Source: a virus. From it: DNA of 64,000 nucleotides. Shown here one piece after another: positions 1-64,000 of this stretch. Location of the stretch: IMG/VR virus record IMGVR_UViG_3300020172_001601, positions 252,198 through 316,197 of that record. One strand, written 5' to 3'. Each line of letters starts with the position of its first letter. Position 1 is the first letter of the stretch. A program made the translations under genes and the position numbers. Under the pieces are notes generated by a model that was not told the DNA's origin, made no database searches, and worked only from the letters and a program-made list of their open reading frames with translations.

Positions 1-1
1 A

Positions 2-229
2 GACAGATCAGATCAACAAGCTGCATTTCTCGATGAACGCCTAGATGAAAGAAGACAACGCCTAGATGAAAGACTAAGGCGACTGCGTGATGAAATGAGT
101 GAAGAACTCAGAAAACTAGAAGAACTCAATGCACGCAGACTTCAAGAAGAACAAATCGAAGAAGAACAAAAAATAAGCCCTTGGTATGTAGGATTGAATG
201 ATGATCGCTCGCATCCTAAAGACCTCTGA
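2..229 (+). CDS. C-terminal end of a charged coiled-coil protein (5' truncated)
   Basis: An open frame enters from the left edge and stops at TGA 227-229. The visible 75 residues are almost all E, R, L, D, Q and K with an imperfect LDERxxR/LRxL heptad pattern, which indicates a long coiled coil. It ends with a short non-helical tail around SPWYVG. It overlaps the start of the ion-channel gene by 32 nt, so the two are probably co-transcribed. The function cannot be told; the N-terminal part lies outside the window. Confidence 0.6.
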   Translation, partial: DRSDQQAAFLDERLDERRQRLDERLRRLRDEMSEELRKLEELNARRLQEEQIEEEQKISPWYVGLNDDRSHPKDL

Positions 230-941
230 CCCTTACCTCAAGTTAATGGTCATATACAGCACCATCATCTATTTGCTCGAAATATCAACCGGGCAAAGAG
301 ATCATGAGTTCTTCGTATGGTCACAGCGAATCATCGGAGTGGTATTCACCATCGAATACATCTTTCGATGGCTCGATGACATTAACGACAACAAAGGCTG
401 GCACTATCCACACTCGCCACTAGGCATCATTGATCTTATATCAATCATCCCATTCTGGGCGCAGTTCTTCGTGCCACCACAATATCTGCACCTTGTTCGC
501 ACTCTAAGAATATTTAGGTTGCTGAAGTTCTTCAGATACTCCCGAAGCCTCCAACTCGTTGCCCTTGGCTTCTATCGAGCAGCACCAGCACTCAAGCCAC
601 TTGTATTTTCACAAATCATTGTCGGCCTGTTCTGCACCGTGGCAGTCTTTGAAGTCGAATCTCCAGCACAACCAGAGAAATTCGGCACACTGTTCGACGC
701 CGCTTATTTCACGATGGTTACTGTTGCTACAGTTGGATATGGTGATCTAAGTCCCATCACCCCGTTGGGAAGAATGATTGCCATGTTTACATTCGTGACG
801 GCATTGGCTATATTTGCAGGCATCTTGGGCGTACTCGGTTCCAGCTTCTTCAAGGTCATGGAAGAAGAAATTGATCCGACCATTGACCCTCTGGAAGAGT
901 TCCATAAAGAGAAAGAACGAAGATTGCTTCTGAAGAAATGA
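198..941 (+). CDS. Voltage-gated potassium channel, six-helix Kv type
   Basis: A 247-aa membrane protein with the full layout of a voltage-gated K+ channel subunit. S1-S3 are hydrophobic segments in the first 95 residues. S4 has basic residues at every third or fourth position (R101, R104, R107, K110, R113). The pore loop carries the selectivity filter TVGYGD at about 178-183, followed by a hydrophobic S6 and a charged cytoplasmic tail. The family forms tetramers that conduct K+ across the inner membrane in response to voltage. The start has an AGG-type ribosome site; a second ATG follows immediately. A Kv channel on a phage genome would be unusual. The small size matches prokaryotic Kv channels. 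Confidence 0.9.
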   Translation: MMIARILKTSDPYLKLMVIYSTIIYLLEISTGQRDHEFFVWSQRIIGVVFTIEYIFRWLDDINDNKGWHYPHSPLGIIDLISIIPFWAQFFVPPQYLHLVRTLRIFRLLKFFRYSRSLQLVALGFYRAAPALKPLVFSQIIVGLFCTVAVFEVESPAQPEKFGTLFDAAYFTMVTVATVGYGDLSPITPLGRMIAMFTFVTALAIFAGILGVLGSSFFKVMEEEIDPTIDPLEEFHKEKERRLLLKK

Positions 942-1027
942 TCTGTCGCATCCCACTTGACTCTCATTGTCCCAGCCTGTAGACTTTACCCTGATTCACA
1001 ACCTCGTTTCCATGAAAGGAACATCCA

Positions 1028-1363
1028 GTGAAGAATCTCTTTGTTTTGGGCATCGTCGCCCTCGCCGCAGCCGCTTTCTCCGCATCTAGCGCAGAAGCCG
1101 GTCACAAGTCCCGTTGCTGCAAGCCAGCCCCGGTCGTTTGCTGCCCCGCTCCCGTAGTCGTTGTTTGTGAGCCAGCACCAGTTGCTTGCTGCCCAACCAA
1201 CTGCTGTGAAGTGGCCTGCCGTCGCCCGGTCAGAAACTTGCTCCACAAGCTCAAGAGCCGTCGCTGTTGCTGTGTTGTCGCAACCTGTTGCAACACCAAC
1301 ACTACCGGCGCAGCACCCGCCGAGCCGAAGACCGTTGTTATGCCAGCACCGGCATCCAACTAA
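1028..1363 (+). CDS. Secreted Cys/Pro/Val-rich small protein
   Basis: 111 aa, GTG start after AAAGGA. The N-terminus is a typical Sec signal peptide: K at position 3, a hydrophobic core, and probable cleavage after SAEA near residue 24. The mature part is dominated by CC pairs in a repeating C-C-x-P-A-P-V-V pattern, then a basic stretch with CCC. This composition is common in secreted proteins of Planctomycetes; that is recollection, not a search. Many Cys-Cys pairs suggest disulfides or metal binding outside the cytoplasm. A strong terminator follows directly. It may have been acquired from the host. Confidence 0.65.
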   Translation: MKNLFVLGIVALAAAAFSASSAEAGHKSRCCKPAPVVCCPAPVVVVCEPAPVACCPTNCCEVACRRPVRNLLHKLKSRRCCCVVATCCNTNTTGAAPAEPKTVVMPAPASN

Positions 1364-1382
1364 GTCTTACGATGACAACGCT

Positions 1383-1418
1383 AAAGGCCAGCAAGGTAAC
1401 ACTTGCTGGCCTTTTTTT
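1383..1418 (+). terminator. Rho-independent terminator after the Cys-rich gene
   Basis: Perfect 13-bp stem (1383-1395 with 1402-1414), 6-nt loop, followed by a run of seven T. Confidence 0.9.
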
Positions 1419-1519
1419 GTTTACAGATGGTCAATATCGTGGTAGAATATTGGCGTCGGATTCAATTTTGTAGCCGCTTGCTGATGCCGACAATACTGCC
1501 AACGAAGGACGACGGCTCG

Positions 1520-1598
1520 AACCCTTCCAAGCAAAGAAAGCCAAACAAGCAATCGAGCAATTGCCTTGTCTGATTTTCTTTGCTTGGAAGGGTTTTTT
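1520..1598 (+). terminator. Long-stem terminator
   Basis: A perfect 20-bp inverted repeat (1520-1539 with 1575-1594) encloses a 35-nt loop and ends in six T. The stem is much longer than the other terminators here. The loop contains no gene. Confidence 0.75.
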
Positions 1599-1611
1599 GT
1601 TGCTAGAGGTA

Positions 1612-2265
1612 ATGATGGAAACTTATTTCAGACACCAAACATCCCAGCCTGCCTATTGGGAATTGCAAACAAAGGTATTGGCGAGGGCTGAAAACATCGC
1701 CTTATATCGACGCTTGAGCGGAAACTATTCAATCCCTCAAAATCGAGGATATTGGACTCTTTGTCATCGCCAGCCACCAGATTCCCCAGGCAGCGAAATC
1801 AATCAGGTTTGTGATGCTGGACTCATCACTAAAGACCAATTCTTTGGCGTAGATCGAGACGACGACCCTGACTATCCCGAAATGATTGCTCAAAACGCAA
1901 TATGGCATCCTGAAGCAAATTGGTATAAGGGGGAATGGGTTGATGTGATTCAAGAACTCGATAATTTCAACCCCGCCCTGGTATATCTGGATACCACTAG
2001 CCTTTCTGGATATTCATTGGCCGCACAGCTTTTGGCCTCAACGATGTACCTGTGCCAAGTCAACACTTTGATATTGGCTAACGTCATGCTCAACAACCCA
2101 CGCAGCAAAGAAAGATATAGCCCGTCTCAACTGGTAAGATTCTTAGAACGAATCGTTGCGCCCATCGAACTATCCAAATGGCGACCTGAAGTCGAAAACT
2201 TCACATACAATGGCAGCGGTAAGACCAACATGATTACCTATGCTCTCTACAAGAAAGAAGCATAA
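1612..2265 (+). CDS. Unknown soluble protein upstream of the helicase
   Basis: 217 aa starting at ATG 1612 (a second ATG follows at 1615), behind AGAGG at 1604-1608. A longer frame from a TTG at 1561 would lie inside the preceding terminator and is rejected. There is no signal peptide or membrane segment. A central segment reading ALVYLDTTSLSG followed by a hydrophobic helix recalls the strand-loop-helix of a Rossmann or methyltransferase-like fold, but no catalytic motif is convincing. The helicase gene begins 1 nt after its stop, so the products are probably made together. Confidence 0.6.
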   Translation: MMETYFRHQTSQPAYWELQTKVLARAENIALYRRLSGNYSIPQNRGYWTLCHRQPPDSPGSEINQVCDAGLITKDQFFGVDRDDDPDYPEMIAQNAIWHPEANWYKGEWVDVIQELDNFNPALVYLDTTSLSGYSLAAQLLASTMYLCQVNTLILANVMLNNPRSKERYSPSQLVRFLERIVAPIELSKWRPEVENFTYNGSGKTNMITYALYKKEA

Positions 2266-2266
2266 C

Positions 2267-4279
2267 ATGGACGACACACAATACATTGACGACGCTGGAA
2301 GATATAGAGTCTTTGGACACAACCCGAACTATGGACGATCAGAAAACATCTATCCAACCGAAAGTGTCATAAAGGCCATGTTCGGCTGGCAAAAAGACGC
2401 TTTCGAGATGGGAAAAGATGAACGATTTTTCTTGACCCAGGCGTTCTGTGGTAGTGGGAAATCCATTCTTCAAATCAATCTGGCTATCCACGATATTGTC
2501 TCCAGTGGATATAGACAGAAGCAGTTGTTCGTAGTTCCACAGGAGCATATTCACAAAGGATTTGTGGGCGATGGACTCGACCTGTTCATGAGAGTCCAAC
2601 AGGGAGGCGTAGAATACAATTGGGCCATTCAACCACATCACAATTTCTGCCACGGTATCAGCCGCATTGAAAACCTCAAGAAGTGGTTACTCACGCCCCC
2701 TGAAAAGCTCGCCAAGGGATTCACCGGACAAGTTATTGGTGGACTAAATGCCGTTTGCTCTCATGCTGCACTGGCTCAAGCATGGAAGGAAATCAAGGCA
2801 GAATACGGCAATGAAGGTCTAAACAAGATCATTCGCAATCTGACTCTAAGGGTCGATGAAGCACACCATATCAGTCTTGTATTCATGGAGGGCGAAGACC
2901 TCACTTATGATGAATGGAAGGCCATTAAAAGTGAAATTACCGCTCTCGGCGACATCTGTACCTATATCGTGAATAGCCGTGTCCGGTCGTGCAAACTCCA
3001 TCTCACAACTGCAACCATGTATCGGGGCGATTCTCGCATTGTTCTATCACTGGAGGTTCGAGCCAAATTTAAGCCATACTACTTGGATTGGATTAAGCAT
3101 TTTGAATCTCTGAACATCAGAGAGTTTCTTCTTCAATATGAATTCTATGAGGAAAATCCCATTGACCTCATGGTGGCACGCATTCTTGCTGAACCCAATG
3201 AAAAACACTTCGTTGTTGTTCCAAGGTCTGGCAGCAAGTGGAGAAGTGAAGGCAACGAACATGAAGCTATATTTGACAAGCTCAATGGTAGTGGACTTCG
3301 GGTTCTTGATCTCGTCACCAAGACGACGCAAAAAAAGAACAAGAAACTATTGCTCGATGAACCTAAGTCTTTCAACCCTGATACGCCATCGAATTTCGAT
3401 GTGGTCGTTGTCTGTAATTTAGGTCGAGAAGGAACAGATTGGTGTCCCTGTTCACGACTTCACAATTCATCTTGTGAGGCGTCTATCACCCTCGCAGTCC
3501 AAACTGTTGGTAGGCCGTTTCGTCGCTATCAAGGCAAAGAAACAGTCAACATCTATCACTATGTCAAGAAGTTCGTGATGCCGAAGAAAGGCATCACCCT
3601 CAAAGAACTCCTTGGAGATCGAACCACTGCCATCCTCTACTGTATGCAAATAGAGGATTTGACGAATCCAATACTCATTATTGACGATTCGTTTGAACTG
3701 CCTGACCAAAATCCCAATCCGAAAGATACAGAAAACACAGAAGGCATAGAGCCAACTACAGCCCTAGTTCCTTTTCAGAATTACTTTGGGGATCAATACG
3801 AGAATGTCATTCGAGCCGCATTACAAGGATATGAAAAACTGACTCAAGAGTTTGAAGATCGGCCCAAGTCCAAAGACGTTTATAACTTAATGGGCCAAAT
3901 CTGTGATGAATTTGGAATCGACAAAGATCATGAATCTCGTGATAATATCCAATGGGCGCTTACAAGCCGTTTCATACGAATGGCATCACCACAAGCAAAA
4001 CTTGATGGCGTCGATGTTGAATTCCTCCGACAAGCTGGCTTCAATGAAATTGACGTGAAGTATGAACTTGACCGATCCATTTACTTCAAGAACTGCTCCA
4101 AAGAAATCTGGCTCACTATCAGAACCATCATACATGGAGAGTGGCAAGAAAAGTTCGATCAAGTCAAAGCGATTGGATTGGAAAACATTATCAAACTACA
4201 AACTCATCCTTTGTTTTGGTTCGTGAAGCATCAGTTGTATATTCATGGAAATAAACGACAGATTCATGGAAAGCAGTAA
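2267..4279 (+). CDS. Superfamily 2 DEAD/DEAH-type helicase
   Basis: 670 aa. The motifs appear in order: Walker A AFCGSGKS (about 59-66), motif II DEAH (about 197-200), motif III LTTAT, motif V around GREGTDW, and motif VI QTVGRPFRR. This is the two-RecA-domain architecture of SF2 helicases and translocases that use ATP to move on nucleic acid. About 200 C-terminal residues lie beyond motif VI and may be a specificity domain. The start is ATG 2267, immediately after the previous stop. The next gene starts 1 nt after its end. It could act in replication initiation, recombination or restriction-like DNA translocation; the sequence does not decide. Confidence 0.88.
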   Translation: MDDTQYIDDAGRYRVFGHNPNYGRSENIYPTESVIKAMFGWQKDAFEMGKDERFFLTQAFCGSGKSILQINLAIHDIVSSGYRQKQLFVVPQEHIHKGFVGDGLDLFMRVQQGGVEYNWAIQPHHNFCHGISRIENLKKWLLTPPEKLAKGFTGQVIGGLNAVCSHAALAQAWKEIKAEYGNEGLNKIIRNLTLRVDEAHHISLVFMEGEDLTYDEWKAIKSEITALGDICTYIVNSRVRSCKLHLTTATMYRGDSRIVLSLEVRAKFKPYYLDWIKHFESLNIREFLLQYEFYEENPIDLMVARILAEPNEKHFVVVPRSGSKWRSEGNEHEAIFDKLNGSGLRVLDLVTKTTQKKNKKLLLDEPKSFNPDTPSNFDVVVVCNLGREGTDWCPCSRLHNSSCEASITLAVQTVGRPFRRYQGKETVNIYHYVKKFVMPKKGITLKELLGDRTTAILYCMQIEDLTNPILIIDDSFELPDQNPNPKDTENTEGIEPTTALVPFQNYFGDQYENVIRAALQGYEKLTQEFEDRPKSKDVYNLMGQICDEFGIDKDHESRDNIQWALTSRFIRMASPQAKLDGVDVEFLRQAGFNEIDVKYELDRSIYFKNCSKEIWLTIRTIIHGEWQEKFDQVKAIGLENIIKLQTHPLFWFVKHQLYIHGNKRQIHGKQ

Positions 4280-4280
4280 T

Positions 4281-5189
4281 ATGTCAGAAGAAAAATCTAT
4301 ACGACAGATTCAGGCCGATCTTTGGATGACAGTTCCAGGCTGGAAAGAACTACTTGATAAATGGAACAGCAGAAAATCTGACGAAGAGAGATGGGCAGAA
4401 GGCATAGTCGAATTGAAAAGAATGGCAATTGCCGGTGAGCCACGCCCAAAAGAGAAAACGCCTCTCGGTCGCCTTCTTTATCATATTACAACCACAAAGT
4501 CAGCCGCTCAAGGCGGTGGGCCGTTTCCTGTTGCCCTAATTTTTCCAAATGCACACACAGAACTAATGGAACTAGCGCCTAAGTGGTTTAGAAAAAAGAT
4601 CGGACAAAAAAAACGAACATTTAACAATATGTCTGCCGAAGAGAAAGTTGCGGCTTTATGGGAAATAGCAAAGAAACAAAAAGCTGAAGCCGCTGCTATA
4701 GTTGAAGGCAAATATCAATATACCAGACCGCAAAGAACAGAAGAATTGGGGAATGCCTTAACCAATTACACTAACAAAAAGAATAAGGCTTATAGGTCTG
4801 ATTTTGACGAAGCAATCAGAAAGTTCATTCCAGAATGGTTCCATCAATCCCGGAAGGAAAATAGAAGGACATTATGGGAGGCTCAAAAGAAAGAACTTCT
4901 GGATATGGTCCGACGTGGAGAAAAGCAACCTTTTGTTAAGAAGAAAAACAGAAAGATTAAAGAAAACCAAGACCGCAAAGAAAGGGACTTGGCATTCGCT
5001 TTACGAGACTTTACTCGAAAGGCTTTTCAAAAAAGAAATGGCGTCCTACAACAGAATCCTAAGTATGATCCCGATTTCACGAAGGAAATAATGGAGGAAA
5101 ACAGAATCTATCAAGCAGGTTGGACATTTGGCTCTGATGAGCCAAATATCGAATTCACACCGAAACGAAAATATGCCACAGCGGGATAA
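4281..5189 (+). CDS. Helicase-linked basic protein with an internal repeat
   Basis: 302 aa from ATG 4281 with GGAAAG at 4269-4274. It is Lys/Arg-rich and has two related stretches of the form L-x-x-A-L-x-x-[YF]-T-x-K ... Y-x-x-D-F near the centre and the C-terminus, which look like a duplicated helical module. It is immediately downstream of the SF2 helicase, so it may be a DNA-binding partner; this is inference. No enzymatic motif was recognised. Confidence 0.6.
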   Translation: MSEEKSIRQIQADLWMTVPGWKELLDKWNSRKSDEERWAEGIVELKRMAIAGEPRPKEKTPLGRLLYHITTTKSAAQGGGPFPVALIFPNAHTELMELAPKWFRKKIGQKKRTFNNMSAEEKVAALWEIAKKQKAEAAAIVEGKYQYTRPQRTEELGNALTNYTNKKNKAYRSDFDEAIRKFIPEWFHQSRKENRRTLWEAQKKELLDMVRRGEKQPFVKKKNRKIKENQDRKERDLAFALRDFTRKAFQKRNGVLQQNPKYDPDFTKEIMEENRIYQAGWTFGSDEPNIEFTPKRKYATAG

Positions 5190-5194
5190 ACAAA

Positions 5195-5218
5195 AAGGCC
5201 AGCAAGAATATTGGCCTT
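5195..5218. terminator. Bidirectional terminator between convergent genes
   Basis: A 7-bp GC stem (5195-5201 with 5212-5218) has A-rich and T-rich flanks, placed between the rightward helicase operon and the leftward glycosyltransferase-like gene. Confidence 0.65.
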
Positions 5219-5224
5219 GTTTGT

Positions 5225-6049
5225 TTATAACAACTTAACCATACGACCGTAATCCATCCTAAGCCCCGCAAATATCTTCATCATTTCAGGATGCTTAATT
5301 CGACACATCAAGCCGACAAAGACAGGATGAAATAACTGAGCCTGTATCAGACCACGCCAAGGATCAAGCCGCATCCACTCAGGCATTCGCTCACCAATAC
5401 GATACATCCCCAAATGTATCCCGTGCGTCATCCTCCATCTGTGCCTCCGAGATAGATCACTCGACTCCTTCACCCCAATCCCAGCCTTCACCAAATGATA
5501 TAACAGCCGCTCATTCGCCATCAATGGATTCGTGCCAGATACCTGCATCGAAACCGGCGAAGCTATGTAAGACTCAATCACCGGCCCCATCTTCTCAAAA
5601 TATGGCTCGACCTCAAAGAAATGCCAGCCAGTCATGCAATCTGAAAATATTCCCTCTCGTACCACATTGGAATATGGGAAGCCATCATCAGCACATGCCG
5701 CTAACTCCTGCTCCAACCAAGTCGGCGTCTCCAGATAATGTAAGAAATCCACGTCGCCTAACCAAACATACTTGAAATCAGCAAAATAAGACTTGGGCAA
5801 CAACCAACGCTCATACATCCCGTCAGGATACCCAGGTAAACCCAATGGCTTCTTCTCAATAACGTCGAACCGAGTAAACCCACAAGATCGCAAATGCTCA
5901 AAACACTCACCCACGCAGGCATTCAAAGGCTCCAATAAGATAAACCTAACAAATGCCTCTGGATATGCCTGCAATACAGAAAATACATGAATCGGCATGA
6001 AATACTGATACCAGCCCCAGACAAGATATAAACATACAGTGTCTCTCAC
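5225..6049 (-). CDS. Glycosyltransferase-like protein (GT-A fold, DVD motif)
   Basis: 274 aa, GTG start that overlaps the stop of the preceding leftward gene. It carries a hydrophobic strand ending in DVD (residues 99-101, in WLGDVDF), the usual metal and nucleotide-sugar ligand of GT-A transferases. It also has the conserved order of an N-terminal Rossmann half, an LPKSYFADF helix and downstream aromatic residues. Its substrate is unknown. Placement at the end of a virion-protein cluster suggests it decorates virion proteins or surface sugars, which is inference. Confidence 0.6.
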   Translation of the reverse strand: MRDTVCLYLVWGWYQYFMPIHVFSVLQAYPEAFVRFILLEPLNACVGECFEHLRSCGFTRFDVIEKKPLGLPGYPDGMYERWLLPKSYFADFKYVWLGDVDFLHYLETPTWLEQELAACADDGFPYSNVVREGIFSDCMTGWHFFEVEPYFEKMGPVIESYIASPVSMQVSGTNPLMANERLLYHLVKAGIGVKESSDLSRRHRWRMTHGIHLGMYRIGERMPEWMRLDPWRGLIQAQLFHPVFVGLMCRIKHPEMMKIFAGLRMDYGRMVKLL

Positions 6050-7359
6050 TACTTCACACCACGATTCACAAGATTAGATACAACAACCGATACCTTAGAC
6101 CCCTCACCATCAGGCTCAAATTGTACCGATGTCCCATAATGATTCCCGCCACCTACCATATACACAATCTTGACATAGGTGCTGTTCGCCTTGACCTCAA
6201 TAACCGGCGATGATCCCACCTTGGCACCTAACTTCCTGCCCGGACCCTCACCCGTCACAAAATCCTTCCCAATCGCAGAACTCCAACCCGGAGATGAATC
6301 AGCCTGCAACAATGAACGATAAGCCGGAATCGTGTCAGCACCACCCGTAACCAATAACTCCAGCAATGCCGCAAACTTCTTAGGCTTGTTTGTATAATTC
6401 GCCTCTGCCGCTGCTTTCATCTGATCCAACAAATAGGCACGCTTCTCTGCCGCCTCATACAAAGGATTGCTGCCCATGTCCTTCATCGTCCTCAATACCC
6501 GACGACCAGCACCCAATACAGATAATGCCTTCAATGGCCCTAAACTACGAACATCCACCTGAGTCTCCGTCACCGCCTTCAAACTGAATCCAACGTCAGA
6601 TCGCATCCCAGGCAAATACTTCTCACAACCAATACGCAAATCTGCCGTATCTGACTTCAATCGAGCCGAATACTCTCCACCATCCCCACCCGTAAACTCA
6701 ATAGAATCCACCACACATTGTCGAACTAATGCCATCGCCTTGCTGTGAATCAAATTCCCCATGCCCGTCTTGCCAGTCGCATGTTGCTTAATGAACTCAA
6801 CCACCAAACGACCTAAATTAGCCCCAACCTTGCCAGTAATCACACCACCTAATCTAGCCTGCTCCTGTAAGGCCCACGCTAAATCCTTCTGCCCCACAGC
6901 CTTTAACTTGAACGTCTGAACTAAAAAAGCAAATACCTCAACCTCAAACAATAAACCCATCTCCTTGCCCACTAACTGAGGTATCGAACGACGACCAGCA
7001 TTCATCCCCTTCTCAAATGCCGACGTGTCCTTGGCGTTCCAACCTAACCCCATCCCAGCCGCAGCCTGAACCGCTGCCTTGCCCTTCCAACCCTTCTCCG
7101 TTACCTCGCCCAATAAAGGCCCAGAATGAGCCACAGAAGCCGCTAAAGCCATAGGTGCGACAGAAGACGCACCCACAGGAGAAACAGGCACAGAAGGCGT
7201 TACAGGAGCTACAGAAGCTAAAGAACTGATAGAGACTGAGATGTAACCCTCAGATGGACGAATAGAAGCGGCAATACGAGACATAAGACCGGACATCCAT
7301 GAGGCAACCTCACTCATCCCGCCCTCAGATGCTCCTAACCATTCTTTGAAATTACTCAT
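6049..7359 (-). CDS. Probable capsid-internal protein with FKEWL targeting tag
   Basis: 436 aa beginning at ATG 7359 (SNFKEWLG). The first dozen residues, S-N-F-K-E-W-L-x-x-S-E-G, resemble the T4 capsid-targeting sequence that precedes prohead-protease cleavage. A Pro/Ser/Val/Ala-rich low-complexity stretch follows to about residue 85, then a folded helical region with many small residues and a beta-rich C-terminus. No enzyme motif is seen. Overlaps by 8 nt with the upstream gene and by 1 nt with the downstream gene indicate one operon. Confidence 0.6.
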   Translation of the reverse strand: MSNFKEWLGASEGGMSEVASWMSGLMSRIAASIRPSEGYISVSISSLASVAPVTPSVPVSPVGASSVAPMALAASVAHSGPLLGEVTEKGWKGKAAVQAAAGMGLGWNAKDTSAFEKGMNAGRRSIPQLVGKEMGLLFEVEVFAFLVQTFKLKAVGQKDLAWALQEQARLGGVITGKVGANLGRLVVEFIKQHATGKTGMGNLIHSKAMALVRQCVVDSIEFTGGDGGEYSARLKSDTADLRIGCEKYLPGMRSDVGFSLKAVTETQVDVRSLGPLKALSVLGAGRRVLRTMKDMGSNPLYEAAEKRAYLLDQMKAAAEANYTNKPKKFAALLELLVTGGADTIPAYRSLLQADSSPGWSSAIGKDFVTGEGPGRKLGAKVGSSPVIEVKANSTYVKIVYMVGGGNHYGTSVQFEPDGEGSKVSVVVSNLVNRGVK

Positions 7360-7723
7360 GTTTTGTCTCAATTAAAAGTTCTCCCAAAACCTCAATTCTG
7401 CCAACCAATTTTTGAAATTTGGATTGATCCACTGTTTCAATTTCATTTATGTAAGAATGAAGTTCAAAACAGAGCTTTTTGTATTCACTCTTCATTTCTG
7501 CTGCTTTTAATTGACCCTTTGAAGCCTTCTCGTAATATGGCAACTTTACACGAAAATGGTCATGTGTCAGCAATGCAACACCACCCTTTTCCTTCGCCAT
7601 ATCCGAAATCTTTTTCGCACCCTCAAGCCTCTTTTTTGCAAATGATTCCAACTGGTCCTGATTTTCATTTAGCAAACCACTTAGCCTAAGTGTGTGTTCA
7701 TTTATTTCCATATTCCTCACCAT
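7352..7723 (-). CDS. Small helical protein of the virion cluster
   Basis: 123 aa from ATG 7723; an alternative start at 7711 would give 119 aa. It is predominantly helical with many K, E and L, consistent with a coiled coil or four-helix bundle, and has no signal peptide. It lies between the DUF6321-like gene (2 nt away) and the FKEWL protein (8-nt overlap). A longer frame reaching 7816 overlaps the neighbouring gene and has no ribosome site. Function unknown. Confidence 0.6.
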   Translation of the reverse strand: MVRNMEINEHTLRLSGLLNENQDQLESFAKKRLEGAKKISDMAKEKGGVALLTHDHFRVKLPYYEKASKGQLKAAEMKSEYKKLCFELHSYINEIETVDQSKFQKLVGRIEVLGELLIETKHE

Positions 7724-7725
7724 GA

Positions 7726-8028
7726 TTAACAGTTCCAACGGTCTAATGCAGCGCCCTTTGCTGTTTTCTTGCCGTCTCTGGACGTAGGACCAGAAACACC
7801 ACTCATCCTGGCACAAAAACTCTTACGTCTTTTGGCCTTTTTAGAATCAGGGTCCAATTTGGATGGAGCGTCGGTAACAGGTGGCTTCAAATTAGCACCT
7901 TCTTCCCTCTTAAACTTAGCACGACCCTTGGCATTTAAGCCGCCTTCCTTGCTGTGCCTGTCTGGATCGTAACCATGAAAAGGCTTTTCTCCCTCCATCA
8001 TCTCTAACCATTCTTTGAAACTTTCCAT
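7726..8028 (-). CDS. DUF6321-like phage protein with FKEWL tag
   Basis: 100 aa. The N-terminus MESFKEWLEMMEGE is a clear version of the targeting tag. The rest matches a motif I recall from T4-like cyanophage proteins: a GLNAKGRAKFKREEGANLK-type segment, then KRRKSFCARMSG and a final KAAALDRWNC-like end (labelled DUF6321 in some annotations). It is strongly basic after the tag, which would suit a DNA-contacting protein inside the head. Start ATG 8028 directly follows the stop of the upstream gene. Confidence 0.75.
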   Translation of the reverse strand: MESFKEWLEMMEGEKPFHGYDPDRHSKEGGLNAKGRAKFKREEGANLKPPVTDAPSKLDPDSKKAKRRKSFCARMSGVSGPTSRDGKKTAKGAALDRWNC

Positions 8029-9438
8029 TTAACGACCTCGACTCATTCTTATTTGATCTCGTACAGCATTAGCCTTTCTCTGAATTTCAGCTAATTCATC
8101 AGGACTTAATCTGCTGGCTGGCCCACCATCATATAACCTGCCTTTAGGCAATGTTCCAGTCGTGTCAACGCCCGGTTCCTCTAATCCCGCAACAGGCTCC
8201 CCAATATGACCGCCCCAGAATCGACCCGATGATTGCTGACTCGATGTCCCAGGAACATATTTGCCCGCTGGTGTATCAACTATGCTCTGACCAAGTTTAG
8301 TTGTCCCAGGACCACCAGGATTCGGATCAACCCAGCCAGTTGTCCCATCAGGACTAGAATAATGACCCTTGCCCTGAGATAAAAATCCCTTATCGACATT
8401 AGCACCAGCATCAACAGCCGGACCAGCATCAACACTAGCAGTATCAACTCCCACCGAGGCAGCTACAGAATCTATCTCCTGACCCGACACAACTCCCGAA
8501 TCCTTCAACCCACCAATCGCCTGAGATGCTATCCCGTCACCACCAGTCAAAGAACCATAGGCCATCCCAACGCCCGCTCCCAATAATGCCCCTACACTAA
8601 ACAAAAATGCAGCCTTGCCTATCGCTAACTTGTTCTGAGATGCAAATTGAGATAAATCCCTAAACGAAGTCTTCAAAAGACCACCAACCTGACTCGATCC
8701 ACGCTTCGCCTTGCCAGAGACATAACCAGCAGCCTTGCCTATTGCACCACCAACTTGATCCGCTCCCTTGTCCTTCCAATAATTGCCAGCCTGCTTAATC
8801 TTGTCCCCAAACCAACCCTCATGCAAATCCCGTAAATCCTTGTAGTCCTCGAAACTCGTCCATGATCGCTGTAAACCAGATACCCGACCACCATTCCAAT
8901 CAGCACTCCCAGGTAATATCAATCGACTAGGCTGAGATGGAGCAGCAGGAGTAGCCGCAACAGGCGCAGGAACAGGAGCCGCAGCCTTCTTGCCAGTCAA
9001 TCCAAGTTTTTCCGCACCCTTGTCAAATGCCTTGCCCGCAACATTATTGACCTGCTTGCGAACAAAATATAACAAGGCAGCAAATGGCACAGCCCCAGGA
9101 CCACCCACAAGACCAGCCGTGATTATGGCAGTCGCAAGTGTCAATGGTATCCCTAACTTCTCAGAATACTGCTTCGCTACACCACTCGCCTTCTGAATGG
9201 CAGGCAATACCTTAGATGAATACTTCTCGTAATCCTCGCCACGCTCTTGAGGAACCGAATTCTTTGCATATTGACTCTGAAACCCCTGCTTCATCGAATC
9301 AAAGAATCCTTCATCCAGATCACGATGGGCAATATAAGCCCTGAATCCCTCAGAAGCTACACAATTAGGCACTGTCTTGCCACCCTTTTTCTTAGAACCA
9401 ACCATCTTATAGCCAGTCCAACATGGATCGTTTTTCAT
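8029..9438 (-). CDS. Large virion-type protein with PCWxGYKMVG motif and Gly/Ala-rich membrane-like region
   Basis: 469 aa from ATG 9438 (the TAATG junction overlaps the upstream stop). It starts with NDPCWTGYKMVG followed by KKKGGKTVPNCV, a motif I remember from structural or prohead-core proteins of T4-like cyanophages. Two internal segments are similar to each other: F-R-A-Y-I-x-x-R-D-L-D-E-G-F-F at about 34-48 and F-E-D-Y-K-D-L-R-D-L-H-E-G-W-F at about 200-215. Hydrophobic Gly/Ala segments occur near 105-130 and 280-305, and the C-terminal third is Gly/Pro/Ser-rich. Probably a head-interior protein or scaffold; not certain. Confidence 0.6.
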   Translation of the reverse strand: MKNDPCWTGYKMVGSKKKGGKTVPNCVASEGFRAYIAHRDLDEGFFDSMKQGFQSQYAKNSVPQERGEDYEKYSSKVLPAIQKASGVAKQYSEKLGIPLTLATAIITAGLVGGPGAVPFAALLYFVRKQVNNVAGKAFDKGAEKLGLTGKKAAAPVPAPVAATPAAPSQPSRLILPGSADWNGGRVSGLQRSWTSFEDYKDLRDLHEGWFGDKIKQAGNYWKDKGADQVGGAIGKAAGYVSGKAKRGSSQVGGLLKTSFRDLSQFASQNKLAIGKAAFLFSVGALLGAGVGMAYGSLTGGDGIASQAIGGLKDSGVVSGQEIDSVAASVGVDTASVDAGPAVDAGANVDKGFLSQGKGHYSSPDGTTGWVDPNPGGPGTTKLGQSIVDTPAGKYVPGTSSQQSSGRFWGGHIGEPVAGLEEPGVDTTGTLPKGRLYDGGPASRLSPDELAEIQRKANAVRDQIRMSRGR

Positions 9439-10844
9439 TACCAATTGTCTCCAAATAAACTAGGCTGCAATGCAGCATTACGACGCTTCTTAGCCTTCTT
9501 GCCACCTAATTCCATACGCTGCTGAATAATCGAACGAATATGGTCAGGGTCAACAGTACCACCAGCACCCAATGCAGGCGATAAATAATGCAAGGCAGTC
9601 GGCTGACTACCTAAATTCTGATCCAATGACCGACCATCCGGCCCCTTGCGGAACTTAACCGCACGAGCAGCTAATTCCTGCGGATCAGTCACCAAAGAAG
9701 CAGGCTTCTCAATCCCACCACGAGAATACAAGTTGTAGAAGTGCTTCAAAGCATCATCCGGGTCCATCAATGAATGCGTAGCCGATGCACCCATCCCCAA
9801 CTTGCCACCAGCCAATGGCACCATCACACCACCACGATCCTTCCCAATACCCAACTTCGGTATCTTGATCCCCTTCATGGAGTCATACTCAGGAGCATCC
9901 TTGTCCAATGCCCCACCCTGCATGTCGTAATACCCCTTGCCGTGATGAGTCACCATAACATACATGGTTTCCACGAAATCAACCCACACATCCCATAACT
10001 GCTTAGTCCCAATGCCACGGGAAGATAATTTGTTCAATGTTTGCACATATCGCTCTGCCCCACCCTTCGGCTTACCCCATGACTTCTCATCGAAATCACC
10101 AGCCTTGTCCATGTCCGGGAATACTTTGCTATAAATGTCAATGTTGTGAGTGTCAATACAGCCAGCACGTCCCCATAACAATTGAGCAATAAACCCAGCC
10201 TTAACCGGCTGAACTCCCTTAATCATGGATAAACGCTTAATCAACTGCGTGTCGTCACCACCCTTGGCTATTCCATTTAGTTCATGAAATAGATTGTCCT
10301 TGTTAGACCAAATGTCCGCAATAGTGTCTAACTTGAACCCACCAATCGTATGGGCCAAAGCATGATACTTGTCACCAAATGAATCCACAGCATGTTCAAT
10401 CTCCTGACGAGTCACCCGCTCAGGGAACTGATGCTTCAATATCGCCATCAGCATGTAATAGTTGTCCCAATGCTTCGCAAATGGCACATTCGCAGACAAT
10501 GGACTAAACATTAACACCTGAGCGAAATTGGCCGGGGAACTCTTGGCAAATGCCTGAATAGCCCCAATGTGAGAAGCATATCCAGATAATGGCGTAATCT
10601 GACACGATCCACCCTCGTCACCCACTAACTTGTCTACCTTCTGCTCAGGATCGGCACCAGCATCCTCGTCCCCAAATAAATTGGGATCGCCACCCTTCTT
10701 AGGCGTAAAATCCATCCCAGCTAACTGCCTGCGATTCACTCGCCCCTCATTCAACCAAGAGGATACCTCAGACATCAATGAGGAAAGAATGTATCCCCCA
10801 AATGCCTCGTCGTCACTCATCCACTCTTTGAAATTACTGGTCAT
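9438..10844 (-). CDS. FKEWM-tagged protein with a helix-hairpin-helix DNA-glycosylase-like core
   Basis: 468 aa from ATG 10844; the N-terminus TSNFKEWMSDDE is a capsid-targeting-like tag. The middle contains a predicted helical domain with the segment MIKGVQPVKAGFIAQLLW followed by GCIDTHNIDIY. This resembles the HhH loop (G-V-x-x-K-A) and the D-T-H motif of HhH-GPD DNA glycosylases. If genuine, a DNA-binding or repair-like protein is packaged with the genome. The C-terminus is basic (KKAKKRR). It overlaps its upstream gene by 11 nt. Confidence 0.55.
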   Translation of the reverse strand: MTSNFKEWMSDDEAFGGYILSSLMSEVSSWLNEGRVNRRQLAGMDFTPKKGGDPNLFGDEDAGADPEQKVDKLVGDEGGSCQITPLSGYASHIGAIQAFAKSSPANFAQVLMFSPLSANVPFAKHWDNYYMLMAILKHQFPERVTRQEIEHAVDSFGDKYHALAHTIGGFKLDTIADIWSNKDNLFHELNGIAKGGDDTQLIKRLSMIKGVQPVKAGFIAQLLWGRAGCIDTHNIDIYSKVFPDMDKAGDFDEKSWGKPKGGAERYVQTLNKLSSRGIGTKQLWDVWVDFVETMYVMVTHHGKGYYDMQGGALDKDAPEYDSMKGIKIPKLGIGKDRGGVMVPLAGGKLGMGASATHSLMDPDDALKHFYNLYSRGGIEKPASLVTDPQELAARAVKFRKGPDGRSLDQNLGSQPTALHYLSPALGAGGTVDPDHIRSIIQQRMELGGKKAKKRRNAALQPSLFGDNW

Positions 10845-11268
10845 CTTCTTCAATCCCCTTTGCTGTTGGCAGAATAATTGCATGCGCCCGTCCCACACCG
10901 TCTATCCCAGCCAGTAACTCCCGATCAAATGCCGCCTTCATCTTCGGATAACGGAATGCAGATGCCTTCTCCCGTGCCTTCGCAAAGATGTCCCGTAATT
11001 GACCGTGAATCCCCTGTAAACTCTGAGCAGATTGTGCTATATCTGGATCAATAGGCTTAGTTTGACTAGAACCAGGACGATAATCCACCGTCTTGTCCGA
11101 CATAGCATTGTCAGTCGATGCAGAACCCCTAGCCGCCATAGCAGCCTGACTCTGATCCGATGGAGTGTACCGAGATGGCACATACTCATGCGTCTTGTCC
11201 GGGTCGTAAACTTGAGCCGGAGCAGCTTGTAACTCCAACCATGTGGTGAATGATCGTATTTTTCCCAT
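10834..11268 (-). CDS. Small tagged virion-type protein
   Basis: 144 aa from ATG 11268. The beginning, R-S-F-T-T-W-L-E-L-Q-A-A-P, fits the same N-terminal tag as its neighbours. The middle is polar and low complexity (S, Q, D, T). The C-terminal 60 residues are helical with a GIDGVGRAHAI loop. No clear ribosome site is seen; an AT-rich CTATATAG sits just upstream and could be part of a late promoter. It is the first gene of the leftward operon after the repeat region. Confidence 0.55.
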   Translation of the reverse strand: MGKIRSFTTWLELQAAPAQVYDPDKTHEYVPSRYTPSDQSQAAMAARGSASTDNAMSDKTVDYRPGSSQTKPIDPDIAQSAQSLQGIHGQLRDIFAKAREKASAFRYPKMKAAFDRELLAGIDGVGRAHAIILPTAKGIEEDDQ

Positions 11269-11582
11269 ACGCTATATAGAGAAAGATTAAAGAAATGACC
11301 ACTCAATATATTGGAAGCCCAGCTATCTCCACAAGCTATCTCCACAAGGATATAGCCCCAGCTATCTCCACGAGCTATATCCTCAAGCCCAGCTATCTCT
11401 GCGCAGAGTATTCCACAAGCTAAATCCAGAGCTATGTCCCAAGCCGCCCACCCACACCCCAGCTTGTGAATGCCTCATGACCTAACGTGTGAAGCACCAC
11501 TACCCTAGTGTGTGAAGCCCTATAGAGACGCTATGTGAAGCCCTCACCACTAGCGCCCCAGGTATTAAAAGACGCTATTAAC
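11269..11582. repeat. Intergenic region with AGCTATCTCCAC and TGTGAAGC repeats
   Basis: No gene is seen. From about 11318 to 11420 a unit close to CAGCTATCTCCAC recurs four times, interleaved with GATATAG/CTATATC. From about 11465 to 11540 a (G)TGTGAAGC unit recurs at least three times; similar TGTGAAG words appear again at 12434, 12608 and 12797. The region lies upstream of the leftward tagged genes and could hold their control sites. Confidence 0.55.
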
Positions 11583-11583
11583 G

Positions 11584-11608
11584 AAAAAAGGGGCCAATTT
11601 AAGGCCCC
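11584..11608 (-). terminator. Terminator of the 11647-12477 gene
   Basis: GGGGCC stem (11590-11595 with 11603-11608). On the minus strand it is followed by six T. Confidence 0.75.
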
Positions 11609-11646
11609 CTTACGCAATCCTCAACAATACCTGAATCAACCACCAC

Positions 11647-12477
11647 TCATTCCCGGAAAGCCCGCAAATGCCCCTGAACCTTCTCCTCAATACTTCCAGG
11701 CAATACACCAATTGAATCCCATGTGAACAACTTACCAGAGGACTTGGTGTTTTTCATTATTTCCTCAATCACCTTATCCCATCGCTCCATCAACCGCTGG
11801 CCACTCTCCTTCTCCACACGGCACTTCTCCAATTCAGCAGCAACCTTCAAATAACGCACCATAATCATGTTGGCACTGTCACAATCCAGTGTGGGATCAC
11901 ATAACTGGTCATTCATCTTGTCCCATTCATTAAACAAATAGGCAAACCTCGCCTCCAATTGAGCCACCCGATCCTTCATCGCCATGTAATCCCCATTAGG
12001 CATAGGCTCCAACTCAGGCAACTCCGGCCTGCTCTGGTCTGTCTCACCAGTTAATATGCCACGCAACTCACCAAACCCCACCGTGTCCTGCACATCACAG
12101 GATCGACGCAAGGAACGCTCCGTTGGACCCATCTTGCTGCCTTGTGTTTTCATCTTGATGACCTCGAAAGCATATAAAGATTCAGGGTTGATACCCAGCC
12201 ACTTAAAATACCCAATCTGATTTCCTAACTCCTTGGCATTCACTGATAAACCATATAACTTCCCGCCAGAATCCAAAGACAACCGAGAGTCATGCGGCCA
12301 ATCCCACTCCTGAAACCCACGAGGAGGCATCTGGTGAACCAGTAATATGTCACCGTGATCCAGCGATAACCGATGTATTAAATCAGGTGATAATGCCCAA
12401 TGAGCGGCTGTCTTGAAACACACCACCATCCCCCGATTGTGTGAAGATACCAAACCACGATATGTCGCTAAATTCAT
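11647..12477 (-). CDS. Unknown protein with a C-terminal coiled coil
   Basis: 276 aa, ATG 12477 preceded by GAGGGG. The N-terminal half is a mixed fold with aromatic residues (a WDWPHDSRLSLDSG segment). Residues about 165-250 are charged and helical with heptad spacing, so a dimeric coiled coil is likely. There is no tag, signal or known motif. It has its own terminator, so it is probably monocistronic. Function unknown. Confidence 0.65.
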   Translation of the reverse strand: MNLATYRGLVSSHNRGMVVCFKTAAHWALSPDLIHRLSLDHGDILLVHQMPPRGFQEWDWPHDSRLSLDSGGKLYGLSVNAKELGNQIGYFKWLGINPESLYAFEVIKMKTQGSKMGPTERSLRRSCDVQDTVGFGELRGILTGETDQSRPELPELEPMPNGDYMAMKDRVAQLEARFAYLFNEWDKMNDQLCDPTLDCDSANMIMVRYLKVAAELEKCRVEKESGQRLMERWDKVIEEIMKNTKSSGKLFTWDSIGVLPGSIEEKVQGHLRAFRE

Positions 12478-13027
12478 CCCAATCCCCTCATGATATTAAC
12501 ACCAGATGGCATCCTACCAAATCCAGGCAACTTTCCCAGACCAACCCCAGGCTCCGGCAACAAAAGCTCCAAAAACACCCTTTTTTCATGTCGGACGTAA
12601 ACCCAATGTGTGAAGGCACTTAGGACACGTTGATGGGAAGTGATGGATTTTAGAGGTAGGAAGGGCCTAGCCAGCCTTTCATTGTGTCCTTTATTCCCCC
12701 ATATCCCCCAGGGAAAAAGTTCCAGAGGCGTATTTGATGAATATTGGAAAGAAAATGTATATCGTTGTGAAGCGATATATGAAAAACAAAAAGAAATGTG
12801 TGAAGGGAAAAGTATCCAAGGGGATCATGATATATTCAGGACCAACTAAGGACACAATAAGGCAACGATATATTTTTCAATATTGAGTTCTAAGGTAACG
12901 CTGCCTTATCTTACCTTTAGTTTTTGTTAGTTGCCCTTGATTGCCTTTTGATTGCCTTCGCTGACTTTGTTGCCTTTTCGTCCTGGATCGCCGCCTTTAG
13001 TTGACTATTGTTGGCTTTTGGCCATTT
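12478..13027. other. Divergent control region with TTGCCTT repeats
   Basis: The gap between leftward virion genes and the rightward early block. No convincing gene is seen. It has a 7-bp hairpin at 12758-12779 (TATATCG with CGATATA), an AT-rich stretch near 12866-12890, and four or five TTGCCTT/TGCCTT words between 12900 and 13005. Such a layout would suit a replication origin or a master control region; nothing proves it. Confidence 0.4.
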
Positions 13028-13043
13028 AGGTCTATTGTACCCT
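13028..13043 (+). promoter_or_regulatory. Element 1 (ATTG form)
   Basis: First copy. It is followed 34 nt later by a terminator, so any transcript from it would be a very short RNA unless the terminator is passed. Confidence 0.8.
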
Positions 13044-13076
13044 TGCTTTTAGCCAATGGATGATTGGTGTGCCGAA

Positions 13077-13111
13077 GGGAGCAGTTAGGGGAACCGACTG
13101 CTCCCTTTTTT
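13077..13111 (+). terminator. Terminator immediately after element 1
   Basis: A 9-bp stem (13077-13085 with 13097-13105) and six T. Confidence 0.85.
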
Positions 13112-13137
13112 GTTGCATAACGGGTACAAATGAGGTC

Positions 13138-13153
13138 AGGTCTATTGTACCCT
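13138..13153 (+). promoter_or_regulatory. Element 2 (ATTG form) with an inverted half copy
   Basis: It follows the terminator. An inverted partial copy GGGTACAAA lies at 13122-13130. Confidence 0.85.
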
Positions 13154-13193
13154 AGCGGGCTGTTCGTATTTTCGGGTTTGGTTGGAGTCAGCG

Positions 13194-13301
13194 ATGGTCA
13201 CATGCTCATATTGTGGTGGCAAAGGATATGACGTAAAGGACGTGCCGGGGACGAGCAAGCAGTGTCCTGTTTGCAAGGGTTCGGGAGAAGTGAAGCGTTA
13301 G
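13194..13301 (+). CDS. 35-aa DnaJ-type zinc-finger protein
   Basis: ATG 13194 with GGAG eight nt upstream. The protein carries two CxxCxGxG repeats, CSYCGGKG and CPVCKGSG, separated by about 16 residues: one zinc-binding half of the DnaJ cysteine-rich domain and nothing else. A zinc-binding mini-protein of this type may act as a thiol or chaperone-like factor or as an RNA-binding knuckle; this is inference. It is the first gene of the early block, behind element 2, and its TAG lies inside element 3. Confidence 0.75.
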   Translation: MVTCSYCGGKGYDVKDVPGTSKQCPVCKGSGEVKR

Positions 13302-13315
13302 GTCTGGTGTACCCT
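13300..13315 (+). promoter_or_regulatory. Element 3 (CTGGTG form)
   Basis: Overlaps the stop of the zinc-finger gene; lies 71 nt upstream of the RuvB-like start. Confidence 0.85.
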
Positions 13316-13338
13316 GGGAGTTGTCGGAAGAAATCGAC

Positions 13339-13365
13339 TTGAACCAAACATGGGTTTGGCTCTCT
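13339..13365 (+). promoter_or_regulatory. Leader hairpin TTGAACC...GCTCTCT, copy 1
   Basis: CCAAAC (13344-13349) pairs with GTTTGG (13354-13359), and GCTCTCT follows. It ends 21 nt before the GTG start of the RuvB-like gene. Related hairpins occur at 16384 and 20384. Confidence 0.6.
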
Positions 13366-13386
13366 AGGTGTTTCAGGAGACAATAA

Positions 13387-14484
13387 GTGCTGCAACAAAA
13401 CCAACGCATCTTCTTCGGCCCGAAAGACCCTTGGGGTCATACGGAGCCGAGTGAGGAGCAACGTCGGGAAGCTGTATCCCGGACGAATGTGGCTTCGCCG
13501 TTCGCCAAGTTCATTGGGAACGACAAGGCTATTCGTAAATTGCAAACCGCTGCGTACAAGGCATTGGGTCAGTTCAACCATATGATGCGGGATTTGGCAT
13601 TTGCCATTTTTGGCCCGTCATCGGCTGGGAAGACCACCATTGCCCGGTTGTATGCTGAGGTTGTGGAGCTTCCGTTTGTCGAGATCAGCCCGAAGGCGAT
13701 CAAGACGGTGGACGATTTGTTCAAGGAAATCAGTCGGGTATTGGCCGAAGCTGGCCTGCCGCTGGTGGAAGTGATTCGTCGTGGTCATTACGTTCTGCCT
13801 CCTGTGGTCATCCTGATTGACGAAGTTCATGCTTTGTCGGATGGGGTTGTGCAGGGGTTGCTGAAGGCAACGGAATACAATGACGCAATGATGGCTACGG
13901 AATCGGGCAAGACGGTGAACACCCACAATGTAACGTGGATGATTGCCACGACCGATGAAGGGAAGCTATTTGATGCTTTCCGTACTCGGTTCAGCCCGGT
14001 GAACCTGAAGTATTTGGGCAAGGCCGATGTTGCCAAGATCGTTAAGCTGGCGAACCCAGATTTGAGCGATGATGTGTGCAGCATGGTTGCCCATTACAAC
14101 AGCCGTATTCCTCGCAAGGCATTGGAATTCGCCCGGTATATGCGCCTGGTGAAAGATATGTCAGGCGGGACGTGGGAAGAGGTTGCCCGGCAGGTGGCCG
14201 AGGATGAAGAGATTGACGAGCATGGGATGCACGCCGTCCATCTGAAGATTCTTCGGGCATTGGGTCAGGGGCCGATTGCCCGGAACCGTATTGCATTGGT
14301 GGCTGGGCGTAAGGATGAAGAGGTTGAGAAGTTCATCCTGCCTTGGTTGTTGACTGAGACTGACGATCAGGCCGCTTTGGTGACTGTATCCAGCAAGGGC
14401 TATACAATTACTGAGGCTGGGCTTGCTGAGTTGGAACGGCGGGCGATCAACCACAAGGGCGAGAAGGCTCTTGTGGCGGCTTAG
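13387..14484 (+). CDS. RuvB-like AAA+ ATPase
   Basis: 365 aa, GTG start with AGGAGA spaced 6 nt. Walker A GPSSAGKT (76-83), Walker B ILIDEVHAL (about 142-150), sensor 1 in IATTDEGKLFDAFRTRF, and a C-terminal winged-helix-like region with SSKGYTITEAGLAEL. This order is that of RuvB, the Holliday-junction branch-migration motor. A clamp-loader-like role is the alternative. The N-terminal 35 residues are extra relative to short RuvB proteins. No RuvA or RuvC is recognised nearby, although a PD-(D/E)xK-like nuclease lies at 28.7 kb. A conserved leader hairpin precedes it, suggesting translational or attenuation control. Confidence 0.8.
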   Translation: MLQQNQRIFFGPKDPWGHTEPSEEQRREAVSRTNVASPFAKFIGNDKAIRKLQTAAYKALGQFNHMMRDLAFAIFGPSSAGKTTIARLYAEVVELPFVEISPKAIKTVDDLFKEISRVLAEAGLPLVEVIRRGHYVLPPVVILIDEVHALSDGVVQGLLKATEYNDAMMATESGKTVNTHNVTWMIATTDEGKLFDAFRTRFSPVNLKYLGKADVAKIVKLANPDLSDDVCSMVAHYNSRIPRKALEFARYMRLVKDMSGGTWEEVARQVAEDEEIDEHGMHAVHLKILRALGQGPIARNRIALVAGRKDEEVEKFILPWLLTETDDQAALVTVSSKGYTITEAGLAELERRAINHKGEKALVAA

Positions 14485-14491
14485 GAAAATA

Positions 14492-14563
14492 TCAACACGC
14501 TGCATATTGGGCGGTAGTACCTGGGGGACCAGCGAATCATCGGTGTCGAGGCCGACGTGTTGA
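14492..14563 (+). ncRNA. 72-nt structured segment after the RuvB-like gene
   Basis: The ends pair over 8 bp (14492-14499 with 14556-14563). Inside, CTGG-GGGA-CCAG forms a 4-bp hairpin with a GNRA-type loop. It has no open frame and lies between the gene and element 4. It could be a processed small RNA or simply 3' UTR structure. Confidence 0.4.
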
Positions 14564-14567
14564 CTTT

Positions 14568-14583
14568 AGGTCTAGTGTACCCT
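14568..14583 (+). promoter_or_regulatory. Element 4 (CTAGTG form)
   Basis: Lies just after the structured 3' segment and 19 nt before the next gene. Confidence 0.85.
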
Positions 14584-14602
14584 GGCTGTCGGAGGAACAA
14601 CA

Positions 14603-15073
14603 ATGAATACCAGAGTTGAAAAGCTGACGGCCAAGGTTGCTGCGGTGAATCGGGCCAACGAGTATGCGGCACGGTTATATGCTGCACTCGTCGAGAAGTT
14701 TGCCCCATTGGTTGGGCAGAAGATTCTCAAGGTAGATGGCACGCTGCTCGCCAAGTATGAGGGGCTGGTGCCGGTGCTGCCTTGTTCGCCCGATCTGCAC
14801 GTTTACCGGCATTCGTCCGACTATTCGTTGGCGTGGACTGTGAAGACCTGCGAGTTCATGCCGCCGCATAGCTGCATGTACCATGAGGTTACGGTTTATG
14901 TCGGCGATCTTCGGGGTGCGACCTTGGAGAAGATGACTGTCCATCCGTTCACGGGTCGCACGGATTATTCTGTGGAAGAGATCACGGCGAAGCGGTTGTC
15001 GTATGAGTCGGCGAAGCGGGTGGCCGATGAGCTTCGGGGCGAATTGTATCCTTTTGGGGAGGACGACCGATGA
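14603..15073 (+). CDS. Unknown early protein, 156 aa
   Basis: ATG 14603 with GGAGGA at 14591-14596. The helical N-terminus (about 40 residues) is followed by a probable alpha/beta domain with a Cys/His cluster (CEFMPPHSCMYHEV) that could bind a metal, and a charged helical C-terminus. No family recognised. It overlaps the next gene by the ATGA junction, so the two are translated together. Confidence 0.65.
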   Translation: MNTRVEKLTAKVAAVNRANEYAARLYAALVEKFAPLVGQKILKVDGTLLAKYEGLVPVLPCSPDLHVYRHSSDYSLAWTVKTCEFMPPHSCMYHEVTVYVGDLRGATLEKMTVHPFTGRTDYSVEEITAKRLSYESAKRVADELRGELYPFGEDDR

Positions 15074-15213
15074 AGCGGATCAAGAAGACATATAAGACGC
15101 TCAAGCAGGCCGAGCGTTATCAGAACCGATTGTACAACAAATACAACTCGGTTCAGTTGGTTTCGTTTCCTCGATTCAGTGAGGACGGCGAGTACGTTTG
15201 GGAAGTGGCTTAG
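15070..15213 (+). CDS. 47-aa basic peptide
   Basis: Starts at the ATGA overlap with the previous gene and ends with TAG inside element 5. The N-terminal half is rich in K, R, Y and Q (MKRIKKTYKTLKQAERYQNR), followed by a short strand-like end. It could bind RNA or DNA; no family recognised. Confidence 0.6.
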   Translation: MKRIKKTYKTLKQAERYQNRLYNKYNSVQLVSFPRFSEDGEYVWEVA

Positions 15214-15227
15214 GTCCAGTGTACCCT
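15212..15227 (+). promoter_or_regulatory. Element 5 (CCAG form)
   Basis: Begins on the A of the preceding TAG stop (15211-15213). Confidence 0.85.
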
Positions 15228-15264
15228 AGTGGGTGTTCGATTCAAAATCACACAGGAGAGTTCG

Positions 15265-15717
15265 ATGCCTTATGTTCCGAAGCACTTGGAGTTCTTGTCT
15301 CATTCTGGAACTGCGGACGGCTGGCCCGCTGGGATAACTGAGGTTGGCAAGGAGTTTGCCACCAAGCGGGTTGCTGCTGGCTTGGAGAAGTATGGCCAGT
15401 TGACGCTGGACACGGCGAAGGGTTGCATTTTCGATCATTACATTGACCGGGAGCCGGTGCCGGAAGAGTTGAAGGGTGTGACGTGGGATTGGTTGTATGG
15501 TGTGACGCATCGGGCGTTGCTGGCGGCATCAGCGCAGCAGGTGTGGGTGGCCGAGAAGTCTTACGTCAAGAAAAAGAAGACGAAGAAGGAATGGCATCCG
15601 GTGGCGGTGAGTCGTGCCGACGTTGAGGCACTGGAGACGGCGGGGACGGTGACGTTGGGTGTGACGGGTGAGCGGGTTCGGGCTTTGGCTGGTGTTCTTG
15701 GTCAACTGGTCAAATAG
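15265..15717 (+). CDS. Unknown early protein, 150 aa
   Basis: ATG 15265 after CAGGAGAG. A helical protein with a lysine-rich loop (YVKKKKTKKEW) near residue 103. The segment before it (VTWDWLYGVTHRALLAASA) is amphipathic. No motif recognised. It is followed by 385 nt without a gene that folds extensively and ends in a terminator. Confidence 0.6.
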   Translation: MPYVPKHLEFLSHSGTADGWPAGITEVGKEFATKRVAAGLEKYGQLTLDTAKGCIFDHYIDREPVPEELKGVTWDWLYGVTHRALLAASAQQVWVAEKSYVKKKKTKKEWHPVAVSRADVEALETAGTVTLGVTGERVRALAGVLGQLVK

Positions 15718-15732
15718 CGTTGAACCAAACAA

Positions 15733-15980
15733 CCTCTCAACTCTCTTGGGTATTGTAAGGGGTTGAGAGTTTACTTCGGATCGGTCAAACAGGGCGGGTG
15801 ATCTTCGGACTGCCGCCGAGTTTTGTGAACGAGTAAAACATGCACTGGCCGTAGTTCGTGCGGGAGTGAGTCCCGCTTGGGTCACAGGACCGACCCTAGC
15901 AAGTGGTCCCTGCCAGTAGAACGCCGAACCGGGCAACAACCCATGCAATACACTTCTGGATTTTTTCTCTTCTTTTGTTG
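15733..15980 (+). ncRNA. Structured non-coding segment (15.7-16.0 kb)
   Basis: No gene is seen. Stable hairpins: CTCTCAAC with GTTGAGAG (15734-15769), GCGGGA with TCCCGC (near 15869-15885), GGACC with GGTCC (near 15892-15915), and an outer ACTGGC/GCCAGT pair. It ends in a strong terminator, so it is either a long structured 3' UTR or a processed RNA. Confidence 0.45.
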
Positions 15981-16025
15981 AAACGTCCGGGAGGCCCAGC
16001 ACGTCTGCCTCCCGGACGTTTTTGT
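15981..16025 (+). terminator. Strong terminator
   Basis: A perfect 15-bp stem (15981-15995 with 16007-16021) and a T run. Confidence 0.9.
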
Positions 16026-16052
16026 TTGCTCACCAAGGGTACAAATGGGCTG

Positions 16053-16068
16053 AGGTCTATTGTACCCT
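16053..16068 (+). promoter_or_regulatory. Element 6 (ATTG form) with inverted half copy
   Basis: Follows the terminator; inverted partial copy AGGGTACAAAT at 16036-16046. Confidence 0.88.
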
Positions 16069-16103
16069 AGTCGGCGTCAACGCAACTTTTCAAAGGGAAT
16101 GAA

Positions 16104-16337
16104 ATGATTCGAGAAGCAAAGTGTATTGGTGTTGAGGGTGACGAAGACGGCGAGTTCAGTGATCTGGTCGGTACTTCGGGCAAGCTGCGGCTTGACGACA
16201 AGAGTACGGACAGTGCCGTGAACTGGTTCAATGGTGGTGGATCGGTCAACTTCACTCGTCGCCGGGTGGCTGAGAAGGATGGCGTGGTGAAGGTATTCAC
16301 GAAGTTGGGGAACGTCTTCAAGTTCAGATTGGTTTAG
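16104..16337 (+). CDS. Small acidic/beta early protein, 77 aa
   Basis: ATG 16104 with AAAGGGA upstream. The N-terminal half is acidic (EGDEDGEFSD) and the C-terminal half is basic and beta-like (VNFTRRRVAEKDGVVKVFTK). It may fold as a small barrel. Ends in the TAG of element 7. Unknown function. Confidence 0.6.
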   Translation: MIREAKCIGVEGDEDGEFSDLVGTSGKLRLDDKSTDSAVNWFNGGGSVNFTRRRVAEKDGVVKVFTKLGNVFKFRLV

Positions 16338-16351
16338 GTCCAGTGTACCCT
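16336..16351 (+). promoter_or_regulatory. Element 7 (CCAG form)
   Basis: Overlaps the stop at 16335-16337; a leader hairpin and the ATPase gene follow. Confidence 0.85.
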
Positions 16352-16383
16352 AGCTGGTGTCGGAAAGAAAAAAAGAGATCGCC

Positions 16384-16410
16384 TTGAACCAAGTGTTTGG
16401 TTGGCTCTCT
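16384..16410 (+). promoter_or_regulatory. Leader hairpin TTGAACC...GCTCTCT, copy 2
   Basis: AACCAA (16387-16392) pairs with TTGGTT (16397-16402), followed by GGCTCTCT. The stem sequence differs from copy 1 while the pairing is kept. Confidence 0.6.
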
Positions 16411-16437
16411 CGGATAGAACACACAGGAGACTTTACG

Positions 16438-18021
16438 ATGGCTGCGTTTTTGATGATTCAGAACCCCGGTGTTGCTCCCGAAGAGGCTTTCACTCTGTTG
16501 GGTGCTTCAACCAAGCGGGACAGTGAAAACGGTGCGACGATTGGTAAGTTCGGTACGGGGAACAAGCACGGTGTTGCGGTTCTGCTTCGCAACCAGTTGA
16601 GTCCTGTGGTGTTTGCGGGGAATTTGAAGCTGGAGTTCGGGACTCGCCAACAGCCGGTGAATGACGGGATCAAGAATACCGTCTTCAACCGTGTTGTGGT
16701 GAAGTTTGGCGGCAAGGACCGGGCGGGTGTATCACGTTCGGCGACGGAAGACCTTGGCTTCGTTCTGGAGCATGGGTCGGCAGACTGGCTGTCCGTGGAT
16801 TTGGCCCTTCGTGAGTTCGTGTCCAACTCTTTGGACCGAGCTATTGAGGAAGGGGAAGTTCAGTTCGTCCATCAGTACATCACGTCCCGGTCCTTGGAGT
16901 TTCAGCAGGCTGCTGCCATCAAGGGATCGTATGAGAATCGGGAGATTGCCGATGCTCTGGCGATCTATCGCAAGACTTCGACGGACTACAAGAACGTCGT
17001 GGTTGAAGTGGTGAATGATGGTCAGGTTCGGGCGAAGGCGGGGCATACTCGCATCTTCATCCCGTTGACTGTGGAAGTGCTGGCCTTCTTCAATGATTTG
17101 GGCAAGTGGTTCCTGCACTTCAGCGAGCCGGAACTGTTGAACAAGACGATTCTGCCGAAGTCGAATCGTAACCTTGGGGATCGTCGGTCGGCTGTGATAT
17201 ATCGTCGTGGTGTTCGTGTTCGGGAATTCGAGTCATCGGATACGCCGAGCCTGTACGACTACAACTTGGAGAATCTGAAGCTGGACGAATCCCGTCGTGT
17301 GGACGATTGGTATGTCCAGTATGAAGCGGCGGCGGCTTTTGCTGCTGCTGACGTGGAAACGGTGTCCCGGTTGTGGCAGTCGTTCCTTGACGGTCAGAAG
17401 TATTGGGAGCATAGCTTCCAGTCCTATGGGCTGGAGACTGGCATCCACAAGGAAGAACAGAAGGCAGTATGGACGAAGGCATTCGAGAGCGTGGCTGGTG
17501 AGAACGCTGTCGTCTCAACTGAGGAAGGCGGGCAGCAGGCTGCTCGTAAGGGCTTCAAGGTTGTGACTGCACCGCAGGCGTTTGTGCAAGCTGCCGAGAA
17601 GCATGGGGTTCGCACTCCTGCCAAGGTGTTGTCTGAGGACGAACGGGCTGGCCGGACGATCTTCGATGCAACGCCGGATGCCGAGGCTGCTGTCGAGTTT
17701 GCATGGTATTTGGTCAACAAGTACGGGGTCACGAATGGCAAGAACAAGCCGGTTGTGAAGACGTTCCGAAAGATCATGGATGCCGGGTCGCAGACGTTGG
17801 GGTTCTACAAGGATGGCGTGGTGTACATCAACCAAGACATTGCAGCGAGTGGTTCGCTGTCTCTTGGGTGGCATTCACTGACTCAGCAATTGCTGGTGAC
17901 GGCAATTGAGGAAGTGGCACACCATGTCACGGGAGCTACGGACAACAGCCGGGACTTCCAAGACTTCCTGTTGAATCTGGTGGTCTACATGGCGAAGGAA
18001 CTGTCAGGTGTGACGTTCTAA
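16438..18021 (+). CDS. GHKL-type (Bergerat) ATPase with permuted motif order and zincin-like C-terminus
   Basis: 527 aa from ATG 16438 (AGGAGA, 7-nt spacing); an upstream GTG frame at 16357 lies in the leader and is rejected. Residues 6-50 hold a segment like the G1/G2 region of Hsp90/MutL-type ATPases (NPGVAPEEAFTLLGASTKR, then GATIGKFGTGNKHG). An N-box-like REFVSNSLDRA (E126, N130, D133) comes after it, the reverse of the usual order, so the fold may be circularly permuted. Near the C-terminus AIEEVAHHVTG resembles a zincin HExxH helix in which the first His is Glu. Probably a conformational ATPase; the partner is unknown. Confidence 0.6.
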   Translation: MAAFLMIQNPGVAPEEAFTLLGASTKRDSENGATIGKFGTGNKHGVAVLLRNQLSPVVFAGNLKLEFGTRQQPVNDGIKNTVFNRVVVKFGGKDRAGVSRSATEDLGFVLEHGSADWLSVDLALREFVSNSLDRAIEEGEVQFVHQYITSRSLEFQQAAAIKGSYENREIADALAIYRKTSTDYKNVVVEVVNDGQVRAKAGHTRIFIPLTVEVLAFFNDLGKWFLHFSEPELLNKTILPKSNRNLGDRRSAVIYRRGVRVREFESSDTPSLYDYNLENLKLDESRRVDDWYVQYEAAAAFAAADVETVSRLWQSFLDGQKYWEHSFQSYGLETGIHKEEQKAVWTKAFESVAGENAVVSTEEGGQQAARKGFKVVTAPQAFVQAAEKHGVRTPAKVLSEDERAGRTIFDATPDAEAAVEFAWYLVNKYGVTNGKNKPVVKTFRKIMDAGSQTLGFYKDGVVYINQDIAASGSLSLGWHSLTQQLLVTAIEEVAHHVTGATDNSRDFQDFLLNLVVYMAKELSGVTF

Positions 18022-18042
18022 CATCAATTGAGCCTGTGTGTG

Positions 18043-18077
18043 ACGGACGGGGGACTGCCAACCCCGTCCGTTTTTTT
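18043..18077 (+). terminator. Terminator after the GHKL-type gene
   Basis: ACGGACGGGG pairs with CCCCGTCCGT, followed by seven T. Confidence 0.92.
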
Positions 18078-18089
18078 GTTTATTGCGGT

Positions 18090-18105
18090 AGGTCTATTGT
18101 ACCCT
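18090..18105 (+). promoter_or_regulatory. Element 8 (ATTG form)
   Basis: Directly after the terminator; starts the unit 18.1-23.9 kb. Confidence 0.88.
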
Positions 18106-18122
18106 GGGTGGTGGAGGGACAA

Positions 18123-18380
18123 ATGAGAAAACGAATCGTGTTGAATGGTCGGAACGAATACGATGGAAGTCCATCGCATTACTGTTTTGATTTCGATGTC
18201 AAGTTCAATCGGCATGGCAACATTGAAGTGATTGTTGACAAAACGTCATCTTCGTTTGTTTCCTTTTTCCGTGCTGGCAAGTACGTCTTCACTCGGTCGG
18301 GCTTTTGCATTTCGCATCCTGCATCGGAGCGATATCGCTATCACAAGGTCAATGCCGAACTGGTTGAGAGTCACACATAG
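18123..18380 (+). CDS. Unknown early protein, 85 aa
   Basis: ATG 18123 with GGAGGGA. Basic with many aromatic residues; alternating hydrophobic residues (FDFDVKFNRHGNIEVIVDK) suggest a small beta sheet. Its TAG overlaps element 9. No family recognised. Confidence 0.6.
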   Translation: MRKRIVLNGRNEYDGSPSHYCFDFDVKFNRHGNIEVIVDKTSSSFVSFFRAGKYVFTRSGFCISHPASERYRYHKVNAELVESHT

Positions 18381-18394
18381 GTACAGTGTACCCT
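18379..18394 (+). promoter_or_regulatory. Element 9 (ACAG form)
   Basis: Variant AGGTACAGTGTACCCT; overlaps the TAG at 18378-18380. Confidence 0.82.
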
Positions 18395-18411
18395 AGTGGG
18401 TGGAGGATAAC

Positions 18412-18615
18412 ATGAAATATGAAAAGTGGATAAGAGATCATCTTTGTGATGTTCATTTTCAGAGCAATGGTTCTACGGGTGGTTGGACTGTTAAGACTTG
18501 GGTTGGCTTTGTGAATGGCTTTATTACAACGGAACATTTTGGTTCTTTGCCGCCTGTGATGGACGAAGTGGTTGAATCTATTCTTAGGAAGGTTGGAAGC
18601 AATGACGAACGATGA
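18412..18615 (+). CDS. Unknown early protein, 67 aa
   Basis: ATG 18412 after GGAGGA. The N-terminal half carries a beta-like GGWTVKTWVGFVNGF stretch and the C-terminal half is an acidic helix. It overlaps the next gene by 14 nt in another frame, so translation is probably coupled. Confidence 0.6.
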   Translation: MKYEKWIRDHLCDVHFQSNGSTGGWTVKTWVGFVNGFITTEHFGSLPPVMDEVVESILRKVGSNDER

Positions 18616-18823
18616 ATTTGAAGAGTTGCAGTCTGAAGCTGGCGACTTGGAAGGTCAGTTGGACGAAGCGAAGGATCACTTGAGTAGTGTCACGAGTTGC
18701 GAAACGCAATCGGACTTCAAGGCGAACCTTACTGAGCTACGGCAAACTCTGACTGTGCTATTGGCTGAAACCACTGATTTGTGGCAGCGTGCTGGTGGTC
18801 GTCCTGTTCGGAAAGCCAAATAG
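18602..18823 (+). CDS. Small acidic coiled-coil protein, 73 aa
   Basis: ATG 18602 with GGAAG upstream. A long acidic helix (NDEFEELQSEAGDLEGQLDE) with heptad spacing is followed by a second helix and a basic tail RPVRKAK. It looks like a helical hairpin or dimer. Ends in the TAG of element 10. Confidence 0.6.
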   Translation: MTNDEFEELQSEAGDLEGQLDEAKDHLSSVTSCETQSDFKANLTELRQTLTVLLAETTDLWQRAGGRPVRKAK

Positions 18824-18837
18824 GTCCAGTGTACCCT
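18822..18837 (+). promoter_or_regulatory. Element 10 (CCAG form)
   Basis: The next ATG is only 10 nt after the core; the AGGG of the element tail probably serves as ribosome site. Confidence 0.85.
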
Positions 18838-18847
18838 AGAGGGCATC

Positions 18848-19177
18848 ATGCAAAAAACAATTGAAGGACTACAAGCGAAGCTGGACGAGCAGAAGCAACT
18901 GCTTCGCACCCTTGCGATGTGGGGCAAGGTTCAAGAGCAGGGCATCAATCCTGACGATGTTAAGTCGTTCGGGTTTGATCCTGCCTTGATGACTGCCCAA
19001 GAACGCAACGAGGCACGCCGGGCGAATCGGTTGAACTACACAACCAACAATCCCTATGGCTGGCCGATCAGTCGGAATGAGGAAGGGCAGGCCAGGATTA
19101 TTGGACTGAAGCACAACTTCGTCCGGTTGCACTCTGGCGAAAAGGTGAAGTTATCCCCAATGGTGGATCGGCCTTAG
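18848..19177 (+). CDS. Unknown early protein, 109 aa
   Basis: ATG 18848 only 10 nt behind the element core, with GAGGG as the likely Shine-Dalgarno. The first 30 residues form a leucine-rich helix (EGLQAKLDEQKQLLRTLA). The rest has a GFDPALMTAQERNEARRANR helix and a short C-terminal beta region. Unknown. Confidence 0.62.
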   Translation: MQKTIEGLQAKLDEQKQLLRTLAMWGKVQEQGINPDDVKSFGFDPALMTAQERNEARRANRLNYTTNNPYGWPISRNEEGQARIIGLKHNFVRLHSGEKVKLSPMVDRP

Positions 19178-19191
19178 CTCCAGTGTACCCT
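19176..19191 (+). promoter_or_regulatory. Element 11 (CCAG form, AGCTCC start)
   Basis: Overlaps the TAG at 19175-19177. Confidence 0.83.
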
Positions 19192-19228
19192 AGTGGGTGT
19201 TACTTCAACAATTCACGGAGACTATGCG

Positions 19229-19843
19229 ATGAAGATTGGTGATACGGTCAAGGTGTTGTCTCGGAAGGCACTTCCTCCGGGGCAGGATGTGTGGCAACGG
19301 GGCAAGGTATTGAGTGTGCGGGACATTGATCCTCCGGTCAGTACCACGGTGTATAACATCGGTTTCGGCGAGTTCTCTTCTTATGAAGAACGGGAATTCG
19401 AGCGTCACGAGATCAAGTCGTATCAGGAACAATCTGATGCCGACTACAACGCCAACATCGAACGGGACATACCGATTGGTCTTGCCTTGGCGAATGAGGC
19501 ATTGGCCGAGTTGCTGCCGGGTGAAGTGGTGGTGTTCAAGGATGCCGATGGCGAGTTGTCGGCATACCACGGTGGGGTGACGATCAGTCCAACGCAATAC
19601 GATCAACCGAAGATTGGTGGTTTGATTGAGCGGACGGGGTGGGAAGTCACGACATGGGATGTGCAACCTTCGACCCGGTGGCATCCTGAAGAGTACATTG
19701 ATTCGCCTGTTGGGACGTTCCCGACGATTCAACGAGCGGTTCAGGCGTTGATCGAGACGATTTTCAAGTTGAAGGCGAAGGACTATTGGACTGCCAAGGC
19801 AGATGCAGCGCAGGCCGAGGCATGGGCAGCGGGAGAGATGTAG
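19229..19843 (+). CDS. Unknown early protein with N-terminal SH3/KOW-like barrel, 204 aa
   Basis: ATG 19229 with GGAG eight nt upstream. The opening MKIGDTVKVLSRK...WQRGKVLSVRD resembles small barrel domains that bind RNA or protein. An Ala/Leu-rich helix around 90-100 and a second beta region follow, and the end is an Ala-rich helix. It overlaps the next gene by one base (TAGTG). Confidence 0.58.
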   Translation: MKIGDTVKVLSRKALPPGQDVWQRGKVLSVRDIDPPVSTTVYNIGFGEFSSYEEREFERHEIKSYQEQSDADYNANIERDIPIGLALANEALAELLPGEVVVFKDADGELSAYHGGVTISPTQYDQPKIGGLIERTGWEVTTWDVQPSTRWHPEEYIDSPVGTFPTIQRAVQALIETIFKLKAKDYWTAKADAAQAEAWAAGEM

Positions 19844-20058
19844 TGAAGAAGTTGACGGTATCGGTTGAGGACGCACAGCGGTTATTGTCCTCAACCGATT
19901 TTGCATATTTGTCAACATGGCATCGGGAGGAATTGGCCAAAGCATTGGCAGACCTTCCTCAACCGCCGCTTGTTGGCATTGGCATAACGGAAGATGATCG
20001 CAAGCTGACGATGTTGGACCATGCTTTCGCCGAGATTGGCAGACGGCGAACAAGGTAG
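19843..20058 (+). CDS. Unknown early protein, 71 aa, GTG start
   Basis: GTG 19843 shares its G with the previous TAG; GGGAGAG lies upstream. A mostly helical protein, EDAQRLLSSTDFAYLSTWHREEL being typical. Function unknown. Ends in the TAG of element 12. Confidence 0.6.
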   Translation: MKKLTVSVEDAQRLLSSTDFAYLSTWHREELAKALADLPQPPLVGIGITEDDRKLTMLDHAFAEIGRRRTR

Positions 20059-20072
20059 GTCCAGTGTACCCT
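20057..20072 (+). promoter_or_regulatory. Element 12 (CCAG form)
   Basis: Overlaps the TAG at 20056-20058. Confidence 0.85.
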
Positions 20073-20111
20073 AGTGGGTGTTCCAACAACGAAACCTTTC
20101 TGGAGGATGCG

Positions 20112-20381
20112 ATGGCAGACAAGTTTGTTCAAGTGATTCGTAGTGATGGGGAGCCTGGGCCTTTGTATGGTCCTTACGACTACAACGAGGCCGAGAAGGT
20201 ATTGCTTGCAGTATTGCAAAGCAACAAGACGGACAACGGCCCGGTGGAGATCACGGACGAAGTTACTTCTACCATTTCGACGGATGGATGTTGGTCCTTC
20301 GATGGTGGTGGCGGGGTGTACATTGTCGAGAGTGAAGAGTTCACTCCCGACGAAGAAATTGATGAAGAAATTGACGAGTAG
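20112..20381 (+). CDS. Acidic early protein with EEIDEEIDE tail, 89 aa
   Basis: ATG 20112 in frame behind GGAGG. Beta-rich body with a GDGEPGPLYGPYDY-type turn and a Gly-rich FDGGGGVYIVES strand, ending in a strongly acidic tail. Unknown function. Confidence 0.6.
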   Translation: MADKFVQVIRSDGEPGPLYGPYDYNEAEKVLLAVLQSNKTDNGPVEITDEVTSTISTDGCWSFDGGGGVYIVESEEFTPDEEIDEEIDE

Positions 20382-20383
20382 CA

Positions 20384-20410
20384 TTGAACCTAATCGTCAG
20401 GTTGCTCTCT
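20384..20410 (+). promoter_or_regulatory. Leader hairpin TTGAACC...GCTCTCT, copy 3
   Basis: AACCT (20387-20391) pairs with AGGTT (20399-20403), then GCTCTCT and AGGTGTTT as in copy 1. No 16-bp element precedes this copy. Confidence 0.6.
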
Positions 20411-20449
20411 AGGTGTTTGTGAAACCTTCCTTTCTTTGGAGACAGAAGC

Positions 20450-20644
20450 ATGTGGGACTTGGATACCATTGTTCGGATCAATCAGAAGGCTGCGGCTCAG
20501 GCCAGCAAGGGTTTGCCGGAGCGGGACGCCTTGTTCTTGGCGACTCAGACTCGTGACTCCAGCAAGCCGAATCTGAAGGACGAAGGCGAGATCATCAAGC
20601 TGCCTTCGCCGAAGCCGGTGGCTTGTGCATGTTGTGTTGGCTAA
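20450..20644 (+). CDS. Unknown early peptide, 64 aa
   Basis: ATG 20450 with TTTGGAGAC upstream. The N-terminal helix has many Ala and Gln; the end ACACCVG holds three cysteines, possibly a metal or thiol site. It has no element of its own and is presumably transcribed with the previous gene. Confidence 0.58.
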   Translation: MWDLDTIVRINQKAAAQASKGLPERDALFLATQTRDSSKPNLKDEGEIIKLPSPKPVACACCVG

Positions 20645-20658
20645 CTTCTCCCCGTGGG

Positions 20659-20679
20659 CGTGGCACGATCTGTGCCACG
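20659..20679 (+). other. GC hairpin between genes
   Basis: CGTGGCAC pairs with GTGCCACG around a 5-nt loop. No T run, so it is not a typical terminator; it may protect or separate transcripts. Confidence 0.55.
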
Positions 20680-20716
20680 TCTCACCCTGCGTTATCAACA
20701 GGGGAGAGGAAACAAC

Positions 20717-21109
20717 ATGAGAAGCCGAGAATTGGGAAAGATTGCGGTCGATGCTGGAGACATTGTTTGTTTCAGCATGGACAGCGTGATGCGTTTGGCT
20801 GAGAAGCTGGGCGTGTCTGAGGATACGTTAATCAAGCGATACAACGGTGTGGAATGCGGGTTTGGTGCCGATGGAAACTACGGCGTTGACTCCATGACTG
20901 CCGTTGATGTCGATGGCAAGACGTATTCGGTGGTGATGATTGGTGGTGAACCGGATAAGTTTTTACGCTTTCTTGGCGAGACTGATCCGACGTTCACTTC
21001 ATTTTATCACGGTCATCCTCGCTATGCCGAAGTCGGCAAGGGCGAGCAGTTCAACCGGGAACTGTTTGACAGTATTGCAGCGGAGTACCGGGCGAAGTTG
21101 CTTGGATAG
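20717..21109 (+). CDS. Unknown early protein, 130 aa
   Basis: ATG 20717 behind GGGGAGAGG. Alpha/beta protein: helix MDSVMRLAEKLGVSEDTLIKRY looks like a helix-turn-helix, then a beta region with YSVVMIGGEPDKF. A DNA-binding role is possible but weakly supported. Ends in the TAG of element 13. Confidence 0.58.
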   Translation: MRSRELGKIAVDAGDIVCFSMDSVMRLAEKLGVSEDTLIKRYNGVECGFGADGNYGVDSMTAVDVDGKTYSVVMIGGEPDKFLRFLGETDPTFTSFYHGHPRYAEVGKGEQFNRELFDSIAAEYRAKLLG

Positions 21110-21123
21110 GTCCAGTGTACCCT
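21108..21123 (+). promoter_or_regulatory. Element 13 (CCAG form)
   Basis: Tail variant ACGGGGTGTG still allows the ACCC/GGGT pairing. Confidence 0.85.
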
Positions 21124-21164
21124 ACGGGGTGTGACACTGATTACACCTTTTACGGAGAATGGAC

Positions 21165-21539
21165 ATGAAAGCCGAGTTACCAACGATCAGCAGCTATGGC
21201 AACTACAGTTCAAGCAACTATGGTGCGCATACCCTGCGGGTTGACCTGGGACCACTGACTGTGTGGTTCAGCTACAAGACGCCAGTTGCCTTCCGAGCGC
21301 CGGGGACGCCGACGATTGTTCGCAAGAACGATTGGGGTGCCACGACGGGCAAGCACCTGAAGTGGATCGACGGTGAGACGAGCAAGACTGCCAAGAACCG
21401 GGTGGACGGTGAGCAGTTCGAGCAGTTGTGGGCGCAGCACGTCGAACCGTTGTTTGAGGATAAGCCCGCACCGGAGCCGGGCATCTTTGCTGGCATCGGC
21501 AATCTTTTGAATGTGGAACATCCGAAGGACGGCATCTAG
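21165..21539 (+). CDS. Conserved-looking phage protein, 124 aa
   Basis: ATG 21165 is favoured over 21159 because GGAG sits 7 nt before it. It has a beta-type core (LGPLTVWFSYKTPVAF) then a helix with a W-x-x-H-V-E-P pattern. The central part resembles small hypothetical proteins I associate with large phages, without a known role. It overlaps the next gene by one base. Confidence 0.55.
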   Translation: MKAELPTISSYGNYSSSNYGAHTLRVDLGPLTVWFSYKTPVAFRAPGTPTIVRKNDWGATTGKHLKWIDGETSKTAKNRVDGEQFEQLWAQHVEPLFEDKPAPEPGIFAGIGNLLNVEHPKDGI

Positions 21540-21727
21540 TGGTCGAGGACAAAACAGATTGGTGTGGACGGCACAAGGACAGATTTGGAAAGTCCGTCTA
21601 CATTGATCTGACTCTCAGTCACGATGGAACTTGGTCCTATTTCTATGATGGGAATAGGATCAAGAGTGGCATTCATGGCAAGAAGAATGCGATGGCAGAA
21701 TTGCTTGCTTACATAAAGAGCATTTAG
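21539..21727 (+). CDS. Unknown early peptide, 62 aa, GTG start
   Basis: GTG 21539 overlaps the previous TAG (TAGTGG). Strands rich in aromatic residues (YIDLTLSHDGTWSYFYDG) then a helix. The end lies in the TAG of element 14. Confidence 0.58.
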   Translation: MVEDKTDWCGRHKDRFGKSVYIDLTLSHDGTWSYFYDGNRIKSGIHGKKNAMAELLAYIKSI

Positions 21728-21741
21728 GTCCAGTGTACCCT
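21726..21741 (+). promoter_or_regulatory. Element 14 (CCAG form)
   Basis: Followed by leader copy 1 of the GTGGG...CCCAC type. Confidence 0.85.
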
Positions 21742-21782
21742 AGTGGGTGTGACAGCCCACTGGACTTTGCGAGGAAGTGACC
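21742..21782 (+). repeat. Shared leader sequence, copy 1
   Basis: GTGGGTGT(G)ACAGCCCACT then GGACTTTGCGAGGAAGTG. The element tail can pair with the CCCAC. Nearly identical leaders occur at 26219 and 26558. Confidence 0.65.
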
Positions 21783-22214
21783 ATGACTGAACACTATTTG
21801 CGTTTCTTGGAAAACGAAGATGAAGCACAGATGACTGGCTACAAGTTTTCTGTGCAGGGCGACCGGGTGATTATCAGTCAGACGTTCCATCACTCGGAAT
21901 ACGAGACTGATCGTCCCAAGAACTATTCCAAGCCAGAAGCCCGGAAGTTTTGGGCGAGCCTTATTGCTTCGGGGAAGTTCGAGGAAGTTCGCCCTTCGCT
22001 TTCTCAGGTGTTGGCGAATGCCAAGTCCAATCATGGTTTCTTGACGATGAATGATTTGCGAGTCATCGCCAAGGAAGATCGGCTCAAGATGATTCTGGTC
22101 CGAATGGGCAACAGCCGATTTTTGGCCCATGCCCAGGATGTGAAGTGGCTGGTTGATATTGTTCAGCGGGACGGCAAGGATTATGTCCGGGACATATCAT
22201 TGCCAGCCAAGTAA
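21783..22214 (+). CDS. Unknown early protein, 143 aa
   Basis: ATG 21783 with GAGGAAG upstream. Alpha/beta; a PEARKFWASLIASGKFEEV helix is followed by a second domain with LKMILVRMGNSRFLAHAQDV. No motif recognised. Followed by two tandem hairpins. Confidence 0.6.
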   Translation: MTEHYLRFLENEDEAQMTGYKFSVQGDRVIISQTFHHSEYETDRPKNYSKPEARKFWASLIASGKFEEVRPSLSQVLANAKSNHGFLTMNDLRVIAKEDRLKMILVRMGNSRFLAHAQDVKWLVDIVQRDGKDYVRDISLPAK

Positions 22215-22222
22215 ACCGTCTT

Positions 22223-22273
22223 CTTCCGAACGGGCGTCGGAAGCCGTGTTCACCGAGCGGGCGTCGGTGTTTT
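22223..22273 (+). terminator. Tandem hairpins with matching loops
   Basis: Two stems (22223-22229 with 22237-22243; 22251-22256 with 22264-22269) both present a loop ending GGGCG; the second is followed by TTTT. A weak terminator or a duplicated RNA-binding site. Confidence 0.55.
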
Positions 22274-22289
22274 AGGTCCAGTGTACCCT
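22274..22289 (+). promoter_or_regulatory. Element 15 (CCAG form)
   Basis: The only CCAG copy directly behind a hairpin with a short T tract. Confidence 0.85.
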
Positions 22290-22324
22290 GGTGGTTGTAA
22301 CAACAACCTTTTGCGAGAGAACAA

Positions 22325-22879
22325 ATGACAAAGCAATACAGAGAACGCTACGGCACGCATTGGGACATTCGCACCCCGCTGGAAGTGATAGCGGTGCTTG
22401 AGACGGCCCGGCAGAACCGCACTCGACTGCATATCAGCTTGGGTTATACCGAGCATGATGCGGTTGAATGGGAAAACTCATTGGGCGACGAGAAGAAGGC
22501 GGTCGGCCTTGACTGGCTCGAAGAGTATATGAGCTATGGCTACATTGGCCGCAGCACGGGAAGTGTGAAGATACCCCTGTTGGTTCACAATGAGCGGAGC
22601 TATGGTGGCGGGGCGTTGCTGGACCATTGTATTGTCCGCATTCGCACGAGTCGTGGCGGGCGTGTGCTGTGGCAGCATCCGAACTATCATCACGGCAAGA
22701 TCACGATTCACCGCAAGCCGATCCCTCTGGAATATCCGGGTGGCGTGTTGACGGTGGACGTTCGCCGGAATGGGCAGGAGCAGGCAGCGTTTAAGGACAT
22801 GGCATCGGCCCGGCGTTACGTCAACAAGCTGGGATTGAAGGCCGAGATTGTAAACGCTCTGGAAGCGGCCTTGGCTTAG
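22325..22879 (+). CDS. Unknown early protein, 184 aa
   Basis: ATG 22325 behind GCGAGAG. Alpha/beta with a basic His-rich centre (RVLWQHPNYHHGKITIHRK) and a C-terminal helix LKAEIVNALEAALA. It has a DNA- or RNA-binding look but no named family. Confidence 0.6.
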   Translation: MTKQYRERYGTHWDIRTPLEVIAVLETARQNRTRLHISLGYTEHDAVEWENSLGDEKKAVGLDWLEEYMSYGYIGRSTGSVKIPLLVHNERSYGGGALLDHCIVRIRTSRGGRVLWQHPNYHHGKITIHRKPIPLEYPGGVLTVDVRRNGQEQAAFKDMASARRYVNKLGLKAEIVNALEAALA

Positions 22880-22893
22880 GTCCAGTGTACCCT
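22878..22893 (+). promoter_or_regulatory. Element 16 (CCAG form)
   Basis: Overlaps the TAG at 22877-22879. Confidence 0.85.
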
Positions 22894-22930
22894 AGTGGGT
22901 GTAACCAACAACAACACACGGAGAGATACG

Positions 22931-23134
22931 ATGGACGCTGATTTCAAAGTTTCGGTTCAAGGCAGCATTTGGTTGTTCGAGCCGGTCACTGAGACTGCGA
23001 AGAACTTCACCGGCACTGACCTTGACGTTCAGGGTTGGCAGTGGATGGGCAAAGCCTTCGGGGTGGATGCCCGGATTGCCAATGCCTTGGTGAGTTCTCT
23101 GGAAGACGAGGGCTTCGTTTTGGAAATCACATAA
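22931..23134 (+). CDS. Unknown early protein, 67 aa
   Basis: ATG 22931 with GGAGAGA. A short beta part then a helix around WMGKAFGVDARIANALVSSLED, reminiscent of a winged-helix recognition region but too short to judge. It ends in TAA, not in an element; a tRNA-like structure follows. Confidence 0.58.
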   Translation: MDADFKVSVQGSIWLFEPVTETAKNFTGTDLDVQGWQWMGKAFGVDARIANALVSSLEDEGFVLEIT

Positions 23135-23158
23135 GGGGATCGCTTCCTCTTGTGTGGC

Positions 23159-23305
23159 ACGGCGGTACTTTAATGGCAGAAGGCGGCTCCAAGCAAGGTT
23201 CGAGTCCTTCTTAGGCTGGAGTTCTGGAGAGTTAGCTACTCTTTGGACCTCCCCCTTTGCATGGAGTACGGGGCGGCAGTGCGGGTTCGACTCCCGCTCG
23301 CTGTG
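23159..23305 (+). tRNA. tRNA-like RNA with a 70-nt insert in the anticodon region
   Basis: The acceptor stem pairs 23159-23165 with 23298-23304. T66-A67 follow as positions 8-9. The D arm is CTTT/GAAG (23168-23171, 23179-23182) with a loop containing TGG. The T arm is GCGGG-TTCGACT-CCCGC (23281-23297). Between a possible anticodon stem (23186-23190 with 23263-23267) lie 72 nt with two hairpins, one itself T-arm-like (AAGG-TTCGAGT-CCTT). No CCA is encoded and no anticodon can be named. It could be an intron-bearing tRNA, a tRNA mimic, or a decayed tandem pair. Confidence 0.5.
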
Positions 23306-23310
23306 TTTTT

Positions 23311-23326
23311 AGGTCTGGTGTACCCT
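23311..23326 (+). promoter_or_regulatory. Element 17 (CTGGTG form)
   Basis: Starts 6 nt after the tRNA-like structure and its five T. Confidence 0.85.
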
Positions 23327-23364
23327 AGTGGGTGTTACGAAACTTTCCTTTTGGAGAACGAACT

Positions 23365-23859
23365 ATGTTGAAGGAAGCCTGTCGCAAGGGCATGAAGGTT
23401 TACTTCGGTCGGTCGAATGGCGAGAAGACCTTGGGTGAGGTTGTGAAGCTGAATCCGACGAAGGCCAAAGTGCGAACCCTGGAACAACGGGGCAATGGTC
23501 GTGGGTCGGCTATTGGCACGGAATGGGGCGTTCCCTATTCGATGCTGACGCCAGCCGAAGGTGAAACGGTGGGCATTGTTGTTCCGATTCAACGGGAGCA
23601 TCTGACCTACAACCCGTTCACCTACATCGAGAATCTGATTCTCGAAGCCATCCTGTCCTGTTACAGCGGCCTGTCGCCGGAGAACCTGTCGGCTGATGGT
23701 GAGGCGAGCATCACGCATATTCGGACGACTCGTGCCAGACTGGAACGGCAGCTTCGGGGACTGCAAGCGGCCTATGGTCGGCAGGTAGACGAAGCCGAAG
23801 TGTACGGTTGGGCAGGCAGCAAGTCGGCCTACGAACTGGCCCGCAAAAAGCAGGCATAA
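23365..23859 (+). CDS. Unknown early protein, 164 aa
   Basis: ATG 23365 behind TTGGAGAA. The N-terminus is a beta barrel-like stretch (GMKVYFGRSNGEKTLGEVVK) recalling small RNA-binding barrels; the middle is helical and the C-terminus is a basic helix. A strong terminator follows. Confidence 0.6.
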   Translation: MLKEACRKGMKVYFGRSNGEKTLGEVVKLNPTKAKVRTLEQRGNGRGSAIGTEWGVPYSMLTPAEGETVGIVVPIQREHLTYNPFTYIENLILEAILSCYSGLSPENLSADGEASITHIRTTRARLERQLRGLQAAYGRQVDEAEVYGWAGSKSAYELARKKQA

Positions 23860-23879
23860 GTTTGTGAAGGGCAGCGAAA

Positions 23880-23908
23880 GGCAGGGGTATATCCCCTGCC
23901 TTTTTTTG
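23880..23908 (+). terminator. Terminator
   Basis: GGCAGGGG pairs with CCCCTGCC, then seven T. Confidence 0.92.
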
Positions 23909-23922
23909 TGTCCATATTGTTT

Positions 23923-23938
23923 AGGTCTATTGTACCCT
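23923..23938 (+). promoter_or_regulatory. Element 18 (ATTG form)
   Basis: Begins a new unit after the terminator. Confidence 0.88.
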
Positions 23939-23958
23939 AGAGGGTGGAGGATAAGAAA

Positions 23959-24168
23959 ATGAAAAAGAATCCAACTGCGAGTGAACTGGTTGATCGACGA
24001 AACTTGAACAATTACAAGCGATGGCTTCGAGGGCAATCTGCCCGTCTCGAAGGCAAGCCATGTGCTGAGAATCATGGGGTTTATTTGGACGGGTTTTATT
24101 CACCCGATGCAATCATCCCGGATTTCTTGACTCACGACGAAGCGGCCCGGCTGCGAAGGCAGATGTAG
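23959..24168 (+). CDS. Unknown early protein, 69 aa
   Basis: ATG 23959 behind GGAGGA. A basic helical N-terminus (NNYKRWLRGQSARLEGK) then a short loop region with Pro and Tyr. Ends in the TAG of element 19. Confidence 0.6.
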   Translation: MKKNPTASELVDRRNLNNYKRWLRGQSARLEGKPCAENHGVYLDGFYSPDAIIPDFLTHDEAARLRRQM

Positions 24169-24182
24169 GTCCAGTGTACCCT
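24167..24182 (+). promoter_or_regulatory. Element 19 (CCAG form)
   Basis: Overlaps the TAG at 24166-24168. Confidence 0.85.
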
Positions 24183-24211
24183 AGTGGGTGTCACCTAACG
24201 GGAGAAGTCGA

Positions 24212-24382
24212 ATGTGGTATGTGATCCAAGATGACGATGGACCATTCCTGACGAATGAAACGCCTGCGGAAACAGATGTGATTCTGTTCCAAGGCACTAT
24301 TGTCGAGGCCGAACGAGCCTTGCAGCGTGCTTGTGAAGATTGGGAATCCGAACACGACGACATGAACGAGGACTTTCAATGA
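24212..24382 (+). CDS. Acidic early peptide, 56 aa
   Basis: ATG 24212 after GGGAGAAG. Acidic throughout with a final EDWESEHDDMNEDFQ. It overlaps the next gene by ATGA, which couples translation. No family recognised. Confidence 0.6.
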   Translation: MWYVIQDDDGPFLTNETPAETDVILFQGTIVEAERALQRACEDWESEHDDMNEDFQ

Positions 24383-24786
24383 TTTTTGTAAGCGTCACAA
24401 AGAATGACGGCCAAGCCGTTGTTTCGATCAACGCTGCTCAGGAAAGGAAGTATTTTCCTTTGACGAAGCGGGGTTGTATTGCTGCGGGTAAGTGGCTGGC
24501 TGAGATCGGAGCGGATAGTTGGAGCAATAGTTCCAGCGTTGACTTCCCGAAAGAAGTCAAGCCTCGCTTCCGGCACAATGTTTCAGACCTGATGACTGAG
24601 GGCTTTCGGTCGGTGCCGCCTGTGGTCCAAGAGACTGTGGTTGGCGACTACGAAATTCGTGGCAATCAATACGTTGCGATTGCCATCAACGTCAAGAACC
24701 CGAAGGACTCTCATTACTTCGACCCCGATGTGAACAACAACGCCTTTATTCGAGCCTGTGGTTGGGCTTATGAACCGGAGGACTAA
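24379..24786 (+). CDS. Unknown early protein, 135 aa
   Basis: Starts at the ATGA overlap. Alpha/beta with a helix KRGCIAAGKWLAEIGADSW and a beta pair GDYEIRGNQYVAIAINVK. The next gene begins immediately after its TAA. Confidence 0.6.
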   Translation: MIFVSVTKNDGQAVVSINAAQERKYFPLTKRGCIAAGKWLAEIGADSWSNSSSVDFPKEVKPRFRHNVSDLMTEGFRSVPPVVQETVVGDYEIRGNQYVAIAINVKNPKDSHYFDPDVNNNAFIRACGWAYEPED

Positions 24787-25038
24787 ATGTCTTTTCCAAA
24801 AGACGGGACAGTGTTAAATGGGGCATTCTGGCTAAATGGGGAATCATGGCTAATCATGGAACCCCAAAAGCCACTGAATGAATATCTTGCACAATCATTG
24901 CAGGAGCAGCGGCAATACATTGAACGCCTGACCAAAAGGGCAGACGCACTGGAACAATGGCTGGCTAGGTCCAGTGTACCCTCAAGGGCAAGGAGAACAA
25001 AACATGGCAAGTCCTTGGAACGTGGTGGAACTGGTTGA
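24787..25038 (+). CDS. Small protein reading through an element, 83 aa
   Basis: ATG 24787 directly after a TAA. A helical protein, with QEQRQYIERLTKRADALEQW as a likely coiled coil. Its frame does not meet the TAG of element 20 and continues through it (ARSSVPSRARR) into the start of the next gene, giving a basic tail and a 35-nt overlap. Whether the tail is functional is unknown. Confidence 0.5.
   Translation: MSFPKDGTVLNGAFWLNGESWLIMEPQKPLNEYLAQSLQEQRQYIERLTKRADALEQWLARSSVPSRARRTKHGKSLERGGTG
24967..24982 (+). promoter_or_regulatory. Element 20 (CCAG form) inside an open frame
   Basis: Tail TCAAGGG lacks the usual TAG. Confidence 0.82.
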
Positions 25039-25441
25039 GAAGCCGAAAGGCAGTGTTGGCATGAGTCTGGCTGAGGCCGACAAGTTGCTGCGAACTGCGG
25101 GATATTTGCAAGGTGATTGGGACTATTTGAAGGACTATCACTTTGCGAAGTACGTTTACTTCGACATCAACACAGTGGAAGACGTGGAAGCCTTCCTTGT
25201 GAAGCTGGACAAGGACAACGAAGACCATACGAAACCTGGGCCATTCCGATGGGGCTGCTCGAAGGCGAAGGGCATTCGGTCCTATTTGAAGAATGAAACA
25301 TGGAAGAAGGACGAAACTTGGCTAAGGGCAGCAATATCCCACAATCGTCGCATCATTTGTTCCTGCCATGAGGGTGGGTCATATAAGCGACGGGATGAAC
25401 TGCCGATTGGTCATCAAGAGAGGCCGTGGGGGATGAAGTAG
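25004..25441 (+). CDS. Unknown early protein with SPWxVVELVE motif, 145 aa
   Basis: ATG 25004 behind AAGGAG. The first residues ASPWNVVELVEKPK recur inside the protein at 27411-28235 (SPWKVVELVEGPK), so the two share a domain. The rest is rich in W, K and D with a Cys pair (ICSCHEGG). Unknown function. Confidence 0.6.
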   Translation: MASPWNVVELVEKPKGSVGMSLAEADKLLRTAGYLQGDWDYLKDYHFAKYVYFDINTVEDVEAFLVKLDKDNEDHTKPGPFRWGCSKAKGIRSYLKNETWKKDETWLRAAISHNRRIICSCHEGGSYKRRDELPIGHQERPWGMK

Positions 25442-25455
25442 GTCCAGTGTACCCT
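25440..25455 (+). promoter_or_regulatory. Element 21 (CCAG form)
   Basis: Tail variant AGCTGGTGT. Confidence 0.85.
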
Positions 25456-25493
25456 AGCTGGTGTTGAGAGAACGAACTCGAACTGGAGAAATC

Positions 25494-26204
25494 ATGAAAG
25501 AACTCGAAGCTGCGTTGAACGAAGAGTTGGCGAAGGTGCTGGGTGCAAAGCACAACTGGATGGGCGTGATTGCCGGGGTTGCCGGTCGCCGAGCCAGTGA
25601 GTTTGCCCGGACGAAGAACGGTTTGCTGGAAGACGTTGTGACCGACGTGACTGGCGACATCATTCTTCAGGCGAAGGAAGGCAAGCTGGCGGGTGCGGTG
25701 ATTCGTGCCAAGGAAGCATCCCATACGGATGAAGAACTGGTGGAGAACTTACGGCACGTCGTCATGAAGGCGGCGTTCTACCGGGTGAGTGATGCCATGA
25801 AGTGGCGCTATCGCAGCGGCACTCAGTTCAGCCAGATCAGTGCTGAGAATGACTTCTCCGAGACTGTGGAAGCTCGCCCGGAAACCGAAACCGACTTGAC
25901 CTATTACACGGACCTGTTGGTGAATGAGTTGGAAGTGATGGCGACTGCTGCCGACTGGAAGCACAATCGCACCGGGAACCCCAGCTATCCGAAGCAGGCG
26001 AAGCGGTTACGGAAGTCCAAGGAAATGGTGCCGGATCGGGTCGAGGGGATGGCGTTGAAGGATTTGATGGAGAAGTACAGCGTCGGCAGCAAGGGCGGGA
26101 TGCAACAGCATCTTGACGACATTGGGCAGGCACTTGCCCGTGTTGCCGGTCGGCTGGGTGATCCTACCTTGGTTCGAGGGACCAAGGGGATCGAGGTTGC
26201 TTAG
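25494..26204 (+). CDS. Possible sigma-factor-like protein, 236 aa
   Basis: ATG 25494 behind CTGGAGAA. A helical protein. A segment LLEDVVTDVTGDIILQAKEG, then VVMKAAFYRVSDAMKWRYR, recalls region 2 of ECF-type sigma factors. The C-terminal MALKDLMEKYSVGSKGGMQ followed by HLDDIGQALARVAGRLG recalls the helix-turn-helix of region 4. The similarity is by eye and weak. If right, it could direct host polymerase to phage promoters, perhaps the repeated elements. Otherwise it is an unknown helical DNA-binding protein. Confidence 0.35.
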   Translation: MKELEAALNEELAKVLGAKHNWMGVIAGVAGRRASEFARTKNGLLEDVVTDVTGDIILQAKEGKLAGAVIRAKEASHTDEELVENLRHVVMKAAFYRVSDAMKWRYRSGTQFSQISAENDFSETVEARPETETDLTYYTDLLVNELEVMATAADWKHNRTGNPSYPKQAKRLRKSKEMVPDRVEGMALKDLMEKYSVGSKGGMQQHLDDIGQALARVAGRLGDPTLVRGTKGIEVA

Positions 26205-26218
26205 GTCCAGTGTACCCT
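26203..26218 (+). promoter_or_regulatory. Element 22 (CCAG form)
   Basis: Followed by leader copy 2. Confidence 0.85.
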
Positions 26219-26258
26219 AGTGGGTGTAACAACCCACTAGACTTTGCGAGGGAATCAA
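26219..26258 (+). repeat. Shared leader sequence, copy 2
   Basis: GTGGGTGTAACAACCCACTAG then ACTTTGCGAGGGAATCAA; the hairpin arms match those of copies 1 and 3. Confidence 0.65.
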
Positions 26259-26543
26259 ATGCCAAAAGGTCAATTGCCAAAAGATCAAATTGTATATCAG
26301 GTCGTCACTAAAGGTGGCGGCGTTGATGGTCGGGACCATACTGACAAGGGCGGCAACATCAAGTTCGCATCCTTTGATCGTGCCGAAGCTGAGAAGCAAG
26401 TCACGGCATGGGATGACCTGAAGTTGGTTGCCATGAGTGGCAAAGAATTGCTGGCCCTTAAAAAGAAGGTCTTGGCAAAGTTGGACGGTGTTGAAAAGCT
26501 GGTGCTTGAGTTGCCCGCAACGGTGCGGACGAACAATTGGTAG
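26259..26543 (+). CDS. Unknown early protein, 94 aa
   Basis: ATG 26259 behind GCGAGGGAA. An N-terminal beta portion with Gly loops and a C-terminal Lys/Leu helix (LLALKKKVLAKLDGVEKL). Ends in the TAG of element 23. Confidence 0.6.
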   Translation: MPKGQLPKDQIVYQVVTKGGGVDGRDHTDKGGNIKFASFDRAEAEKQVTAWDDLKLVAMSGKELLALKKKVLAKLDGVEKLVLELPATVRTNNW

Positions 26544-26557
26544 GTCCAGTGTACCCT
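26542..26557 (+). promoter_or_regulatory. Element 23 (CCAG form)
   Basis: Followed by leader copy 3. Confidence 0.85.
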
Positions 26558-26599
26558 AGTGGGTGTAACAGCCCACTGGACTTTGCGAGGAAGTGAACC
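26558..26599 (+). repeat. Shared leader sequence, copy 3
   Basis: Nearly identical to copy 1, including CCCACTGGACTTTGCGAGG. Confidence 0.65.
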
Positions 26600-26926
26600 A
26601 TGCGATTGAGATATGACTATTCAACAAAGATGTGCCGTGACCGATTCGCAAGGATCGAGAAACTCGGCAAGATCAAGTTGGTGCGGGGCTATCGCTACTT
26701 TGGCCGGTACAACACGAGCCATGAAGCGGTGCTAGTTGTCGGAGAGAACGGCACTGCACGCTTCGGCGGGTTGTTGTGGGGTTATGGTGGCGAAGGTCCA
26801 CGGGGATTGCAGGAACTATTGTTGAAGCTGAATGTGCCAGCGGCACAAGCTGAAGCGATTGCTTTCTCAACACCCCGGAAGGATGAGATCGGCGAAGACT
26901 GGCGGCTGGTGCTGCCGGTCAACTAG
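26600..26926 (+). CDS. Unknown early protein, 108 aa
   Basis: ATG 26600 behind GCGAGGAAG. Basic beta-rich N-terminus (YRYFGRYNTSHEAVLVVGE) and a helical C-terminus. Its leader is almost the same as that of the 21783 gene although the proteins differ, so leader and gene have been recombined separately. Confidence 0.6.
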   Translation: MRLRYDYSTKMCRDRFARIEKLGKIKLVRGYRYFGRYNTSHEAVLVVGENGTARFGGLLWGYGGEGPRGLQELLLKLNVPAAQAEAIAFSTPRKDEIGEDWRLVLPVN

Positions 26927-26940
26927 GTCCAGTGTACCCT
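26925..26940 (+). promoter_or_regulatory. Element 24 (CCAG form)
   Basis: Overlaps the TAG at 26924-26926. Confidence 0.85.
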
Positions 26941-26988
26941 AGTGGGTGTGCTGGTGAGTGTTTCAAAACCCTGTTTCGGAGAGATCGA

Positions 26989-27255
26989 ATGAGCAAGTCA
27001 AGTGCAGTTGTGGTTGTTGGTCGTGGCCGTCCTGAGCAGTACAGCGCCGGATTCATCCGTGCCTTCAAGGTGATCGTGCGGAAGCACGGTTTGCTGGCGG
27101 GTCGGGAGTTCATCAACGCCAACGGCGTGACGGTCGGCGGGAAGCATCGGGACGTGAGCATCAGCTTGCCGACCCTGAGCAAGTACGTCAAACGTGATGA
27201 AGTCGGTGGCAAGGCCGTGCCTCTCTTCCGTGGTCGTCCTACGAAGGCAGCGTAA
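26989..27255 (+). CDS. Small protein with two AT-hook-like RGRP motifs, 88 aa
   Basis: ATG 26989 behind GGAGAGA. GRGRP lies near the N-terminus and RGRPTK near the C-terminus, flanking a basic helical middle with a VSISLPTLSKYVK stretch that could be a helix-turn-helix. AT-hooks bind the minor groove of AT-rich DNA, so this is a candidate DNA-binding regulator. Confidence 0.55.
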   Translation: MSKSSAVVVVGRGRPEQYSAGFIRAFKVIVRKHGLLAGREFINANGVTVGGKHRDVSISLPTLSKYVKRDEVGGKAVPLFRGRPTKAA

Positions 27256-27260
27256 CCTTC

Positions 27261-27329
27261 GGGTATGCGGGGCAGGGAATGGTCCCTGCCCTATAGGGTG
27301 CTTGGCCTAGCCGAGCAATAGCAATACCC
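27261..27329 (+). ncRNA. 69-nt three-way-junction RNA segment
   Basis: GGGTAT (27261-27266) pairs with ATACCC (27324-27329). It encloses a 9-bp hairpin (27270-27278 with 27283-27291) and a 7-bp hairpin (27300-27306 with 27310-27316). No gene. It is tRNA-sized but has no T or D arm. Confidence 0.5.
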
Positions 27330-27354
27330 AAATGAGAATCACTGGGCGGCGTTT

Positions 27355-27370
27355 AGGTCTAATGTACCCT
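27355..27370 (+). promoter_or_regulatory. Element 25 (CTAATG form)
   Basis: The only TAATG variant; lies after the structured segment. Confidence 0.83.
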
Positions 27371-27410
27371 AGAGGGTGTTGAACACAACATCCTTGAATG
27401 CGAGGAAATC

Positions 27411-28235
27411 ATGAGTGGATTTGCAGTCGGAACGTATGTTGGCCCGGCTGGTGTTCGTCGGCTGTCTTATGAGGACGGGCTGGCGAAGCTGAAGGGAAAA
27501 GACCAGAAGAAGTTGGAAAACAACACCTATCTGGTGAAGGTGGATGACAAGACGCTGGGCGTGAAACTTCACAATACCATCGTCGTCTACATCTTCAAGA
27601 GCGGGGTGTACCAACTGGACACGGGCGGTTGGCGTACCGTGACCTCAAAGGACCGCATCAACCGATATGGTCCAGCGACGGTGCATCAGAAGAACAACAT
27701 TTGGTACATCGGTGACGGCATCTATGAGGATGGCGTCCGGGTCAATGCTGAAGGCAAGGTGTTGACGCCGCAACGTGGGGTCAAGGTGGTCGAAGCGAAG
27801 AAACGCAAGCTGGACCGCATGGTGTTGAAATACATCAAGGGGTTCGGGGAGCATGTGATTCGCAACGGGTTGCAAGTGGATAAAGCTGACAAGCCCACCG
27901 AGCAATCGCCGTGGAAGGTCGTGGAGTTAGTTGAAGGCCCCAAGCCTATTGCTCCGGGGCCGGGAGACTGTTGGGCGTGTTACTTCGGTATCACGTCAGA
28001 CGATCCCCTGAAAGAGCCACTAGGGGTCGAGCATCTGCTTGAGCATATGCTCGAAGCATACTTCGTCCCCAGCTTACTCTGGAAGGCGATTGTGGCGAAT
28101 GGGTATCAAAACCCCGGCTTCATCTGGCATAGCATTGCCAGCGATGCCCGGCGTGGCGAAAGCCGGTTCCTAAGTCGTGTCCTGACTGCCTACTTCCGAA
28201 AGCGGAAACCGGCACTGTTGGACTTGATGGAATAA
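27411..28235 (+). CDS. Unknown early protein, 274 aa
   Basis: ATG 27411 behind GCGAGGAAA. The N-terminal 130 residues look beta-rich (NTIVVYIFKSGVYQLDTGGW). The central SPWKVVELVEGPK is shared with the 25004 protein. The C-terminal 90 residues are helical with a basic end RFLSRVLTAYFRKRK. Possibly a two-domain nucleic-acid-binding protein; no family recognised. Confidence 0.6.
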   Translation: MSGFAVGTYVGPAGVRRLSYEDGLAKLKGKDQKKLENNTYLVKVDDKTLGVKLHNTIVVYIFKSGVYQLDTGGWRTVTSKDRINRYGPATVHQKNNIWYIGDGIYEDGVRVNAEGKVLTPQRGVKVVEAKKRKLDRMVLKYIKGFGEHVIRNGLQVDKADKPTEQSPWKVVELVEGPKPIAPGPGDCWACYFGITSDDPLKEPLGVEHLLEHMLEAYFVPSLLWKAIVANGYQNPGFIWHSIASDARRGESRFLSRVLTAYFRKRKPALLDLME

Positions 28236-28242
28236 AAAACAG

Positions 28243-28275
28243 GAACCCGCCATGAACTGAATCATGTGCGGGTTC
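28243..28275 (+). terminator. Hairpin after the 274-aa gene
   Basis: GAACCCGC-CATGA pairs with TCATG-(T)-GCGGGTTC; only a weak T-rich tail. Confidence 0.6.
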
Positions 28276-28309
28276 TCTTGATTTACAACTTGTGAAAGGC
28301 TGGTGGACA

Positions 28310-28609
28310 ATGAACGCTGTTGGATTGAAGAACTTTACTGAACAGGTGATAAACTCGCCTGAACCCGTGCTGGTTGACTTCTGGGCAAGTTACTGCGCTC
28401 CATGCCGGGCGTTAAAGCCGATCCTGAATGAAGTGTCAGCGACGGGGGCCAAGGTTGTGACGGTGGACATAACCGAGGAACCTGAACTGACTGCCCACTA
28501 CGGCATCACTGCAATTCCTACGTTGGTCGTCTTCAAGGGCGGGCAACCGGGCCAGCGGGTTGTCGGGGTGAAGAAGAAGGACGAACTTCTGCAACTCATC
28601 AGTGCCTAA
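28310..28609 (+). CDS. Thioredoxin (CAPC active site)
   Basis: 99 aa from ATG 28310 (GTGG region upstream; the earlier GTG at 28292 is less likely). It contains WASYCAPCR with the redox pair C-A-P-C, the cis-Pro motif AIPTLVVF, and the C-terminal helix, so the full thioredoxin fold is present. CAPC instead of CGPC should change redox potential. It is cytoplasmic and may act on a phage ribonucleotide reductase or polymerase partner outside this window. Confidence 0.9.
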   Translation: MNAVGLKNFTEQVINSPEPVLVDFWASYCAPCRALKPILNEVSATGAKVVTVDITEEPELTAHYGITAIPTLVVFKGGQPGQRVVGVKKKDELLQLISA

Positions 28610-28612
28610 ACC

Positions 28613-28637
28613 GTGTGCCGCCTTCGGGCGGCAACAC
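28613..28637 (+). terminator. TTCG-loop hairpin after thioredoxin
   Basis: TGCCGCC-TTCG-GGCGGCA, extra-stable tetraloop, with no strong T run. Confidence 0.6.
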
Positions 28638-28643
28638 CTTGCG

Positions 28644-28659
28644 AAGTCTAGTGTACCCT
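28644..28659 (+). promoter_or_regulatory. Element 26 (CTAGTG form)
   Basis: Variant AAGTCTAGTGTACCCT. Confidence 0.83.
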
Positions 28660-28691
28660 ACGGGGTGTTCCAAGAAAGAAGAGGAGCTACT

Positions 28692-29297
28692 GTGAATGAG
28701 CTTGCGATTGCACGCCCCGGAAGTCTTGATCCCCGAACCCGTGTTCGTCACGGCAGAGAACGTGAACGGCAGATCGCCGTTGCGTTGAAGGATCAAGTGG
28801 GCCTCCCCATTACTGATGCCACTGAGTTCGAGGACAAAGAACGCAAGGTTGACCGATGGATCGCCTATCCTTCGGGCCGAGTTGCCCTTCAGATCAAATA
28901 CCGAGAAGTCGGGGAAGACCTTCTGTTCGAGGTCTACGACAAGTTCTTCGGTTGGGATGATCCGAAGAACAAGCTGGGCCGGGATATGTTCGGCGATGCC
29001 AAGGAGTACGCCGTGCTGCTGGCTGACCGTCATACCGTCGTGATGGTTCCGACACAGCTTGCCAAGGATACCGTCGCCAAGATGACGGAGAAGGCACGCA
29101 AAGAAGGTTTCACGCATGGAGCGGTGAGTTCAACTCTCCGCTACTATGTTCACGGCCTGAAGCTGGAATTGAAGGTCCAGCGTGATCCCGGCGACGGACG
29201 CCAGAAGATGGTGGCATACATCCCCGCCAGCTACTTCGTGGCCGAGGCTCAAGCCAAGGTTTACCAAGTGGCACTGCCGAAGAAGTGGCAATCGTAG
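28692..29297 (+). CDS. PD-(D/E)xK nuclease-like protein, 201 aa
   Basis: GTG 28692 with GAGGAG six nt upstream. A stretch K-V-D-R-W-I ... V-A-L-Q-I-K-Y-R gives the D...QxK pattern of the PD-(D/E)xK nuclease core, preceded by an ERERQIAVALKDQ helix. Such folds include Holliday-junction resolvases and restriction-type enzymes. With a RuvB-like ATPase in the same block, a recombination role is attractive but unproven. Ends in the TAG of element 27. Confidence 0.5.
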   Translation: MNELAIARPGSLDPRTRVRHGRERERQIAVALKDQVGLPITDATEFEDKERKVDRWIAYPSGRVALQIKYREVGEDLLFEVYDKFFGWDDPKNKLGRDMFGDAKEYAVLLADRHTVVMVPTQLAKDTVAKMTEKARKEGFTHGAVSSTLRYYVHGLKLELKVQRDPGDGRQKMVAYIPASYFVAEAQAKVYQVALPKKWQS

Positions 29298-29311
29298 CTC
29301 CAGTGTACCCT
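29296..29311 (+). promoter_or_regulatory. Element 27 (CCAG form, AGCTCC start)
   Basis: Its tail CTATGGGG can pair with the CCCCATAGGG a few nt downstream, next to the ribosome site. Confidence 0.84.
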
Positions 29312-29353
29312 ATGGGGTGTGAAGACAATATTGCACCCCATAGGGAGATGATG

Positions 29354-29575
29354 ATGAGCATTGAACGACAACTTGTGAAGGGAGTAACGACGACTGATGT
29401 TGCCGAAGTCGTCAAGGTCAATGAGTGCATTCGCTACATTGAATCTTGCGGCTGGTTGTTGAAGCAACGTGCCAGGGGCTATTACTACTTTCGCAACGAA
29501 AACGCCAATGAAGGTCAGCGAGACATGACTTTTTCCTTGGCAGAACTTCGGGAGGCATACCACAATGGATGGTAA
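29354..29575 (+). CDS. Unknown early protein, 73 aa
   Basis: Three ATG codons in a row (29348, 29351, 29354); the last has the best spacing to AGGGAG. Helical, with VAEVVKVNECIRYIESCGWLL, and a Phe/Tyr-rich GYYYFRNENANEG turn. Overlaps the next small gene by 11 nt. Confidence 0.6.
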   Translation: MSIERQLVKGVTTTDVAEVVKVNECIRYIESCGWLLKQRARGYYYFRNENANEGQRDMTFSLAELREAYHNGW

Positions 29576-29693
29576 AGTCAAAATAAGTCACAACTATTGG
29601 TGGGAAAACGCAGTGTATTACAGGCGTTCCATCTGCGGCGGCAATATTCAGGTCTGGAACGGTCGAATATGGACTGATGCTGCCGAGTCCTGA
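29565..29693 (+). CDS. 42-aa peptide overlapping the previous gene
   Basis: ATG 29565 with GGGAGG about 9 nt upstream, in a different frame from the preceding gene. Rich in W, Y, N and R (NYWWENAVYYRRS). A likely translated phage micro-protein of unknown role; stop TGA. Confidence 0.5.
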   Translation: MDGKVKISHNYWWENAVYYRRSICGGNIQVWNGRIWTDAAES

Positions 29694-29699
29694 CTTATA

Positions 29700-29752
29700 C
29701 TGACTATTGCATACCCTTCTCCATAGGGAGTATGGGGAAGAAAGTCAGGTCT
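29700..29752 (+). other. Structured hairpin leading into element 28
   Basis: ACTGACT pairs with AGTCAG at the base, CATAC with GTATG above it; the 3' arm merges with the first bases of the element. Confidence 0.45.
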
Positions 29753-29762
29753 ATTGTACCCT
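29747..29762 (+). promoter_or_regulatory. Element 28 (ATTG form) upstream of an RNA unit
   Basis: No gene follows before the terminator at 30038. Confidence 0.88.
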
Positions 29763-30037
29763 AGCCGGTGTAATCGCAAATTACAACACCCAGCACGGGT
29801 GGAACGCCGAGAGCCACAGGAGTAAGCACAGAAAGCATCCTCGCTGCGAAAACAATCGAGGATCGACCCGGAATAAGCCGGTCAGACAGAGTGTGAAGGC
29901 AAGAGGGTAAGCCCCTCCCACAATATATCACTCTGAATCAGTGTGGCCACACTGAGTCTGATCGAACGAAGAAGGGCAGTGCCGAAACGACTGGACGGGC
30001 GAAAGTCAGTCACTTGCTGTTGCACAGTGCATCGAAG
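29763..30037 (+). ncRNA. Stand-alone non-coding RNA unit
   Basis: About 275 nt bounded by an ATTG element and a strong terminator, without a credible open frame or ribosome site. It includes an 18-nt perfect palindrome (29938-29955) that folds as a 7-bp hairpin, and several other short stems. The candidate is a phage small RNA with its own start and stop signals. Confidence 0.55.
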
Positions 30038-30070
30038 ACCGAAGGGGACGCCCTTCGGTTTTTCTTTTTT
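30038..30070 (+). terminator. Strong terminator of the RNA unit
   Basis: 9-bp stem ACCGAAGGG with CCCTTCGGT, then a T-rich run. Confidence 0.92.
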
Positions 30071-30080
30071 CATTTTGTTT

Positions 30081-30096
30081 AGGTCTATTGTACCCT
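30081..30096 (+). promoter_or_regulatory. Element 29 (ATTG form)
   Basis: Eleven nt after the terminator T run. Confidence 0.88.
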
Positions 30097-30128
30097 AGCT
30101 GGCACAACCCCTAACGAAAGGCAATGCG

Positions 30129-30317
30129 ATGAACGAACAAGAATGGCTGGAAGCATTCAATGCCGAGTTCCTGCGTAAAACCGGCATCACATGGGCAGAC
30201 GGTGGGCTGGAAGATCAGGACGCCATCAATCGCTACTTCCCGGAAGACGTGAAAGACGCTGTTCTCCAGCACATGGAGAAATACGACTTGGACGACGTGA
30301 CCCAACTGTGGGCATAG
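30129..30317 (+). CDS. Unknown acidic early peptide, 62 aa
   Basis: ATG 30129 with CGAAAGG upstream (leader CGAAAGGCAATGCGATG is shared with the 36729 gene). Two helices separated by a Gly-Asp loop: EWLEAFNAEFLRKTG and AVLQHMEKYDLDDV. Ends in the TAG of element 30. Confidence 0.6.
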   Translation: MNEQEWLEAFNAEFLRKTGITWADGGLEDQDAINRYFPEDVKDAVLQHMEKYDLDDVTQLWA

Positions 30318-30331
30318 GTCCAGTGTACCCT
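30316..30331 (+). promoter_or_regulatory. Element 30 (CCAG form)
   Basis: Overlaps the TAG at 30315-30317. Confidence 0.85.
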
Positions 30332-30337
30332 ATTGGG

Positions 30338-30455
30338 TGTAATCGACCCGGCAACGCCCGAAAGATTCTAGGCAAGTACGGCGTAACCGTGACATTCCGA
30401 TCATCCTGTTCACCGGCCTGCGGGTCAAAGGGGATAGAGAGTCGGGTCGATTACA
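30338..30455 (+). ncRNA. 118-nt structured leader or RNA with a perfect 13-bp closing stem
   Basis: 30338-30350 pairs without mismatch with 30443-30455. The interior has no gene. It lies between element 30 and the ribosome site (AGGAGA 30469-30474) of the next gene, so it could be a regulatory leader or an excised RNA. Confidence 0.5.
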
Positions 30456-30481
30456 TTCTTTTTCTTTTAGGAGAACCTGCG

Positions 30482-30646
30482 GTGAAGAAAAAATACCTTA
30501 TTGCTCTGCCTTCTTTCCCTAATTCCAAGGGATTCAATCATCGAACCATTCTTGTCAGTGCAACCGACAAGAACGATGCCGTTAGCCTTGCCCGGCATTT
30601 GCGTCCGGGTGAAAACATTGGCGACATCAAGGAAGTGAACTACTAG
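30482..30646 (+). CDS. Unknown early peptide, 54 aa, GTG start
   Basis: GTG 30482 with AGGAGA seven nt upstream; a longer frame upstream lies in the structured leader and is rejected. Basic beginning (KKKYLIALPSFPNSKG) then an alpha/beta end. Ends in the TAG of element 31. Confidence 0.58.
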   Translation: MKKKYLIALPSFPNSKGFNHRTILVSATDKNDAVSLARHLRPGENIGDIKEVNY

Positions 30647-30660
30647 GTCCAGTGTACCCT
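30645..30660 (+). promoter_or_regulatory. Element 31 (CCAG form)
   Basis: Overlaps the TAG at 30644-30646. Confidence 0.85.
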
Positions 30661-30702
30661 AGTGGGTGTAACGATCACTCAACCCCTGCGAAAGAAACGA
30701 CA

Positions 30703-31134
30703 ATGGACAACCTCACGAAACTTGCGATTTCCAAGGCTCTGGAAAAGGACACGAAGAACTTCAAGGCCACGCCGGGAGTTCACGACATCGACACCACGAT
30801 CACCCTGCGAGTCAAAGGCACGGTGAAGAAGGGTGCGGATTCGGATTACACGCCGACCGTGGACATTCCGCTCCTGCCGACCTTGGCACTCGTCATGGAG
30901 AAGGCTGGCTTCATGCGGGAACGGGCAAAGGAATTGCTGATCGAAGCAATGACGGAAGCCCTCGAACTCAGCACCAAGGGCGAAGAGTTCGTTGCCGACC
31001 GTGTGAAGAACATCGACGAAGCGATGGCGCACGTCCGGGAAGTCACCGGGGCCTTGCCGAAGAAGACCAAGAGCGGGGCAACGAACGTCACCGTGACGGT
31101 CGAAGAAGTCGCTCCGGTCGAAGTCGGTGCCTAA
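30703..31134 (+). CDS. Unknown early protein, 143 aa
   Basis: ATG 30703. Beta strands with a TTITLRVKGTVKKG pattern followed by a helical centre (LALVMEKAGFMRERAKELL) and a beta end VTVTVEEV. A strong terminator follows, making it the last gene of a unit. Function unknown. Confidence 0.62.
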   Translation: MDNLTKLAISKALEKDTKNFKATPGVHDIDTTITLRVKGTVKKGADSDYTPTVDIPLLPTLALVMEKAGFMRERAKELLIEAMTEALELSTKGEEFVADRVKNIDEAMAHVREVTGALPKKTKSGATNVTVTVEEVAPVEVGA

Positions 31135-31142
31135 CACTGACC

Positions 31143-31176
31143 GCACGGCAACACTGACAATGTTGCCGTGCTTTTT
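31143..31176 (+). terminator. Terminator
   Basis: A perfect 11-bp stem (31143-31153 with 31161-31171) then five T. Confidence 0.92.
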
Positions 31177-31189
31177 GTTGGTCGTTGTT

Positions 31190-31205
31190 AGGTCTAGTGT
31201 ACCCT
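31190..31205 (+). promoter_or_regulatory. Element 32 (CTAGTG form)
   Basis: Follows a full terminator yet is not of the ATTG form, the clearest exception to the rule. Confidence 0.85.
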
Positions 31206-31240
31206 ATTGGGTGTAACGAACCCCAACCTGCGAGAATAAA

Positions 31241-31573
31241 ATGAAAACTGCGACCATCCCGCAACGCAATCAACGCCTGTACAAGTGCTGGAACGGCGAA
31301 CTGGAAACAGTGCTGTTCCGTGAGCAATCAATCTCCGAAGGGGCGTTTGCCGAAACGTGGCTAGTGTTCGACCCGAAGGACAGCCGCCGCATTCGTTGCA
31401 GCATTGGCAGCTACTTCACCACGCCTTACTTGGCATGGAAGGCCGAACTCAAGAGCTACCAAGACGGCCTGAAGGCCCAACGGGTGGCACTGAAGAAGGC
31501 ACGGGAAGAGATCGTCACCACGAAGGCCACCATTGCCCGGCTCAAGGACATGGTTGCCCGCTCAAGCACATAA
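31241..31573 (+). CDS. Unknown early protein, 110 aa
   Basis: ATG 31241 behind TGCGAGAA. A beta-like N-terminus with a KCWNGELETVLFRE pattern; the last 45 residues form a Lys/Ala-rich coiled coil. Ends in TAA without an element; the next gene follows in 10 nt. Confidence 0.6.
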   Translation: MKTATIPQRNQRLYKCWNGELETVLFREQSISEGAFAETWLVFDPKDSRRIRCSIGSYFTTPYLAWKAELKSYQDGLKAQRVALKKAREEIVTTKATIARLKDMVARSST

Positions 31574-31583
31574 GGAAAGAACA

Positions 31584-31817
31584 ATGGCACGGCCTCAAGC
31601 ATACGACCCGCAAGAGGGTTACAAGTATCAAATCCTGACCCGCAATCCAGCGTATGGCAGAGCATGGGAGCATTGCGACTATGCGAAGGACAAGGACGAG
31701 AAAAACCACTTGATCGGCGAATATCGCTTGGCCTATGGTGCCGGGTGGGAATTCAAGGTCATCACGTTGCCCGTCAAGTATTGGCCGAAGAGGTCCAGTG
31801 TACCCTTGATGGTGTAA
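31584..31817 (+). CDS. Unknown protein ending in element-encoded tail, 77 aa
   Basis: ATG 31584 behind AAGGAAAG. Rich in Y, K and D (ARPQAYDPQEGYKYQILTR). Its frame passes through element 33, which encodes the final RSSVPLMV, and stops at the TAA of the element tail. Confidence 0.55.
   Translation: MARPQAYDPQEGYKYQILTRNPAYGRAWEHCDYAKDKDEKNHLIGEYRLAYGAGWEFKVITLPVKYWPKRSSVPLMV
31791..31806 (+). promoter_or_regulatory. Element 33 (CCAG form) inside an open frame
   Basis: Tail TTGATGGTGTAA supplies the stop of the upstream gene. Confidence 0.84.
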
Positions 31818-31841
31818 CCAACACCCTGCGAGGACAAGACA

Positions 31842-32072
31842 ATGATTAGCCGTGTGCAAGTATTTGAAACCAAGGGCAAGCAGTTCCCGACCTTGAAGAA
31901 GGCAATTGACTTCCGGGAGGGGCTGATTGAAGAGTTCATTCGGAAGCTGCCAGGGTTCGATCAAATGCGACACAAGGACCGCATTGCCTTCATTCAATCC
32001 ATCATCGACAACCGTGAGGTTCTGGTGGACTTGTTTGACTACAACGAAATTCTGGACGAAGACGAAGAATAA
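31842..32072 (+). CDS. Unknown early protein, 76 aa
   Basis: ATG 31842 behind TGCGAGGACAAG. Helical, with LIEEFIRKLPGFDQMRHK and an acidic end NEILDEDEE. Ends in TAA before a structured non-coding stretch. Confidence 0.6.
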   Translation: MISRVQVFETKGKQFPTLKKAIDFREGLIEEFIRKLPGFDQMRHKDRIAFIQSIIDNREVLVDLFDYNEILDEDEE

Positions 32073-32080
32073 AGAGGATC

Positions 32081-32222
32081 ATTCAGGTCTGTGAGCAGCG
32101 GGGTAACTGGCAGGGAGGCATCCTGTCAGCCTGAATCGAGCGATGGTAAGGGCCAGCGAGGGGGCTGGACATTCGACTGTATTAGGTTCCAGCCCTGATG
32201 CGACCGAATGCCCCTCGCTGGC
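32081..32222 (+). ncRNA. Structured RNA with a possible pseudoknot
   Basis: Domain 1: 7-bp stem (32081-32087 with 32130-32136) capped by an 8-bp hairpin (32107-32114 with 32122-32129). Domain 2: 12-bp perfect stem (32152-32163 with 32211-32222) extended by CATTCG/CGAATG (32170-32175 with 32205-32210). GGCTGGA (32163-32169) can pair with TCCAGCC (32188-32194) across it. No gene. Confidence 0.55.
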
Positions 32223-32259
32223 ACCTGCCTGCATTCAAACCAAGGGTACAAATGACCTT

Positions 32260-32275
32260 ACGTCTATTGTACCCT
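32260..32275 (+). promoter_or_regulatory. Element 34 (ATTG form) with inverted half copy
   Basis: Variant ACGTCTATTGTACCCT; inverted AGGGTACAAAT at 32243-32253. Confidence 0.86.
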
Positions 32276-32309
32276 AGTGGGTGTAACAAACAACAAGAAA
32301 AGGAACACA

Positions 32310-32471
32310 ATGAACCCTGCCCTGCAAGCTGCTTTGATTACACTCGTTCAAGTCATTGTGAAGCTGGAGCCGCATCAATTGGCTGCGGCCCTTGACGAAA
32401 TCGACCTGAGCGATGAAGGGTTCGAGGAAGAACTCAATATTGTGAAGCAAGCCATCAAGTGGCAGGATTAG
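32310..32471 (+). CDS. Unknown early peptide, 53 aa
   Basis: ATG 32310 behind AAAAGGAA. All helical: a hydrophobic helix ALQAALITLVQVIVKL then an acidic one. Possibly membrane-touching or an oligomerisation module. Ends in the TAG of element 35. Confidence 0.6.
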   Translation: MNPALQAALITLVQVIVKLEPHQLAAALDEIDLSDEGFEEELNIVKQAIKWQD

Positions 32472-32485
32472 GTCCAGTGTACCCT
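32470..32485 (+). promoter_or_regulatory. Element 35 (CCAG form)
   Basis: Overlaps the TAG at 32469-32471. Confidence 0.85.
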
Positions 32486-32524
32486 AGTGGGTGTAACGAA
32501 TAACAATCATCAAGGAAACCGATC

Positions 32525-32728
32525 ATGGCTCGCAAGACCAAAGAAGAAAAACGAATCGAAGCCGCTGTCGATGCCGCCTTCAGCAAGGTGGGCAACCGTC
32601 GCCAGTTCAACATCTTCGACCTGAGCAAGATTCAAGCCGCTGGTGTGGCTGCTGGCAAGGCCGGGGAGGACATTGAAGCCGCCGTGAGCAAAGCCTGCGA
32701 TCAATACGAGATCAAAGAAGCAGCGTAG
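32525..32728 (+). CDS. Unknown early protein, 67 aa
   Basis: ATG 32525 behind AAGGAA. Basic N-terminus (ARKTKEEKRIE), then an Ala-rich helical body with the phrase FNIFDLSKIQAAGVAAG. Could bind DNA. Ends in the TAG of element 36. Confidence 0.6.
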   Translation: MARKTKEEKRIEAAVDAAFSKVGNRRQFNIFDLSKIQAAGVAAGKAGEDIEAAVSKACDQYEIKEAA

Positions 32729-32742
32729 GGCCAGTGTACCCT
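32727..32742 (+). promoter_or_regulatory. Element 36 (GCCAG variant)
   Basis: AGGGCCAGTGTACCCT; overlaps the TAG at 32726-32728. Confidence 0.85.
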
Positions 32743-32778
32743 AGTGGGTGTAACGAACAAAACTAATGCGAGACACTC

Positions 32779-33216
32779 ATGAACACCTGCAAAACCTGCA
32801 AATCTTGGAATGATGGCATTTGTGAATTGGCTGATACGGTCACAGGGCCTAAATTGTTTGACATTGTTGTTAGGGTTGCCGACGATCACGGACTTGAAAC
32901 ATCATTGAGAACAGGTCCAGACTTCGGCTGCGTTCATCATTCAAGCCCTGCCGTGCGACTTGGCACGTTGAACGTAGAGACTGATTGGGATTTCAGTCTT
33001 GAATTGAATGGCACTGTTTACAGCGACAGCGAGTTTTCGATTGATATTGATTCGATGGATCAATTGGAATCAATCCAAGTTATGGGGCCATTCGGTTCAC
33101 CGTCTGGCGGCAAACAATGGGAAATCCTTGCAGCTTTGGAAGCAATCAAGGCAAATCCTAGTGAGTTCTTTTCTAATCAGGGCGGCAACCGTGGGGCAAT
33201 GTGGCATCCGAAATAG
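32779..33216 (+). CDS. Cys-rich-headed phage protein, 145 aa
   Basis: ATG 32779. The start NTCKTCKSWNDGICEL with a later DFGCVHH gives four Cys and two His in an arrangement I recall from small phage proteins with a zinc-binding head. The remaining 80 residues are beta-rich. The role is unknown; a zinc-stabilised adaptor is possible. Confidence 0.6.
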   Translation: MNTCKTCKSWNDGICELADTVTGPKLFDIVVRVADDHGLETSLRTGPDFGCVHHSSPAVRLGTLNVETDWDFSLELNGTVYSDSEFSIDIDSMDQLESIQVMGPFGSPSGGKQWEILAALEAIKANPSEFFSNQGGNRGAMWHPK

Positions 33217-33230
33217 CTCCAGTGTACCCT
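33215..33230 (+). promoter_or_regulatory. Element 37 (CCAG form, AGCTCC start)
   Basis: Tail GGTGGGTAAGGAG merges with the next ribosome site. Confidence 0.84.
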
Positions 33231-33251
33231 GGTGGGTAAGGAGATCAAACC

Positions 33252-33545
33252 ATGCTGACAACTGCGGAACGAATTGAACAAGCGACAGCTTACGGCGTAG
33301 GCACCAAAGCCTATGTTGACACCTTCGGGGGAATGGTCCCCTGTGTGGTCACGGAAATTCACAAGCCGAACGCCAATGGCATTGTCATCGGCCACGACGA
33401 ATTGACCGTGCGAATTGAAGAAACCCGTGGGGGATATACGAAAGGCGAGATCGTCACACGGTCAGCCGCATACACTCCCCCACGAAAGCATCGTATCCTG
33501 CGGGGATACAGCTACCGAATCAACACGGCGTACAAGTACGTCTAG
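33252..33545 (+). CDS. Unknown early protein, 97 aa
   Basis: ATG 33252 behind AAGGAGA. A beta-barrel-like sequence (KAYVDTFGGMVPCVVTEIHK) with alternate hydrophobic residues and a basic end. Stop TAG lies in the CTAGTG of element 38. Confidence 0.6.
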   Translation: MLTTAERIEQATAYGVGTKAYVDTFGGMVPCVVTEIHKPNANGIVIGHDELTVRIEETRGGYTKGEIVTRSAAYTPPRKHRILRGYSYRINTAYKYV

Positions 33546-33553
33546 TGTACCCT
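33538..33553 (+). promoter_or_regulatory. Element 38 (CTAGTG form)
   Basis: Here the stop codon is the TAG inside TCTAGTG (33543-33545), not the usual leading TAG. Confidence 0.83.
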
Positions 33554-33799
33554 ACATGGCAACACGGTATGGCTGCTCAAGTGGTGTTGCAGCATTGCTT
33601 GAGCATAACACGAGGAGAGAAAAACCAATGGGCAACTAATTCCCCGATGATGACAAATAGGCGATGCAACAAGCCTTGATCGGACGCAATCGTGCTGCAA
33701 TACGATTGAACAAGACAAGAAACGACTGCAAGACCTTGCTGTTTAGGGGCGACCATACGGAATGTCGCAAAACTTAGCCGTGCCGAATTGGTCAGTGCG
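33554..33799 (+). other. Non-coding stretch between element 38 and the 33800 RNA
   Basis: No gene beyond the three-codon frame is supported. It contains one clear hairpin and no terminator-type T run. Confidence 0.4.
33628..33639 (+). other. Possible three-codon leader ORF (M-G-N-stop)
   Basis: ATGGGCAACTAA follows a very good ribosome site (GAGGAG, about 10 nt upstream) and a 7-bp hairpin (33575-33581 with 33598-33604). It could be a translated leader or a remnant of a lost gene. Confidence 0.3.
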
Positions 33800-33889
33800 C
33801 AAAGCAGAGAAAACCAGCACCAGCTACCACTGGTGAAAGGCATCGGTAGAGCAGGTTGGAGTCCTGCAAATCTGGTTTTCTCTGCTTTG
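33800..33889 (+). ncRNA. Compact RNA with 18-bp base stem, pseudoknot and T-arm-like hairpin
   Basis: 33800-33817 pairs perfectly with 33872-33889. Inside, CACCAG/CTGGTG (33818-33823 with 33830-33835) has a loop CTACC that can pair with GGTAG at 33845-33849, an H-type pseudoknot. A 5-bp hairpin GCAGG-TTGGAGT-CCTGC (33851-33867) looks like a tRNA arm. Element 39 starts 6 nt later. The 90-nt module is well defined; its role is unknown. Confidence 0.6.
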
Positions 33890-33894
33890 GGCAT

Positions 33895-33910
33895 AGGTCT
33901 AGTGTACCCT
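33895..33910 (+). promoter_or_regulatory. Element 39 (CTAGTG form)
   Basis: Directly after the structured RNA. Confidence 0.85.
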
Positions 33911-33949
33911 AGTGTGTGTAACGAACACTCAACCCTGCGAGACAAGAAC

Positions 33950-34315
33950 ATGGCCGACTTGAAAGAAAAGATTGCTGAGTTTGTGAAGGCCGCTGACGAA
34001 GTGTCTGCCGCTTATTGGGAGCGACAGAAATTCACCTTCGCCAAGCCGACGCAACACCGTGCCGACTTCATCAGCGACAAATGGGTGCGTGTCGTGTCTC
34101 TGGACGTGCCGCATGAAGGCCCGCCAGTCGTGTCGTCGGTCTATGCCTTCATCGCCCTGCAAGACGGCCACACGAAGACGCTGGGAGCAATCAAGGCGGG
34201 CGACATTCACAAGCCTGCCGGGTTCAAGGCCCCTGCCAAGCACGCACGGGGCAACGTCTTCGAGGATGACTTCCGCAAGGCTATCCAGCCGAACGGCATC
34301 GTTTACTTGAAATAA
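33950..34315 (+). CDS. Unknown early protein, 121 aa
   Basis: ATG 33950 behind TGCGAGACAAG. Helical head (LKEKIAEFVKAADEVSAAYW), beta middle (DKWVRVVSLDVPHEGPP), basic end. Ends in TAA, followed by hairpins. Function unknown. Confidence 0.6.
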   Translation: MADLKEKIAEFVKAADEVSAAYWERQKFTFAKPTQHRADFISDKWVRVVSLDVPHEGPPVVSSVYAFIALQDGHTKTLGAIKAGDIHKPAGFKAPAKHARGNVFEDDFRKAIQPNGIVYLK

Positions 34316-34320
34316 TACAA

Positions 34321-34375
34321 CGCAGACTAGGCCAGTCTGCGGGGGAGCCAACGAGCGGCTATGCCAAGCAGGAAA
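34321..34375 (+). ncRNA. Two-hairpin non-coding segment
   Basis: CGCAGACT pairs with AGTCTGCG around a 5-nt loop. Immediately after, GGGGAG pairs with CTCCCC enclosing AGCC/GGCT. It lies between a TAA and element 40. Confidence 0.45.
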
Positions 34376-34390
34376 CTCCCCTGAAATCAC

Positions 34391-34406
34391 AGGTCCAGTG
34401 TACCCT
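34391..34406 (+). promoter_or_regulatory. Element 40 (CCAG form)
   Basis: Not overlapping a stop codon. Confidence 0.85.
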
Positions 34407-34447
34407 GGTGGGTGTGAATAACACCCACCACTTCTAAGGAATGCGAG

Positions 34448-34675
34448 TTGACTTACCAAGAATTGAAAGCAAAGGTCAGTGCAGCACTTGGCGACGTTGG
34501 ATTTTCCATCGAAGCGACGGACGACGGCCAGTTGGTCATTTATACCGACTTGAAAGAAGTCGAAGATCAGGACGAACTGGAGAACTACGAGCCGACGAAT
34601 GAACCCTTGGAATCATTGGACGACTTTCTGAGAGAAGAGTTGGGCGACAAAGACGCTTCCCTGTTTCTCAAGTAG
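34448..34675 (+). CDS. Acidic early protein with TTG start, 75 aa
   Basis: TTG 34448 after AAGGAATGCGAG; the nearby ATG 34441 is in a different, short frame. A helical N-terminus, then a strongly acidic stretch (KEVEDQDELENYEPTNEPLE). Ends in the TAG of element 41. Confidence 0.52.
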   Translation: MTYQELKAKVSAALGDVGFSIEATDDGQLVIYTDLKEVEDQDELENYEPTNEPLESLDDFLREELGDKDASLFLK

Positions 34676-34689
34676 GTCCAGTGTACCCT
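34674..34689 (+). promoter_or_regulatory. Element 41 (CCAG form)
   Basis: Overlaps the TAG at 34673-34675. Confidence 0.85.
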
Positions 34690-34729
34690 AGTGGGTGTAA
34701 CGAACAACCTCAACACGGAGAACTCTGCG

Positions 34730-34960
34730 ATGGCTATTACGCTGACCCCTTCCTATGGTCGTGACTACAAGAACGGCAAAGAAGTCCAAGAAGCCTGGGA
34801 CGCTGGCAAGGACTTCACGATCAACTCCATCGGCCACCCGGACGATGGGCGGCAGATCAACAAGCAGGACGCCGAACGTGAGGGCGGCACCTTCAACATC
34901 CGGTACAAAAAACTGACCCAGATCAAGGTCATCAAGGTCAAGAAGGTCGCTGCGGCTTAG
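34730..34960 (+). CDS. Unknown early protein, 76 aa
   Basis: ATG 34730 behind GGAGAACTCTGCG. It includes GRDYKNGKEVQEAWDAGKDF and INKQDAE, a wording I associate with small conserved phage proteins, and a basic end IKVIKVKKVAAA. Function unknown. Ends in the TAG of element 42. Confidence 0.6.
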   Translation: MAITLTPSYGRDYKNGKEVQEAWDAGKDFTINSIGHPDDGRQINKQDAEREGGTFNIRYKKLTQIKVIKVKKVAAA

Positions 34961-34974
34961 GTCCAGTGTACCTT
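34959..34974 (+). promoter_or_regulatory. Element 42 (CCAG form, degenerate 3' end)
   Basis: Ends TACCTT instead of TACCCT; the sequence that follows is non-coding. Confidence 0.8.
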
Positions 34975-34986
34975 ACACAGTGTAAC

Positions 34987-35015
34987 GCCTCCCAAACATC
35001 GGCCTTGGGCAAGCC
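34987..35015 (+). repeat. 29-nt direct repeat, copy 1
   Basis: Matches 35169-35197 at 28 of 29 positions; its second half (GGCCTTGGGCAAGCC) can fold. Confidence 0.85.
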
Positions 35016-35211
35016 AATCAATCAGAATAAAGGAACCCCTTCCCATGAATGTCTGAAGTCCGCTAACTCCCCGGCGTAGTCATCCACGTTAGAGCGGGGC
35101 GGGACTGCAAAGCGATGGCCGCACGTCAGCAATGGGCAGCATTGTGCTGGCTGACGTGTGAATGAAGTGCCTCCCAAACATTGGCCTTGGGCAAGCCGAA
35201 AGCAAATGCGT
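35016..35211 (+). ncRNA. Structured non-coding segment between and after direct repeats
   Basis: AGTCC...CCCC pairs with GGGG-C-GGGACT (about 35049-35114), and CACGTCAG pairs with CTGACGTG (about 35134-35170). It ends in a terminator, so it may be a discrete RNA. No gene. Confidence 0.45.
35169..35197 (+). repeat. 29-nt direct repeat, copy 2
   Basis: Same unit with one C-to-T change; the two copies bracket about 150 nt of structured non-coding sequence. Confidence 0.85.
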
Positions 35212-35238
35212 AGGGCAGGACCAACCTGCCCTTTTTTT
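35212..35238 (+). terminator. Terminator
   Basis: AGGGCAGG pairs with CCTGCCCT, then seven T. Confidence 0.9.
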
Positions 35239-35252
35239 GTTTTTGTTTGTGT

Positions 35253-35268
35253 AGGTCTATTGTACCCT
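35253..35268 (+). promoter_or_regulatory. Element 43 (ATTG form) upstream of a tRNA-like RNA
   Basis: The tRNA-like structure begins 25 nt after its end. Confidence 0.88.
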
Positions 35269-35293
35269 AGAGGGTGTAACAAGCGAACAACAT

Positions 35294-35431
35294 GGCGGCG
35301 TAGCTCAACTGGCTAGAGCAACCATCATTATCGTAGCGATTGATCGGGGGTCCACGGTCAATGCGGCCAACGTGTGTACAGCGTTGGTTTGAGAGGATGG
35401 GAAGACGGGGGTTCGATGCCCTCCGCTGTCT
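35294..35431 (+). tRNA. tRNA-like RNA with a 69-nt insert
   Basis: Acceptor GGCGGCG (35294-35300) pairs with CGCTGTC (35424-35430). Then TA, D arm GCTC/GAGC (35303-35306, 35316-35319) with a GG-containing loop, and T arm GGGGG-TTCGATG-CCCTC (35407-35423). A possible anticodon stem CCATC/GATGG (35322-35326 with 35396-35400) is separated by 69 nt containing two hairpins. No 3' CCA; the anticodon is unassignable. Same plan as the RNA at 23159. Confidence 0.55.
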
Positions 35432-35511
35432 GCTTACACTGTAGGGCATTTGCCCGAACAACGAGGCGTCAGAACACGCCTACAACCCCGAAAGGGGAGA
35501 GAGTGTAAGGT

Positions 35512-35527
35512 AGCCGTAGTGTACCCT
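35512..35527 (+). promoter_or_regulatory. Element 44 (CGTAGTG variant)
   Basis: AGCCGTAGTGTACCCT, the most divergent 5' half. Confidence 0.8.
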
Positions 35528-35546
35528 AGTGGGCAGGAGAACAACA

Positions 35547-35705
35547 ATGCGAAAAACTGAAGGGGCAACCAAAGCCCACGCCTCTGTCGGGTATCACAAA
35601 CACCTTCGACCATTCGGCAAGCGACTGGCGAACAAAGCCACTCGCAAGAATGGCAAGCGTAGCACCAGTGTACCCTATGGGGCAGGAGACAAACATGGAA
35701 ATTGA
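35547..35705 (+). CDS. Basic 52-aa peptide reading through element 45
   Basis: ATG 35547 behind CAGGAGA. Rich in K, R and H (AHASVGYHKHLRPFGKRLAN). The frame continues through element 45 as STSVPYGAGDKHGN and stops 10 nt inside the next gene. A nucleic-acid-binding peptide is likely. Confidence 0.5.
   Translation: MRKTEGATKAHASVGYHKHLRPFGKRLANKATRKNGKRSTSVPYGAGDKHGN
35661..35676 (+). promoter_or_regulatory. Element 45 (ACCAG variant) inside an open frame
   Basis: AGCACCAGTGTACCCT; tail ATGGGGCAGGAGA provides the next ribosome site. Confidence 0.82.
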
Positions 35706-36066
35706 AGACGTGCGAAATACCCGATCCATGAGAATGGACCCGGAAAGCCCTGCGGAATACGACGAGATGGACGCCATCACCGCTGGCCCCAATGGTATGA
35801 AATTGATGCCAGTGTTCAGCGGTGAGATGTTTCAACAGTCCGTTGCCTATCCCGTCATCGTGGAAGCATGGGACAAGAAGAACAGCGGACGCCACAAACG
35901 CCGATGGGAAGCGACATTCACCCAAGCCGAACGGAACAAGATCAGCCGGTATTATGGCCGGTTTTACCGCTGGTATCTGGTCAGCGGCACGCCCAAACGT
36001 GTGTCACTGCAATTGAACACCTTGACCCTCCTGCAAAGGGCAGTGAACTTCTTCGCTGAATGTTAG
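35695..36066 (+). CDS. Unknown early protein, 123 aa
   Basis: ATG 35695 behind CAGGAGAC. Acidic first third, then a basic helical part with NSGRHKRRWEATFTQAERNK and an aromatic cluster KISRYYGRFYRWYL. Ends in the TAG of element 46. Confidence 0.6.
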   Translation: MEIEDVRNTRSMRMDPESPAEYDEMDAITAGPNGMKLMPVFSGEMFQQSVAYPVIVEAWDKKNSGRHKRRWEATFTQAERNKISRYYGRFYRWYLVSGTPKRVSLQLNTLTLLQRAVNFFAEC

Positions 36067-36080
36067 GGCTAGTGTACCCT
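36065..36080 (+). promoter_or_regulatory. Element 46 (GCTAGTG variant)
   Basis: AGGGCTAGTGTACCCT; the AGAGGG tail is 7 nt from the next ATG. Confidence 0.84.
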
Positions 36081-36087
36081 AGAGGGC

Positions 36088-36381
36088 ATGATGAAAGACG
36101 CATACGGAAACGATCAAGTATATCTGGTCCAGCCCACAACTCTGGACTATGAGATCAGCTATGGTGGCGATGGTGTCAAAACATGCCAAGAGGGACGCTA
36201 TCGACACTATTTCACTGCCAGTGCTGGCGGTTTGTCGGGTAGCATTAGAATTCAATTGAACCGAGTCAGCGCCGAACGGTTTGCTGCCTATAACGGCCTG
36301 CGGTTGATAACCGACGTTGAACGTGAAGAAATTCAAGAAAGGTGGAGCGTCAGAGTGCCGGATTGGTCCAGTGTACCCTAG
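36088..36381 (+). CDS. Unknown early protein with element-encoded end, 97 aa
   Basis: ATG 36088 (or 36091) directly behind the AGAGGG of element 46. Beta-rich, with GRYRHYFTASAGGLSGSIRI. The last residues WSSVP are encoded by element 47, whose CCC-TAG supplies the stop. Confidence 0.58.
   Translation: MMKDAYGNDQVYLVQPTTLDYEISYGGDGVKTCQEGRYRHYFTASAGGLSGSIRIQLNRVSAERFAAYNGLRLITDVEREEIQERWSVRVPDWSSVP
36364..36379 (+). promoter_or_regulatory. Element 47 (CCAG form, TGG start)
   Basis: TGGTCCAGTGTACCCT; translated as the C-terminus of the upstream gene. Confidence 0.84.
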
Positions 36382-36418
36382 ACGGTGTAACGATCACTCA
36401 ACCCTGCGGAGAATGACA

Positions 36419-36670
36419 ATGGTTCAATTGAAAGTCGTGGCTGTGTCGAGCAACCACAATAGTTTCGGCCTGCGAAACATGATCCTCATCGGGGACAATG
36501 GCGAAGGCTGGCAAGCTGCGGCCAATGACCTGAACGTGAAGCCGAAGGATACCATCCTGCGGATACCCGAAGGGCAGGACATTCCCACGTTCCTGACGCT
36601 GCAATCTTTCGAGATTCCTTCACAACTGGCCGACCCGCCTGCCGAACTATTGAAAGAAGTTTGGGGCTAG
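36419..36670 (+). CDS. Unknown early protein, 83 aa
   Basis: ATG 36419 with GCGGAGA seven nt upstream. Alternating strands (LKVVAVSSNHNSFGLRNMILI) suggest a small beta sheet, then a helical end. Ends in the TAG of element 48. Confidence 0.6.
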   Translation: MVQLKVVAVSSNHNSFGLRNMILIGDNGEGWQAAANDLNVKPKDTILRIPEGQDIPTFLTLQSFEIPSQLADPPAELLKEVWG

Positions 36671-36684
36671 GTCCAGTGTACCCT
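36669..36684 (+). promoter_or_regulatory. Element 48 (CCAG form)
   Basis: Tail AGAGGGTGT gives a perfect ACCCT/AGGGT dyad. Confidence 0.86.
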
Positions 36685-36728
36685 AGAGGGTGTAAGGAAC
36701 ACTTCAGTCCTCTGCGAAAGGCAATGCG

Positions 36729-37064
36729 ATGTTGAGCCACAAAATTGCGATTTACATTCCTTCCACTGTCAACGGCAATCAGCCCGCCCCGGTTGATATG
36801 ATCGAACGGTGGGTGCGGGCCAGCAAGATCAAGCTGGCCAACCTGTTCGGTGGGTTTACGACCTACAACGGGCAAGGGGGATGGTACTCGCCCGAACACG
36901 GTTTGATCGAAGAGAACGTGATTATCGTTCAAGCGTTCACCGATCAAGAGGGGCTGACCAAACTGGACAAAGTGAACGAACTGGCGAAGGAAATCGCCAG
37001 CGACATGGGCCAGGAAATGGTGTCGGTCGAAGTCGATGGAACACTCAACTTCGTGACAGCGTAA
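36729..37064 (+). CDS. Unknown early protein, 111 aa
   Basis: ATG 36729 behind CGAAAGGCAATGCG. Alpha/beta: KIAIYIPSTVNGNQPAP, a helix to LANLFGG, then FTTYNGQGGWYSPEHGLIEE and further strands. The IYIPST ... GGWYS layout is one I recall from small bacterial and phage proteins of unknown role. A terminator follows. Confidence 0.6.
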   Translation: MLSHKIAIYIPSTVNGNQPAPVDMIERWVRASKIKLANLFGGFTTYNGQGGWYSPEHGLIEENVIIVQAFTDQEGLTKLDKVNELAKEIASDMGQEMVSVEVDGTLNFVTA

Positions 37065-37070
37065 GGCAGG

Positions 37071-37097
37071 GACGGGCAGTAATGCCCGTCTTTTTTT
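37071..37097 (+). terminator. Terminator
   Basis: GACGGGCA-GTAA-TGCCCGTC then seven T. Confidence 0.92.
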
Positions 37098-37109
37098 CTG
37101 AGTTTGTGT

Positions 37110-37125
37110 AGGTCTATTGTACCCT
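37110..37125 (+). promoter_or_regulatory. Element 49 (ATTG form)
   Basis: Only 7 nt separate it from the next ATG, leaving almost no leader. Confidence 0.88.
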
Positions 37126-37132
37126 AGAGAAC

Positions 37133-37399
37133 ATGAGAGTCAGCAACACATTATTGATTTCCCTGTTTTATGAACCGGGAACGTCACATATTGCCGGAAT
37201 TGAAAACCGAGCAATACAAGCGATGGAATTGGGGATGATTTCAGAACTCCCCAAGATCACTGTGGCGAAAAGTGAGAAGACACCATTCTGGCACTTGAAG
37301 CTGGAAGTCAAGGATGAAGATCGGCCATTCTGGTTCGGTTTTTACTTAGGGAAAGACTTCTGCATCAACAATCGACCAATCACTGTCGGCTGTGATTAG
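37133..37399 (+). CDS. Unknown early protein with near-leaderless start, 88 aa
   Basis: ATG 37133 is 7 nt behind the element core and has no ribosome site, so it would be leaderless or translated from upstream readthrough. Alpha/beta; the end WFGFYLGKDFCINN is aromatic. Ends in the TAG of element 50. Confidence 0.52.
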   Translation: MRVSNTLLISLFYEPGTSHIAGIENRAIQAMELGMISELPKITVAKSEKTPFWHLKLEVKDEDRPFWFGFYLGKDFCINNRPITVGCD

Positions 37400-37413
37400 G
37401 TCCAGTGTACCCT
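37398..37413 (+). promoter_or_regulatory. Element 50 (CCAG form)
   Basis: Overlaps the TAG at 37397-37399. Confidence 0.86.
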
Positions 37414-37453
37414 AGAGGGTGTAAGGAACACTTAACCCCCTGCGAGATACGCC

Positions 37454-37639
37454 ATGCCGAAGAAAATGGATCATGCCGCCTACCAACGTGGTCTGCGGTC
37501 GAAGTCGGTTGCTCAACTCCAATTTATTGCGAAGGATGCCAACGAAGCCGCCACGGTTAACCCGCAAGGCGAAAACGCTGGCTACTACGCCGACGAAGTG
37601 CATTATGCACTCGCCGAACTCAAACGTCGTCAAGGATGA
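37454..37639 (+). CDS. Unknown helical early protein, 61 aa
   Basis: ATG 37454 behind TGCGAGA. Helices LRSKSVAQLQFIAKDANEA and YADEVHYALAELKRRQG around a Pro-Gly turn. Overlaps the lipoprotein gene by ATGA. Confidence 0.6.
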   Translation: MPKKMDHAAYQRGLRSKSVAQLQFIAKDANEAATVNPQGENAGYYADEVHYALAELKRRQG

Positions 37640-37815
37640 AAAACATGAAACTGGCAAGCATAGCGGTCGCATTCCTCCTGTTGGCGGGATGCGCCGCTCC
37701 TCCGAGACATTGGGAAGCTCCCCGTGAGCATTACCACAAGGAATTAAGCGTCGAAGTCCGGGAAAGCGGCGATGGCCGTCCCCAAGTCGTTGCTACGTTC
37801 AAAATCACCAACTAG
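37636..37815 (+). CDS. Small lipoprotein, 59 aa
   Basis: Starts at the ATGA overlap (ATG 37636; alternative 37645). Signal peptide KLASIAVAFLLLAG followed by Cys: a lipobox L-A-G-C with C near residue 19. The mature part is 40 polar residues starting AAPPRHW. It should be lipid-anchored. Small phage lipoproteins include Rz1-type spanins and exclusion proteins; no partner i-spanin is evident, so no function is claimed. Ends in the TAG of element 51. Confidence 0.68.
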   Translation: MKNMKLASIAVAFLLLAGCAAPPRHWEAPREHYHKELSVEVRESGDGRPQVVATFKITN

Positions 37816-37829
37816 GTCCAGTGTACCCT
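37814..37829 (+). promoter_or_regulatory. Element 51 (CCAG form)
   Basis: Tail TATATGGTGT. Confidence 0.86.
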
Positions 37830-37869
37830 ATATGGTGTGAAGGACACCAACAAAAAGGGAAACCAAGCC

Positions 37870-38055
37870 ATGCACACAACGACCGCACGAAAGGACAACA
37901 AGAAAACAACAATCGTTCTGCCGCCGCTTCCACCGTGGCAAGTGGCGAAGGGACACCAACAACACCGTGGCGGGGCAGGCACTCACGCCGACCGCCGCAC
38001 GAACCGTCAACGGACACGAGCCGCCCAACAACGGGCAGCAGTGTCAGATGACTGA
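37870..38055 (+). CDS. Basic, Pro/Arg/His-rich peptide, 61 aa
   Basis: ATG 37870 behind AAAGGGAA. A Lys-rich start, a VLPPLPPW turn, and a long Arg/Gln/His tail (DRRTNRQRTRAAQQRAAV). Probably disordered and nucleic-acid-binding. The reading frame is supported mainly by the ribosome site. Confidence 0.48.
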   Translation: MHTTTARKDNKKTTIVLPPLPPWQVAKGHQQHRGGAGTHADRRTNRQRTRAAQQRAAVSDD

Positions 38056-38066
38056 AAGGCACCATC

Positions 38067-38210
38067 ATGTGCAAACTAAACTCTAAGGCAAGGAGGCTGC
38101 AAAAGGCAAGACGTTGGGCTGAAAAGATGCTGATCGACCTGAAGACGTGGCCCGGTGGACTTGAAGACTTCGCCGAAGCACTTAGGTCCAGTGTACCCTA
38201 TATGGTGTGA
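38067..38210 (+). CDS. 47-aa basic peptide reading through element 52
   Basis: ATG 38067, 11 nt after the previous TGA. Helical and basic (KARRLQKARRWAEKMLIDLK). It passes through element 52 as RSSVPYMV and stops at the TGA of the GGTGTGA tail. Confidence 0.5.
   Translation: MCKLNSKARRLQKARRWAEKMLIDLKTWPGGLEDFAEALRSSVPYMV
38184..38199 (+). promoter_or_regulatory. Element 52 (CCAG form) inside an open frame
   Basis: Its tail TATATGGTGTGA is the same as that of element 51. Confidence 0.86.
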
Positions 38211-38237
38211 AGAACACTCAACCCTGCGAGATCAATC

Positions 38238-38465
38238 ATGAAGACCGAACCGAAGACGTTCCGCTTGGGCAGCAACGACATGGTTTCTGCCCCCGGCATC
38301 CTCAAGTGGGCCATGAATGGCTACAAATTCAAACGTGACCGCAAGAAGATGGTCAACGTGATGAAAGCGTGGGAGGGCCTGACCGATGCCCAATGGGGCA
38401 AGGTGCTGGCGGGTGAAATCCCCCACACCATCGAAGGCGATGTCGTGGTAATCACCATCGAATGA
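38238..38465 (+). CDS. Unknown early protein, 75 aa
   Basis: ATG 38238 behind TGCGAGATC. A helical middle (MNGYKFKRDRKKMVNVMKAW) and a final beta strand DVVVITIE. A terminator follows. No family recognised. Confidence 0.6.
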   Translation: MKTEPKTFRLGSNDMVSAPGILKWAMNGYKFKRDRKKMVNVMKAWEGLTDAQWGKVLAGEIPHTIEGDVVVITIE

Positions 38466-38470
38466 CAACA

Positions 38471-38500
38471 AAGGGCAGCAAGTCGCTGCCCTTTTCTTTT
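38471..38500 (+). terminator. Terminator
   Basis: AAGGGCAGC pairs with GCTGCCCTT around AAGTC, with a T-rich tail; nearly identical to the terminator at 40313. Confidence 0.9.
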
Positions 38501-38512
38501 ATGTTTTTGTGT

Positions 38513-38528
38513 AGGTCTATTGTACCCT
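38513..38528 (+). promoter_or_regulatory. Element 53 (ATTG form)
   Basis: Starts the unit with the second thioredoxin. Confidence 0.88.
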
Positions 38529-38558
38529 AGTGGGTGTCACACAAAGGAGACAATTGCG

Positions 38559-38906
38559 ATGATTACCAAAGTATCTGCTGACACGTTTCACAATGATGTT
38601 TACCACCACGATGGCCCTGTCGTCGTGACCTTCGGCTATACGGGCTGCGGCCCATGCCGTTCCTTGCAACCCAGCCTTGAGAAGCTGGCCGAAACTGGCG
38701 TCAAGGTCGTCAAGGTCGATATTGTCGATGACCCTGACATTGCCACGCACTTCGGCATCAGCAGCGTGCCGACAACCCTGTTCTTCGCCCGTGGCGAACC
38801 ACGATTGTCGTTCAATGGCGTTGCCAACGTCAAGAAGCTGCAAGCACTGCTGGCTGAAGCCGTGGCCGATGGCGAGAAGTCGCCCGCCGACCACGCCCAT
38901 GCCTAG
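38559..38906 (+). CDS. Thioredoxin-fold protein (CGPC), 115 aa
   Basis: ATG 38559 with AAAGGAGA upstream. It has GYTGCGPCRSL, the canonical C-G-P-C pair but with T-G replacing the usual W-C preceding residue, the cis-Pro motif SVPTTLFF and the terminal helix. The C-terminus has a short His/Asp-rich tail (SPADHAHA). It is distinct from the CAPC thioredoxin at 28.3 kb, so two redox proteins with different active sites are encoded in one early region. Ends in the TAG of element 54. Confidence 0.88.
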   Translation: MITKVSADTFHNDVYHHDGPVVVTFGYTGCGPCRSLQPSLEKLAETGVKVVKVDIVDDPDIATHFGISSVPTTLFFARGEPRLSFNGVANVKKLQALLAEAVADGEKSPADHAHA

Positions 38907-38920
38907 CCCTAGTGTACCCT
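38905..38920 (+). promoter_or_regulatory. Element 54 (CCTAGTG variant)
   Basis: AGCCCTAGTGTACCCT followed by ATAGGGT, a perfect dyad. Confidence 0.84.
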
Positions 38921-38960
38921 ATAGGGTGTGATGGAACGAAACCTTCAACGGAGAACTGCG

Positions 38961-39200
38961 ATGGCTAACGGTTGGCATGAAGACTTTGAAGACGAAACCT
39001 TCCCGCCCGAACTGCACGAGCAGGAAGACTGGAGCGAACTCGAAGAAGACTTCGACGACGAAGAGTTCGACGATGACGAATTCGAGGACGATGACGGCGA
39101 ACTGGCCCGTGACCTGATCCTTGAACGTCAGGAACTCGAAGACTTCGAGGGCCTTGATCCCTTCGAGGATCGCTACGACTACGAAGGCGACGGCTTCTAA
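38961..39200 (+). CDS. Extremely acidic protein, 79 aa (possible DNA mimic)
   Basis: ATG 38961 with GGAGAACTGCG. Of 79 residues, 38 are D or E, with only 3 R and no K, giving a net charge near -35. Acidic residues alternate with F, W and L (EEDFDDEEFDDDEFEDDDGE), the pattern seen in phage DNA-mimic proteins that inhibit restriction enzymes, RNA polymerase or nucleoid proteins. The family cannot be assigned from sequence alone. A terminator follows. Confidence 0.7.
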   Translation: MANGWHEDFEDETFPPELHEQEDWSELEEDFDDEEFDDDEFEDDDGELARDLILERQELEDFEGLDPFEDRYDYEGDGF

Positions 39201-39209
39201 GGGCAACGA

Positions 39210-39238
39210 AGGACAGGGAAAGCCTCCCTGTCCTTTTT
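39210..39238 (+). terminator. Terminator
   Basis: 10-bp stem AGGACAGGGA with TCCCTGTCCT then five T. Confidence 0.92.
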
Positions 39239-39254
39239 CTTTCTGAGTTTGTGT

Positions 39255-39270
39255 AGGTCTATTGTACCCT
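39255..39270 (+). promoter_or_regulatory. Element 55 (ATTG form)
   Basis: Begins a unit after the terminator. Confidence 0.88.
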
Positions 39271-39316
39271 AGTGGGTGTGTCGAAGAGAACGAAACCTGT
39301 CCAACGGAGAACTGCA

Positions 39317-39502
39317 ATGGTGACTGCGACCATCGAAGGCAACGAACTCGTGATTCGCCTTCCCCTCAACACGCCCCGGCCCAGCGCCACGGGCAAGACG
39401 CTCGTGGTTGCCACGAGCAGCGGCAACAAGGCCACCGAAGCCGAAGTCAACGGGCAAAAGGTAGTCGTCGGCGTCAACGCCTACATCTACCCGCCCAAAT
39501 AG
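39317..39502 (+). CDS. Small conserved-type phage protein, 61 aa
   Basis: ATG 39317 with GGAGAACTGCA. The sequence is a run of short strands (NELVIRLPLNTPRPSATGK, then TLVVATSSGNKATEAEVNGQ). This wording matches small hypothetical proteins I recall from many phages and bacteria, with no assigned role. Ends with TAG 23 nt before element 56. Confidence 0.62.
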   Translation: MVTATIEGNELVIRLPLNTPRPSATGKTLVVATSSGNKATEAEVNGQKVVVGVNAYIYPPK

Positions 39503-39525
39503 TCAACAAAAGGCAACACTAGGGT

Positions 39526-39541
39526 ACGTCCAGTGTACCCT
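39526..39541 (+). promoter_or_regulatory. Element 56 (CCAG form) inside an 11-bp inverted repeat
   Basis: CACTAGGGTAC (39517-39527) and GTACCCTAGTG (39535-39545) form a perfect inverted repeat with a 7-nt loop. Confidence 0.85.
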
Positions 39542-39582
39542 AGTGTGTGTTGGGATCAATCACCTTCACTCAAGGATCGACC

Positions 39583-39828
39583 ATGCGAGTATTGGCTAAG
39601 ACGTTCGGCTGGCTTGTCGTCAGTGGGCTTATCATCTTCATCAGCAACCTGAGCGCCGGTGTCGATTGGAAAGTCGCCCTGATCGGTGCGGCTGTTGCGA
39701 AGATCGGCACGACCATTGCCTACTTCTTCTACGAAATCGGCTTCGAGAAGGCGTGGAAACGTCAGCCAAAGGCAACGACGGTCACGGCAACAACGGCATC
39801 GGCAACGCCATGCCCTTGCCCGGCTTAG
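39583..39828 (+). CDS. DUF2061-type membrane protein, 81 aa
   Basis: ATG 39583. Two membrane helices (LVVSGLIIFISNLSAG; ALIGAAVAKIGTTIAYFFYE) with the flanking pattern LAKTFGW ... W-K ... K-I ... Y-E ... AW typical of DUF2061 proteins. The Thr/Ala-rich tail ends CPCPA. Probably an inner-membrane protein; the family has no known function. Ends in the TAG of element 57. Confidence 0.68.
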   Translation: MRVLAKTFGWLVVSGLIIFISNLSAGVDWKVALIGAAVAKIGTTIAYFFYEIGFEKAWKRQPKATTVTATTASATPCPCPA

Positions 39829-39842
39829 GGCTAGTGTACCCT
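39827..39842 (+). promoter_or_regulatory. Element 57 (GCTAGTG variant)
   Basis: AGGGCTAGTGTACCCT, overlaps the TAG at 39826-39828. Confidence 0.85.
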
Positions 39843-39896
39843 AGAGGGTGTCCAACACGGACGAACGACAACCCCCTGCGAATGAGGAACTGAGTT

Positions 39897-40304
39897 ATGG
39901 CCACTACTGAAGTCAAGCTGGTATCGGAAATCATCGAAGCTGTCCCCGGCGTCAAGCGTGCGTTCCACGTCTTCACGCCAGCCCTTCAGCATCGCCTTGA
40001 GAACAACGCCAGCAACCTGCCGGTGATGGCCCTGCGGTCTTCAATCCACAACTACGGCAAGATGAAGCTGTACGCTCGCATCGAATGCCTTGGGCCGTCC
40101 AGCCTTGACCCGCTGTTCGGCAACCCACTGCCCGGCACGGGTGGCCGTGGCGTGGCAATCATGTTCACCGAATTCCCCCTTCGGGTATGGTATCCCGAAG
40201 GGCAAAAGCCCCCGGTCGTTGACACGCCGGACGGACGCAACCCGAAGGACATACTTGAGGAAGTCAAGCTCAAGTATGAACTCGCCTTCCACGACGATTT
40301 CTAA
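39897..40304 (+). CDS. Unknown early protein, 135 aa
   Basis: ATG 39897 with GAGGAACTGAG. Alpha/beta with a YARIECLGPSSLDPLFGNP segment and FTEFPLRVWYPEG. A terminator follows. No family recognised. Confidence 0.6.
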   Translation: MATTEVKLVSEIIEAVPGVKRAFHVFTPALQHRLENNASNLPVMALRSSIHNYGKMKLYARIECLGPSSLDPLFGNPLPGTGGRGVAIMFTEFPLRVWYPEGQKPPVVDTPDGRNPKDILEEVKLKYELAFHDDF

Positions 40305-40312
40305 TCGTCAGG

Positions 40313-40343
40313 AAAGGGCAGCAAGTCGCTGCCCTTTCTTTTT
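40313..40343 (+). terminator. Terminator
   Basis: AAAGGGCAGC pairs with GCTGCCCTTT; near copy of the one at 38471. Confidence 0.9.
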
Positions 40344-40357
40344 GTTTATGTTTGTGT

Positions 40358-40373
40358 AGGTCTATTGTACCCT
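40358..40373 (+). promoter_or_regulatory. Element 58 (ATTG form)
   Basis: Followed by two micro-genes. Confidence 0.88.
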
Positions 40374-40394
40374 AGAGGGCAAGGAGATCGGCAC

Positions 40395-40490
40395 ATGACC
40401 TTTCGAGAGTGGTATCGGATGACCGAACGTGAGATTCGGTGGAATCGCAGTTTCCTGTATCGTGTCTTCAACAAGATCGGACTCGCATGA
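40395..40490 (+). CDS. 31-aa basic peptide
   Basis: ATG 40395 with AAGGAGA. A single amphipathic basic helix (TFREWYRMTEREIRWNRSFL). It overlaps the next micro-gene by ATGA. A translated phage micro-protein seems likely from the excellent ribosome site. Confidence 0.5.
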   Translation: MTFREWYRMTEREIRWNRSFLYRVFNKIGLA

Positions 40491-40594
40491 TTCGCAAAGC
40501 TCTGGCCTTCGTGGTCAACGTCTTCAACTTCCTCGTTCCTGCGAACCAAGGGCCGCAACCGACGCCGCCCAACTACTTCGGCCCCTGCCCGTAG
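40487..40594 (+). CDS. 35-aa hydrophobic peptide
   Basis: ATG 40487 overlaps the previous stop. A hydrophobic N-terminal helix (ALAFVVNVFNFLVPA) is followed by a Pro-rich end (PQPTPPNYFGPCP). Could insert in the membrane. Stop TAG is followed by a second TAG. Confidence 0.48.
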   Translation: MIRKALAFVVNVFNFLVPANQGPQPTPPNYFGPCP

Positions 40595-40595
40595 T

Positions 40596-40611
40596 AGGTC
40601 AAGTGTACCCT
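40596..40611 (+). promoter_or_regulatory. Element 59 (CAAG variant)
   Basis: AGGTCAAGTGTACCCT, starting on the A of a second, tandem TAG. Confidence 0.82.
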
Positions 40612-40642
40612 AGTGAGTGCGGGCAATGTCGCCCGCCTCACT
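40612..40642 (+). other. Leader hairpin behind element 59
   Basis: AGTGAG-T-GCGGGC pairs with GCCCGC-CTCACT; a 12-bp stem with one bulge, between element and gene. Confidence 0.6.
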
Positions 40643-40658
40643 CTTGGGGTTTTACAAA

Positions 40659-40799
40659 ATGAAAAAGAAACATCGCAACGACAAGAACCACGGGCGCAAC
40701 GGCTGGGTCGGTGGCAACCCACGCTATGCGGGCAAGGGATTCAAGAAGGGCGACCGAGCCAAGGCAAAGGCCGAAGCCCGTAGGTCCAGTGTACCCTAG
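40659..40799 (+). CDS. Very basic 46-aa peptide
   Basis: ATG 40659; upstream GGGG is a weak ribosome site. Lys/Arg/His/Asn/Gly-rich (KKKHRNDKNHGRNGWVGG), ending RRSSVP encoded by element 60, whose TAG is the stop. It is probably an RNA- or DNA-binding peptide. Confidence 0.52.
   Translation: MKKKHRNDKNHGRNGWVGGNPRYAGKGFKKGDRAKAKAEARRSSVP
40782..40797 (+). promoter_or_regulatory. Element 60 (CCAG form) inside an open frame
   Basis: Second-to-last forward copy; encodes the C-terminal SSVP. Confidence 0.85.
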
Positions 40800-40815
40800 T
40801 GAGCTAGTGTACCCT
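40800..40815 (+). promoter_or_regulatory. Element 61 (GCTAGTG variant), tandem copy
   Basis: Directly behind element 60; no gene follows. Confidence 0.8.
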
Positions 40816-40818
40816 ATG

Positions 40819-40852
40819 GTGCATAGTGCATAGTGCATAGCATAGACTATGC
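40819..40852. repeat. GTGCATA direct repeats forming a hairpin
   Basis: Three GTGCATA units followed by CATAGACTATGCAC; GTGCATAG pairs with CTATGCAC. It may act as a terminator in both directions at the end of the early block. Confidence 0.55.
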
Positions 40853-40874
40853 ACTTCTTTATTCAAAGAAGCAT

Positions 40875-40890
40875 AGGGTACAATAGCCCT
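40875..40890 (-). promoter_or_regulatory. Reverse element R1 (ATTG form)
   Basis: On the minus strand AGGGCTATTGTACCCT; points back into the early block. Confidence 0.8.
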
Positions 40891-40936
40891 AACAATGTTG
40901 CATAATTAAAAACAAAACAATTATTCGAGAAAACAT

Positions 40937-40952
40937 TGGGTACAATAGACCT
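40937..40952 (-). promoter_or_regulatory. Reverse element R2 (ATTG form)
   Basis: On the minus strand AGGTCTATTGTACCCA; 62 nt from R1. Confidence 0.78.
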
Positions 40953-41128
40953 ACCCACCCCCTCCCCCACGCAATGACTGTGTTTTCTTTTTAATGTCCA
41001 AAAGAAAAATCCTGGCCGGGGAAAACAAAAATCGCAAATCGGCAATTTTGAGTATGTCCTGCCACGATTTTGAGTTTTTGTGTGAACTCATCCTGAAAAA
41101 ATCGCCGGGGCAAAAATTCTGGCCCTGG
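40953..41128. other. Gene-free boundary
   Basis: No gene. C-rich and A-rich tracts only; separates the early block from the leftward 41129 gene. Confidence 0.4.
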
Positions 41129-41722
41129 CTAACCTTTTGATCGCTCGGCTTTGTTTAAGTAGTATGCCACCTTCTCCTCAATAGTGGCCCACATTCCTGG
41201 CTTGGCCCGGAACTCTTCCTCAATGACATCATGATCCCACCAATATGTCTTGTGAACTGGCACCTGAAGTTCCACATCCTGCACTTCTTCGTCTTCTGGA
41301 AAGATTGCGTCATGTAAAGGCAACAAGTCTGGTGGTAGTCCAGCAACTTTCGTCAGTGTGTCGGCAATTAGACTTTGCCGCTTCAATTCACAATAGGCTT
41401 CTGGATTGGTCCTGTAGCCATTCATGGTATTGGGACTGTTCTCCTCGACAACCCACCCGATGGCAATCTTGCGAAACTTCTCTTCGACCGGAGGCACTTC
41501 AGTAGTTTCTTTGATGATTCGCTTTAAGACGATATGCTTGTCTGCATCCTTGAAGTATTCATCGTAGTCTTCGTTAGGTTTGCCAAAGTGCCGCTTGTCA
41601 AATTCCCGTGGTGTGACTTGATTTGAGTAATCGCTATATGGAGATTCTGGCACTGAACCAATAGTGCCGCAACCATAAGAAGTCACAGTATTAGATGGCG
41701 GGAACCCTTTTAATATTGCCAT
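41129..41722 (-). CDS. Unknown protein, 197 aa
   Basis: ATG 41722 with GGGAGAAG. Mixed fold; an N-terminal Gly/Ser/Pro part (GCGTIGSVPESPYSDYSNQ), an acidic middle and a C-terminal helix. No signal peptide. Not in the early block and without the element. Function unknown. Confidence 0.6.
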   Translation of the reverse strand: MAILKGFPPSNTVTSYGCGTIGSVPESPYSDYSNQVTPREFDKRHFGKPNEDYDEYFKDADKHIVLKRIIKETTEVPPVEEKFRKIAIGWVVEENSPNTMNGYRTNPEAYCELKRQSLIADTLTKVAGLPPDLLPLHDAIFPEDEEVQDVELQVPVHKTYWWDHDVIEEEFRAKPGMWATIEEKVAYYLNKAERSKG

Positions 41723-41789
41723 ATCTTCTCCCAAGGTAGAGCAATGGCTGGGGAGAAGCCCCAGCCCTGCTATGCGAAAGCATTATCAA

Positions 41790-42422
41790 TTATCCTAACA
41801 AGTTGGCGATCTCTACTGCTGACACCATATTAACGATCTGGGCAGTCTGCTCCAGGCTCAATGACTCGGACAGATCGAGTGAGTCATGATAAGCTCGGTG
41901 AGCGGCATTAGCAGCGAACAAAGCCGGGTCATCCAGCATCACCGATGCCAAAACAGCATGGCAACAAGCGGTGTATTCGTGTTCCCTGGGAACATTCGTC
42001 CCCAATTGGGCAATTAGCTTTTCATTCACGGCATGGGCCGATTCCTTGGTCTGATCTTCCCCACGGAGATACTTCAAGGCCCACTCACGGAACAAGGGAT
42101 TCAACACCAAGTTCATGGCACAGAGAATTCCGAAGGTTACTCGCTGTTCGGTCGTGGGGAGCGTGATCGGAAGCTCATTGACCGTAGTGAGTTTGGCGAA
42201 TTTGGTCCTGAACCCCTCATCACGAGTGAGATGTTCCCCAGCCGCCGTCCAAAGTTTCGGATTCTTGGTTCCCTCGTAACAGGGATACATATAGCAAGCG
42301 ACTTGGGGGCTATTGTAAACGACAAAGTGATAATTGGAGTTTTCCTCCTCGTGGGTGACGTTAGCGCCCCACTGAATATCTCGCCAAGTCTTGTTGTCTT
42401 GATCTGTAATCAGGTAAAACAT
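41790..42422 (-). CDS. Unknown protein, 210 aa, start shared with a divergent gene
   Basis: Likely start ATG 42422, inside the CATG palindrome that also starts the rightward 42421 gene; an in-frame ATG at 42482 would add 20 hydrophobic residues overlapping that gene. A helical protein with Cys/Tyr-rich early part (VACYMYPCYEG) and a C-terminal helix. Function unknown. Confidence 0.55.
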   Translation of the reverse strand: MFYLITDQDNKTWRDIQWGANVTHEEENSNYHFVVYNSPQVACYMYPCYEGTKNPKLWTAAGEHLTRDEGFRTKFAKLTTVNELPITLPTTEQRVTFGILCAMNLVLNPLFREWALKYLRGEDQTKESAHAVNEKLIAQLGTNVPREHEYTACCHAVLASVMLDDPALFAANAAHRAYHDSLDLSESLSLEQTAQIVNMVSAVEIANLLG

Positions 42423-43065
42423 GAAACTACCTATTCCCAATAGAAAAGATTGGACGATCTTATTCATCCTCTTCTCAGGCATCTTTATTGTGTATTTAAG
42501 TGGGGCCGAAGAACGTACTCATCCCGATGAATACGTTATAAAATTCAATTCGCCCCTGCAACAACCGGATCACATCACCTGTGGTCCAACGTCTGCTGCC
42601 ATGATACTTCATCATTACGATATAAGAGTATCCCCAGACGAAGTAAAGAAACATAGCAAAACAGTTTGGTTTGCCCAAAACGGTAAAGATGTCGGCATGA
42701 CTAGCCCGGATTACCTGCCCATCGCCATGAACAAGCTCGGTTTGCCCGCCACGATGAAATATGGCGATCTGGACGTACTAAAGCACTATGTTGCCAAAGA
42801 CAAACCCTGTATCGTATTGGTGCGAAGCGGCGAAGCTCTCTGGCATTATGTTGTTGTTTATGGCTTCACCCCGGAAAAACTCAATATCGCCGATCCAGGG
42901 AGCGGGACTTTATACGAAATGACTGAGAAAACATTCATCGGATGCTGGTCCTGGGCCACCGACATGGACGGAATTGCCTGCGGGAACAAATACCTTTGTA
43001 CTCTATTACAAGCAATGGAGGTTTATCCCTATACCTTCATTTGCCCGGACAAGTCGCCGAACTAA
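42421..43065 (+). CDS. C39-like cysteine peptidase with N-terminal membrane anchor
   Basis: 214 aa, ATG 42421 with CAGG upstream. One hydrophobic helix at 11-27 anchors or exports it. Then the papain-like C39 signature CGPTSAAMILHHY (C54) and HYVVVYGF (H142), with a following ADPGSG Asp (D158) completing a Cys-His-Asp triad. The family cuts peptides, often leader peptides or cell-wall cross-links. It is followed 11 nt later by a second membrane-anchored protease, suggesting a joint role at the envelope. Confidence 0.78.
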   Translation: MKLPIPNRKDWTILFILFSGIFIVYLSGAEERTHPDEYVIKFNSPLQQPDHITCGPTSAAMILHHYDIRVSPDEVKKHSKTVWFAQNGKDVGMTSPDYLPIAMNKLGLPATMKYGDLDVLKHYVAKDKPCIVLVRSGEALWHYVVVYGFTPEKLNIADPGSGTLYEMTEKTFIGCWSWATDMDGIACGNKYLCTLLQAMEVYPYTFICPDKSPN

Positions 43066-43076
43066 AGGAACAATAT

Positions 43077-44084
43077 ATGGGTGACAGCAGAATCAAACTC
43101 TTGATCGTTGCAATTATTCTCATGCTGGGAATTGGCTATGCTTACAAGCAAAAACGACATGACACACCCATTATTCAAGAACAGCCCACGCTGCCAATCC
43201 CCACTCCACCGGAAACACCCCCGGAAAAGCCTCCACAACCACCGCCAGAGATTAAATCCGTAGAACCTCAGTTTGATCCCTGGCCGAAAGTCCGCAATGT
43301 ACAAAATACGGCCCTGGGGAAAATCCTCCAAGATATTGATTCCCATATGCCTGCCGGACACCAATATTCCGATGGCAACAAAGTAACCTGGGCGCACGAA
43401 ACCACCCACGGCATCAATAGCAATATCCGCAACAAACAACAAGCATTGGAATTTGAAAACAAAACCAAAAAGATAGCCAACGGCTTCTATTGTCTGCAAG
43501 ATCGGGCCTGCGTCATCTATGAACCCAAAACAACGATCCGGGCTATTGCCCCCAAGGTTCCCCAGGCTCTCCGAGGACCAAGTTATCAGTTGTATCTGGT
43601 ACAACAAGCAGGGGACTGGAATGATCGACCGCTTTATCTCTTTGATGAGTGGATTGCCTATACCAATGGTAGTGAAACAGGCAGAGAACTGAATCACCAG
43701 GGTTGGTATTACGAATTGCTCCAGGCACATAACTTCAATGTGTATTGCATGTATCTGGCCATGACCGTCAAGAAGACTTGCCCGGAATACGATGACAAAC
43801 AAATGAAGGCATTCATGATGTGGAACATCGAGCGTACCTTCCGGTTGGCCGCACCCTTTGAGAAGCGAGCAGTTATGCAATCTGAACCAGAGGAAGTCGG
43901 CAATATATTGAAGAAACACTTGCACCACCATGATATTCCACATGGCGGGGACGATAATGATCCGATTACCAGTGCCTTGGGATATGTCGAAAAGGTGAGA
44001 ACCCTACCCGAAGCGGAAGAACTCAGGAAGTTCGCCAGGGACTATTTCGGGGCCGACTGGTGCAAGAAGGTCTATGGATTCTAA
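43077..44084 (+). CDS. Membrane-anchored zinc metalloprotease (HETTH)
   Basis: 335 aa, ATG 43077 with AAAGGAA. A membrane helix (7-23), then a Pro-rich linker (35-60), then a domain with WAHETTHG: H107-E108-x-x-H111 is a zincin HExxH site. A later LFDEWIAYTNG may supply the third ligand. The topology suggests a periplasmic enzyme. The His-rich HLHHHDIPHGGDDND near the end may bind metal. No named family is certain. Confidence 0.7.
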   Translation: MGDSRIKLLIVAIILMLGIGYAYKQKRHDTPIIQEQPTLPIPTPPETPPEKPPQPPPEIKSVEPQFDPWPKVRNVQNTALGKILQDIDSHMPAGHQYSDGNKVTWAHETTHGINSNIRNKQQALEFENKTKKIANGFYCLQDRACVIYEPKTTIRAIAPKVPQALRGPSYQLYLVQQAGDWNDRPLYLFDEWIAYTNGSETGRELNHQGWYYELLQAHNFNVYCMYLAMTVKKTCPEYDDKQMKAFMMWNIERTFRLAAPFEKRAVMQSEPEEVGNILKKHLHHHDIPHGGDDNDPITSALGYVEKVRTLPEAEELRKFARDYFGADWCKKVYGF

Positions 44085-44126
44085 CCAGATGACTACATAT
44101 GGTTGCCCCAATTAGGAAGCCACCTT

Positions 44127-45002
44127 ATGCCGAAGCTAACCAGAGAACAAAGCGAAGAGATCGCCAAGTGTGCCGCAGACTTTCCCTATTTCTGCGAGCA
44201 GTATGTAAAGATATACGTTACCAAGGGTGCTAACACGGAAATACAGCCGTTTAAGCTGCATCCTTATCAGGTACGTTTATATGAGCATGTAGAGGATAAT
44301 CGCTTCTCCATATTCAGTAAATTCCGACAGGGCGGCTTTACGACGGAGTTAGCGATTTATGGACTCTGGAAGTGCTTATTCCGATTGGATCAGCGGGTAT
44401 TGTGGTTATCTCAATCAGATCGTGCGTCACAGGATGTTTGTGATCGGATCGTGAAGCGAGTCATTGACCATTTGCCGGAATGGATGAAGGGCAATGTCAT
44501 GAAGATGACGAATTCCCATCAGAAGTCCTTTCCTGATACGGACAGTGCGATGCAGTTCTATACACCGGAAGCAGCGTGTGGTAAGTCAGTCAGTTTATTG
44601 ATTGTAGACGAAGCCAGTTTCATCAAGGATATGACTAAGCATTGGAAAGCCATGTGGCCTTGTTTGAGTACGGGCGGCAGTGCCATTGTATTGAGTACCC
44701 CCAATTATGATGACGATTGGTTCTGGCAGACGATGGAGGATGCAGCCCTGAAGTTGAATTCATTTGCCATTTATCGCTGCAACTATAAGGAGCGGCCAGA
44801 ACATTGCGATCCCCAATGGGAGATGGATGCCAAGAACAATCTCGGTCAGAAGGGATGGGAAGTCGAGTACGAGCAGAAACCTATGGAAAGGGTGCAGATC
44901 GAGAAGACCTCCAGGAAGCCCTCCAAGAAGCTGTGGCGGTCTATTTGGGATGAATGGGATAGTTCGTCGTCTTTAGATGAGAGGGGCTTAGAAGGGCAAT
45001 GA
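44127..45002 (+). CDS. Terminase large-subunit ATPase domain, nuclease domain absent
   Basis: 291 aa from ATG 44127 (AGGAAG, 7-nt spacing). Pre-P-loop HPYQ, a terminase-type Walker A KFRQGGFTT (65-73), Walker B LLIVDEA (157-163) and coupling motif STPNY (190-194) match T4 gp17-like packaging ATPases. The protein ends where the RNase-H-like nuclease domain should begin (gp17 is about twice as long), and the next gene is only 74 aa. Either the nuclease is on a separate gene or this is a motor homologue with another role. Confidence 0.75.
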   Translation: MPKLTREQSEEIAKCAADFPYFCEQYVKIYVTKGANTEIQPFKLHPYQVRLYEHVEDNRFSIFSKFRQGGFTTELAIYGLWKCLFRLDQRVLWLSQSDRASQDVCDRIVKRVIDHLPEWMKGNVMKMTNSHQKSFPDTDSAMQFYTPEAACGKSVSLLIVDEASFIKDMTKHWKAMWPCLSTGGSAIVLSTPNYDDDWFWQTMEDAALKLNSFAIYRCNYKERPEHCDPQWEMDAKNNLGQKGWEVEYEQKPMERVQIEKTSRKPSKKLWRSIWDEWDSSSSLDERGLEGQ

Positions 45003-45223
45003 GAGATCGTAGGAGGCTGGATCAATTCCTTCATGTCAAAGAGACGATAAAAAGACTAGAGGCGTCGAGGCGACGGTATCGTTCGATGAACTTCGCCAAC
45101 TTGCAGGCTTTGATTGTACTGTTGGGCAGAGTATTAGAGGGAGCTTCGCCGGGGCGATACACGGCGATGGTGAAGTCGATCATGAACGAGCATACAACCG
45201 ATGAGGATGTAAGATGGCATTAA
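44999..45223 (+). CDS. Small basic helical protein after the terminase ATPase, 74 aa
   Basis: ATG overlaps the previous TGA (ATGA). Highly basic helix (RDRRRLDQFLHVKETIKRLE) and a second helix ANLQALIVLLGRVLEG. Could be a DNA-binding helper of the packaging ATPase; no family recognised. Confidence 0.58.
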   Translation: MRDRRRLDQFLHVKETIKRLEASRRRYRSMNFANLQALIVLLGRVLEGASPGRYTAMVKSIMNEHTTDEDVRWH

Positions 45224-45334
45224 GGTATTAAGGTATTAAGTGCGGCCCAGATGTATGTAATGGGGCAAAAATATTTAATACGTCTACCCCGATAGGACAC
45301 CCGTGATTTAATAGGGTATCCCTTAACGGGTATA

Positions 45335-45598
45335 TCAAGCCTGAAAATCGACGTTTGTTACATATCCACCTTGTTCTTCCACTTCAAAGTTGTAGTCGAA
45401 CGGATCATTGCCATCTGAGAAATACTTCAATTCATCCGGGTGGGCTTTGAAGTATTTGACAACAACTTTGCGCATAGATGTAAACAAGTCGTCAATAGGA
45501 TTTAACTTATGTCCGACGAACTTCAGTAACATTCCATTGATAGCACGGGTAGCAAGCCTCTTGCCTCTACGATTTGTCCAATAATTGATTGCTGGCAT
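45335..45598 (-). CDS. Unknown protein, 87 aa
   Basis: ATG 45598 with GGAGT. Basic first half (NYWTNRRGKRLATRAING), acidic and aromatic second half. It sits behind a strong minus-strand terminator, so it has its own promoter. Function unknown. Confidence 0.6.
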   Translation of the reverse strand: MPAINYWTNRRGKRLATRAINGMLLKFVGHKLNPIDDLFTSMRKVVVKYFKAHPDELKYFSDGNDPFDYNFEVEEQGGYVTNVDFQA

Positions 45599-45615
45599 AT
45601 TACTCCGAAAACGAA

Positions 45616-45653
45616 AAAGGCCCGATAAGCTATTTAAGCCTTATCGGGCCTTT
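45616..45653 (-). terminator. Terminator of the leftward 46-50 kb operon
   Basis: 14-bp stem AAAGGCCCGATAAG with its complement, 10-nt loop; T-rich on the minus strand. Confidence 0.85.
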
Positions 45654-45674
45654 GTTTTTCGGAATGTTGCCAGA

Positions 45675-46004
45675 CTACGAGAACTTGCGGTCGGCGAACT
45701 CCTGCGCCTTGTCGAATCGTTCTTTCGAGATGTGTTTCGTGAACTTCTTCTTCTGCATCAGTTCAAAAACAGCCTCCAATTGATCGAAGCTGACTGGCTT
45801 GGAGAAGTGAACCTTCTCTTCACCCTCAAGCCTGCCGATGTAGGCTAAGACTTCTGACGTATGTGGATCGGTCAACTTCACCACATTGTCGCCGAACCCC
45901 GAAAGGTCATTGCGAGTGGTCGGGGTTTCGGTCACGGCTTTCTTCGGCACGAATTCTCTCCTATCATTGAGGAACGGATCACCAAGGCGGGGTCCAGTCA
46001 TCAT
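45675..46004 (-). CDS. Unknown protein, 109 aa
   Basis: Start at ATG 46004 or 46001 (also TTG 46007). A possible alpha/beta domain with VVKLTDPHTSEVLAYIGRLEG and a helical basic C-terminus. Overlaps the end of the neighbouring gene. Last gene before the terminator. Confidence 0.58.
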   Translation of the reverse strand: MMTGPRLGDPFLNDRREFVPKKAVTETPTTRNDLSGFGDNVVKLTDPHTSEVLAYIGRLEGEEKVHFSKPVSFDQLEAVFELMQKKKFTKHISKERFDKAQEFADRKFS

Positions 46005-46167
46005 CAATGGTCCGATGACTTGGTTTTTTCTTGGCTGGTTTGTTGTTCTTTTGGTTTATCTGATCCTCAATTTTCTTGAGGACTATCTTGGCTGTCAGTT
46101 TTACTGGATTCGTCGGGATTGGCAAGACCATCCACTTCGTTGATGTTTTTTTCTTCTTGCTTATCAT
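45979..46167 (-). CDS. Basic peptide, 62 aa, overlapping two genes
   Basis: ATG 46167 with AAGGAAAC. Lys-rich start (SKKKKTSTKW), Pro-rich loop and an acidic-aromatic end DDDWTPPW. It overlaps the next gene upstream by about 100 nt in another frame and the gene downstream by 26 nt, unusually tight packing. Confidence 0.5.
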   Translation of the reverse strand: MISKKKKTSTKWMVLPIPTNPVKLTAKIVLKKIEDQINQKNNKPAKKKPSHRTIDDDWTPPW

Positions 46168-46333
46168 GACGTTTCCTTCTTCCGTCTCTACCATTGAGAG
46201 CAGAAGATTCCGCTGACCCATAGTCGAACTCACCAGGGTCAGCGGACAAGTCTTTCAAGAAGCGTCGAAGTTTTCGCTTTCCTGTTTTTTTGACCTCTTG
46301 CTTCAGCTTTCGATAAAATCGCTTGTCGTCCAT
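46067..46333 (-). CDS. Charged protein, 88 aa, overlapping the next gene by 100 nt
   Basis: ATG 46333 with AAGG. First half very basic (FYRKLKQEVKKTGKRKLRRF), second half acidic and probably disordered. The overlap with the 45979-46167 frame covers its whole C-terminus. Confidence 0.52.
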   Translation of the reverse strand: MDDKRFYRKLKQEVKKTGKRKLRRFLKDLSADPGEFDYGSAESSALNGRDGRRKRHDKQEEKNINEVDGLANPDESSKTDSQDSPQEN

Positions 46334-46346
46334 ACCTTATTTAGTC

Positions 46347-47114
46347 TCAGCCCAGCTTGTCTTCGTCCTTCCAAGCCGAGTCAGAAATCTTCTTGAGAAT
46401 ATCGGCGACACCTTCGTAGATCATACGACCGATGCGACGAAGCGGGTCGTTGAGCAGAGTCCAGAACAAGGACGGTGGCCAATACACAATCCATGCGGTA
46501 ATGCGTGCCTTGAACTTATCTGGAGTCGGCTTTTCAATGCTGATCCGGCGACCAAACCAATCCGAAAAGGTAGATTCCTGTTGATAGGACTTCCAATACG
46601 GAAGAAGGGCTTCGGTCATAACGCCATTGGAGGCCGTCCATGCGTTCAATTCTTCAGTGGCCCTGTCAATAGCTTGTTGATATTCGGGGTTGAGTGAATT
46701 GCCGTTGGCGGTATCACGCTTGGAGCGTTCCGTGTTGTTTTGGATAGTATACTTCAAATCGGTAATGTGACGCTGCCAAGCTGCGAGCCAAGTCTGCTTC
46801 TGCTCCCGGTTGTTGTCACGAACATCCCGAACGAACCACCACCATTTTCCGATATACGGAGAAATGACGTAGAGCGTACCGAATAGGAAATAACCAAGAA
46901 CACCCGCCACAGTATAGGTGGGATTGTTATAAACCCACCGGACCAAATCCCCCAGGCCGGAGCCGCCGAAAATCACCAAGCCCAGCACGAGCAATAGGGA
47001 GAAGGGCGCTGCCAAATATCGTTCACGTTCCAGAAAGTATATCAGGAAAATGAATTCGATGGCGATCAACGCCCAAAACCAAAAAGTACCCACCACAAAC
47101 AGTTCAAAAAGCAT
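46347..47114 (-). CDS. Membrane protein with three predicted helices, 255 aa
   Basis: ATG 47114 with GAAGAAG. Hydrophobic segments near 3-28, 35-55 and 70-92, then a long soluble part containing a helix around DNNREQKQTWLAAWQRHITD and an amphipathic WIVYWPPSLFW. Possibly an inner-membrane protein with a cytoplasmic domain. Function unknown. Confidence 0.65.
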   Translation of the reverse strand: MLFELFVVGTFWFWALIAIEFIFLIYFLERERYLAAPFSLLLVLGLVIFGGSGLGDLVRWVYNNPTYTVAGVLGYFLFGTLYVISPYIGKWWWFVRDVRDNNREQKQTWLAAWQRHITDLKYTIQNNTERSKRDTANGNSLNPEYQQAIDRATEELNAWTASNGVMTEALLPYWKSYQQESTFSDWFGRRISIEKPTPDKFKARITAWIVYWPPSLFWTLLNDPLRRIGRMIYEGVADILKKISDSAWKDEDKLG

Positions 47115-47133
47115 TTCTTCTTCTTCCTTCTTC

Positions 47134-47502
47134 TTACTGGACGACTTGGACAACACCACGAAGCACGAGCGGTTGGGCCAACGGCGTCCAATTGGTCAAC
47201 TCATTGCTGTGCTTCGCTTTACCCCCGCCGTTCACATTGACGGCCACGGTAATATGTTTAATCTTGTTATTGCTGGGGACCATTGATGCAACGCCCACAG
47301 CAAATACACGTTTATCCTGGCCAACAGTTGTGGCTGTAACCACGAATTCCTGCCCAATCAAATCAGCAGCGGGTCCGGCCTCGGCGTTACCAAGGTTGAT
47401 CGTCATGTGATGAGCAATTATCTGCCAATCACTTGGCACAACGAATTGTGCCACTAATTTGGCATGAGATTCTGCATCAAGAACTAAGGCAGTGTATGTC
47501 AT
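47134..47502 (-). CDS. 2H phosphoesterase-like protein (two HxT motifs), 122 aa
   Basis: Starts at an ATGA overlap with the upstream gene. It has two H-x-T-h motifs, H32-M-T-I and H83-I-T-V, in beta strands about 50 residues apart. That is the signature of 2H phosphoesterases, which cut cyclic phosphodiesters in RNA ends or cyclic nucleotides. The family includes LigT-like RNA enzymes, tRNA-ligase phosphodiesterases and the phage anti-CBASS enzyme Acb1. It lies in an operon with TyrRS and a nuclease; tRNA repair or anti-CBASS are both possible. Confidence 0.62.
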   Translation of the reverse strand: MTYTALVLDAESHAKLVAQFVVPSDWQIIAHHMTINLGNAEAGPAADLIGQEFVVTATTVGQDKRVFAVGVASMVPSNNKIKHITVAVNVNGGGKAKHSNELTNWTPLAQPLVLRGVVQVVQ

Positions 47503-47825
47503 TCCTTCTCTCTCTTTTGGCGAGCAATATTGTCCAGTGCTTCTTCAATAGCCCCTGGAACTGCCCCGGCGAAATTGACTGGCTCGCCATTGGCTTTTTG
47601 TTCAATGGCTCGCTTCTGAATGCAAGGTACGCAAATCAGATTGGCTTTGGGATTTTCCGCAAGGAACTTTTGGCTGGTAGGTGCCAGATGAATTTCGATA
47701 CCACAAGTTCCGCAGTGTTTAACGACACATCCTTCAGCGACATTCGAGGGATTCCACAATCCCATCTGGACGGTCATGCAGCCGATATAAATCTCGTCTT
47801 CCTTCGTTTCATCGGTCACGATCAT
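47499..47825 (-). CDS. Zinc-ribbon-like protein, 108 aa
   Basis: ATG 47825 with GAGG (47834 is an alternative). CVVKHCGTCG and a later ICVPC give a CxxC...CxxC zinc knuckle in the middle; the C-terminal helix is Ala/Glu-rich. Overlaps both neighbours slightly, so translation is coupled. A nucleic-acid- or protein-binding adaptor is likely. Confidence 0.6.
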   Translation of the reverse strand: MIVTDETKEDEIYIGCMTVQMGLWNPSNVAEGCVVKHCGTCGIEIHLAPTSQKFLAENPKANLICVPCIQKRAIEQKANGEPVNFAGAVPGAIEEALDNIARQKREKE

Positions 47826-47991
47826 CGTCCTCATAGGGCAAGTAGTCGTAATTATCCCGATAACTACGTCTAGTTTGATTTTGATATTGTTCGATGGTTG
47901 TATTGGCGGCACGGAGCCGAGCCTGAAGCGAAGCGACCAATGCCTCAAGTTCCTTGATCCGTGCTTCCTTTGCTGCGTCGTTTTCGCTCAT
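47809..47991 (-). CDS. Short coiled-coil protein, 60 aa
   Basis: ATG 47991. Helix ARIKELEALVASLQARLRAA has perfect leucine heptads and is followed by a polar Tyr/Asp/Arg tail. Probably a dimerising small protein. Confidence 0.58.
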   Translation of the reverse strand: MSENDAAKEARIKELEALVASLQARLRAANTTIEQYQNQTRRSYRDNYDYLPYEDDDRDR

Positions 47992-48151
47992 ATACCTTCA
48001 TGTTCTTGAATTGAAGGGTTTCGTTGCCTTGTTCGTCCGACTCTCGTTCGATAAAGACTTGCTTGGCAACGGGTTGCGGAGGCTCCCACATGGAAACGCT
48101 CCAAGGTTCCTCTATTGAACGAGCTTTAAGTTTCCTACGACGCTTCTTCAT
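47945..48151 (-). CDS. Very basic protein, 68 aa
   Basis: ATG 48151. KKRRRKLKARS at the start and KVYERKRRSKG at the end flank a short fold with EEPWSVSMWEPPQP. First gene of the leftward group below the 48219 gene; overlaps its neighbour by 47 nt. Possibly nucleic-acid-binding. Confidence 0.52.
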   Translation of the reverse strand: MKKRRRKLKARSIEEPWSVSMWEPPQPVAKQVFIERESDEQGNETLQFKNMKVYERKRRSKGSTDQGT

Positions 48152-48218
48152 CTTGACTCACCATTCTACCACGAAAAAGCAGACTTGTAAAATGTCTGCC
48201 TGAAACCTAAATAATCCC

Positions 48219-48578
48219 ATGACGACCTTCCGTGATTTCATAGAGACAGCAGCAACTCCGGTTTACTATCGGTATATTCATCGAAACGGCCTGGGGCTGA
48301 TGAACAATCAGGGGTTGAATCGCAGTCGTTTGAACGATGACGAAGAAGCAGAATTGGTTGATTTGATGGATTTTGGTTTGCGACAACCCATTCAAGTCCC
48401 CAATGATGCAATATTCGCATTTACCGAAGAAGGCAAAAGACGCCATTTGCGTCTAATCAATCTTTTGAAAAAAGCATCCATTTACGGAGTCACGATGCAA
48501 AAATTACCGGGTGTTAATTATCAGGTGATTTGGGATAGTGGCGATGGTCAAGTTGGACTACGGCCTATTTCTTCCTGA
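48219..48578 (+). CDS. Tagged protein with T4-like capsid-targeting start, 119 aa
   Basis: ATG 48219. The first residues TTFRDFIETAATP closely follow the K-T-Y-Q-E-F-I-x-E-A-type tag of T4 internal head proteins. The remainder looks helical with a small basic region (EEGKRRHLRLINLLKK). It is convergent with the thermonuclease gene and overlaps it by 14 nt. A packaged or head-interior protein is likely. Confidence 0.58.
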   Translation: MTTFRDFIETAATPVYYRYIHRNGLGLMNNQGLNRSRLNDDEEAELVDLMDFGLRQPIQVPNDAIFAFTEEGKRRHLRLINLLKKASIYGVTMQKLPGVNYQVIWDSGDGQVGLRPISS

Positions 48579-49044
48579 AATCCCAGGGCGGGACGGGATG
48601 TTTATCGGCCCACAGGCCCAGCTTATGGCTTTTGGCGTATTCTTGTGCCTCGGCCATTTCCGGTGAATGAGAATAATCCGTATAGTGCCATGCCCAGCCT
48701 TCCTCGATCATTTCCTTGTTGATGTACCTGCCATTCAAATAGACCTTGCCGATAACTCGACCATATCGGTCTTTTTTGGTCCATTCCACTTTGACGTATT
48801 TGCCGAATATTTTCTCGCTGAGTGCTTCTTTGGCTTTGGTTCCGAATGGCTGTTTCTTTTCGGGACAGTCGATTTCGGCCAAGCGAACCTTCATTTGAGT
48901 TTTGTCAGGCTGCAATACTGTGATGGTATCGCCATCGGATATGCCTACAACATTCCCTGGGTCGGAAATAGAAAGACATATCCAAATCACTGGAATGAAC
49001 GAAAGTATGGCAAGAACATAAACCGTCTTATACAGTTTGCTCAT
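48565..49044 (-). CDS. Thermonuclease (staphylococcal-nuclease fold) with membrane anchor or signal
   Basis: 159 aa, ATG 49044. An N-terminal hydrophobic helix (9-26) is followed by the SNase barrel: SDGDTITVL, VRLAEIDCPEKKQPFG with the catalytic Arg-Glu region, and DRYGRVIGKVYLNG with the second Arg. Members cut DNA and RNA with Ca2+. An exported or anchored form would act in the periplasm, for example on host DNA or competing phage DNA. It overlaps the TyrRS stop by one base. Confidence 0.9.
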   Translation of the reverse strand: MSKLYKTVYVLAILSFIPVIWICLSISDPGNVVGISDGDTITVLQPDKTQMKVRLAEIDCPEKKQPFGTKAKEALSEKIFGKYVKVEWTKKDRYGRVIGKVYLNGRYINKEMIEEGWAWHYTDYSHSPEMAEAQEYAKSHKLGLWADKHPVPPWDFRKK

Positions 49045-50144
49045 TAGTTGATCCTAACGAAATCACGGCGTCCACATTGAACGACTTGCCCTGATTGCAG
49101 CAACAATTGTTCATCAAAGACTTTGGTGCCGTCTACTTTGACGGCTCCATCTTTAAGTCTTTGTCGGGCAGCGGTTTTCGAGATATTGCAACAGGCAACT
49201 ACGGCACTCAATAGCGAAGAGGCCGGTAGTGTAGGAATATCTGGAGGCAGTTCTTTGTTCTGCACGGTCTTGAGGAAGTGTTCCTGAGCCGCCTGAGCGA
49301 CTTGTAGTGTGTGTAGTTGATTCACGATCTCGACGGCAAGAATCTTCTTCTTGTCCATCGGATGAATATCCTCGACTGTGAAATCTACAAATAAAGGGAA
49401 CCATTCCTGCATGACGGCATCAGGAATAGACATGACCTTCCCAAATACGTCATTAGGGTCTTCATCGAAGAAGATGCAGTTGTCCAGGCTCTTGCTCATC
49501 TTTCTGCCATCTGTGCCATTGATGATGGGCATCATGATGCAAGACTGAGGTTTCTGTCCGTTGGCTTCTTGTAGATGCCGGGCGACTTGAAAGTTAAACA
49601 ATTGATCCTGCCCGCCGATTTCGATTTCAGATCGGAGGGCAACACTATCCCAGCCTTGGCAGATAGGGACCAAGAGTTCGTGCATACCAATAGATTGCTG
49701 ATTGGCAATACGATCTTGGAAGGCGTTACGGCTGGTCATGTGCGAGAGTGTGAACTTTGCCACCTGTTTCATAAAGGTGGGAAGTGTCATCTGATTATGC
49801 AGCCAACCATTTTTACATATGGTCCATTTTCCTGGGGATTCTGGCCCGAAGTTATCGTTGCCAAGTATTTGCTTGATTTGCACGAAGATGGATTCGGCGT
49901 TGGCTTCAACATCATCTTCAGCCAATATTGGCCGGGTTGTATCACGACCAGAAGGGTCGCCGAGTTGGGCTGTGAAAGTTCCCAATACGATTGTGAGTTG
50001 ATGCCCTTCTTGCATCATCTTTTTGGCGAGACGTAGCGGCACAAGATGCCCCAAATGCAAACGGGGGAAGGTCGGGTCGATCCCAAACTTCACCCGTTTG
50101 CAAGGGGGCAAATCGGCATTTTCAGGAAATACTTGAAAAGCCAT
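49044..50144 (-). CDS. tyrS: Tyrosyl-tRNA synthetase
   Basis: 366 aa. Class I signature HLGH (30-33), the tyrosine-site segment GGQDQLFN (178-185), and KMSKS (215-219) are intact. A C-terminal S4-like RNA-binding domain ends with GAVKVDGTKVFDE. All parts of a bacterial TyrRS are present at near-normal length, so it should charge tRNA-Tyr in the cytoplasm. A full synthetase on a phage is rare. It lies in an operon with the thermonuclease and other unknown genes. Confidence 0.93.
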   Translation of the reverse strand: MAFQVFPENADLPPCKRVKFGIDPTFPRLHLGHLVPLRLAKKMMQEGHQLTIVLGTFTAQLGDPSGRDTTRPILAEDDVEANAESIFVQIKQILGNDNFGPESPGKWTICKNGWLHNQMTLPTFMKQVAKFTLSHMTSRNAFQDRIANQQSIGMHELLVPICQGWDSVALRSEIEIGGQDQLFNFQVARHLQEANGQKPQSCIMMPIINGTDGRKMSKSLDNCIFFDEDPNDVFGKVMSIPDAVMQEWFPLFVDFTVEDIHPMDKKKILAVEIVNQLHTLQVAQAAQEHFLKTVQNKELPPDIPTLPASSLLSAVVACCNISKTAARQRLKDGAVKVDGTKVFDEQLLLQSGQVVQCGRRDFVRIN

Positions 50145-50153
50145 GACTATTGC

Positions 50154-50723
50154 TCACACTAAATCTTTCAGGGACAAACCCGCTGCTCTTGCCTTCTGAA
50201 TGAAGGCAGTGACCTTCACAGCAAAGGCGTCATAGTGGGCCATCAGTTCTTCAGGGATCACGTCGAAAATATCATCGCAGGCATTCTCGGCATAATCGGC
50301 GATGACCCCATTGAGGGTAGCAACTTGACTCTTGGTCAAGTTATGGTCTTTCATCAGTTTCGCTTCAAATCTATGACTGAAGAGATCATCTTCAGTCACT
50401 TCGCCGTCATAGGCAAAGATGTTGGTGTAGGTGTCATCTTGGCCCAGGTTTGGCCCTTCGGTATTGATGGTGAATCGAATTGGAAGCACCAATTCAAAGG
50501 TGGATTTCCGGGCCAGCTTCTTGCCTTCTTTTCCGAGAGCCAGGAATTCCTTCTTGAAGGAATCCAGTTCACCGGACGCTTTGAGGGCTTTGACAGCCGC
50601 CTTGGTTTCTTTTTCACCTTGTTCGATTGCCCTAGTTCTGGCCTCTACGACCAGTGCTTCGAGTTGCGCAGTAGACAATCCAGTGAGATCAACGCCACTT
50701 GCCACGGGTTTTGTTTTCGCCAT
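50154..50723 (-). CDS. Unknown protein, 189 aa
   Basis: ATG 50723. A helical N-terminus with Ala/Glu/Lys repeats (TRAIEQGEKETKAAVKAL), then a middle beta region, then helices. The stop lies 10 nt before TyrRS, and its upstream neighbour is a lipoprotein gene. No known motif. Confidence 0.6.
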   Translation of the reverse strand: MAKTKPVASGVDLTGLSTAQLEALVVEARTRAIEQGEKETKAAVKALKASGELDSFKKEFLALGKEGKKLARKSTFELVLPIRFTINTEGPNLGQDDTYTNIFAYDGEVTEDDLFSHRFEAKLMKDHNLTKSQVATLNGVIADYAENACDDIFDVIPEELMAHYDAFAVKVTAFIQKARAAGLSLKDLV

Positions 50724-50728
50724 TGGAC

Positions 50729-51121
50729 TTAGAGTTCCTTTTGGAATAGAGACACTTGCTTAGTCTTGACACGATCCATCCAGACCATCTGGACAGGATT
50801 CGCTTCAATAGTAAGCTCAACAACTACTTCGCCGACTTTGGTTTCAATTCCATTGACGGTTGCGAACAACCGCACATAGGAGTTGTCGGCGGCGAGTTCG
50901 AGTCGAAGCGGCTGGCCATCAGAAGTGGCCTTATCGCCCTCGATGACCATTACCAGATTGCCATCTGGTTCAAACCCGTTGCCATCCGGGTCGGTAATTT
51001 CAACGACTTTCCATTTGCCCTGAATATCCGTGATGGAAGAAATCGTCCTCACAGTGGGTTTTTCAGGGGCGCAGCCAGATACGAGCAGGGCCAAAACAAG
51101 GCACGAAAAAGCCTTCCACAT
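50729..51121 (-). CDS. Lipoprotein, 130 aa
   Basis: Signal peptide with lipobox: WKAFSCLVLALLVSG followed by C17 (L-V-S-G-C). The mature part is beta-rich with ITDIQGKWKVVEITDPDGNG and later strands VVVELTIE, resembling a small lipocalin-like or TIGR03067-type fold often seen in Planctomycetes. It is expected to be lipid-anchored at the periplasmic face. Host-like character is possible. Confidence 0.72.
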   Translation of the reverse strand: MWKAFSCLVLALLVSGCAPEKPTVRTISSITDIQGKWKVVEITDPDGNGFEPDGNLVMVIEGDKATSDGQPLRLELAADNSYVRLFATVNGIETKVGEVVVELTIEANPVQMVWMDRVKTKQVSLFQKEL

Positions 51122-51188
51122 GATCTTTCTCCCGAATGAAGGAGACAGAATATACCACAGGGACCGGCATTTTGTAAAGTCGATTTCG

Positions 51189-51437
51189 TCACTCTGGACT
51201 GCCGTAGTATGGATACGGACAGATTTTGGTTTCGTGATATAGAATCAGTTTGTTCTTGGCTGAATTGAGAACATCGAGAACGAACGAATATGCCCGATGA
51301 CTTTTTTCGTCCGTGCAATTATCGAGCAAAAATTTGATGCGATCACAAACGAAATATATTTCAGCAATTTCTTTTATTCGACAAAAGCCTGAGTCTGTGG
51401 TTATTTCAATGCAACCTGTTTTGTATTCGACTTTCAT
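51189..51437 (-). CDS. Unknown protein, 82 aa
   Basis: ATG 51437 (a TTG at 51449 is an alternative). Helical middle (EIAEIYFVCDRIKFLLDN) with five Cys in total. No ribosome site is obvious. Unknown function. Confidence 0.5.
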   Translation of the reverse strand: MKVEYKTGCIEITTDSGFCRIKEIAEIYFVCDRIKFLLDNCTDEKSHRAYSFVLDVLNSAKNKLILYHETKICPYPYYGSPE

Positions 51438-51481
51438 ATAGTTGCTCAATCATTCCGAATGGGAAGGTCATATATAACAGC

Positions 51482-52093
51482 ATGTACGATGAGTTGCAAG
51501 GCTTTAAGAAGTTTCTGATTGAAAGTGAACTCGCTCCGGTAAGTCGGGATGCGGGCCATGCCGAACTTGCACGTCTGGAGCGAGGGCATTATTTCTTTGT
51601 TTTGCCCACCGATCATAAGCTCGCTGGATATTTCATGCAGGGACACCTGATGAAAGCCAGCTTCATGAATTCTACATCGGCAGACGAATCTGATATTGGA
51701 AAAGCAATTACAAAATTGACACCAGAAAAAGACACCCTATTGATTGTCTGTTTCCCCAAACGATGGGAGAAGAAATTGGGACGTGGCAAAAACGTCAAAG
51801 AATTGTTTGCCAATATGTTTGGTTCGCATGGAAAATCTGCTCAATATGTTTGGGGCATATATTCACATTGGAATCCACGGCTTGAAGATCATGACGAGGG
51901 ACATTTCTTCCGTAATCCAAAATATCATGCCAGCGACAGCTTATTGGACAAGTGGTTGGAAAAGCATCCAGCCGTTAAAGAGAAGCCCGCAGTGCCGTTA
52001 AATCGCCAACCAAGAGTAATGGGACACCATTTATTGGATCAAGGCCGTCCTTCATTTCACGGTTGGAAAGAACCGGAATTACCGAGCAGCTAG
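51482..52093 (+). CDS. Tagged protein, 203 aa
   Basis: ATG 51482. LQGFKKFLIESELAP near the start resembles the capsid-targeting tag. A mixed alpha/beta body with a VCFPKRWEKKLGRGKN basic loop and a His/Pro-rich C-terminus. Overlaps the convergent 52079 gene by 15 nt. Function unknown. Confidence 0.55.
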   Translation: MYDELQGFKKFLIESELAPVSRDAGHAELARLERGHYFFVLPTDHKLAGYFMQGHLMKASFMNSTSADESDIGKAITKLTPEKDTLLIVCFPKRWEKKLGRGKNVKELFANMFGSHGKSAQYVWGIYSHWNPRLEDHDEGHFFRNPKYHASDSLLDKWLEKHPAVKEKPAVPLNRQPRVMGHHLLDQGRPSFHGWKEPELPSS

Positions 52094-52936
52094 GCTTCTC
52101 TTTGCTAATTCAGAAATGAAGTGTGCGCTTTCGGTCGGAGAGTTCTCAGCCAACACTTCAAATGGATCACCGAACGATACGAAGTCTGGTGCTGCATATT
52201 GGAACATTGTCTTATTGAAGACAGGCGGCAACCCATGCTCATAATGAACAAATGGCGAATTGCTGCTATCCAGCATGGTCATAGTCAGAGTGTAGTCTCC
52301 TCTTAGCAATAGTTGTCCTACAAAATCTGATAGGTTCATAGCCCAGGCCAAAGTAGCTGTATGTTCCCATATTGGTTGTTTGTTTAGCAATTGTTGAAGT
52401 GCCAATTTCTCAGCTAACACAATAGCTCTATCGAAAAAGTCTTCTGGTATTTTGTTGAATACCATGATGGGTCCAAGTGGAATCCATGCCGTTTCATAGT
52501 CAGCCCTATTTTTGTTTGTTACTTCCCAAAATGGACCAACTGCTTCTTCTGCCGATTCCAGCGTGAAGAATGGCGATGGAGAGAATACAACTTCTGAAAA
52601 TTCAGATTGTAGCTGGATGTCGAGTTTGTTTTTCAAAACAACATCTGTTGGGATATAAGCAAAAGGCTGAGTGATCCACTTGCTATGGACGGCCCAGGCG
52701 AGGTCATAGAGAGCGTTAAGTCCTTTATAACCTCTGATCTTGCCTATGTTTTCGTGGCCTTGAATTCTTTGATGTGTAGCGATATTGCGCCAAAACAAAG
52801 GATGTGTTGGCGCATCAGACTCGGCTAGGCAAACCAGCAGGTCTTTTTCGCAATTATGATATTTGAAGCTCTCGATCAAGAGTTCAAGTTGCCATTGTTG
52901 ATATGGCGTGTTTTCGGCGCTTACTAAGTAGTCCAT
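52079..52936 (-). CDS. Glycosyltransferase-like protein, 285 aa
   Basis: ATG 52936. Starts with a Rossmann-like strand-helix (MDYLVSAENTPYQQWQLELL) and later FAYIPTDVVLKNKLD, an arrangement I associate with phage GT-A-like transferases. The DxD motif is not clear (TDV is the closest). A second transferase-like protein lies at 5225-6049. Substrate unknown. Confidence 0.5.
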   Translation of the reverse strand: MDYLVSAENTPYQQWQLELLIESFKYHNCEKDLLVCLAESDAPTHPLFWRNIATHQRIQGHENIGKIRGYKGLNALYDLAWAVHSKWITQPFAYIPTDVVLKNKLDIQLQSEFSEVVFSPSPFFTLESAEEAVGPFWEVTNKNRADYETAWIPLGPIMVFNKIPEDFFDRAIVLAEKLALQQLLNKQPIWEHTATLAWAMNLSDFVGQLLLRGDYTLTMTMLDSSNSPFVHYEHGLPPVFNKTMFQYAAPDFVSFGDPFEVLAENSPTESAHFISELAKRSLAAR

Positions 52937-52948
52937 ACTTTGAAAGAG

Positions 52949-53320
52949 TTATTTGTACCGAATTTTATTGCACTTGGTCGTTTCATTTACTGTCGTCAAG
53001 TAGCATTGTTCATAAACCCGATAAACTTCACTATAGGCAACGCCCCAGGAGGCGTCGTGAGATCGCTTCTCGAATTCATGCCAATCTAAAGAGTCATGCA
53101 AATGATTCCAGGCAATGGCGTGCGCCCATTCATGCAATAGCGTATCAATAGCCGAAGACTCAGATATGTCTCGGTTAATACGAATGAAGAATCTCTTTTT
53201 GCCAAGACTGCAATCACCATCTAATCCAACCATCTTTACCCGGCGAACACTTACGGGAAAAGCAGCAGGGCATTTTTTCTTTAATATGCACACCAAATGT
53301 TTATAGGCTCGATAATCCAT
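52949..53320 (-). CDS. SprT-like zinc metalloprotease, 123 aa
   Basis: ATG 53320. The active site LLHEWAHAIAW gives H63-E64-x-x-H67, preceded by FFIRINRDISESSAIDT as in SprT/WLM-type proteins. SprT-like proteases cut DNA-crosslinked proteins, but the phage role is unknown. The C-terminal zinc-ribbon of longer SprT proteins is absent. It is 12 nt from the glycosyltransferase-like gene. Confidence 0.68.
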   Translation of the reverse strand: MDYRAYKHLVCILKKKCPAAFPVSVRRVKMVGLDGDCSLGKKRFFIRINRDISESSAIDTLLHEWAHAIAWNHLHDSLDWHEFEKRSHDASWGVAYSEVYRVYEQCYLTTVNETTKCNKIRYK

Positions 53321-53340
53321 TTTCGTCCCCCAATGCCAAT

Positions 53341-53380
53341 GAAAAAACCCATGAGTAAGCCGGGCGGCTCGCTCATGGGT
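53341..53380 (-). terminator. Terminator of the HAD gene
   Basis: ACCCATGAG pairs with CTCATGGGT around an AGCC/GGCT stem; six T on the minus strand. Confidence 0.8.
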
Positions 53381-53402
53381 ATATACTGGCAGGGAGGGCT
53401 AA

Positions 53403-54005
53403 TTAAATATCGTGTTTTTCACCAGTTAAAACGTCGTGAATAACGATTCTCTCCAAATGAGTGAATTTAGCCTTCCAACGCTTCGCCAAGGTGAAAAATG
53501 CACTGGTATGTTCAGGCCGATCTTCCCAAATCTCCAGCACCGTAAGTCCTTCGTGCATAAGGTCTTCGGTGATAAAGTTCGACTTGATCTCCAGCGTATC
53601 CCTTCCTTTTTGACCGGGTTGCCCCCTGAAATAGTGGCCGTGGAAGATCAGGTCAAAATGTTCACAGATCGCAATAACTCGCTTGCGATTCTTGAACGGA
53701 CGACCTGTCATAAGGACGAGTTCGGTTTCGTCGTCCTTAAAATCTTTCCGATATGCAGTGATGGTATCTGCAATCAGCCACTCTTCTCCTGGCTTTTCCG
53801 GGACGATAGGTGGCGACAGAGATTCCAATCGACCCCACCATCCAGGGAACGGCAGCGTATTCCCGGTAGCTTCCAGGTACGCAAGTTCCCCAGCTTCTCG
53901 GTCGGGAGAATTGAACAGGGTTCCGTCGAAGTCGTAAATAACCAACCGCTTTTTACGGTTGCGGGGCTTCGGGAGCCATTTTTCGAGGGTTTGTTGCTTG
54001 CTCAT
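53403..54005 (-). CDS. HAD-superfamily phosphatase of the RNA-repair type
   Basis: 200 aa, ATG 54005. Motif I YDFDGTLF (D25, D27), motif II MTGR (about 99-102), conserved WWGRLESLSPPIVPEKPG and a late IWEDRPEHTSAF. These signatures match, as I recall, the Pfam family HAD_SAK_1 (Swiss Army Knife RNA-repair-like). That family is thought to act as an end-healing 3' phosphatase. The N-terminus QQTLEKWLPK has a partial capsid-tag look. It lies next to a CCA-adding-like gene. Confidence 0.75.
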   Translation of the reverse strand: MSKQQTLEKWLPKPRNRKKRLVIYDFDGTLFNSPDREAGELAYLEATGNTLPFPGWWGRLESLSPPIVPEKPGEEWLIADTITAYRKDFKDDETELVLMTGRPFKNRKRVIAICEHFDLIFHGHYFRGQPGQKGRDTLEIKSNFITEDLMHEGLTVLEIWEDRPEHTSAFFTLAKRWKAKFTHLERIVIHDVLTGEKHDI

Positions 54006-54069
54006 GATATACCTTGCCTACAGATTTCAAGAATATATCTTACCACAAAATATCCGGTCTGTAAAGCAC

Positions 54070-54093
54070 AAAGGCCAGCTTTTGCTGGCCTTT
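54070..54093. terminator. Possible terminator hairpin
   Basis: AAAGGCCAGC-TTTT-GCTGGCCTTT between the HAD gene and the CCA-adding-like gene. Confidence 0.55.
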
Positions 54094-54100
54094 GCTTTGA

Positions 54101-55717
54101 TTATTCGTCGTCTTCTGGTGATGGAGAACCTGAAGGAGCGGCGGGTTTGCCGCCACCACTCTTCAGCTTGTTCAGACTGTCCTTCCAACGCTGAGTTGAA
54201 AGATTTCGTTTGACGGAATCGAACTCGCTGCCTTGTGGCGCACGTCCCAGGAACTTCGTATATTCTGGGTTGACGGTTCTTTTGCCATCAGCACCCTGCG
54301 AATATGGTGTCAAATCTTTGTCGTCATGAGCTAAGAAGTTATCGACTTCTGGACCGTGAGCTTTGGCCATCTGCATCCATTCACGAATCTTGCTCTTGGT
54401 CAAACCTGTGTGTGCAGATTTCATGTCATAGAAGTCTTTAGGGTCGAACTTGTTCTTGGCTCCCCACTGATACAGCTTAACCAAATAAGCAATATCTCCA
54501 GACTCTTGCTTGGACCAACCGCCACCAGTCAACATTTTCTTGACATCTTCTGGATCGTTATTGCGAAGAACCCAGGCCGGAGCCAACCAACGGTCGCCTC
54601 GGAAGTCTTCTGGCATTTGTTCTGGGTCAAAGTCAACACCTGGGAAAACACTATTGAGCAAACCAGTATTCTGGAATGCCTTCATGTATTTGCGAGGATC
54701 GCTATCTGGATGTTCCAGACCGCTAAGGAATTCCTTACGAACTGTGTCCTTATCGACGCCATTCATGTCTTTGTGACGGGAGATAGATGCTTGATACTTT
54801 TCAGGAATCTTGTCGGAATTGCCATATCGTGTGACCATCTTCATATATCGCAGAGCGGTAGATGGGTCTTCTGACATGCGGGATTCCAGGTCGTCGCCAA
54901 CAGCCTTAACTTCACCATTCTTCAAATGGTGAGCGCCACCGTGCGGGTCGATCAAGTCGCTATTGTCACCGTCCGCAGTCGTCAGCGGGATGTATAGTGA
55001 GTTAATCGTAAAGTCACGATTGGCTGAATCTTCTTCCACGGATGCGGCTGATTCACCCTTGTCAGGCTGAACTCGGCGGCTCTTAGAAGACTTAGAAAGG
55101 GTGGCAATAGAGAATTGTTCGCCGTTGATTTCGGCGGTTACTTCCAATTCTTTGCCTTGTTTGTCCCAGCGAGAAGCGTAGAAAATCTTGTTCTTAGTGC
55201 CTGGAGATGGAAGTTTTGCATATCTCTCGTCGCTGGCGTAGTCTCCTTCACGGGGCTTCGTTTCGGAAAACTGCGTTTCTAGCTGAGTCAGAATCATACG
55301 CATTTCACTTGGCGTAGCATCTGTAACCAGATCGTAGTTACGAGGGGTCTTGCCCTTCAAATGGTCACGAACGGCACCACCTGTGAGGTACAATACCTTC
55401 TTTTTGAGGTTTGGCTCAACTTCACCCTTGGACTTATCAATCGTGGTGTAGCCTACTCCCACGTTCTGGGAGTCGGCAAATGCCTTGATAAGCACTCTAA
55501 GGTTAGGGTGCGTGGTTTTATTGATGGTAAACGGTGCGAATTCCTTGGAGCCTTCCTTCTTCTGCAATTTAATGCGTGAAGTGATGTTTCCGGCTCCTGG
55601 TTGACCGCTACTACCGCTACTACCGCTGCCACCATTTCCACCGCTGGCCTCGCCTTCACTTGGCTTGGCTCCGGTTTCTTCTCTTAACTGAAAGTAACTT
55701 GCGAATAACTTTTTCAT
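54101..55717 (-). CDS. tRNA nucleotidyltransferase (CCA-adding) / poly(A) polymerase-family protein
   Basis: 538 aa. A Ser/Gly linker (21-45) follows the first 20 residues. Then the nucleotidyltransferase core GGAVRDHLKGK (113-123) with NYD at 127-129 where DxD is usual. Next come NRDFTINSL, LIDPHGG and EDPSTALRYMK: the RRDFT, DP-GG and EDPLR-type motifs of class II CCA-adding enzymes. The family adds CCA or A tails to RNA 3' ends. The first catalytic Asp is Asn here, so activity is uncertain. The C-terminal third is helical. Confidence 0.75.
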   Translation of the reverse strand: MKKLFASYFQLREETGAKPSEGEASGGNGGSGSSGSSGQPGAGNITSRIKLQKKEGSKEFAPFTINKTTHPNLRVLIKAFADSQNVGVGYTTIDKSKGEVEPNLKKKVLYLTGGAVRDHLKGKTPRNYDLVTDATPSEMRMILTQLETQFSETKPREGDYASDERYAKLPSPGTKNKIFYASRWDKQGKELEVTAEINGEQFSIATLSKSSKSRRVQPDKGESAASVEEDSANRDFTINSLYIPLTTADGDNSDLIDPHGGAHHLKNGEVKAVGDDLESRMSEDPSTALRYMKMVTRYGNSDKIPEKYQASISRHKDMNGVDKDTVRKEFLSGLEHPDSDPRKYMKAFQNTGLLNSVFPGVDFDPEQMPEDFRGDRWLAPAWVLRNNDPEDVKKMLTGGGWSKQESGDIAYLVKLYQWGAKNKFDPKDFYDMKSAHTGLTKSKIREWMQMAKAHGPEVDNFLAHDDKDLTPYSQGADGKRTVNPEYTKFLGRAPQGSEFDSVKRNLSTQRWKDSLNKLKSGGGKPAAPSGSPSPEDDE

Positions 55718-55792
55718 GTATCCTTCCCGGCTGATAATGAGACGACTGGTTTATTTACTCTTGTGGAGTGATATTTTTGCGTTTTATCAGAG

Positions 55793-56290
55793 TTAGTTTG
55801 GTGGTGCTTGTAATCCCAACTTGTAAAGAATGTAGCCCGCAATACACATAAGGGCTACTTTCCATACGGCATCGAATATTTGAGTCCACCTGTGATCGTG
55901 ATGCCCGATCCTCATTTGAATGGTTTCGGCCTTGACTTCAAGGTTGTGGACTTTGGTTCTTAGTTCAATCAACTCTTTTTGAGGATCGTCGCTAACAATA
56001 ATAGCAACCTTCTCACTAAGAGAGTGTAGGCTTTCCTGAACGCCATTGAAGTCTTTTGACTCTACAGCAGACAATCGAGTAAGGGTGCTATGTTGTAGTT
56101 CCAAAAGTTTTTCAATTTGTACATCAAGTTCTTTTTGTCGTTCAATTAGCATTTTGACCCGTTCATCAATCCTTGACGTTAATTCAAAGAGCATTTGGAT
56201 TGATTCGGAGACTTGTCCAAAGAACTGTTCTGTCAGGGCAGCGTCTTTAACAGTCTTAGATGTTGGCGGCATATTTTTCCATTTCTCCAT
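55793..56290 (-). CDS. Coiled-coil protein with C-terminal membrane anchor, 165 aa
   Basis: ATG 56290 (56272 is an alternative). Residues 25-115 form heptad-patterned helices with E, K, L, V and I. Near the end AVWKVALMCIAGYILYKLG is a membrane helix. A tail-anchored coiled coil of this shape could be a spanin-like or virion-membrane protein; no family is claimed. Confidence 0.6.
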   Translation of the reverse strand: MEKWKNMPPTSKTVKDAALTEQFFGQVSESIQMLFELTSRIDERVKMLIERQKELDVQIEKLLELQHSTLTRLSAVESKDFNGVQESLHSLSEKVAIIVSDDPQKELIELRTKVHNLEVKAETIQMRIGHHDHRWTQIFDAVWKVALMCIAGYILYKLGLQAPPN

Positions 56291-56313
56291 TTCCTGCCCT
56301 ATATATTTACGCT

Positions 56314-56862
56314 ATGACGAATAAACCCAAAGTCGAAGAAAAACAGGAACCAGCAGTCACTCTGGAAGAAATCCCAGAGCAAACTGACGATAATTCTTTA
56401 TGCGAACAAACCGATGAATTCTCTGAAGATGATCTCGATTTGCCACAAATGAATGTCACCATGCCTGCCCAACAGGGGTCCGACGCCTCAGCCTTAATTA
56501 CCGACTCTCAGTATCTAGGAGTGTTGGATGAAATCATGAACAATATCCGGGAAGACCGGAAACAAGTTAGTGATTACATTGACAACATAGCCGATATGGT
56601 CATCAATGATGGTGATGCGACGACTTCCAGCAAGGAAGCCTTGGTCAATTTTGTAAAAATCAAAACTGACCTTCAGGACAAGATGCTAAAAGCTGCGGAT
56701 TTGATGACAAGGTTGAAGCTAAAGAATACATATGCGTATTCTGGTCCCCACTTAAATGCTATGCAGCAAAACAATTTCAATATTGGTGGCGGGGATTCGA
56801 CGGATTTCAGCCGTAAGGAACTGATCCGAGCTATCAATCATGCAAAGAAGAAAAAGGATTAA
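56314..56862 (+). CDS. Possible small terminase-like protein (T4 gp16-type), 182 aa
   Basis: ATG 56314. Acidic disordered start (KVEEKQEPAV...), a central helical part with DEIMNNIREDRKQVSDYIDN and DKMLKAADLMTRLKLKN, then QQNNFNIGGG before a basic end NHAKKKKD. The helix-rich centre and following QxNxxI-type turn recall T4 gp16, but this is by eye. Start of a rightward virion-type operon. Confidence 0.35.
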   Translation: MTNKPKVEEKQEPAVTLEEIPEQTDDNSLCEQTDEFSEDDLDLPQMNVTMPAQQGSDASALITDSQYLGVLDEIMNNIREDRKQVSDYIDNIADMVINDGDATTSSKEALVNFVKIKTDLQDKMLKAADLMTRLKLKNTYAYSGPHLNAMQQNNFNIGGGDSTDFSRKELIRAINHAKKKKD

Positions 56863-56865
56863 ACA

Positions 56866-58170
56866 ATGTCAAACCATGCACTAGAAGAATGGCTGATCGA
56901 AGATGCCGGAAATGTTGCTGGCGGTCCTCCAATGGCTGGCGGTGGCCCTCTTGGTGGAAACCCTGGTGCCGCTCCGGGAGCAGGTGCGCCTAATGATCCC
57001 AATGTTGCCAACCCAGCACCGCCAGACAGCGATCCTGAGCCACAGCAGCAGCAAAACTCAATGCCGGACATCACTCACGATCCCGCTACTCCAGATATGC
57101 CTGAGCAGATGGACGAGCAAGACTTCGAGCAATGGAAGGACTCATTCTTCAAAGAAACAGTCAAAGGCGATGTCAACAAATTGGTAGACATGATTAGTCA
57201 AGTCCGTGATTTAGACTTGGATGCCTATCCCCGCAAATTCGTAGAAGACAATCTTCAAGTATGCTTTTTGCGACAGCACGCCAATGTGGATAAGGCGTCC
57301 AAAGAAATCAGGAAGTTGGTAAAAGACGATCTCGATCAGAACAATCCTTCTGTATCTTTGGTTAACCACATTATCAACACACTAGGAGCCATGCCTGAAC
57401 TCAATAACGTCTTCATTAAGCTGAAGGGCTTATTGGGCATGAAGGGCGATCTCCACCGCAAGTTCATTACTGGCATCATTGGCGGCGTTCAGGTTGGAAC
57501 AGGCGGCAATAACGAAGATGTGGTCTACAACGAAAAGGACTACTCGATTCGTTTGTCCACTCGATATAACGACAAGTGGGGCAAAGTCGATATTGGCAAG
57601 TGGAGTCTGCGAGAAGACGATCCAGAGCGATACCTGACTGAGCCGGAACAACGACGTTTGGAAGAAGGCAGTCCAGAAGAAAAGGATGTACTTCGTCGTC
57701 GAGTGGTATTGGAAAGTATTGCCGAAACATTCAAGAAACGTGGCTTCTTGGTTAATGTTGTTGGACAAGACGGAACCATTTATACACTTGGATGGGATTT
57801 GGCTGGCAGTTTGAAGGGTGCTTATACAGACGGCAAGTTGGTTGTCCGCACCATTCAAAGCGACAATAGCGAGGCCATGATTGACGATCAGGGTGCCATC
57901 ATTCCTTATGTGGACATCAAGATCAAGTATGTCAAAGAAGCTGGCGGTGTTGATGACCAAGGCAAACCAGCCAAAGAAGAACACGATTTCATGGAACGCA
58001 TTGATGGGATGCTGTTTTTGACGGCTCAGTTCAATATTATCCGTGAGGCATCAACTTCATTCCCTGGCATCGTATTGAAAGAAACACCATACACAGGCAA
58101 TCCTAGCGACCTGAGAGTTCTTCAGCGTTGCGTGCCGAATGCCCCTGAAATTCTAATGAGGCAATGCTAA
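56866..58170 (+). CDS. Large tagged virion-type protein, 434 aa
   Basis: ATG 56866. The first residues HALEEWLIEDAGN form a capsid-targeting-like tag, followed by a Gly/Pro/Ala-rich linker (to about residue 70) and then a large alpha/beta body. Repeated charged helices at 85-140 and a beta-rich C-terminal half (GVQVGTGGNNEDVVYNEKDY). Placed among virion genes; probably a head protein. No enzymatic motif seen. Confidence 0.58.
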   Translation: MSNHALEEWLIEDAGNVAGGPPMAGGGPLGGNPGAAPGAGAPNDPNVANPAPPDSDPEPQQQQNSMPDITHDPATPDMPEQMDEQDFEQWKDSFFKETVKGDVNKLVDMISQVRDLDLDAYPRKFVEDNLQVCFLRQHANVDKASKEIRKLVKDDLDQNNPSVSLVNHIINTLGAMPELNNVFIKLKGLLGMKGDLHRKFITGIIGGVQVGTGGNNEDVVYNEKDYSIRLSTRYNDKWGKVDIGKWSLREDDPERYLTEPEQRRLEEGSPEEKDVLRRRVVLESIAETFKKRGFLVNVVGQDGTIYTLGWDLAGSLKGAYTDGKLVVRTIQSDNSEAMIDDQGAIIPYVDIKIKYVKEAGGVDDQGKPAKEEHDFMERIDGMLFLTAQFNIIREASTSFPGIVLKETPYTGNPSDLRVLQRCVPNAPEILMRQC

Positions 58171-58652
58171 TGGCTATTCAATTTCTTGAATTCGTTGACC
58201 GTAAGCAGCGTGAGGGCAAAAAGCATCTCAAGTTGATCGAGCGTCTTCTGCGTAAGGGCGGGATGCAAGTCTATGCTCACCTAGAAGACGAAGAACAGCC
58301 CTATGTCTTTGTCAAGGCTCCTAATGAGAAGTTGAGCTTTGATGGAATTCGTGTTTACGAAATTGGCGAAATGATTGCCTATCGTATTCAGAAGGAAGAG
58401 AAGACCCACCCGTTTGGTAAGGCTTATATGTTAGACATTGAAGATATGTTTAACGATTTCATGTCTGAGAACATGGAAGAGGAAGAAGCAGGACAGAAAG
58501 TCATTGAAAGCGTGGTTGAAGAACTGAAGAAGTTCTTTACCAAGAGTGGTAAGGCAGAGCAAGAGATGCGAGATAGCGGGGCAGATGGCAGTGGTTTGAT
58601 TATCAAGACAGGCGGCAACGATTATGCAAGCTCAGTCTTAAACCGTGCCTAA
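58170..58652 (+). CDS. Unknown virion-operon protein, 160 aa
   Basis: ATG 58170 (an in-frame ATG at 58164 would add two residues). Begins AIQFLEFVDRKQREGKKH. A beta-rich middle (MQVYAHLEDEEQPYVFVK) and a long acidic helical C-terminal part. Co-directional with the preceding gene. Function unknown. Confidence 0.6.
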   Translation: MAIQFLEFVDRKQREGKKHLKLIERLLRKGGMQVYAHLEDEEQPYVFVKAPNEKLSFDGIRVYEIGEMIAYRIQKEEKTHPFGKAYMLDIEDMFNDFMSENMEEEEAGQKVIESVVEELKKFFTKSGKAEQEMRDSGADGSGLIIKTGGNDYASSVLNRA

Positions 58653-58693
58653 TTTGCATATATAAGGTGTCTCTTTACCACATGGAGGTTTCA

Positions 58694-58900
58694 ATGGACG
58701 ACAATAACGAAGTACAGAAACAAGACGTGCAAATTGATGAGACGAGCCTCATCGCTCTCATCCTAGCTTTCTTTCTGCCACCTTTGGGTGTAGCGTTGAA
58801 GGATGGGCTGGGCAGTAGCTTTATCATCAACTGCCTGTTGACCCTGCTAGGGTTTTTCCCAGGCATCATTCACGCTCTGTTCGTGATCTTGAGAAAGTAA
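58694..58900 (+). CDS. YqaE/Pmp3-family membrane peptide, 68 aa
   Basis: ATG 58694 with GGAGG. Two membrane helices with the signature LIALILAFFLPPLGVALKDG and LTLLGFFPGIIHALFVIL, which matches the Pmp3/YqaE (UPF0057) family of small hydrophobic membrane proteins. The N-terminal 17 residues are polar and acidic. The family affects membrane potential and stress tolerance; its use by a phage is unknown. A bidirectional terminator follows. Confidence 0.85.
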   Translation: MDDNNEVQKQDVQIDETSLIALILAFFLPPLGVALKDGLGSSFIINCLLTLLGFFPGIIHALFVILRK

Positions 58901-58905
58901 ACGAG

Positions 58906-58936
58906 AAGGCCCCGGAGAAATCCGGGGCCTTTTTTA
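58906..58936. terminator. Bidirectional terminator
   Basis: AAGGCCCCGG-AGAAAT-CCGGGGCCTT followed by TTTT, between convergent genes. Confidence 0.88.
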
Positions 58937-59533
58937 TTCGTCATCAATCCCATTGTGATATTTGAACATGAAGTCATTTTTGACTTTAGCAACCAGATAT
59001 GGTGGCAAGTTCAATAATCTTTGAGCCTCATCCAATTCTGCTTCAGTCCAGCACTTATCCAGGATGAATTGTTTGAGATTAGGGTTGGAAAGCACTGTCC
59101 GAATAAATTCGACCTCGACAAGAAATTCTTCATGTCGATTTTTTGGATAGTTGGCAAAGGGATCGGCAGGAGCCACGGCAACTTGTTGCGTTGACACCGG
59201 CTGTTCGACTCGTGGGTTATTTGTATTTTCGTTGATTCGAGAGGTTGGCAATCCTTTTCCACATGCCCAGCAGTGGCTTGGCGAGGATGAACCACCGTCA
59301 CCAATGCGAATCCGTGAATTACAGTACGGACAAGCCGTATGATTTGGGAGTTCGTAAGAGTCTCCCCAAAAAAGCGAGAGAGGGTTCAAATATTTGTTCA
59401 CGACAAAATCGAGAGCAGCAAGATTAGCCCAGATTCCACGAAATCGCCGCCCACAATTGCATGTGAAGATGTCGTAACGGCTTTCAGCGCCAATATCCAC
59501 TCGGCTTTGACAAGACGGACAGATGAGTTTCAT
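58934..59533 (-). CDS. Protein with paired zinc-ribbon motifs, 199 aa
   Basis: ATG 59533. Starts KLICPSCQSRVDIG with a following TCNCGRRF, giving one CxxC/CxC ribbon. A second is CPYCNSRIRIG with HCWACGKG. A Pro/Gln/Asn-rich linker follows, then a helical C-terminal domain. A nucleic-acid- or protein-binding protein; the role is unknown. Lies opposite to the flanking virion genes. Confidence 0.65.
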   Translation of the reverse strand: MKLICPSCQSRVDIGAESRYDIFTCNCGRRFRGIWANLAALDFVVNKYLNPLSLFWGDSYELPNHTACPYCNSRIRIGDGGSSSPSHCWACGKGLPTSRINENTNNPRVEQPVSTQQVAVAPADPFANYPKNRHEEFLVEVEFIRTVLSNPNLKQFILDKCWTEAELDEAQRLLNLPPYLVAKVKNDFMFKYHNGIDDE

Positions 59534-59620
59534 GGAAGTCTTTCAAAAAATGGAGGAGTACCCGTCCTCACATTTATATTGTACCGTGGAAATACCCGGT
59601 TGTAAAGCCTAAATATCTGC

Positions 59621-60142
59621 ATGGCGATACCTTTTCAAGATGCGGTGCTTCCCAGCGGTCTGTCGGCTCCTTCCACGGTCAACCCTACAGTGGGCCGAGG
59701 CAGTCTCGTAACCTTCAGCTACCTATTCCACAAACCGGGCCACGATGCGGCTCCTTTGGTGCTGGTGACAGATGTTTGGGGCAAGTACATTCGGGGTATT
59801 AACCTGCATTATTTGACCTTCCCGACTATTAAGAAGCTACTTTTCCCTGGTCCCGGTCAGTCGATTTGTGACAGCCCACAATTTACATACCAATATATCA
59901 AGGGCAACGACTACATAGTTTCAGCCTTCCGACAATACAAAAGGAACGGCATTGAGTCTTTGAAAAAGCTCAACTGCGAGTTCATTGTAAACGCTCTTGC
60001 CATATCTCGGTCATTCGACCCCAACGAGATAGAAGCTATACGCAAATCTGTGCGAGAGCAAATTCGACGCATGGCCAATCCGCAGGCCGCTCCCACGGGC
60101 GAAATGCCGATGGGACAGAATCCACAAACGCCGAATTTATAA
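59621..60142 (+). CDS. Virion-type protein with RGINLHYL motif, 173 aa
   Basis: ATG 59621. Conserved-looking core VTFSYLFHKPGHDAAPLVL, then KYIRGINLHYL and FDPNEIEAIRKSVREQ, a pattern I recall from structural or head/DNA-associated proteins of large phages without a firm name. The C-terminus is Pro/Gln/Met-rich and disordered. It directly precedes the tape-measure gene. Confidence 0.6.
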   Translation: MAIPFQDAVLPSGLSAPSTVNPTVGRGSLVTFSYLFHKPGHDAAPLVLVTDVWGKYIRGINLHYLTFPTIKKLLFPGPGQSICDSPQFTYQYIKGNDYIVSAFRQYKRNGIESLKKLNCEFIVNALAISRSFDPNEIEAIRKSVREQIRRMANPQAAPTGEMPMGQNPQTPNL

Positions 60143-60216
60143 GTTTCCCCTGCTGACTAAATAACTTGAACGATCAACTTCTCTATTAGGGAAGCAGAAT
60201 AGCAATGTAGGTATCA

Positions 60217-63200
60217 ATGGCAACAGCGATAGACAATCTCGGACGAAAAATCGACTCCACCAATATGTCACTTGGCGAGATCAAAGCCCTAGTTGGGACA
60301 ATGATGAAATCCAAGGTGGGAGCGGCACGCCCCGTTGAATCCAAAAAAGAAGGCGTACCACAAGGCGACATGGGGAAAGTGCGTGAATTGCTTGAGCAAT
60401 ACACAAAGGACTTTGCCAAAGATATGCAGGAGCAGAAAGGCTTCTTGTCCGATGTTGTTGGTAGCTTAAAAGACCTTGTTCAGAAAAGACTGGCTAAAAA
60501 GGCAGAATCCAAAGGCCAGCCAAAAAAGGAAAAGAAAGAAAAGCCTTTCGTCAGCAAAGAAGAAAAGGCCATGTCTAAGAGCAGCGAAGGTCTTTACAAG
60601 ACTTTCGCCAAGAAGGGTTCTGGCTACACTCACGACATCTATGTTGAAAAGGCCATTTACGAACTATGCAACTGTCTCAAGGGAATGACCCCTGCAACGC
60701 CATCGCCAGCAGCAGGAGATGGTGGTGCTGCGGGTGGTGGAGGCTCTGGTGGCAGTACAGGCGGTGCAGGAGCAGCCCCAGCCCCAGGTGGTGGCAAGAA
60801 AAAAGAAAAAACAAGAATGATGGGCGGTTTGCCAATCGCAGATGACTTGGCAATCATGAGCTATTTCATTGGTCAGATTACCAATGAACTGGCAAAAGTA
60901 GAACAACACATCTTAGGCTTCAATGCTTTGTCTGAAGTGTTCAAAGGAACAATCAAACAAGAGCGAGAGTTTGTTCAGGGAATGCGTGCCATCAGCTATG
61001 AAACAGCCGGTGCGACGAAAGAAGCCAAGGGTTTAATGCGTTCTTTTGAGGATATTGGAGCGACCACCAAGCAGACAGGTGTAGATCGTGATGTATTCCA
61101 GAAATCATACATCAAAGCATTGAAGCACGGCATTAAAGACCTAAAGGTTGCATCTAATATTGTCAAAACCCAATTGAACACTGAAAAGCAATTGGGAATG
61201 GAAGCTGGAACTCTCAGCGAAGAATTCACCAATTGGAATAAAGCCGGTCGCATGTCGATGGGCCAAATTGCCGATATGGGTCGAGGTATGCGAGAAGTTG
61301 CTCGCAACACCGGAATGACCGGCGATGAATTGGCTGGAGTTGTAAAAAGCAGTGGCGAATTCATCAGCTCTTTAAGAAATGCTGCAACGCTAACGTCAGC
61401 AGCCGCTAAGAACGTCATTGAAATCGGCGTCAATGCAAAGAAGCTGGGTATTGAAAGCCAAATGCAACCTTTGTTGAAGGCAATGAGTAGTTCGTCCAAT
61501 TTGATTCTTGAAGCATCAGATCAGACTAGAGCATTCTTGTTATCTGCCGCAGGTAGCGTAGGTCGCATTGACGAATTGATGAACGGCACAATCCTTCGGT
61601 CCAAGGCCGGAATCAAAGACATGGCTAAGGGCATGGACAATATGCTGAAACGCTTTGGCGTTGAAAGCATGGATGCCATCGACCAATTGTCGGACGATGC
61701 CAAGATGCGACTGAACGTATCTTTGAAGGCCACGTTCGGCATTGAACTTGGAGAACTGCGATCTCAATATGAGGCTTTGAATGAAGCCGGTAAGGGGATG
61801 GCAGAGCGACTGGCCGACATCAATAAGAAGCGTCAACAGAATTTGACGTTAGAAGAGAAGGCTGCGCTCATGGAAGATGAGCGAAAATTGAAGGCCAGCA
61901 AGAACCTAGAAGTGTTAACGGCCCTGGATGAAGCGTCCAAAGGTGCCAAGGACATGAATCAAGCTCTAGCCACCTTCGGAAAACGTCGAGGCGAATTCGA
62001 GGCAGACTTAAACGCCCTGGGTCAAACATGGACTAGCGAAGCTGACGTAGCACGAGGAGCGATCCAAAGTGCTATGGACAGTGTTAATGCTGGGTTGAAG
62101 AAGTCCGGCAAACAAGAAATTAAGATTGATTCCACTGCAATCGAGCAGGCGTTGAAAGACCCAGCAGCGATGCGGGAGCTTACGGGAAAAATTGCAAAGG
62201 GAGAACAAGAGTTAGCTACGGCTCAAAAGGCTCAACTTGATCCGATGACGGATATGCAGCAATCTTTAAGTGAAATCAATGATAACATTAGGAACTTTAC
62301 AAACAAAGGATTTTCTTCCTTATTCAATAGTTTGATTGGCAAAATTGCCGTAATCGGTGCTACTATCGCAGGTGTTATTGGTGGCATTTCTTTACTTGCT
62401 ATAGGCATTATCAGCAAAATCGACAGCTTTAGTCGTGTATTCAAAGAAATGAAAGATCATGGTGGCCCGCTTAAAGTCCTCATGGGAGCAATATTAGGAA
62501 GAAGAGACAATTCACCCGATCCTGCTGCCGAAGCTAATGATGCCGCATCTGCTGGAGGTAAAACTACAGGAAAAAACACTGCTGCAACAGCAGTGAAAGA
62601 TGCTCTGGCTGGGCTTAAAAAGGATGATGACCAAGACATCTTCCCGTTGATGCTGAAAGAGCTTCAGGCTATCCGTCAGTGTATCTGCACCGATAAGGCA
62701 AAGACAACTGCCGACAAAGCCAGCGCTCAAGAAAAGAGAGATGAAAAAACCAGAAGAAGACTGTTGAAAAATGAAGTTAAGTCTGCCAAGGTTGGCGACA
62801 ACATTCAAGACCGAACAGACAAATTGGTTGATCGACAAACAGTTGTTGCAAAAGCACAAAAAGTACCAGGAACTCCTAGTGTAGAAGGATTCGACATTGC
62901 TGGAATGATGGGTGCTGGAAAAGAAATGGCTAAGGCTGCTATTGGCGTGGCTATTTTGGGTCTTGGAGTTGTTGCTCTTGGAGCGGCCATTGTATTCTTG
63001 TCTGCCAAGATCATGAAGGCTTTCAAGTTAGACATTAAGACTGTGCTTGAAACAGCAGCAGTTGTTGGAGCAGTGGCTCTTGCTGGCGGTGCCATTGCCG
63101 CTGCTGGTGTTGTTGCCTTCCAAGCATTAGCTTCTGACGAAATGAAAGGCTTCACAGAAAAAGCCAAATCATCTTATCCACAAGTTCTTAAAGCCGCAGC

Positions 63201-64000
63201 AGCACTGCTACTGATTGGTCCCGCTATTGTTCTGCTTGGTGCAGCAGTTGTCGCATTGACTGGACTCATTTTGTCTAAGCTGGGATTAAGTCTTGGTTCT
63301 GTTGCCGAAACCGCTGGTGTAGTTATCGCCGTAGCTGGTGTCGCTGGTGCAATGGCAGCAGGGGCCTCTCAATTCGTTGAGTGCTTGGACGAACTCAAAA
63401 AGAACAAGACTTGGAATGACATCATCAGCAAGCCAGGAACTCTTGCCAAAGAAATAGGCAAGACTGCTTTGGCGCTTCTGTTGGTTGGTGGTGCCATCAT
63501 GGTCCTGGGCGTTGCTCTGGTCAAGATGGGTCAGGTCATCATGAGTGTGGCCGGATTGGATGGTTCAACAGCAGCTAAAGTCGGAATGCAAGTCGCTGGA
63601 TTGATTGTCGCCGCTGGCGCAATAGCCGGTGCTATCATTGGTGCGTCTTTTGGATTGAAGGCTTTAGGTGAATTCGCAAAGAAGTCAACAGGTCTTGTTA
63701 AGGACATGGCAGTTGGAGCTTTGGCTCTTTTGATTATGACTCCGGCCATCGTGTTGTTGGCATCTGCTGTTGTCTGGATGTCCAAGTCGATCATGAGTGC
63801 ATTTGGAATGGATTCTGGAACTGCCGCTAAAGCAGCAATGAATATTGCTGAACTATTGTTGGCAACAGGATTTATTGCCTTGGCCGTTATTGGTGCGTCG
63901 GCTGGATTGATTGCCCTTGGTACATTAGTCACAAGTCTCGGCACTTACACTGGTGGCATTGGCTTGTTGGCCGCTGCTGGACTGATGGCAGCAGGGGCCG
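60217..64000 (+). CDS. Tape-measure-like protein (3' truncated by the window)
   Basis: ATG 60217; the frame stays open to the right edge, 1261 codons. A charged head (to about 155), a Gly/Ala/Pro low-complexity linker (about 158-200), long helical parts with SYETAGATKEAKG-type repeats, then hydrophobic stretches. Near the visible end, about four Gly/Ala/Leu/Val-rich units of 80-90 residues recur, each with a strongly hydrophobic helix (such as LLLIGPAIVLLGAAVV). Such membrane-active repeats are typical of tail tape-measure proteins that thread the tail tube and reach the host envelope. Confidence 0.72.
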   Translation, partial: MATAIDNLGRKIDSTNMSLGEIKALVGTMMKSKVGAARPVESKKEGVPQGDMGKVRELLEQYTKDFAKDMQEQKGFLSDVVGSLKDLVQKRLAKKAESKGQPKKEKKEKPFVSKEEKAMSKSSEGLYKTFAKKGSGYTHDIYVEKAIYELCNCLKGMTPATPSPAAGDGGAAGGGGSGGSTGGAGAAPAPGGGKKKEKTRMMGGLPIADDLAIMSYFIGQITNELAKVEQHILGFNALSEVFKGTIKQEREFVQGMRAISYETAGATKEAKGLMRSFEDIGATTKQTGVDRDVFQKSYIKALKHGIKDLKVASNIVKTQLNTEKQLGMEAGTLSEEFTNWNKAGRMSMGQIADMGRGMREVARNTGMTGDELAGVVKSSGEFISSLRNAATLTSAAAKNVIEIGVNAKKLGIESQMQPLLKAMSSSSNLILEASDQTRAFLLSAAGSVGRIDELMNGTILRSKAGIKDMAKGMDNMLKRFGVESMDAIDQLSDDAKMRLNVSLKATFGIELGELRSQYEALNEAGKGMAERLADINKKRQQNLTLEEKAALMEDERKLKASKNLEVLTALDEASKGAKDMNQALATFGKRRGEFEADLNALGQTWTSEADVARGAIQSAMDSVNAGLKKSGKQEIKIDSTAIEQALKDPAAMRELTGKIAKGEQELATAQKAQLDPMTDMQQSLSEINDNIRNFTNKGFSSLFNSLIGKIAVIGATIAGVIGGISLLAIGIISKIDSFSRVFKEMKDHGGPLKVLMGAILGRRDNSPDPAAEANDAASAGGKTTGKNTAATAVKDALAGLKKDDDQDIFPLMLKELQAIRQCICTDKAKTTADKASAQEKRDEKTRRRLLKNEVKSAKVGDNIQDRTDKLVDRQTVVAKAQKVPGTPSVEGFDIAGMMGAGKEMAKAAIGVAILGLGVVALGAAIVFLSAKIMKAFKLDIKTVLETAAVVGAVALAGGAIAAAGVVAFQALASDEMKGFTEKAKSSYPQVLKAAAALLLIGPAIVLLGAAVVALTGLILSKLGLSLGSVAETAGVVIAVAGVAGAMAAGASQFVECLDELKKNKTWNDIISKPGTLAKEIGKTALALLLVGGAIMVLGVALVKMGQVIMSVAGLDGSTAAKVGMQVAGLIVAAGAIAGAIIGASFGLKALGEFAKKSTGLVKDMAVGALALLIMTPAIVLLASAVVWMSKSIMSAFGMDSGTAAKAAMNIAELLLATGFIALAVIGASAGLIALGTLVTSLGTYTGGIGLLAAAGLMAAGA

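Follow-up and report, generated by a model that had tools for sequence, protein, structure and literature searches.

Within a virus genome, a stretch of DNA at positions 23,159 to 23,305 of the analyzed window has the arms of a tRNA and, at the place of the anticodon loop, a structured insert. This raises the question of whether the locus encodes a tRNA that is interrupted by an intron or an RNA of another kind that is built on a tRNA body. The window is a stretch of 64,000 nt, corresponding to positions 252198-316197 of the 340,341-base virus record. Detailed scans covered about 124 of the 340 kb, and the whole record was searched with the Rfam tRNA model and the models R1 and R2.

Two tRNA bodies with inserts in the anticodon region

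An earlier note had described the RNA at 23159-23305 (here RNA 1) as tRNA-like, with a 7-bp acceptor, a D arm and a T arm, and all three are indeed present. The insert with two hairpins that it reported was also found, but with a length of 65 nt according to ARAGORN instead of 72 nt, and one of these hairpins does resemble a T arm. The elements of RNA 1 are the following:

23159-23165, plus strand: 5' strand of the acceptor (ACGGCGG), pairing with 23298-23304 in 7 of 7 pairs; invariant in the ortholog
23168-23182, plus strand: D arm (CTTT-AATGGCA-GAAG); in the ortholog both partners of one pair differ
23186-23190, plus strand: 5' strand of the anticodon stem (GCTCC), with its partner GGAGT at 23263-23267; the ortholog keeps 4 of the 5 pairs
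23191-23255, plus strand: insert (65 nt), bordering the anticodon loop on its 5' side, at the ARAGORN intron position
23195-23209, plus strand: T-arm-like hairpin of the insert (AAGG-TTCGAGT-CCTT) with the exact T-loop consensus; invariant in the ortholog
23223-23247, plus strand: 9-bp hairpin of the insert with the loop TTAGCTA at 23232-23238; paired changes, invariant loop
23256-23262, plus strand: TTTGCAT, possible anticodon loop (UGC, Ala); invariant in the ortholog
23281-23297, plus strand: T arm (GCGGG-TTCGACT-CCCGC); in the ortholog both partners of one pair differ
23298-23305, plus strand: 3' strand of the acceptor (TCGCTGT) and discriminator G; CCA is not encoded

Two of the seven acceptor pairs (ACGGCGG/TCGCTGT) are G-U pairs, one of them G3:U70. 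Exact GGTTCGANTCC strings occur twice in the window, both times within RNA 1. The sequence GCAAGG of RNA 1 has alternative partners, namely CUUUGC of the anticodon-loop stretch or, in part, the T-arm-like hairpin, and both are invariant in the two sequences compared.

As the earlier note had anticipated, standard searches miss RNA 1: no tRNA was found in the window by ARAGORN with default settings or by Rfam at gathering thresholds. When introns were allowed, ARAGORN recovered exactly two genes in the window, tRNA-Ala(tgc) at [23158,23306] and tRNA-Leu(gag) at [35294,35431]. The second of these (RNA 2) had been overlooked, as had the wider set of altered tRNAs described below.

35294-35431, plus strand: RNA 2, second tRNA body, detected by intron-allowing ARAGORN and by the Rfam tRNA model (32.5 bits), with orthologs in G002 and G003
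35327-35388, plus strand: insert of RNA 2, 62 nt with two hairpins; conserved in G003

RNA 2 is composed of the acceptor GGCGGCG/CGCTGTC, a D arm, the anticodon stem CCATC/GATGG and a T arm. The position of the insert is the same in both (33/34 as counted by ARAGORN), and the scores of 108 for RNA 1 and 107 for RNA 2 lie within the range of 100-124 of the phage's ordinary tRNAs. With the same settings, 100 dinucleotide shuffles yielded 1 match in total, that is, about 0.01 per window. An independent, strict scan for acceptor, D arm and T arm returned the same two genes, and 1 match in 300 shuffles. Thus, the 7-bp acceptor, the D arm and the T arm of a canonical tRNA are found in both RNAs, but not a 5-bp anticodon stem closing a 7-nt loop, since the genes hold inserts of 65 nt and 62 nt, respectively.

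Covariance models gave further support. The ortholog of RNA 1 reached 36.6 bits against the Rfam tRNA model (gathering score 29), as compared to the 32.5 bits of RNA 2, whereas RNA 1 itself matched Rfam models only with its T arm. In addition, models made from RNA 1 and RNA 2 matched ordinary tRNAs of the 595-kb phage LR756511 (E about 1e-6), which independently supports the tRNA body. The folding energy of the whole RNA 1 was not unusual in comparison with shuffles (z about -1), and therefore the evidence consists of anatomy and conservation, not of stability.

Conservation and genomic setting of the two RNAs

A syntenic ortholog of RNA 1 is present in the relative G003 (locus L029), where homologs of the same flanking genes adjoin it. 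The acceptor, the inner T-arm-like hairpin with its surrounding block (GCTCC.AGCAAGGTTCGAGTCCTTCT.AGG) and CCCCTTTGCATGG are nearly invariant between the two. In the 9-bp stem of the insert, 7 of the 9 pairs are changed on both sides with pairing kept, while the loop UUAGCUA is invariant. Over the whole RNA, 9 pairs are changed on both sides, compared to 1-3 in controls with the partners shifted by 1-3 columns. These paired changes around an invariant loop point to structural selection on RNA 1, as judged from the two aligned sequences. The outer GGAG/CTCC pairs of the hairpin are lost in the ortholog.

RNA 1 is absent at the syntenic place in the 390-kb relative G001, and none of the phage records searched by DNA similarity matched. 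A loose two-block pattern was also used to search for relatives, but 12 of its 13 candidates were something else, mostly tandem tRNAs of the ordinary type, and stricter patterns returned the known relatives only. A 527-kb contig seemed to contain a 153-nt relative, but this overlies an ordinary tRNA region.

RNA 2 has a 100% match in the relative G002 and an ortholog with 88% identity in G003. In the latter, 58 of the 62 nt of the insert are identical, while identity in the alignment around it is about 81%; the supposed anticodon, by contrast, differs (GAG to AAG). The D and T arms are unchanged, the acceptor pair 3:70 is G-C instead of C-G, a pair of the anticodon stem is U-A instead of C-G, and one acceptor pair is lost, so that the acceptor contains an A-A mismatch. 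Given a conserved insert and a changing anticodon, selection seems to act on the insert of RNA 2 rather than on decoding. An insert under selection is expected of a non-coding RNA on a tRNA scaffold. The kinship of this insert with tRNAs is no better than that of shuffles, and no tRNA-derived sequence was found in it.

RNA 2 lies within a conserved non-coding island (window 34985-35512), for which Rfam gave no convincing match. The island also contains a structured stretch at about 35050-35165 with two strong hairpins that is nearly invariant in G002 and G003. Directly after RNA 2, at 35433-35512, there is an RNA of three hairpins with an 8-bp closing stem, in which the first hairpin changes its sequence with pairing kept.

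Both RNAs are positioned between copies of a repeated element, TAGGTCCAGTGTACCCTAGTGGGTGTAAC. Two of the copies are of particular relevance:

22877-22905, plus strand: copy upstream of the gene in front of RNA 1, belonging to an intergenic element with about 50 copies
35252-35280, plus strand: copy directly upstream of RNA 2, just past a terminator at 35212-35232

The intergenic copies of TAGGTCCAGTGTACCCTAGTGGGTGTAAC are found at 13-41 kb of the window (e.g., at 22877, 23310 and 35252). The TAG within the element frequently serves as stop codon for the preceding gene, and some copies come after terminators. The element probably acts as a signal specific to the phage, either as a promoter or in processing, and the promoter role is our inference. 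A small gene lies upstream of RNA 1, which is probably processed out of the transcript of that gene. A terminator and a copy of the element precede RNA 2, which therefore probably has a transcript of its own.

Scaffold, intron or remnant?

Both RNAs combine tRNA anatomy with syntenic conservation, the insert hairpin and tRNA arms covary, and the insert of RNA 2 is conserved. The best explanation, to which we assign a probability of roughly 0.55, is that RNA 1 and RNA 2 are non-decoding phage RNAs in which the cloverleaf is a scaffold for processing and stability and the insert is the working part. We infer that both RNAs would be expressed and processed, with the insert retained and directed at a target. 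The acceptor, D and T arms would enable RNase P and tRNA 3' nucleases to excise the RNA from a longer transcript; the tRNA arms would also protect it, and a CCA enzyme would add the tail. The structured insert, in place of the anticodon arm, would remain in the mature RNA and do the work, most likely by binding a specific protein or RNA via its conserved loop and block. Two insert-bearing tRNA bodies per 64 kb, where about 0.01 are expected, argue for the scaffold, as does the presence of genes for a CCA enzyme and a TyrRS in the window. The conservation of the possible anticodon loop UUUGCAU and of G3:U70 in the ortholog of RNA 1 counts against it, as do the unremarkable folding energy and the small number of orthologs (one for RNA 1, two for RNA 2). 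Ordinary tRNAs number about 50 in the 340-kb phage (G000), most of them at 70-106 kb, and the following genes of tRNA metabolism are relevant for the discussion:

window 49044-50144, minus strand: phage-encoded tyrosyl-tRNA synthetase (TyrRS)
window 54101-55717, minus strand: phage-encoded CCA-adding tRNA nucleotidyltransferase
G000 159336-159815: Rnl2-like RNA ligase (PF09414)
G000 165706-166188: T4 Rnl1-like RNA ligase (PF09511)

By their sequences, the two ligases are predicted to be a T4-style tRNA repair kit. They and the conserved UUUGCAU and G3:U70 make an intron the strongest rival explanation: RNA 1 would be a precursor of tRNA-Ala(UGC), from which the 65-nt insert is excised, with the halves joined by the phage RNA ligases. 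A spliced tRNA had already been considered in the earlier note, and parts of this proposal fit. ARAGORN can draw tRNA-Ala(UGC) with the canonical loop, GCAAGG of the insert is able to pair with CUUUGC of the anticodon loop, and in a tRNA-Met of LR756511 a 21-nt hairpin occupies roughly the equivalent site, with the loop intact. However, the joined RNA 1 would be irregular, with 3 nt between the D and anticodon stems and a variable loop of 13 nt; the anticodon assigned by ARAGORN to the ortholog is a different one (Val AAC), and in RNA 2 the insert is conserved and the anticodon is not. Moreover, no splicing endonuclease (tRNA_int_endo, PF01974) and no RtcB were found in the phage, Rfam intron models, including group I, were unmatched, and the phage already has three ordinary tRNA-Ala. 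Altogether, we regard excision of the insert as rather unlikely.

The many tRNAs and the T4-like ligases would also suit a decoy, that is, a tRNA-like body that diverts tRNA-cutting or tRNA-binding defence proteins of the host from the real tRNAs, and there are known cases of phage tRNAs that counteract defence directed at tRNAs (PMC10264068, PMC11555353). These reports, in the portions available, describe resistant or replacement tRNAs and do not contain the word "decoy". The most conserved part of RNA 2 is the insert and not the acceptor, which has the A-A mismatch in G003, and an anticodon loop is not cleanly displayed. Nothing showed the decoy for anticodon nucleases that the earlier note had in mind, and this function is improbable. 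Its third idea, a fusion of two tRNAs, would account for the second, conserved T-arm sequence in RNA 1, the inner one being tRNA-like, and the phage does contain tRNA arrays. Yet if RNA 1 were a relic of two tandem tRNAs joined by deletion, with no present function, the paired changes and invariant blocks, which indicate selection, would be difficult to explain; a second acceptor or D arm was not found in RNA 1, and the insert of RNA 2 is not tRNA-derived. A relic is likewise improbable. Least probable is a tmRNA-like RNA that is alanylated through G3:U70 and carries a coding or rescue module as its insert. The T arm of RNA 1 matches tmRNA at 13.8 bits, but the Rfam gathering score for tmRNA is not attained and RNA 1 has a true D arm. 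In the alignment, the stops after the conserved block are in different frames (TAG in RNA 1, TGA in the ortholog), so that there is no conserved tag frame.

Known systems and a wider set of altered tRNA bodies

The closest natural precedents for the proposed scaffold RNAs are RNAC (species 1) and RNAD (species 2) of phage T4, small stable RNAs of 119-139 nt that are encoded beside phage tRNAs. Both are late RNAs of unknown function (PMC9697503). Like RNA 1 and RNA 2, RNAC combines a T arm with long hairpins, but it has no clean 7-bp acceptor or D arm, it reaches 17.5 bits with tRNA-Sec, and no sequence kinship was shown. The same plan is realized in the engineered tRNA scaffold (PMC3753655), which keeps the acceptor, T and D arms and in which an RNA insert that keeps a hairpin replaces the anticodon arm. 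That scaffold is a laboratory construct, whereas the arrangement in RNA 1 and RNA 2 is natural and conserved. tmRNA (RF00023) also has a tRNA-Ala-like end with G3:U70 and an extended structure in place of the anticodon; in contrast, RNA 1 has a D arm, lacks a conserved tag frame and is far shorter. Intron-containing tRNAs share the insert in the anticodon loop. In RNA 1 and RNA 2, however, it is on the 5' side of the loop, neither a bulge-helix-bulge nor a group I match is evident, and the anticodon of RNA 2 is not conserved. Defence-evading phage tRNAs, as far as described in the available portions of PMC10264068 and PMC11555353, likewise belong to tRNA-rich phages, to which tRNA repair enzymes are added here, but they decode, whereas the bodies of RNA 1 and RNA 2 have no regular anticodon loop.

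The usual programs for counting phage tRNA genes require a regular anticodon loop, and therefore RNAs like RNA 1 and RNA 2 are invisible in standard annotation. No description of this class of RNAs was found in the open-licence literature. In the survey of huge phages by Al-Shayeb and colleagues, tRNAs were counted with tRNAscan-SE, and the words "intron" and "anticodon" are absent from the main text (PMC7162821). Should the RNAs be natural tRNA scaffolds, evolution would be using a trick of RNA engineers, and the two would become concrete candidates for trans-acting RNAs of phage origin. Should they be spliced instead, they would represent a new kind of phage tRNA intron. The question bears on the large numbers of tRNA genes in huge phages and on the long-unexplained RNAC and RNAD of T4.

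Additional tRNA bodies with altered arms were observed in the same phage and in LR756511, among them three with capped anticodon arms, which also speak for the scaffold:

L023 1326-1417: tRNA body, anticodon arm capped by GAAA in the predicted fold
L023 1805-1912: tRNA body, anticodon arm capped by GTAA in the predicted fold
L050 17816-17890, in the 595-kb phage LR756511: tRNA body, anticodon arm capped by GAAA in the predicted fold

In the predicted folds of L023 1326-1417, 1623-1801 and 1805-1912, the anticodon arm has a GNRA tetraloop or a multi-hairpin domain. The region L023 1326-2047 (G000 70.3-71.05 kb) holds a run of four closely spaced tRNA bodies in which the anticodon or D arm is abnormal; one of them has a multi-hairpin domain of about 86 nt with three GNRA tetraloops. 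The tRNA shape seems to be a natural carrier for other RNA modules in the phage. Tentatively, huge phages may possess RNAs without an anticodon as a class of their own, with the cloverleaf as a general-purpose natural scaffold for varied functional modules (GNRA-capped arms, multi-hairpin domains), matured alongside tRNAs and controlling host or defence factors.

A different type of insert, of about 55 nt and near the D arm, is present in tRNAs of G001, of LR756511 and of a third phage, with the common motif P1-ACTTGGA-hairpin-TCCCC-P1'-TTACAAAC:

L045 625-743, 2450-2580 and about 881-1003: tRNAs with the D-arm-proximal insert
L050 16334-16459 and 18511-18638 (minus), L075 about 3921-3962 (minus): tRNAs with the D-arm-proximal insert

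This insert is possibly a small tRNA intron or a mobile RNA element. In G001 and LR756511 such inserts look removable: an Arg(UCG) gene of a related huge phage becomes a regular tRNA when the insert is removed, which counts against a scaffold function for the whole class. Introns thus may occur elsewhere among these phages, and the wider class may include some of them. The tRNA-Met(CAU) of LR756511 (L054 538-631, minus) has its 21-nt hairpin immediately before the anticodon loop TTCATAA, which is complete.

A hammerhead-like CTGATGA/GAAA in L024 12620-12723 was accounted for by an anticodon-arm stem, and kissing dimers via the palindromic loops (UAGCUA in RNA 1, UGUACA in RNA 2) were unsupported. 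Genes in the window often terminate with TAG. Two tRNAs with a CUA anticodon, at L027 2012-2085 and 2709-2779 (G000 about 182 kb), are probably amber suppressors.
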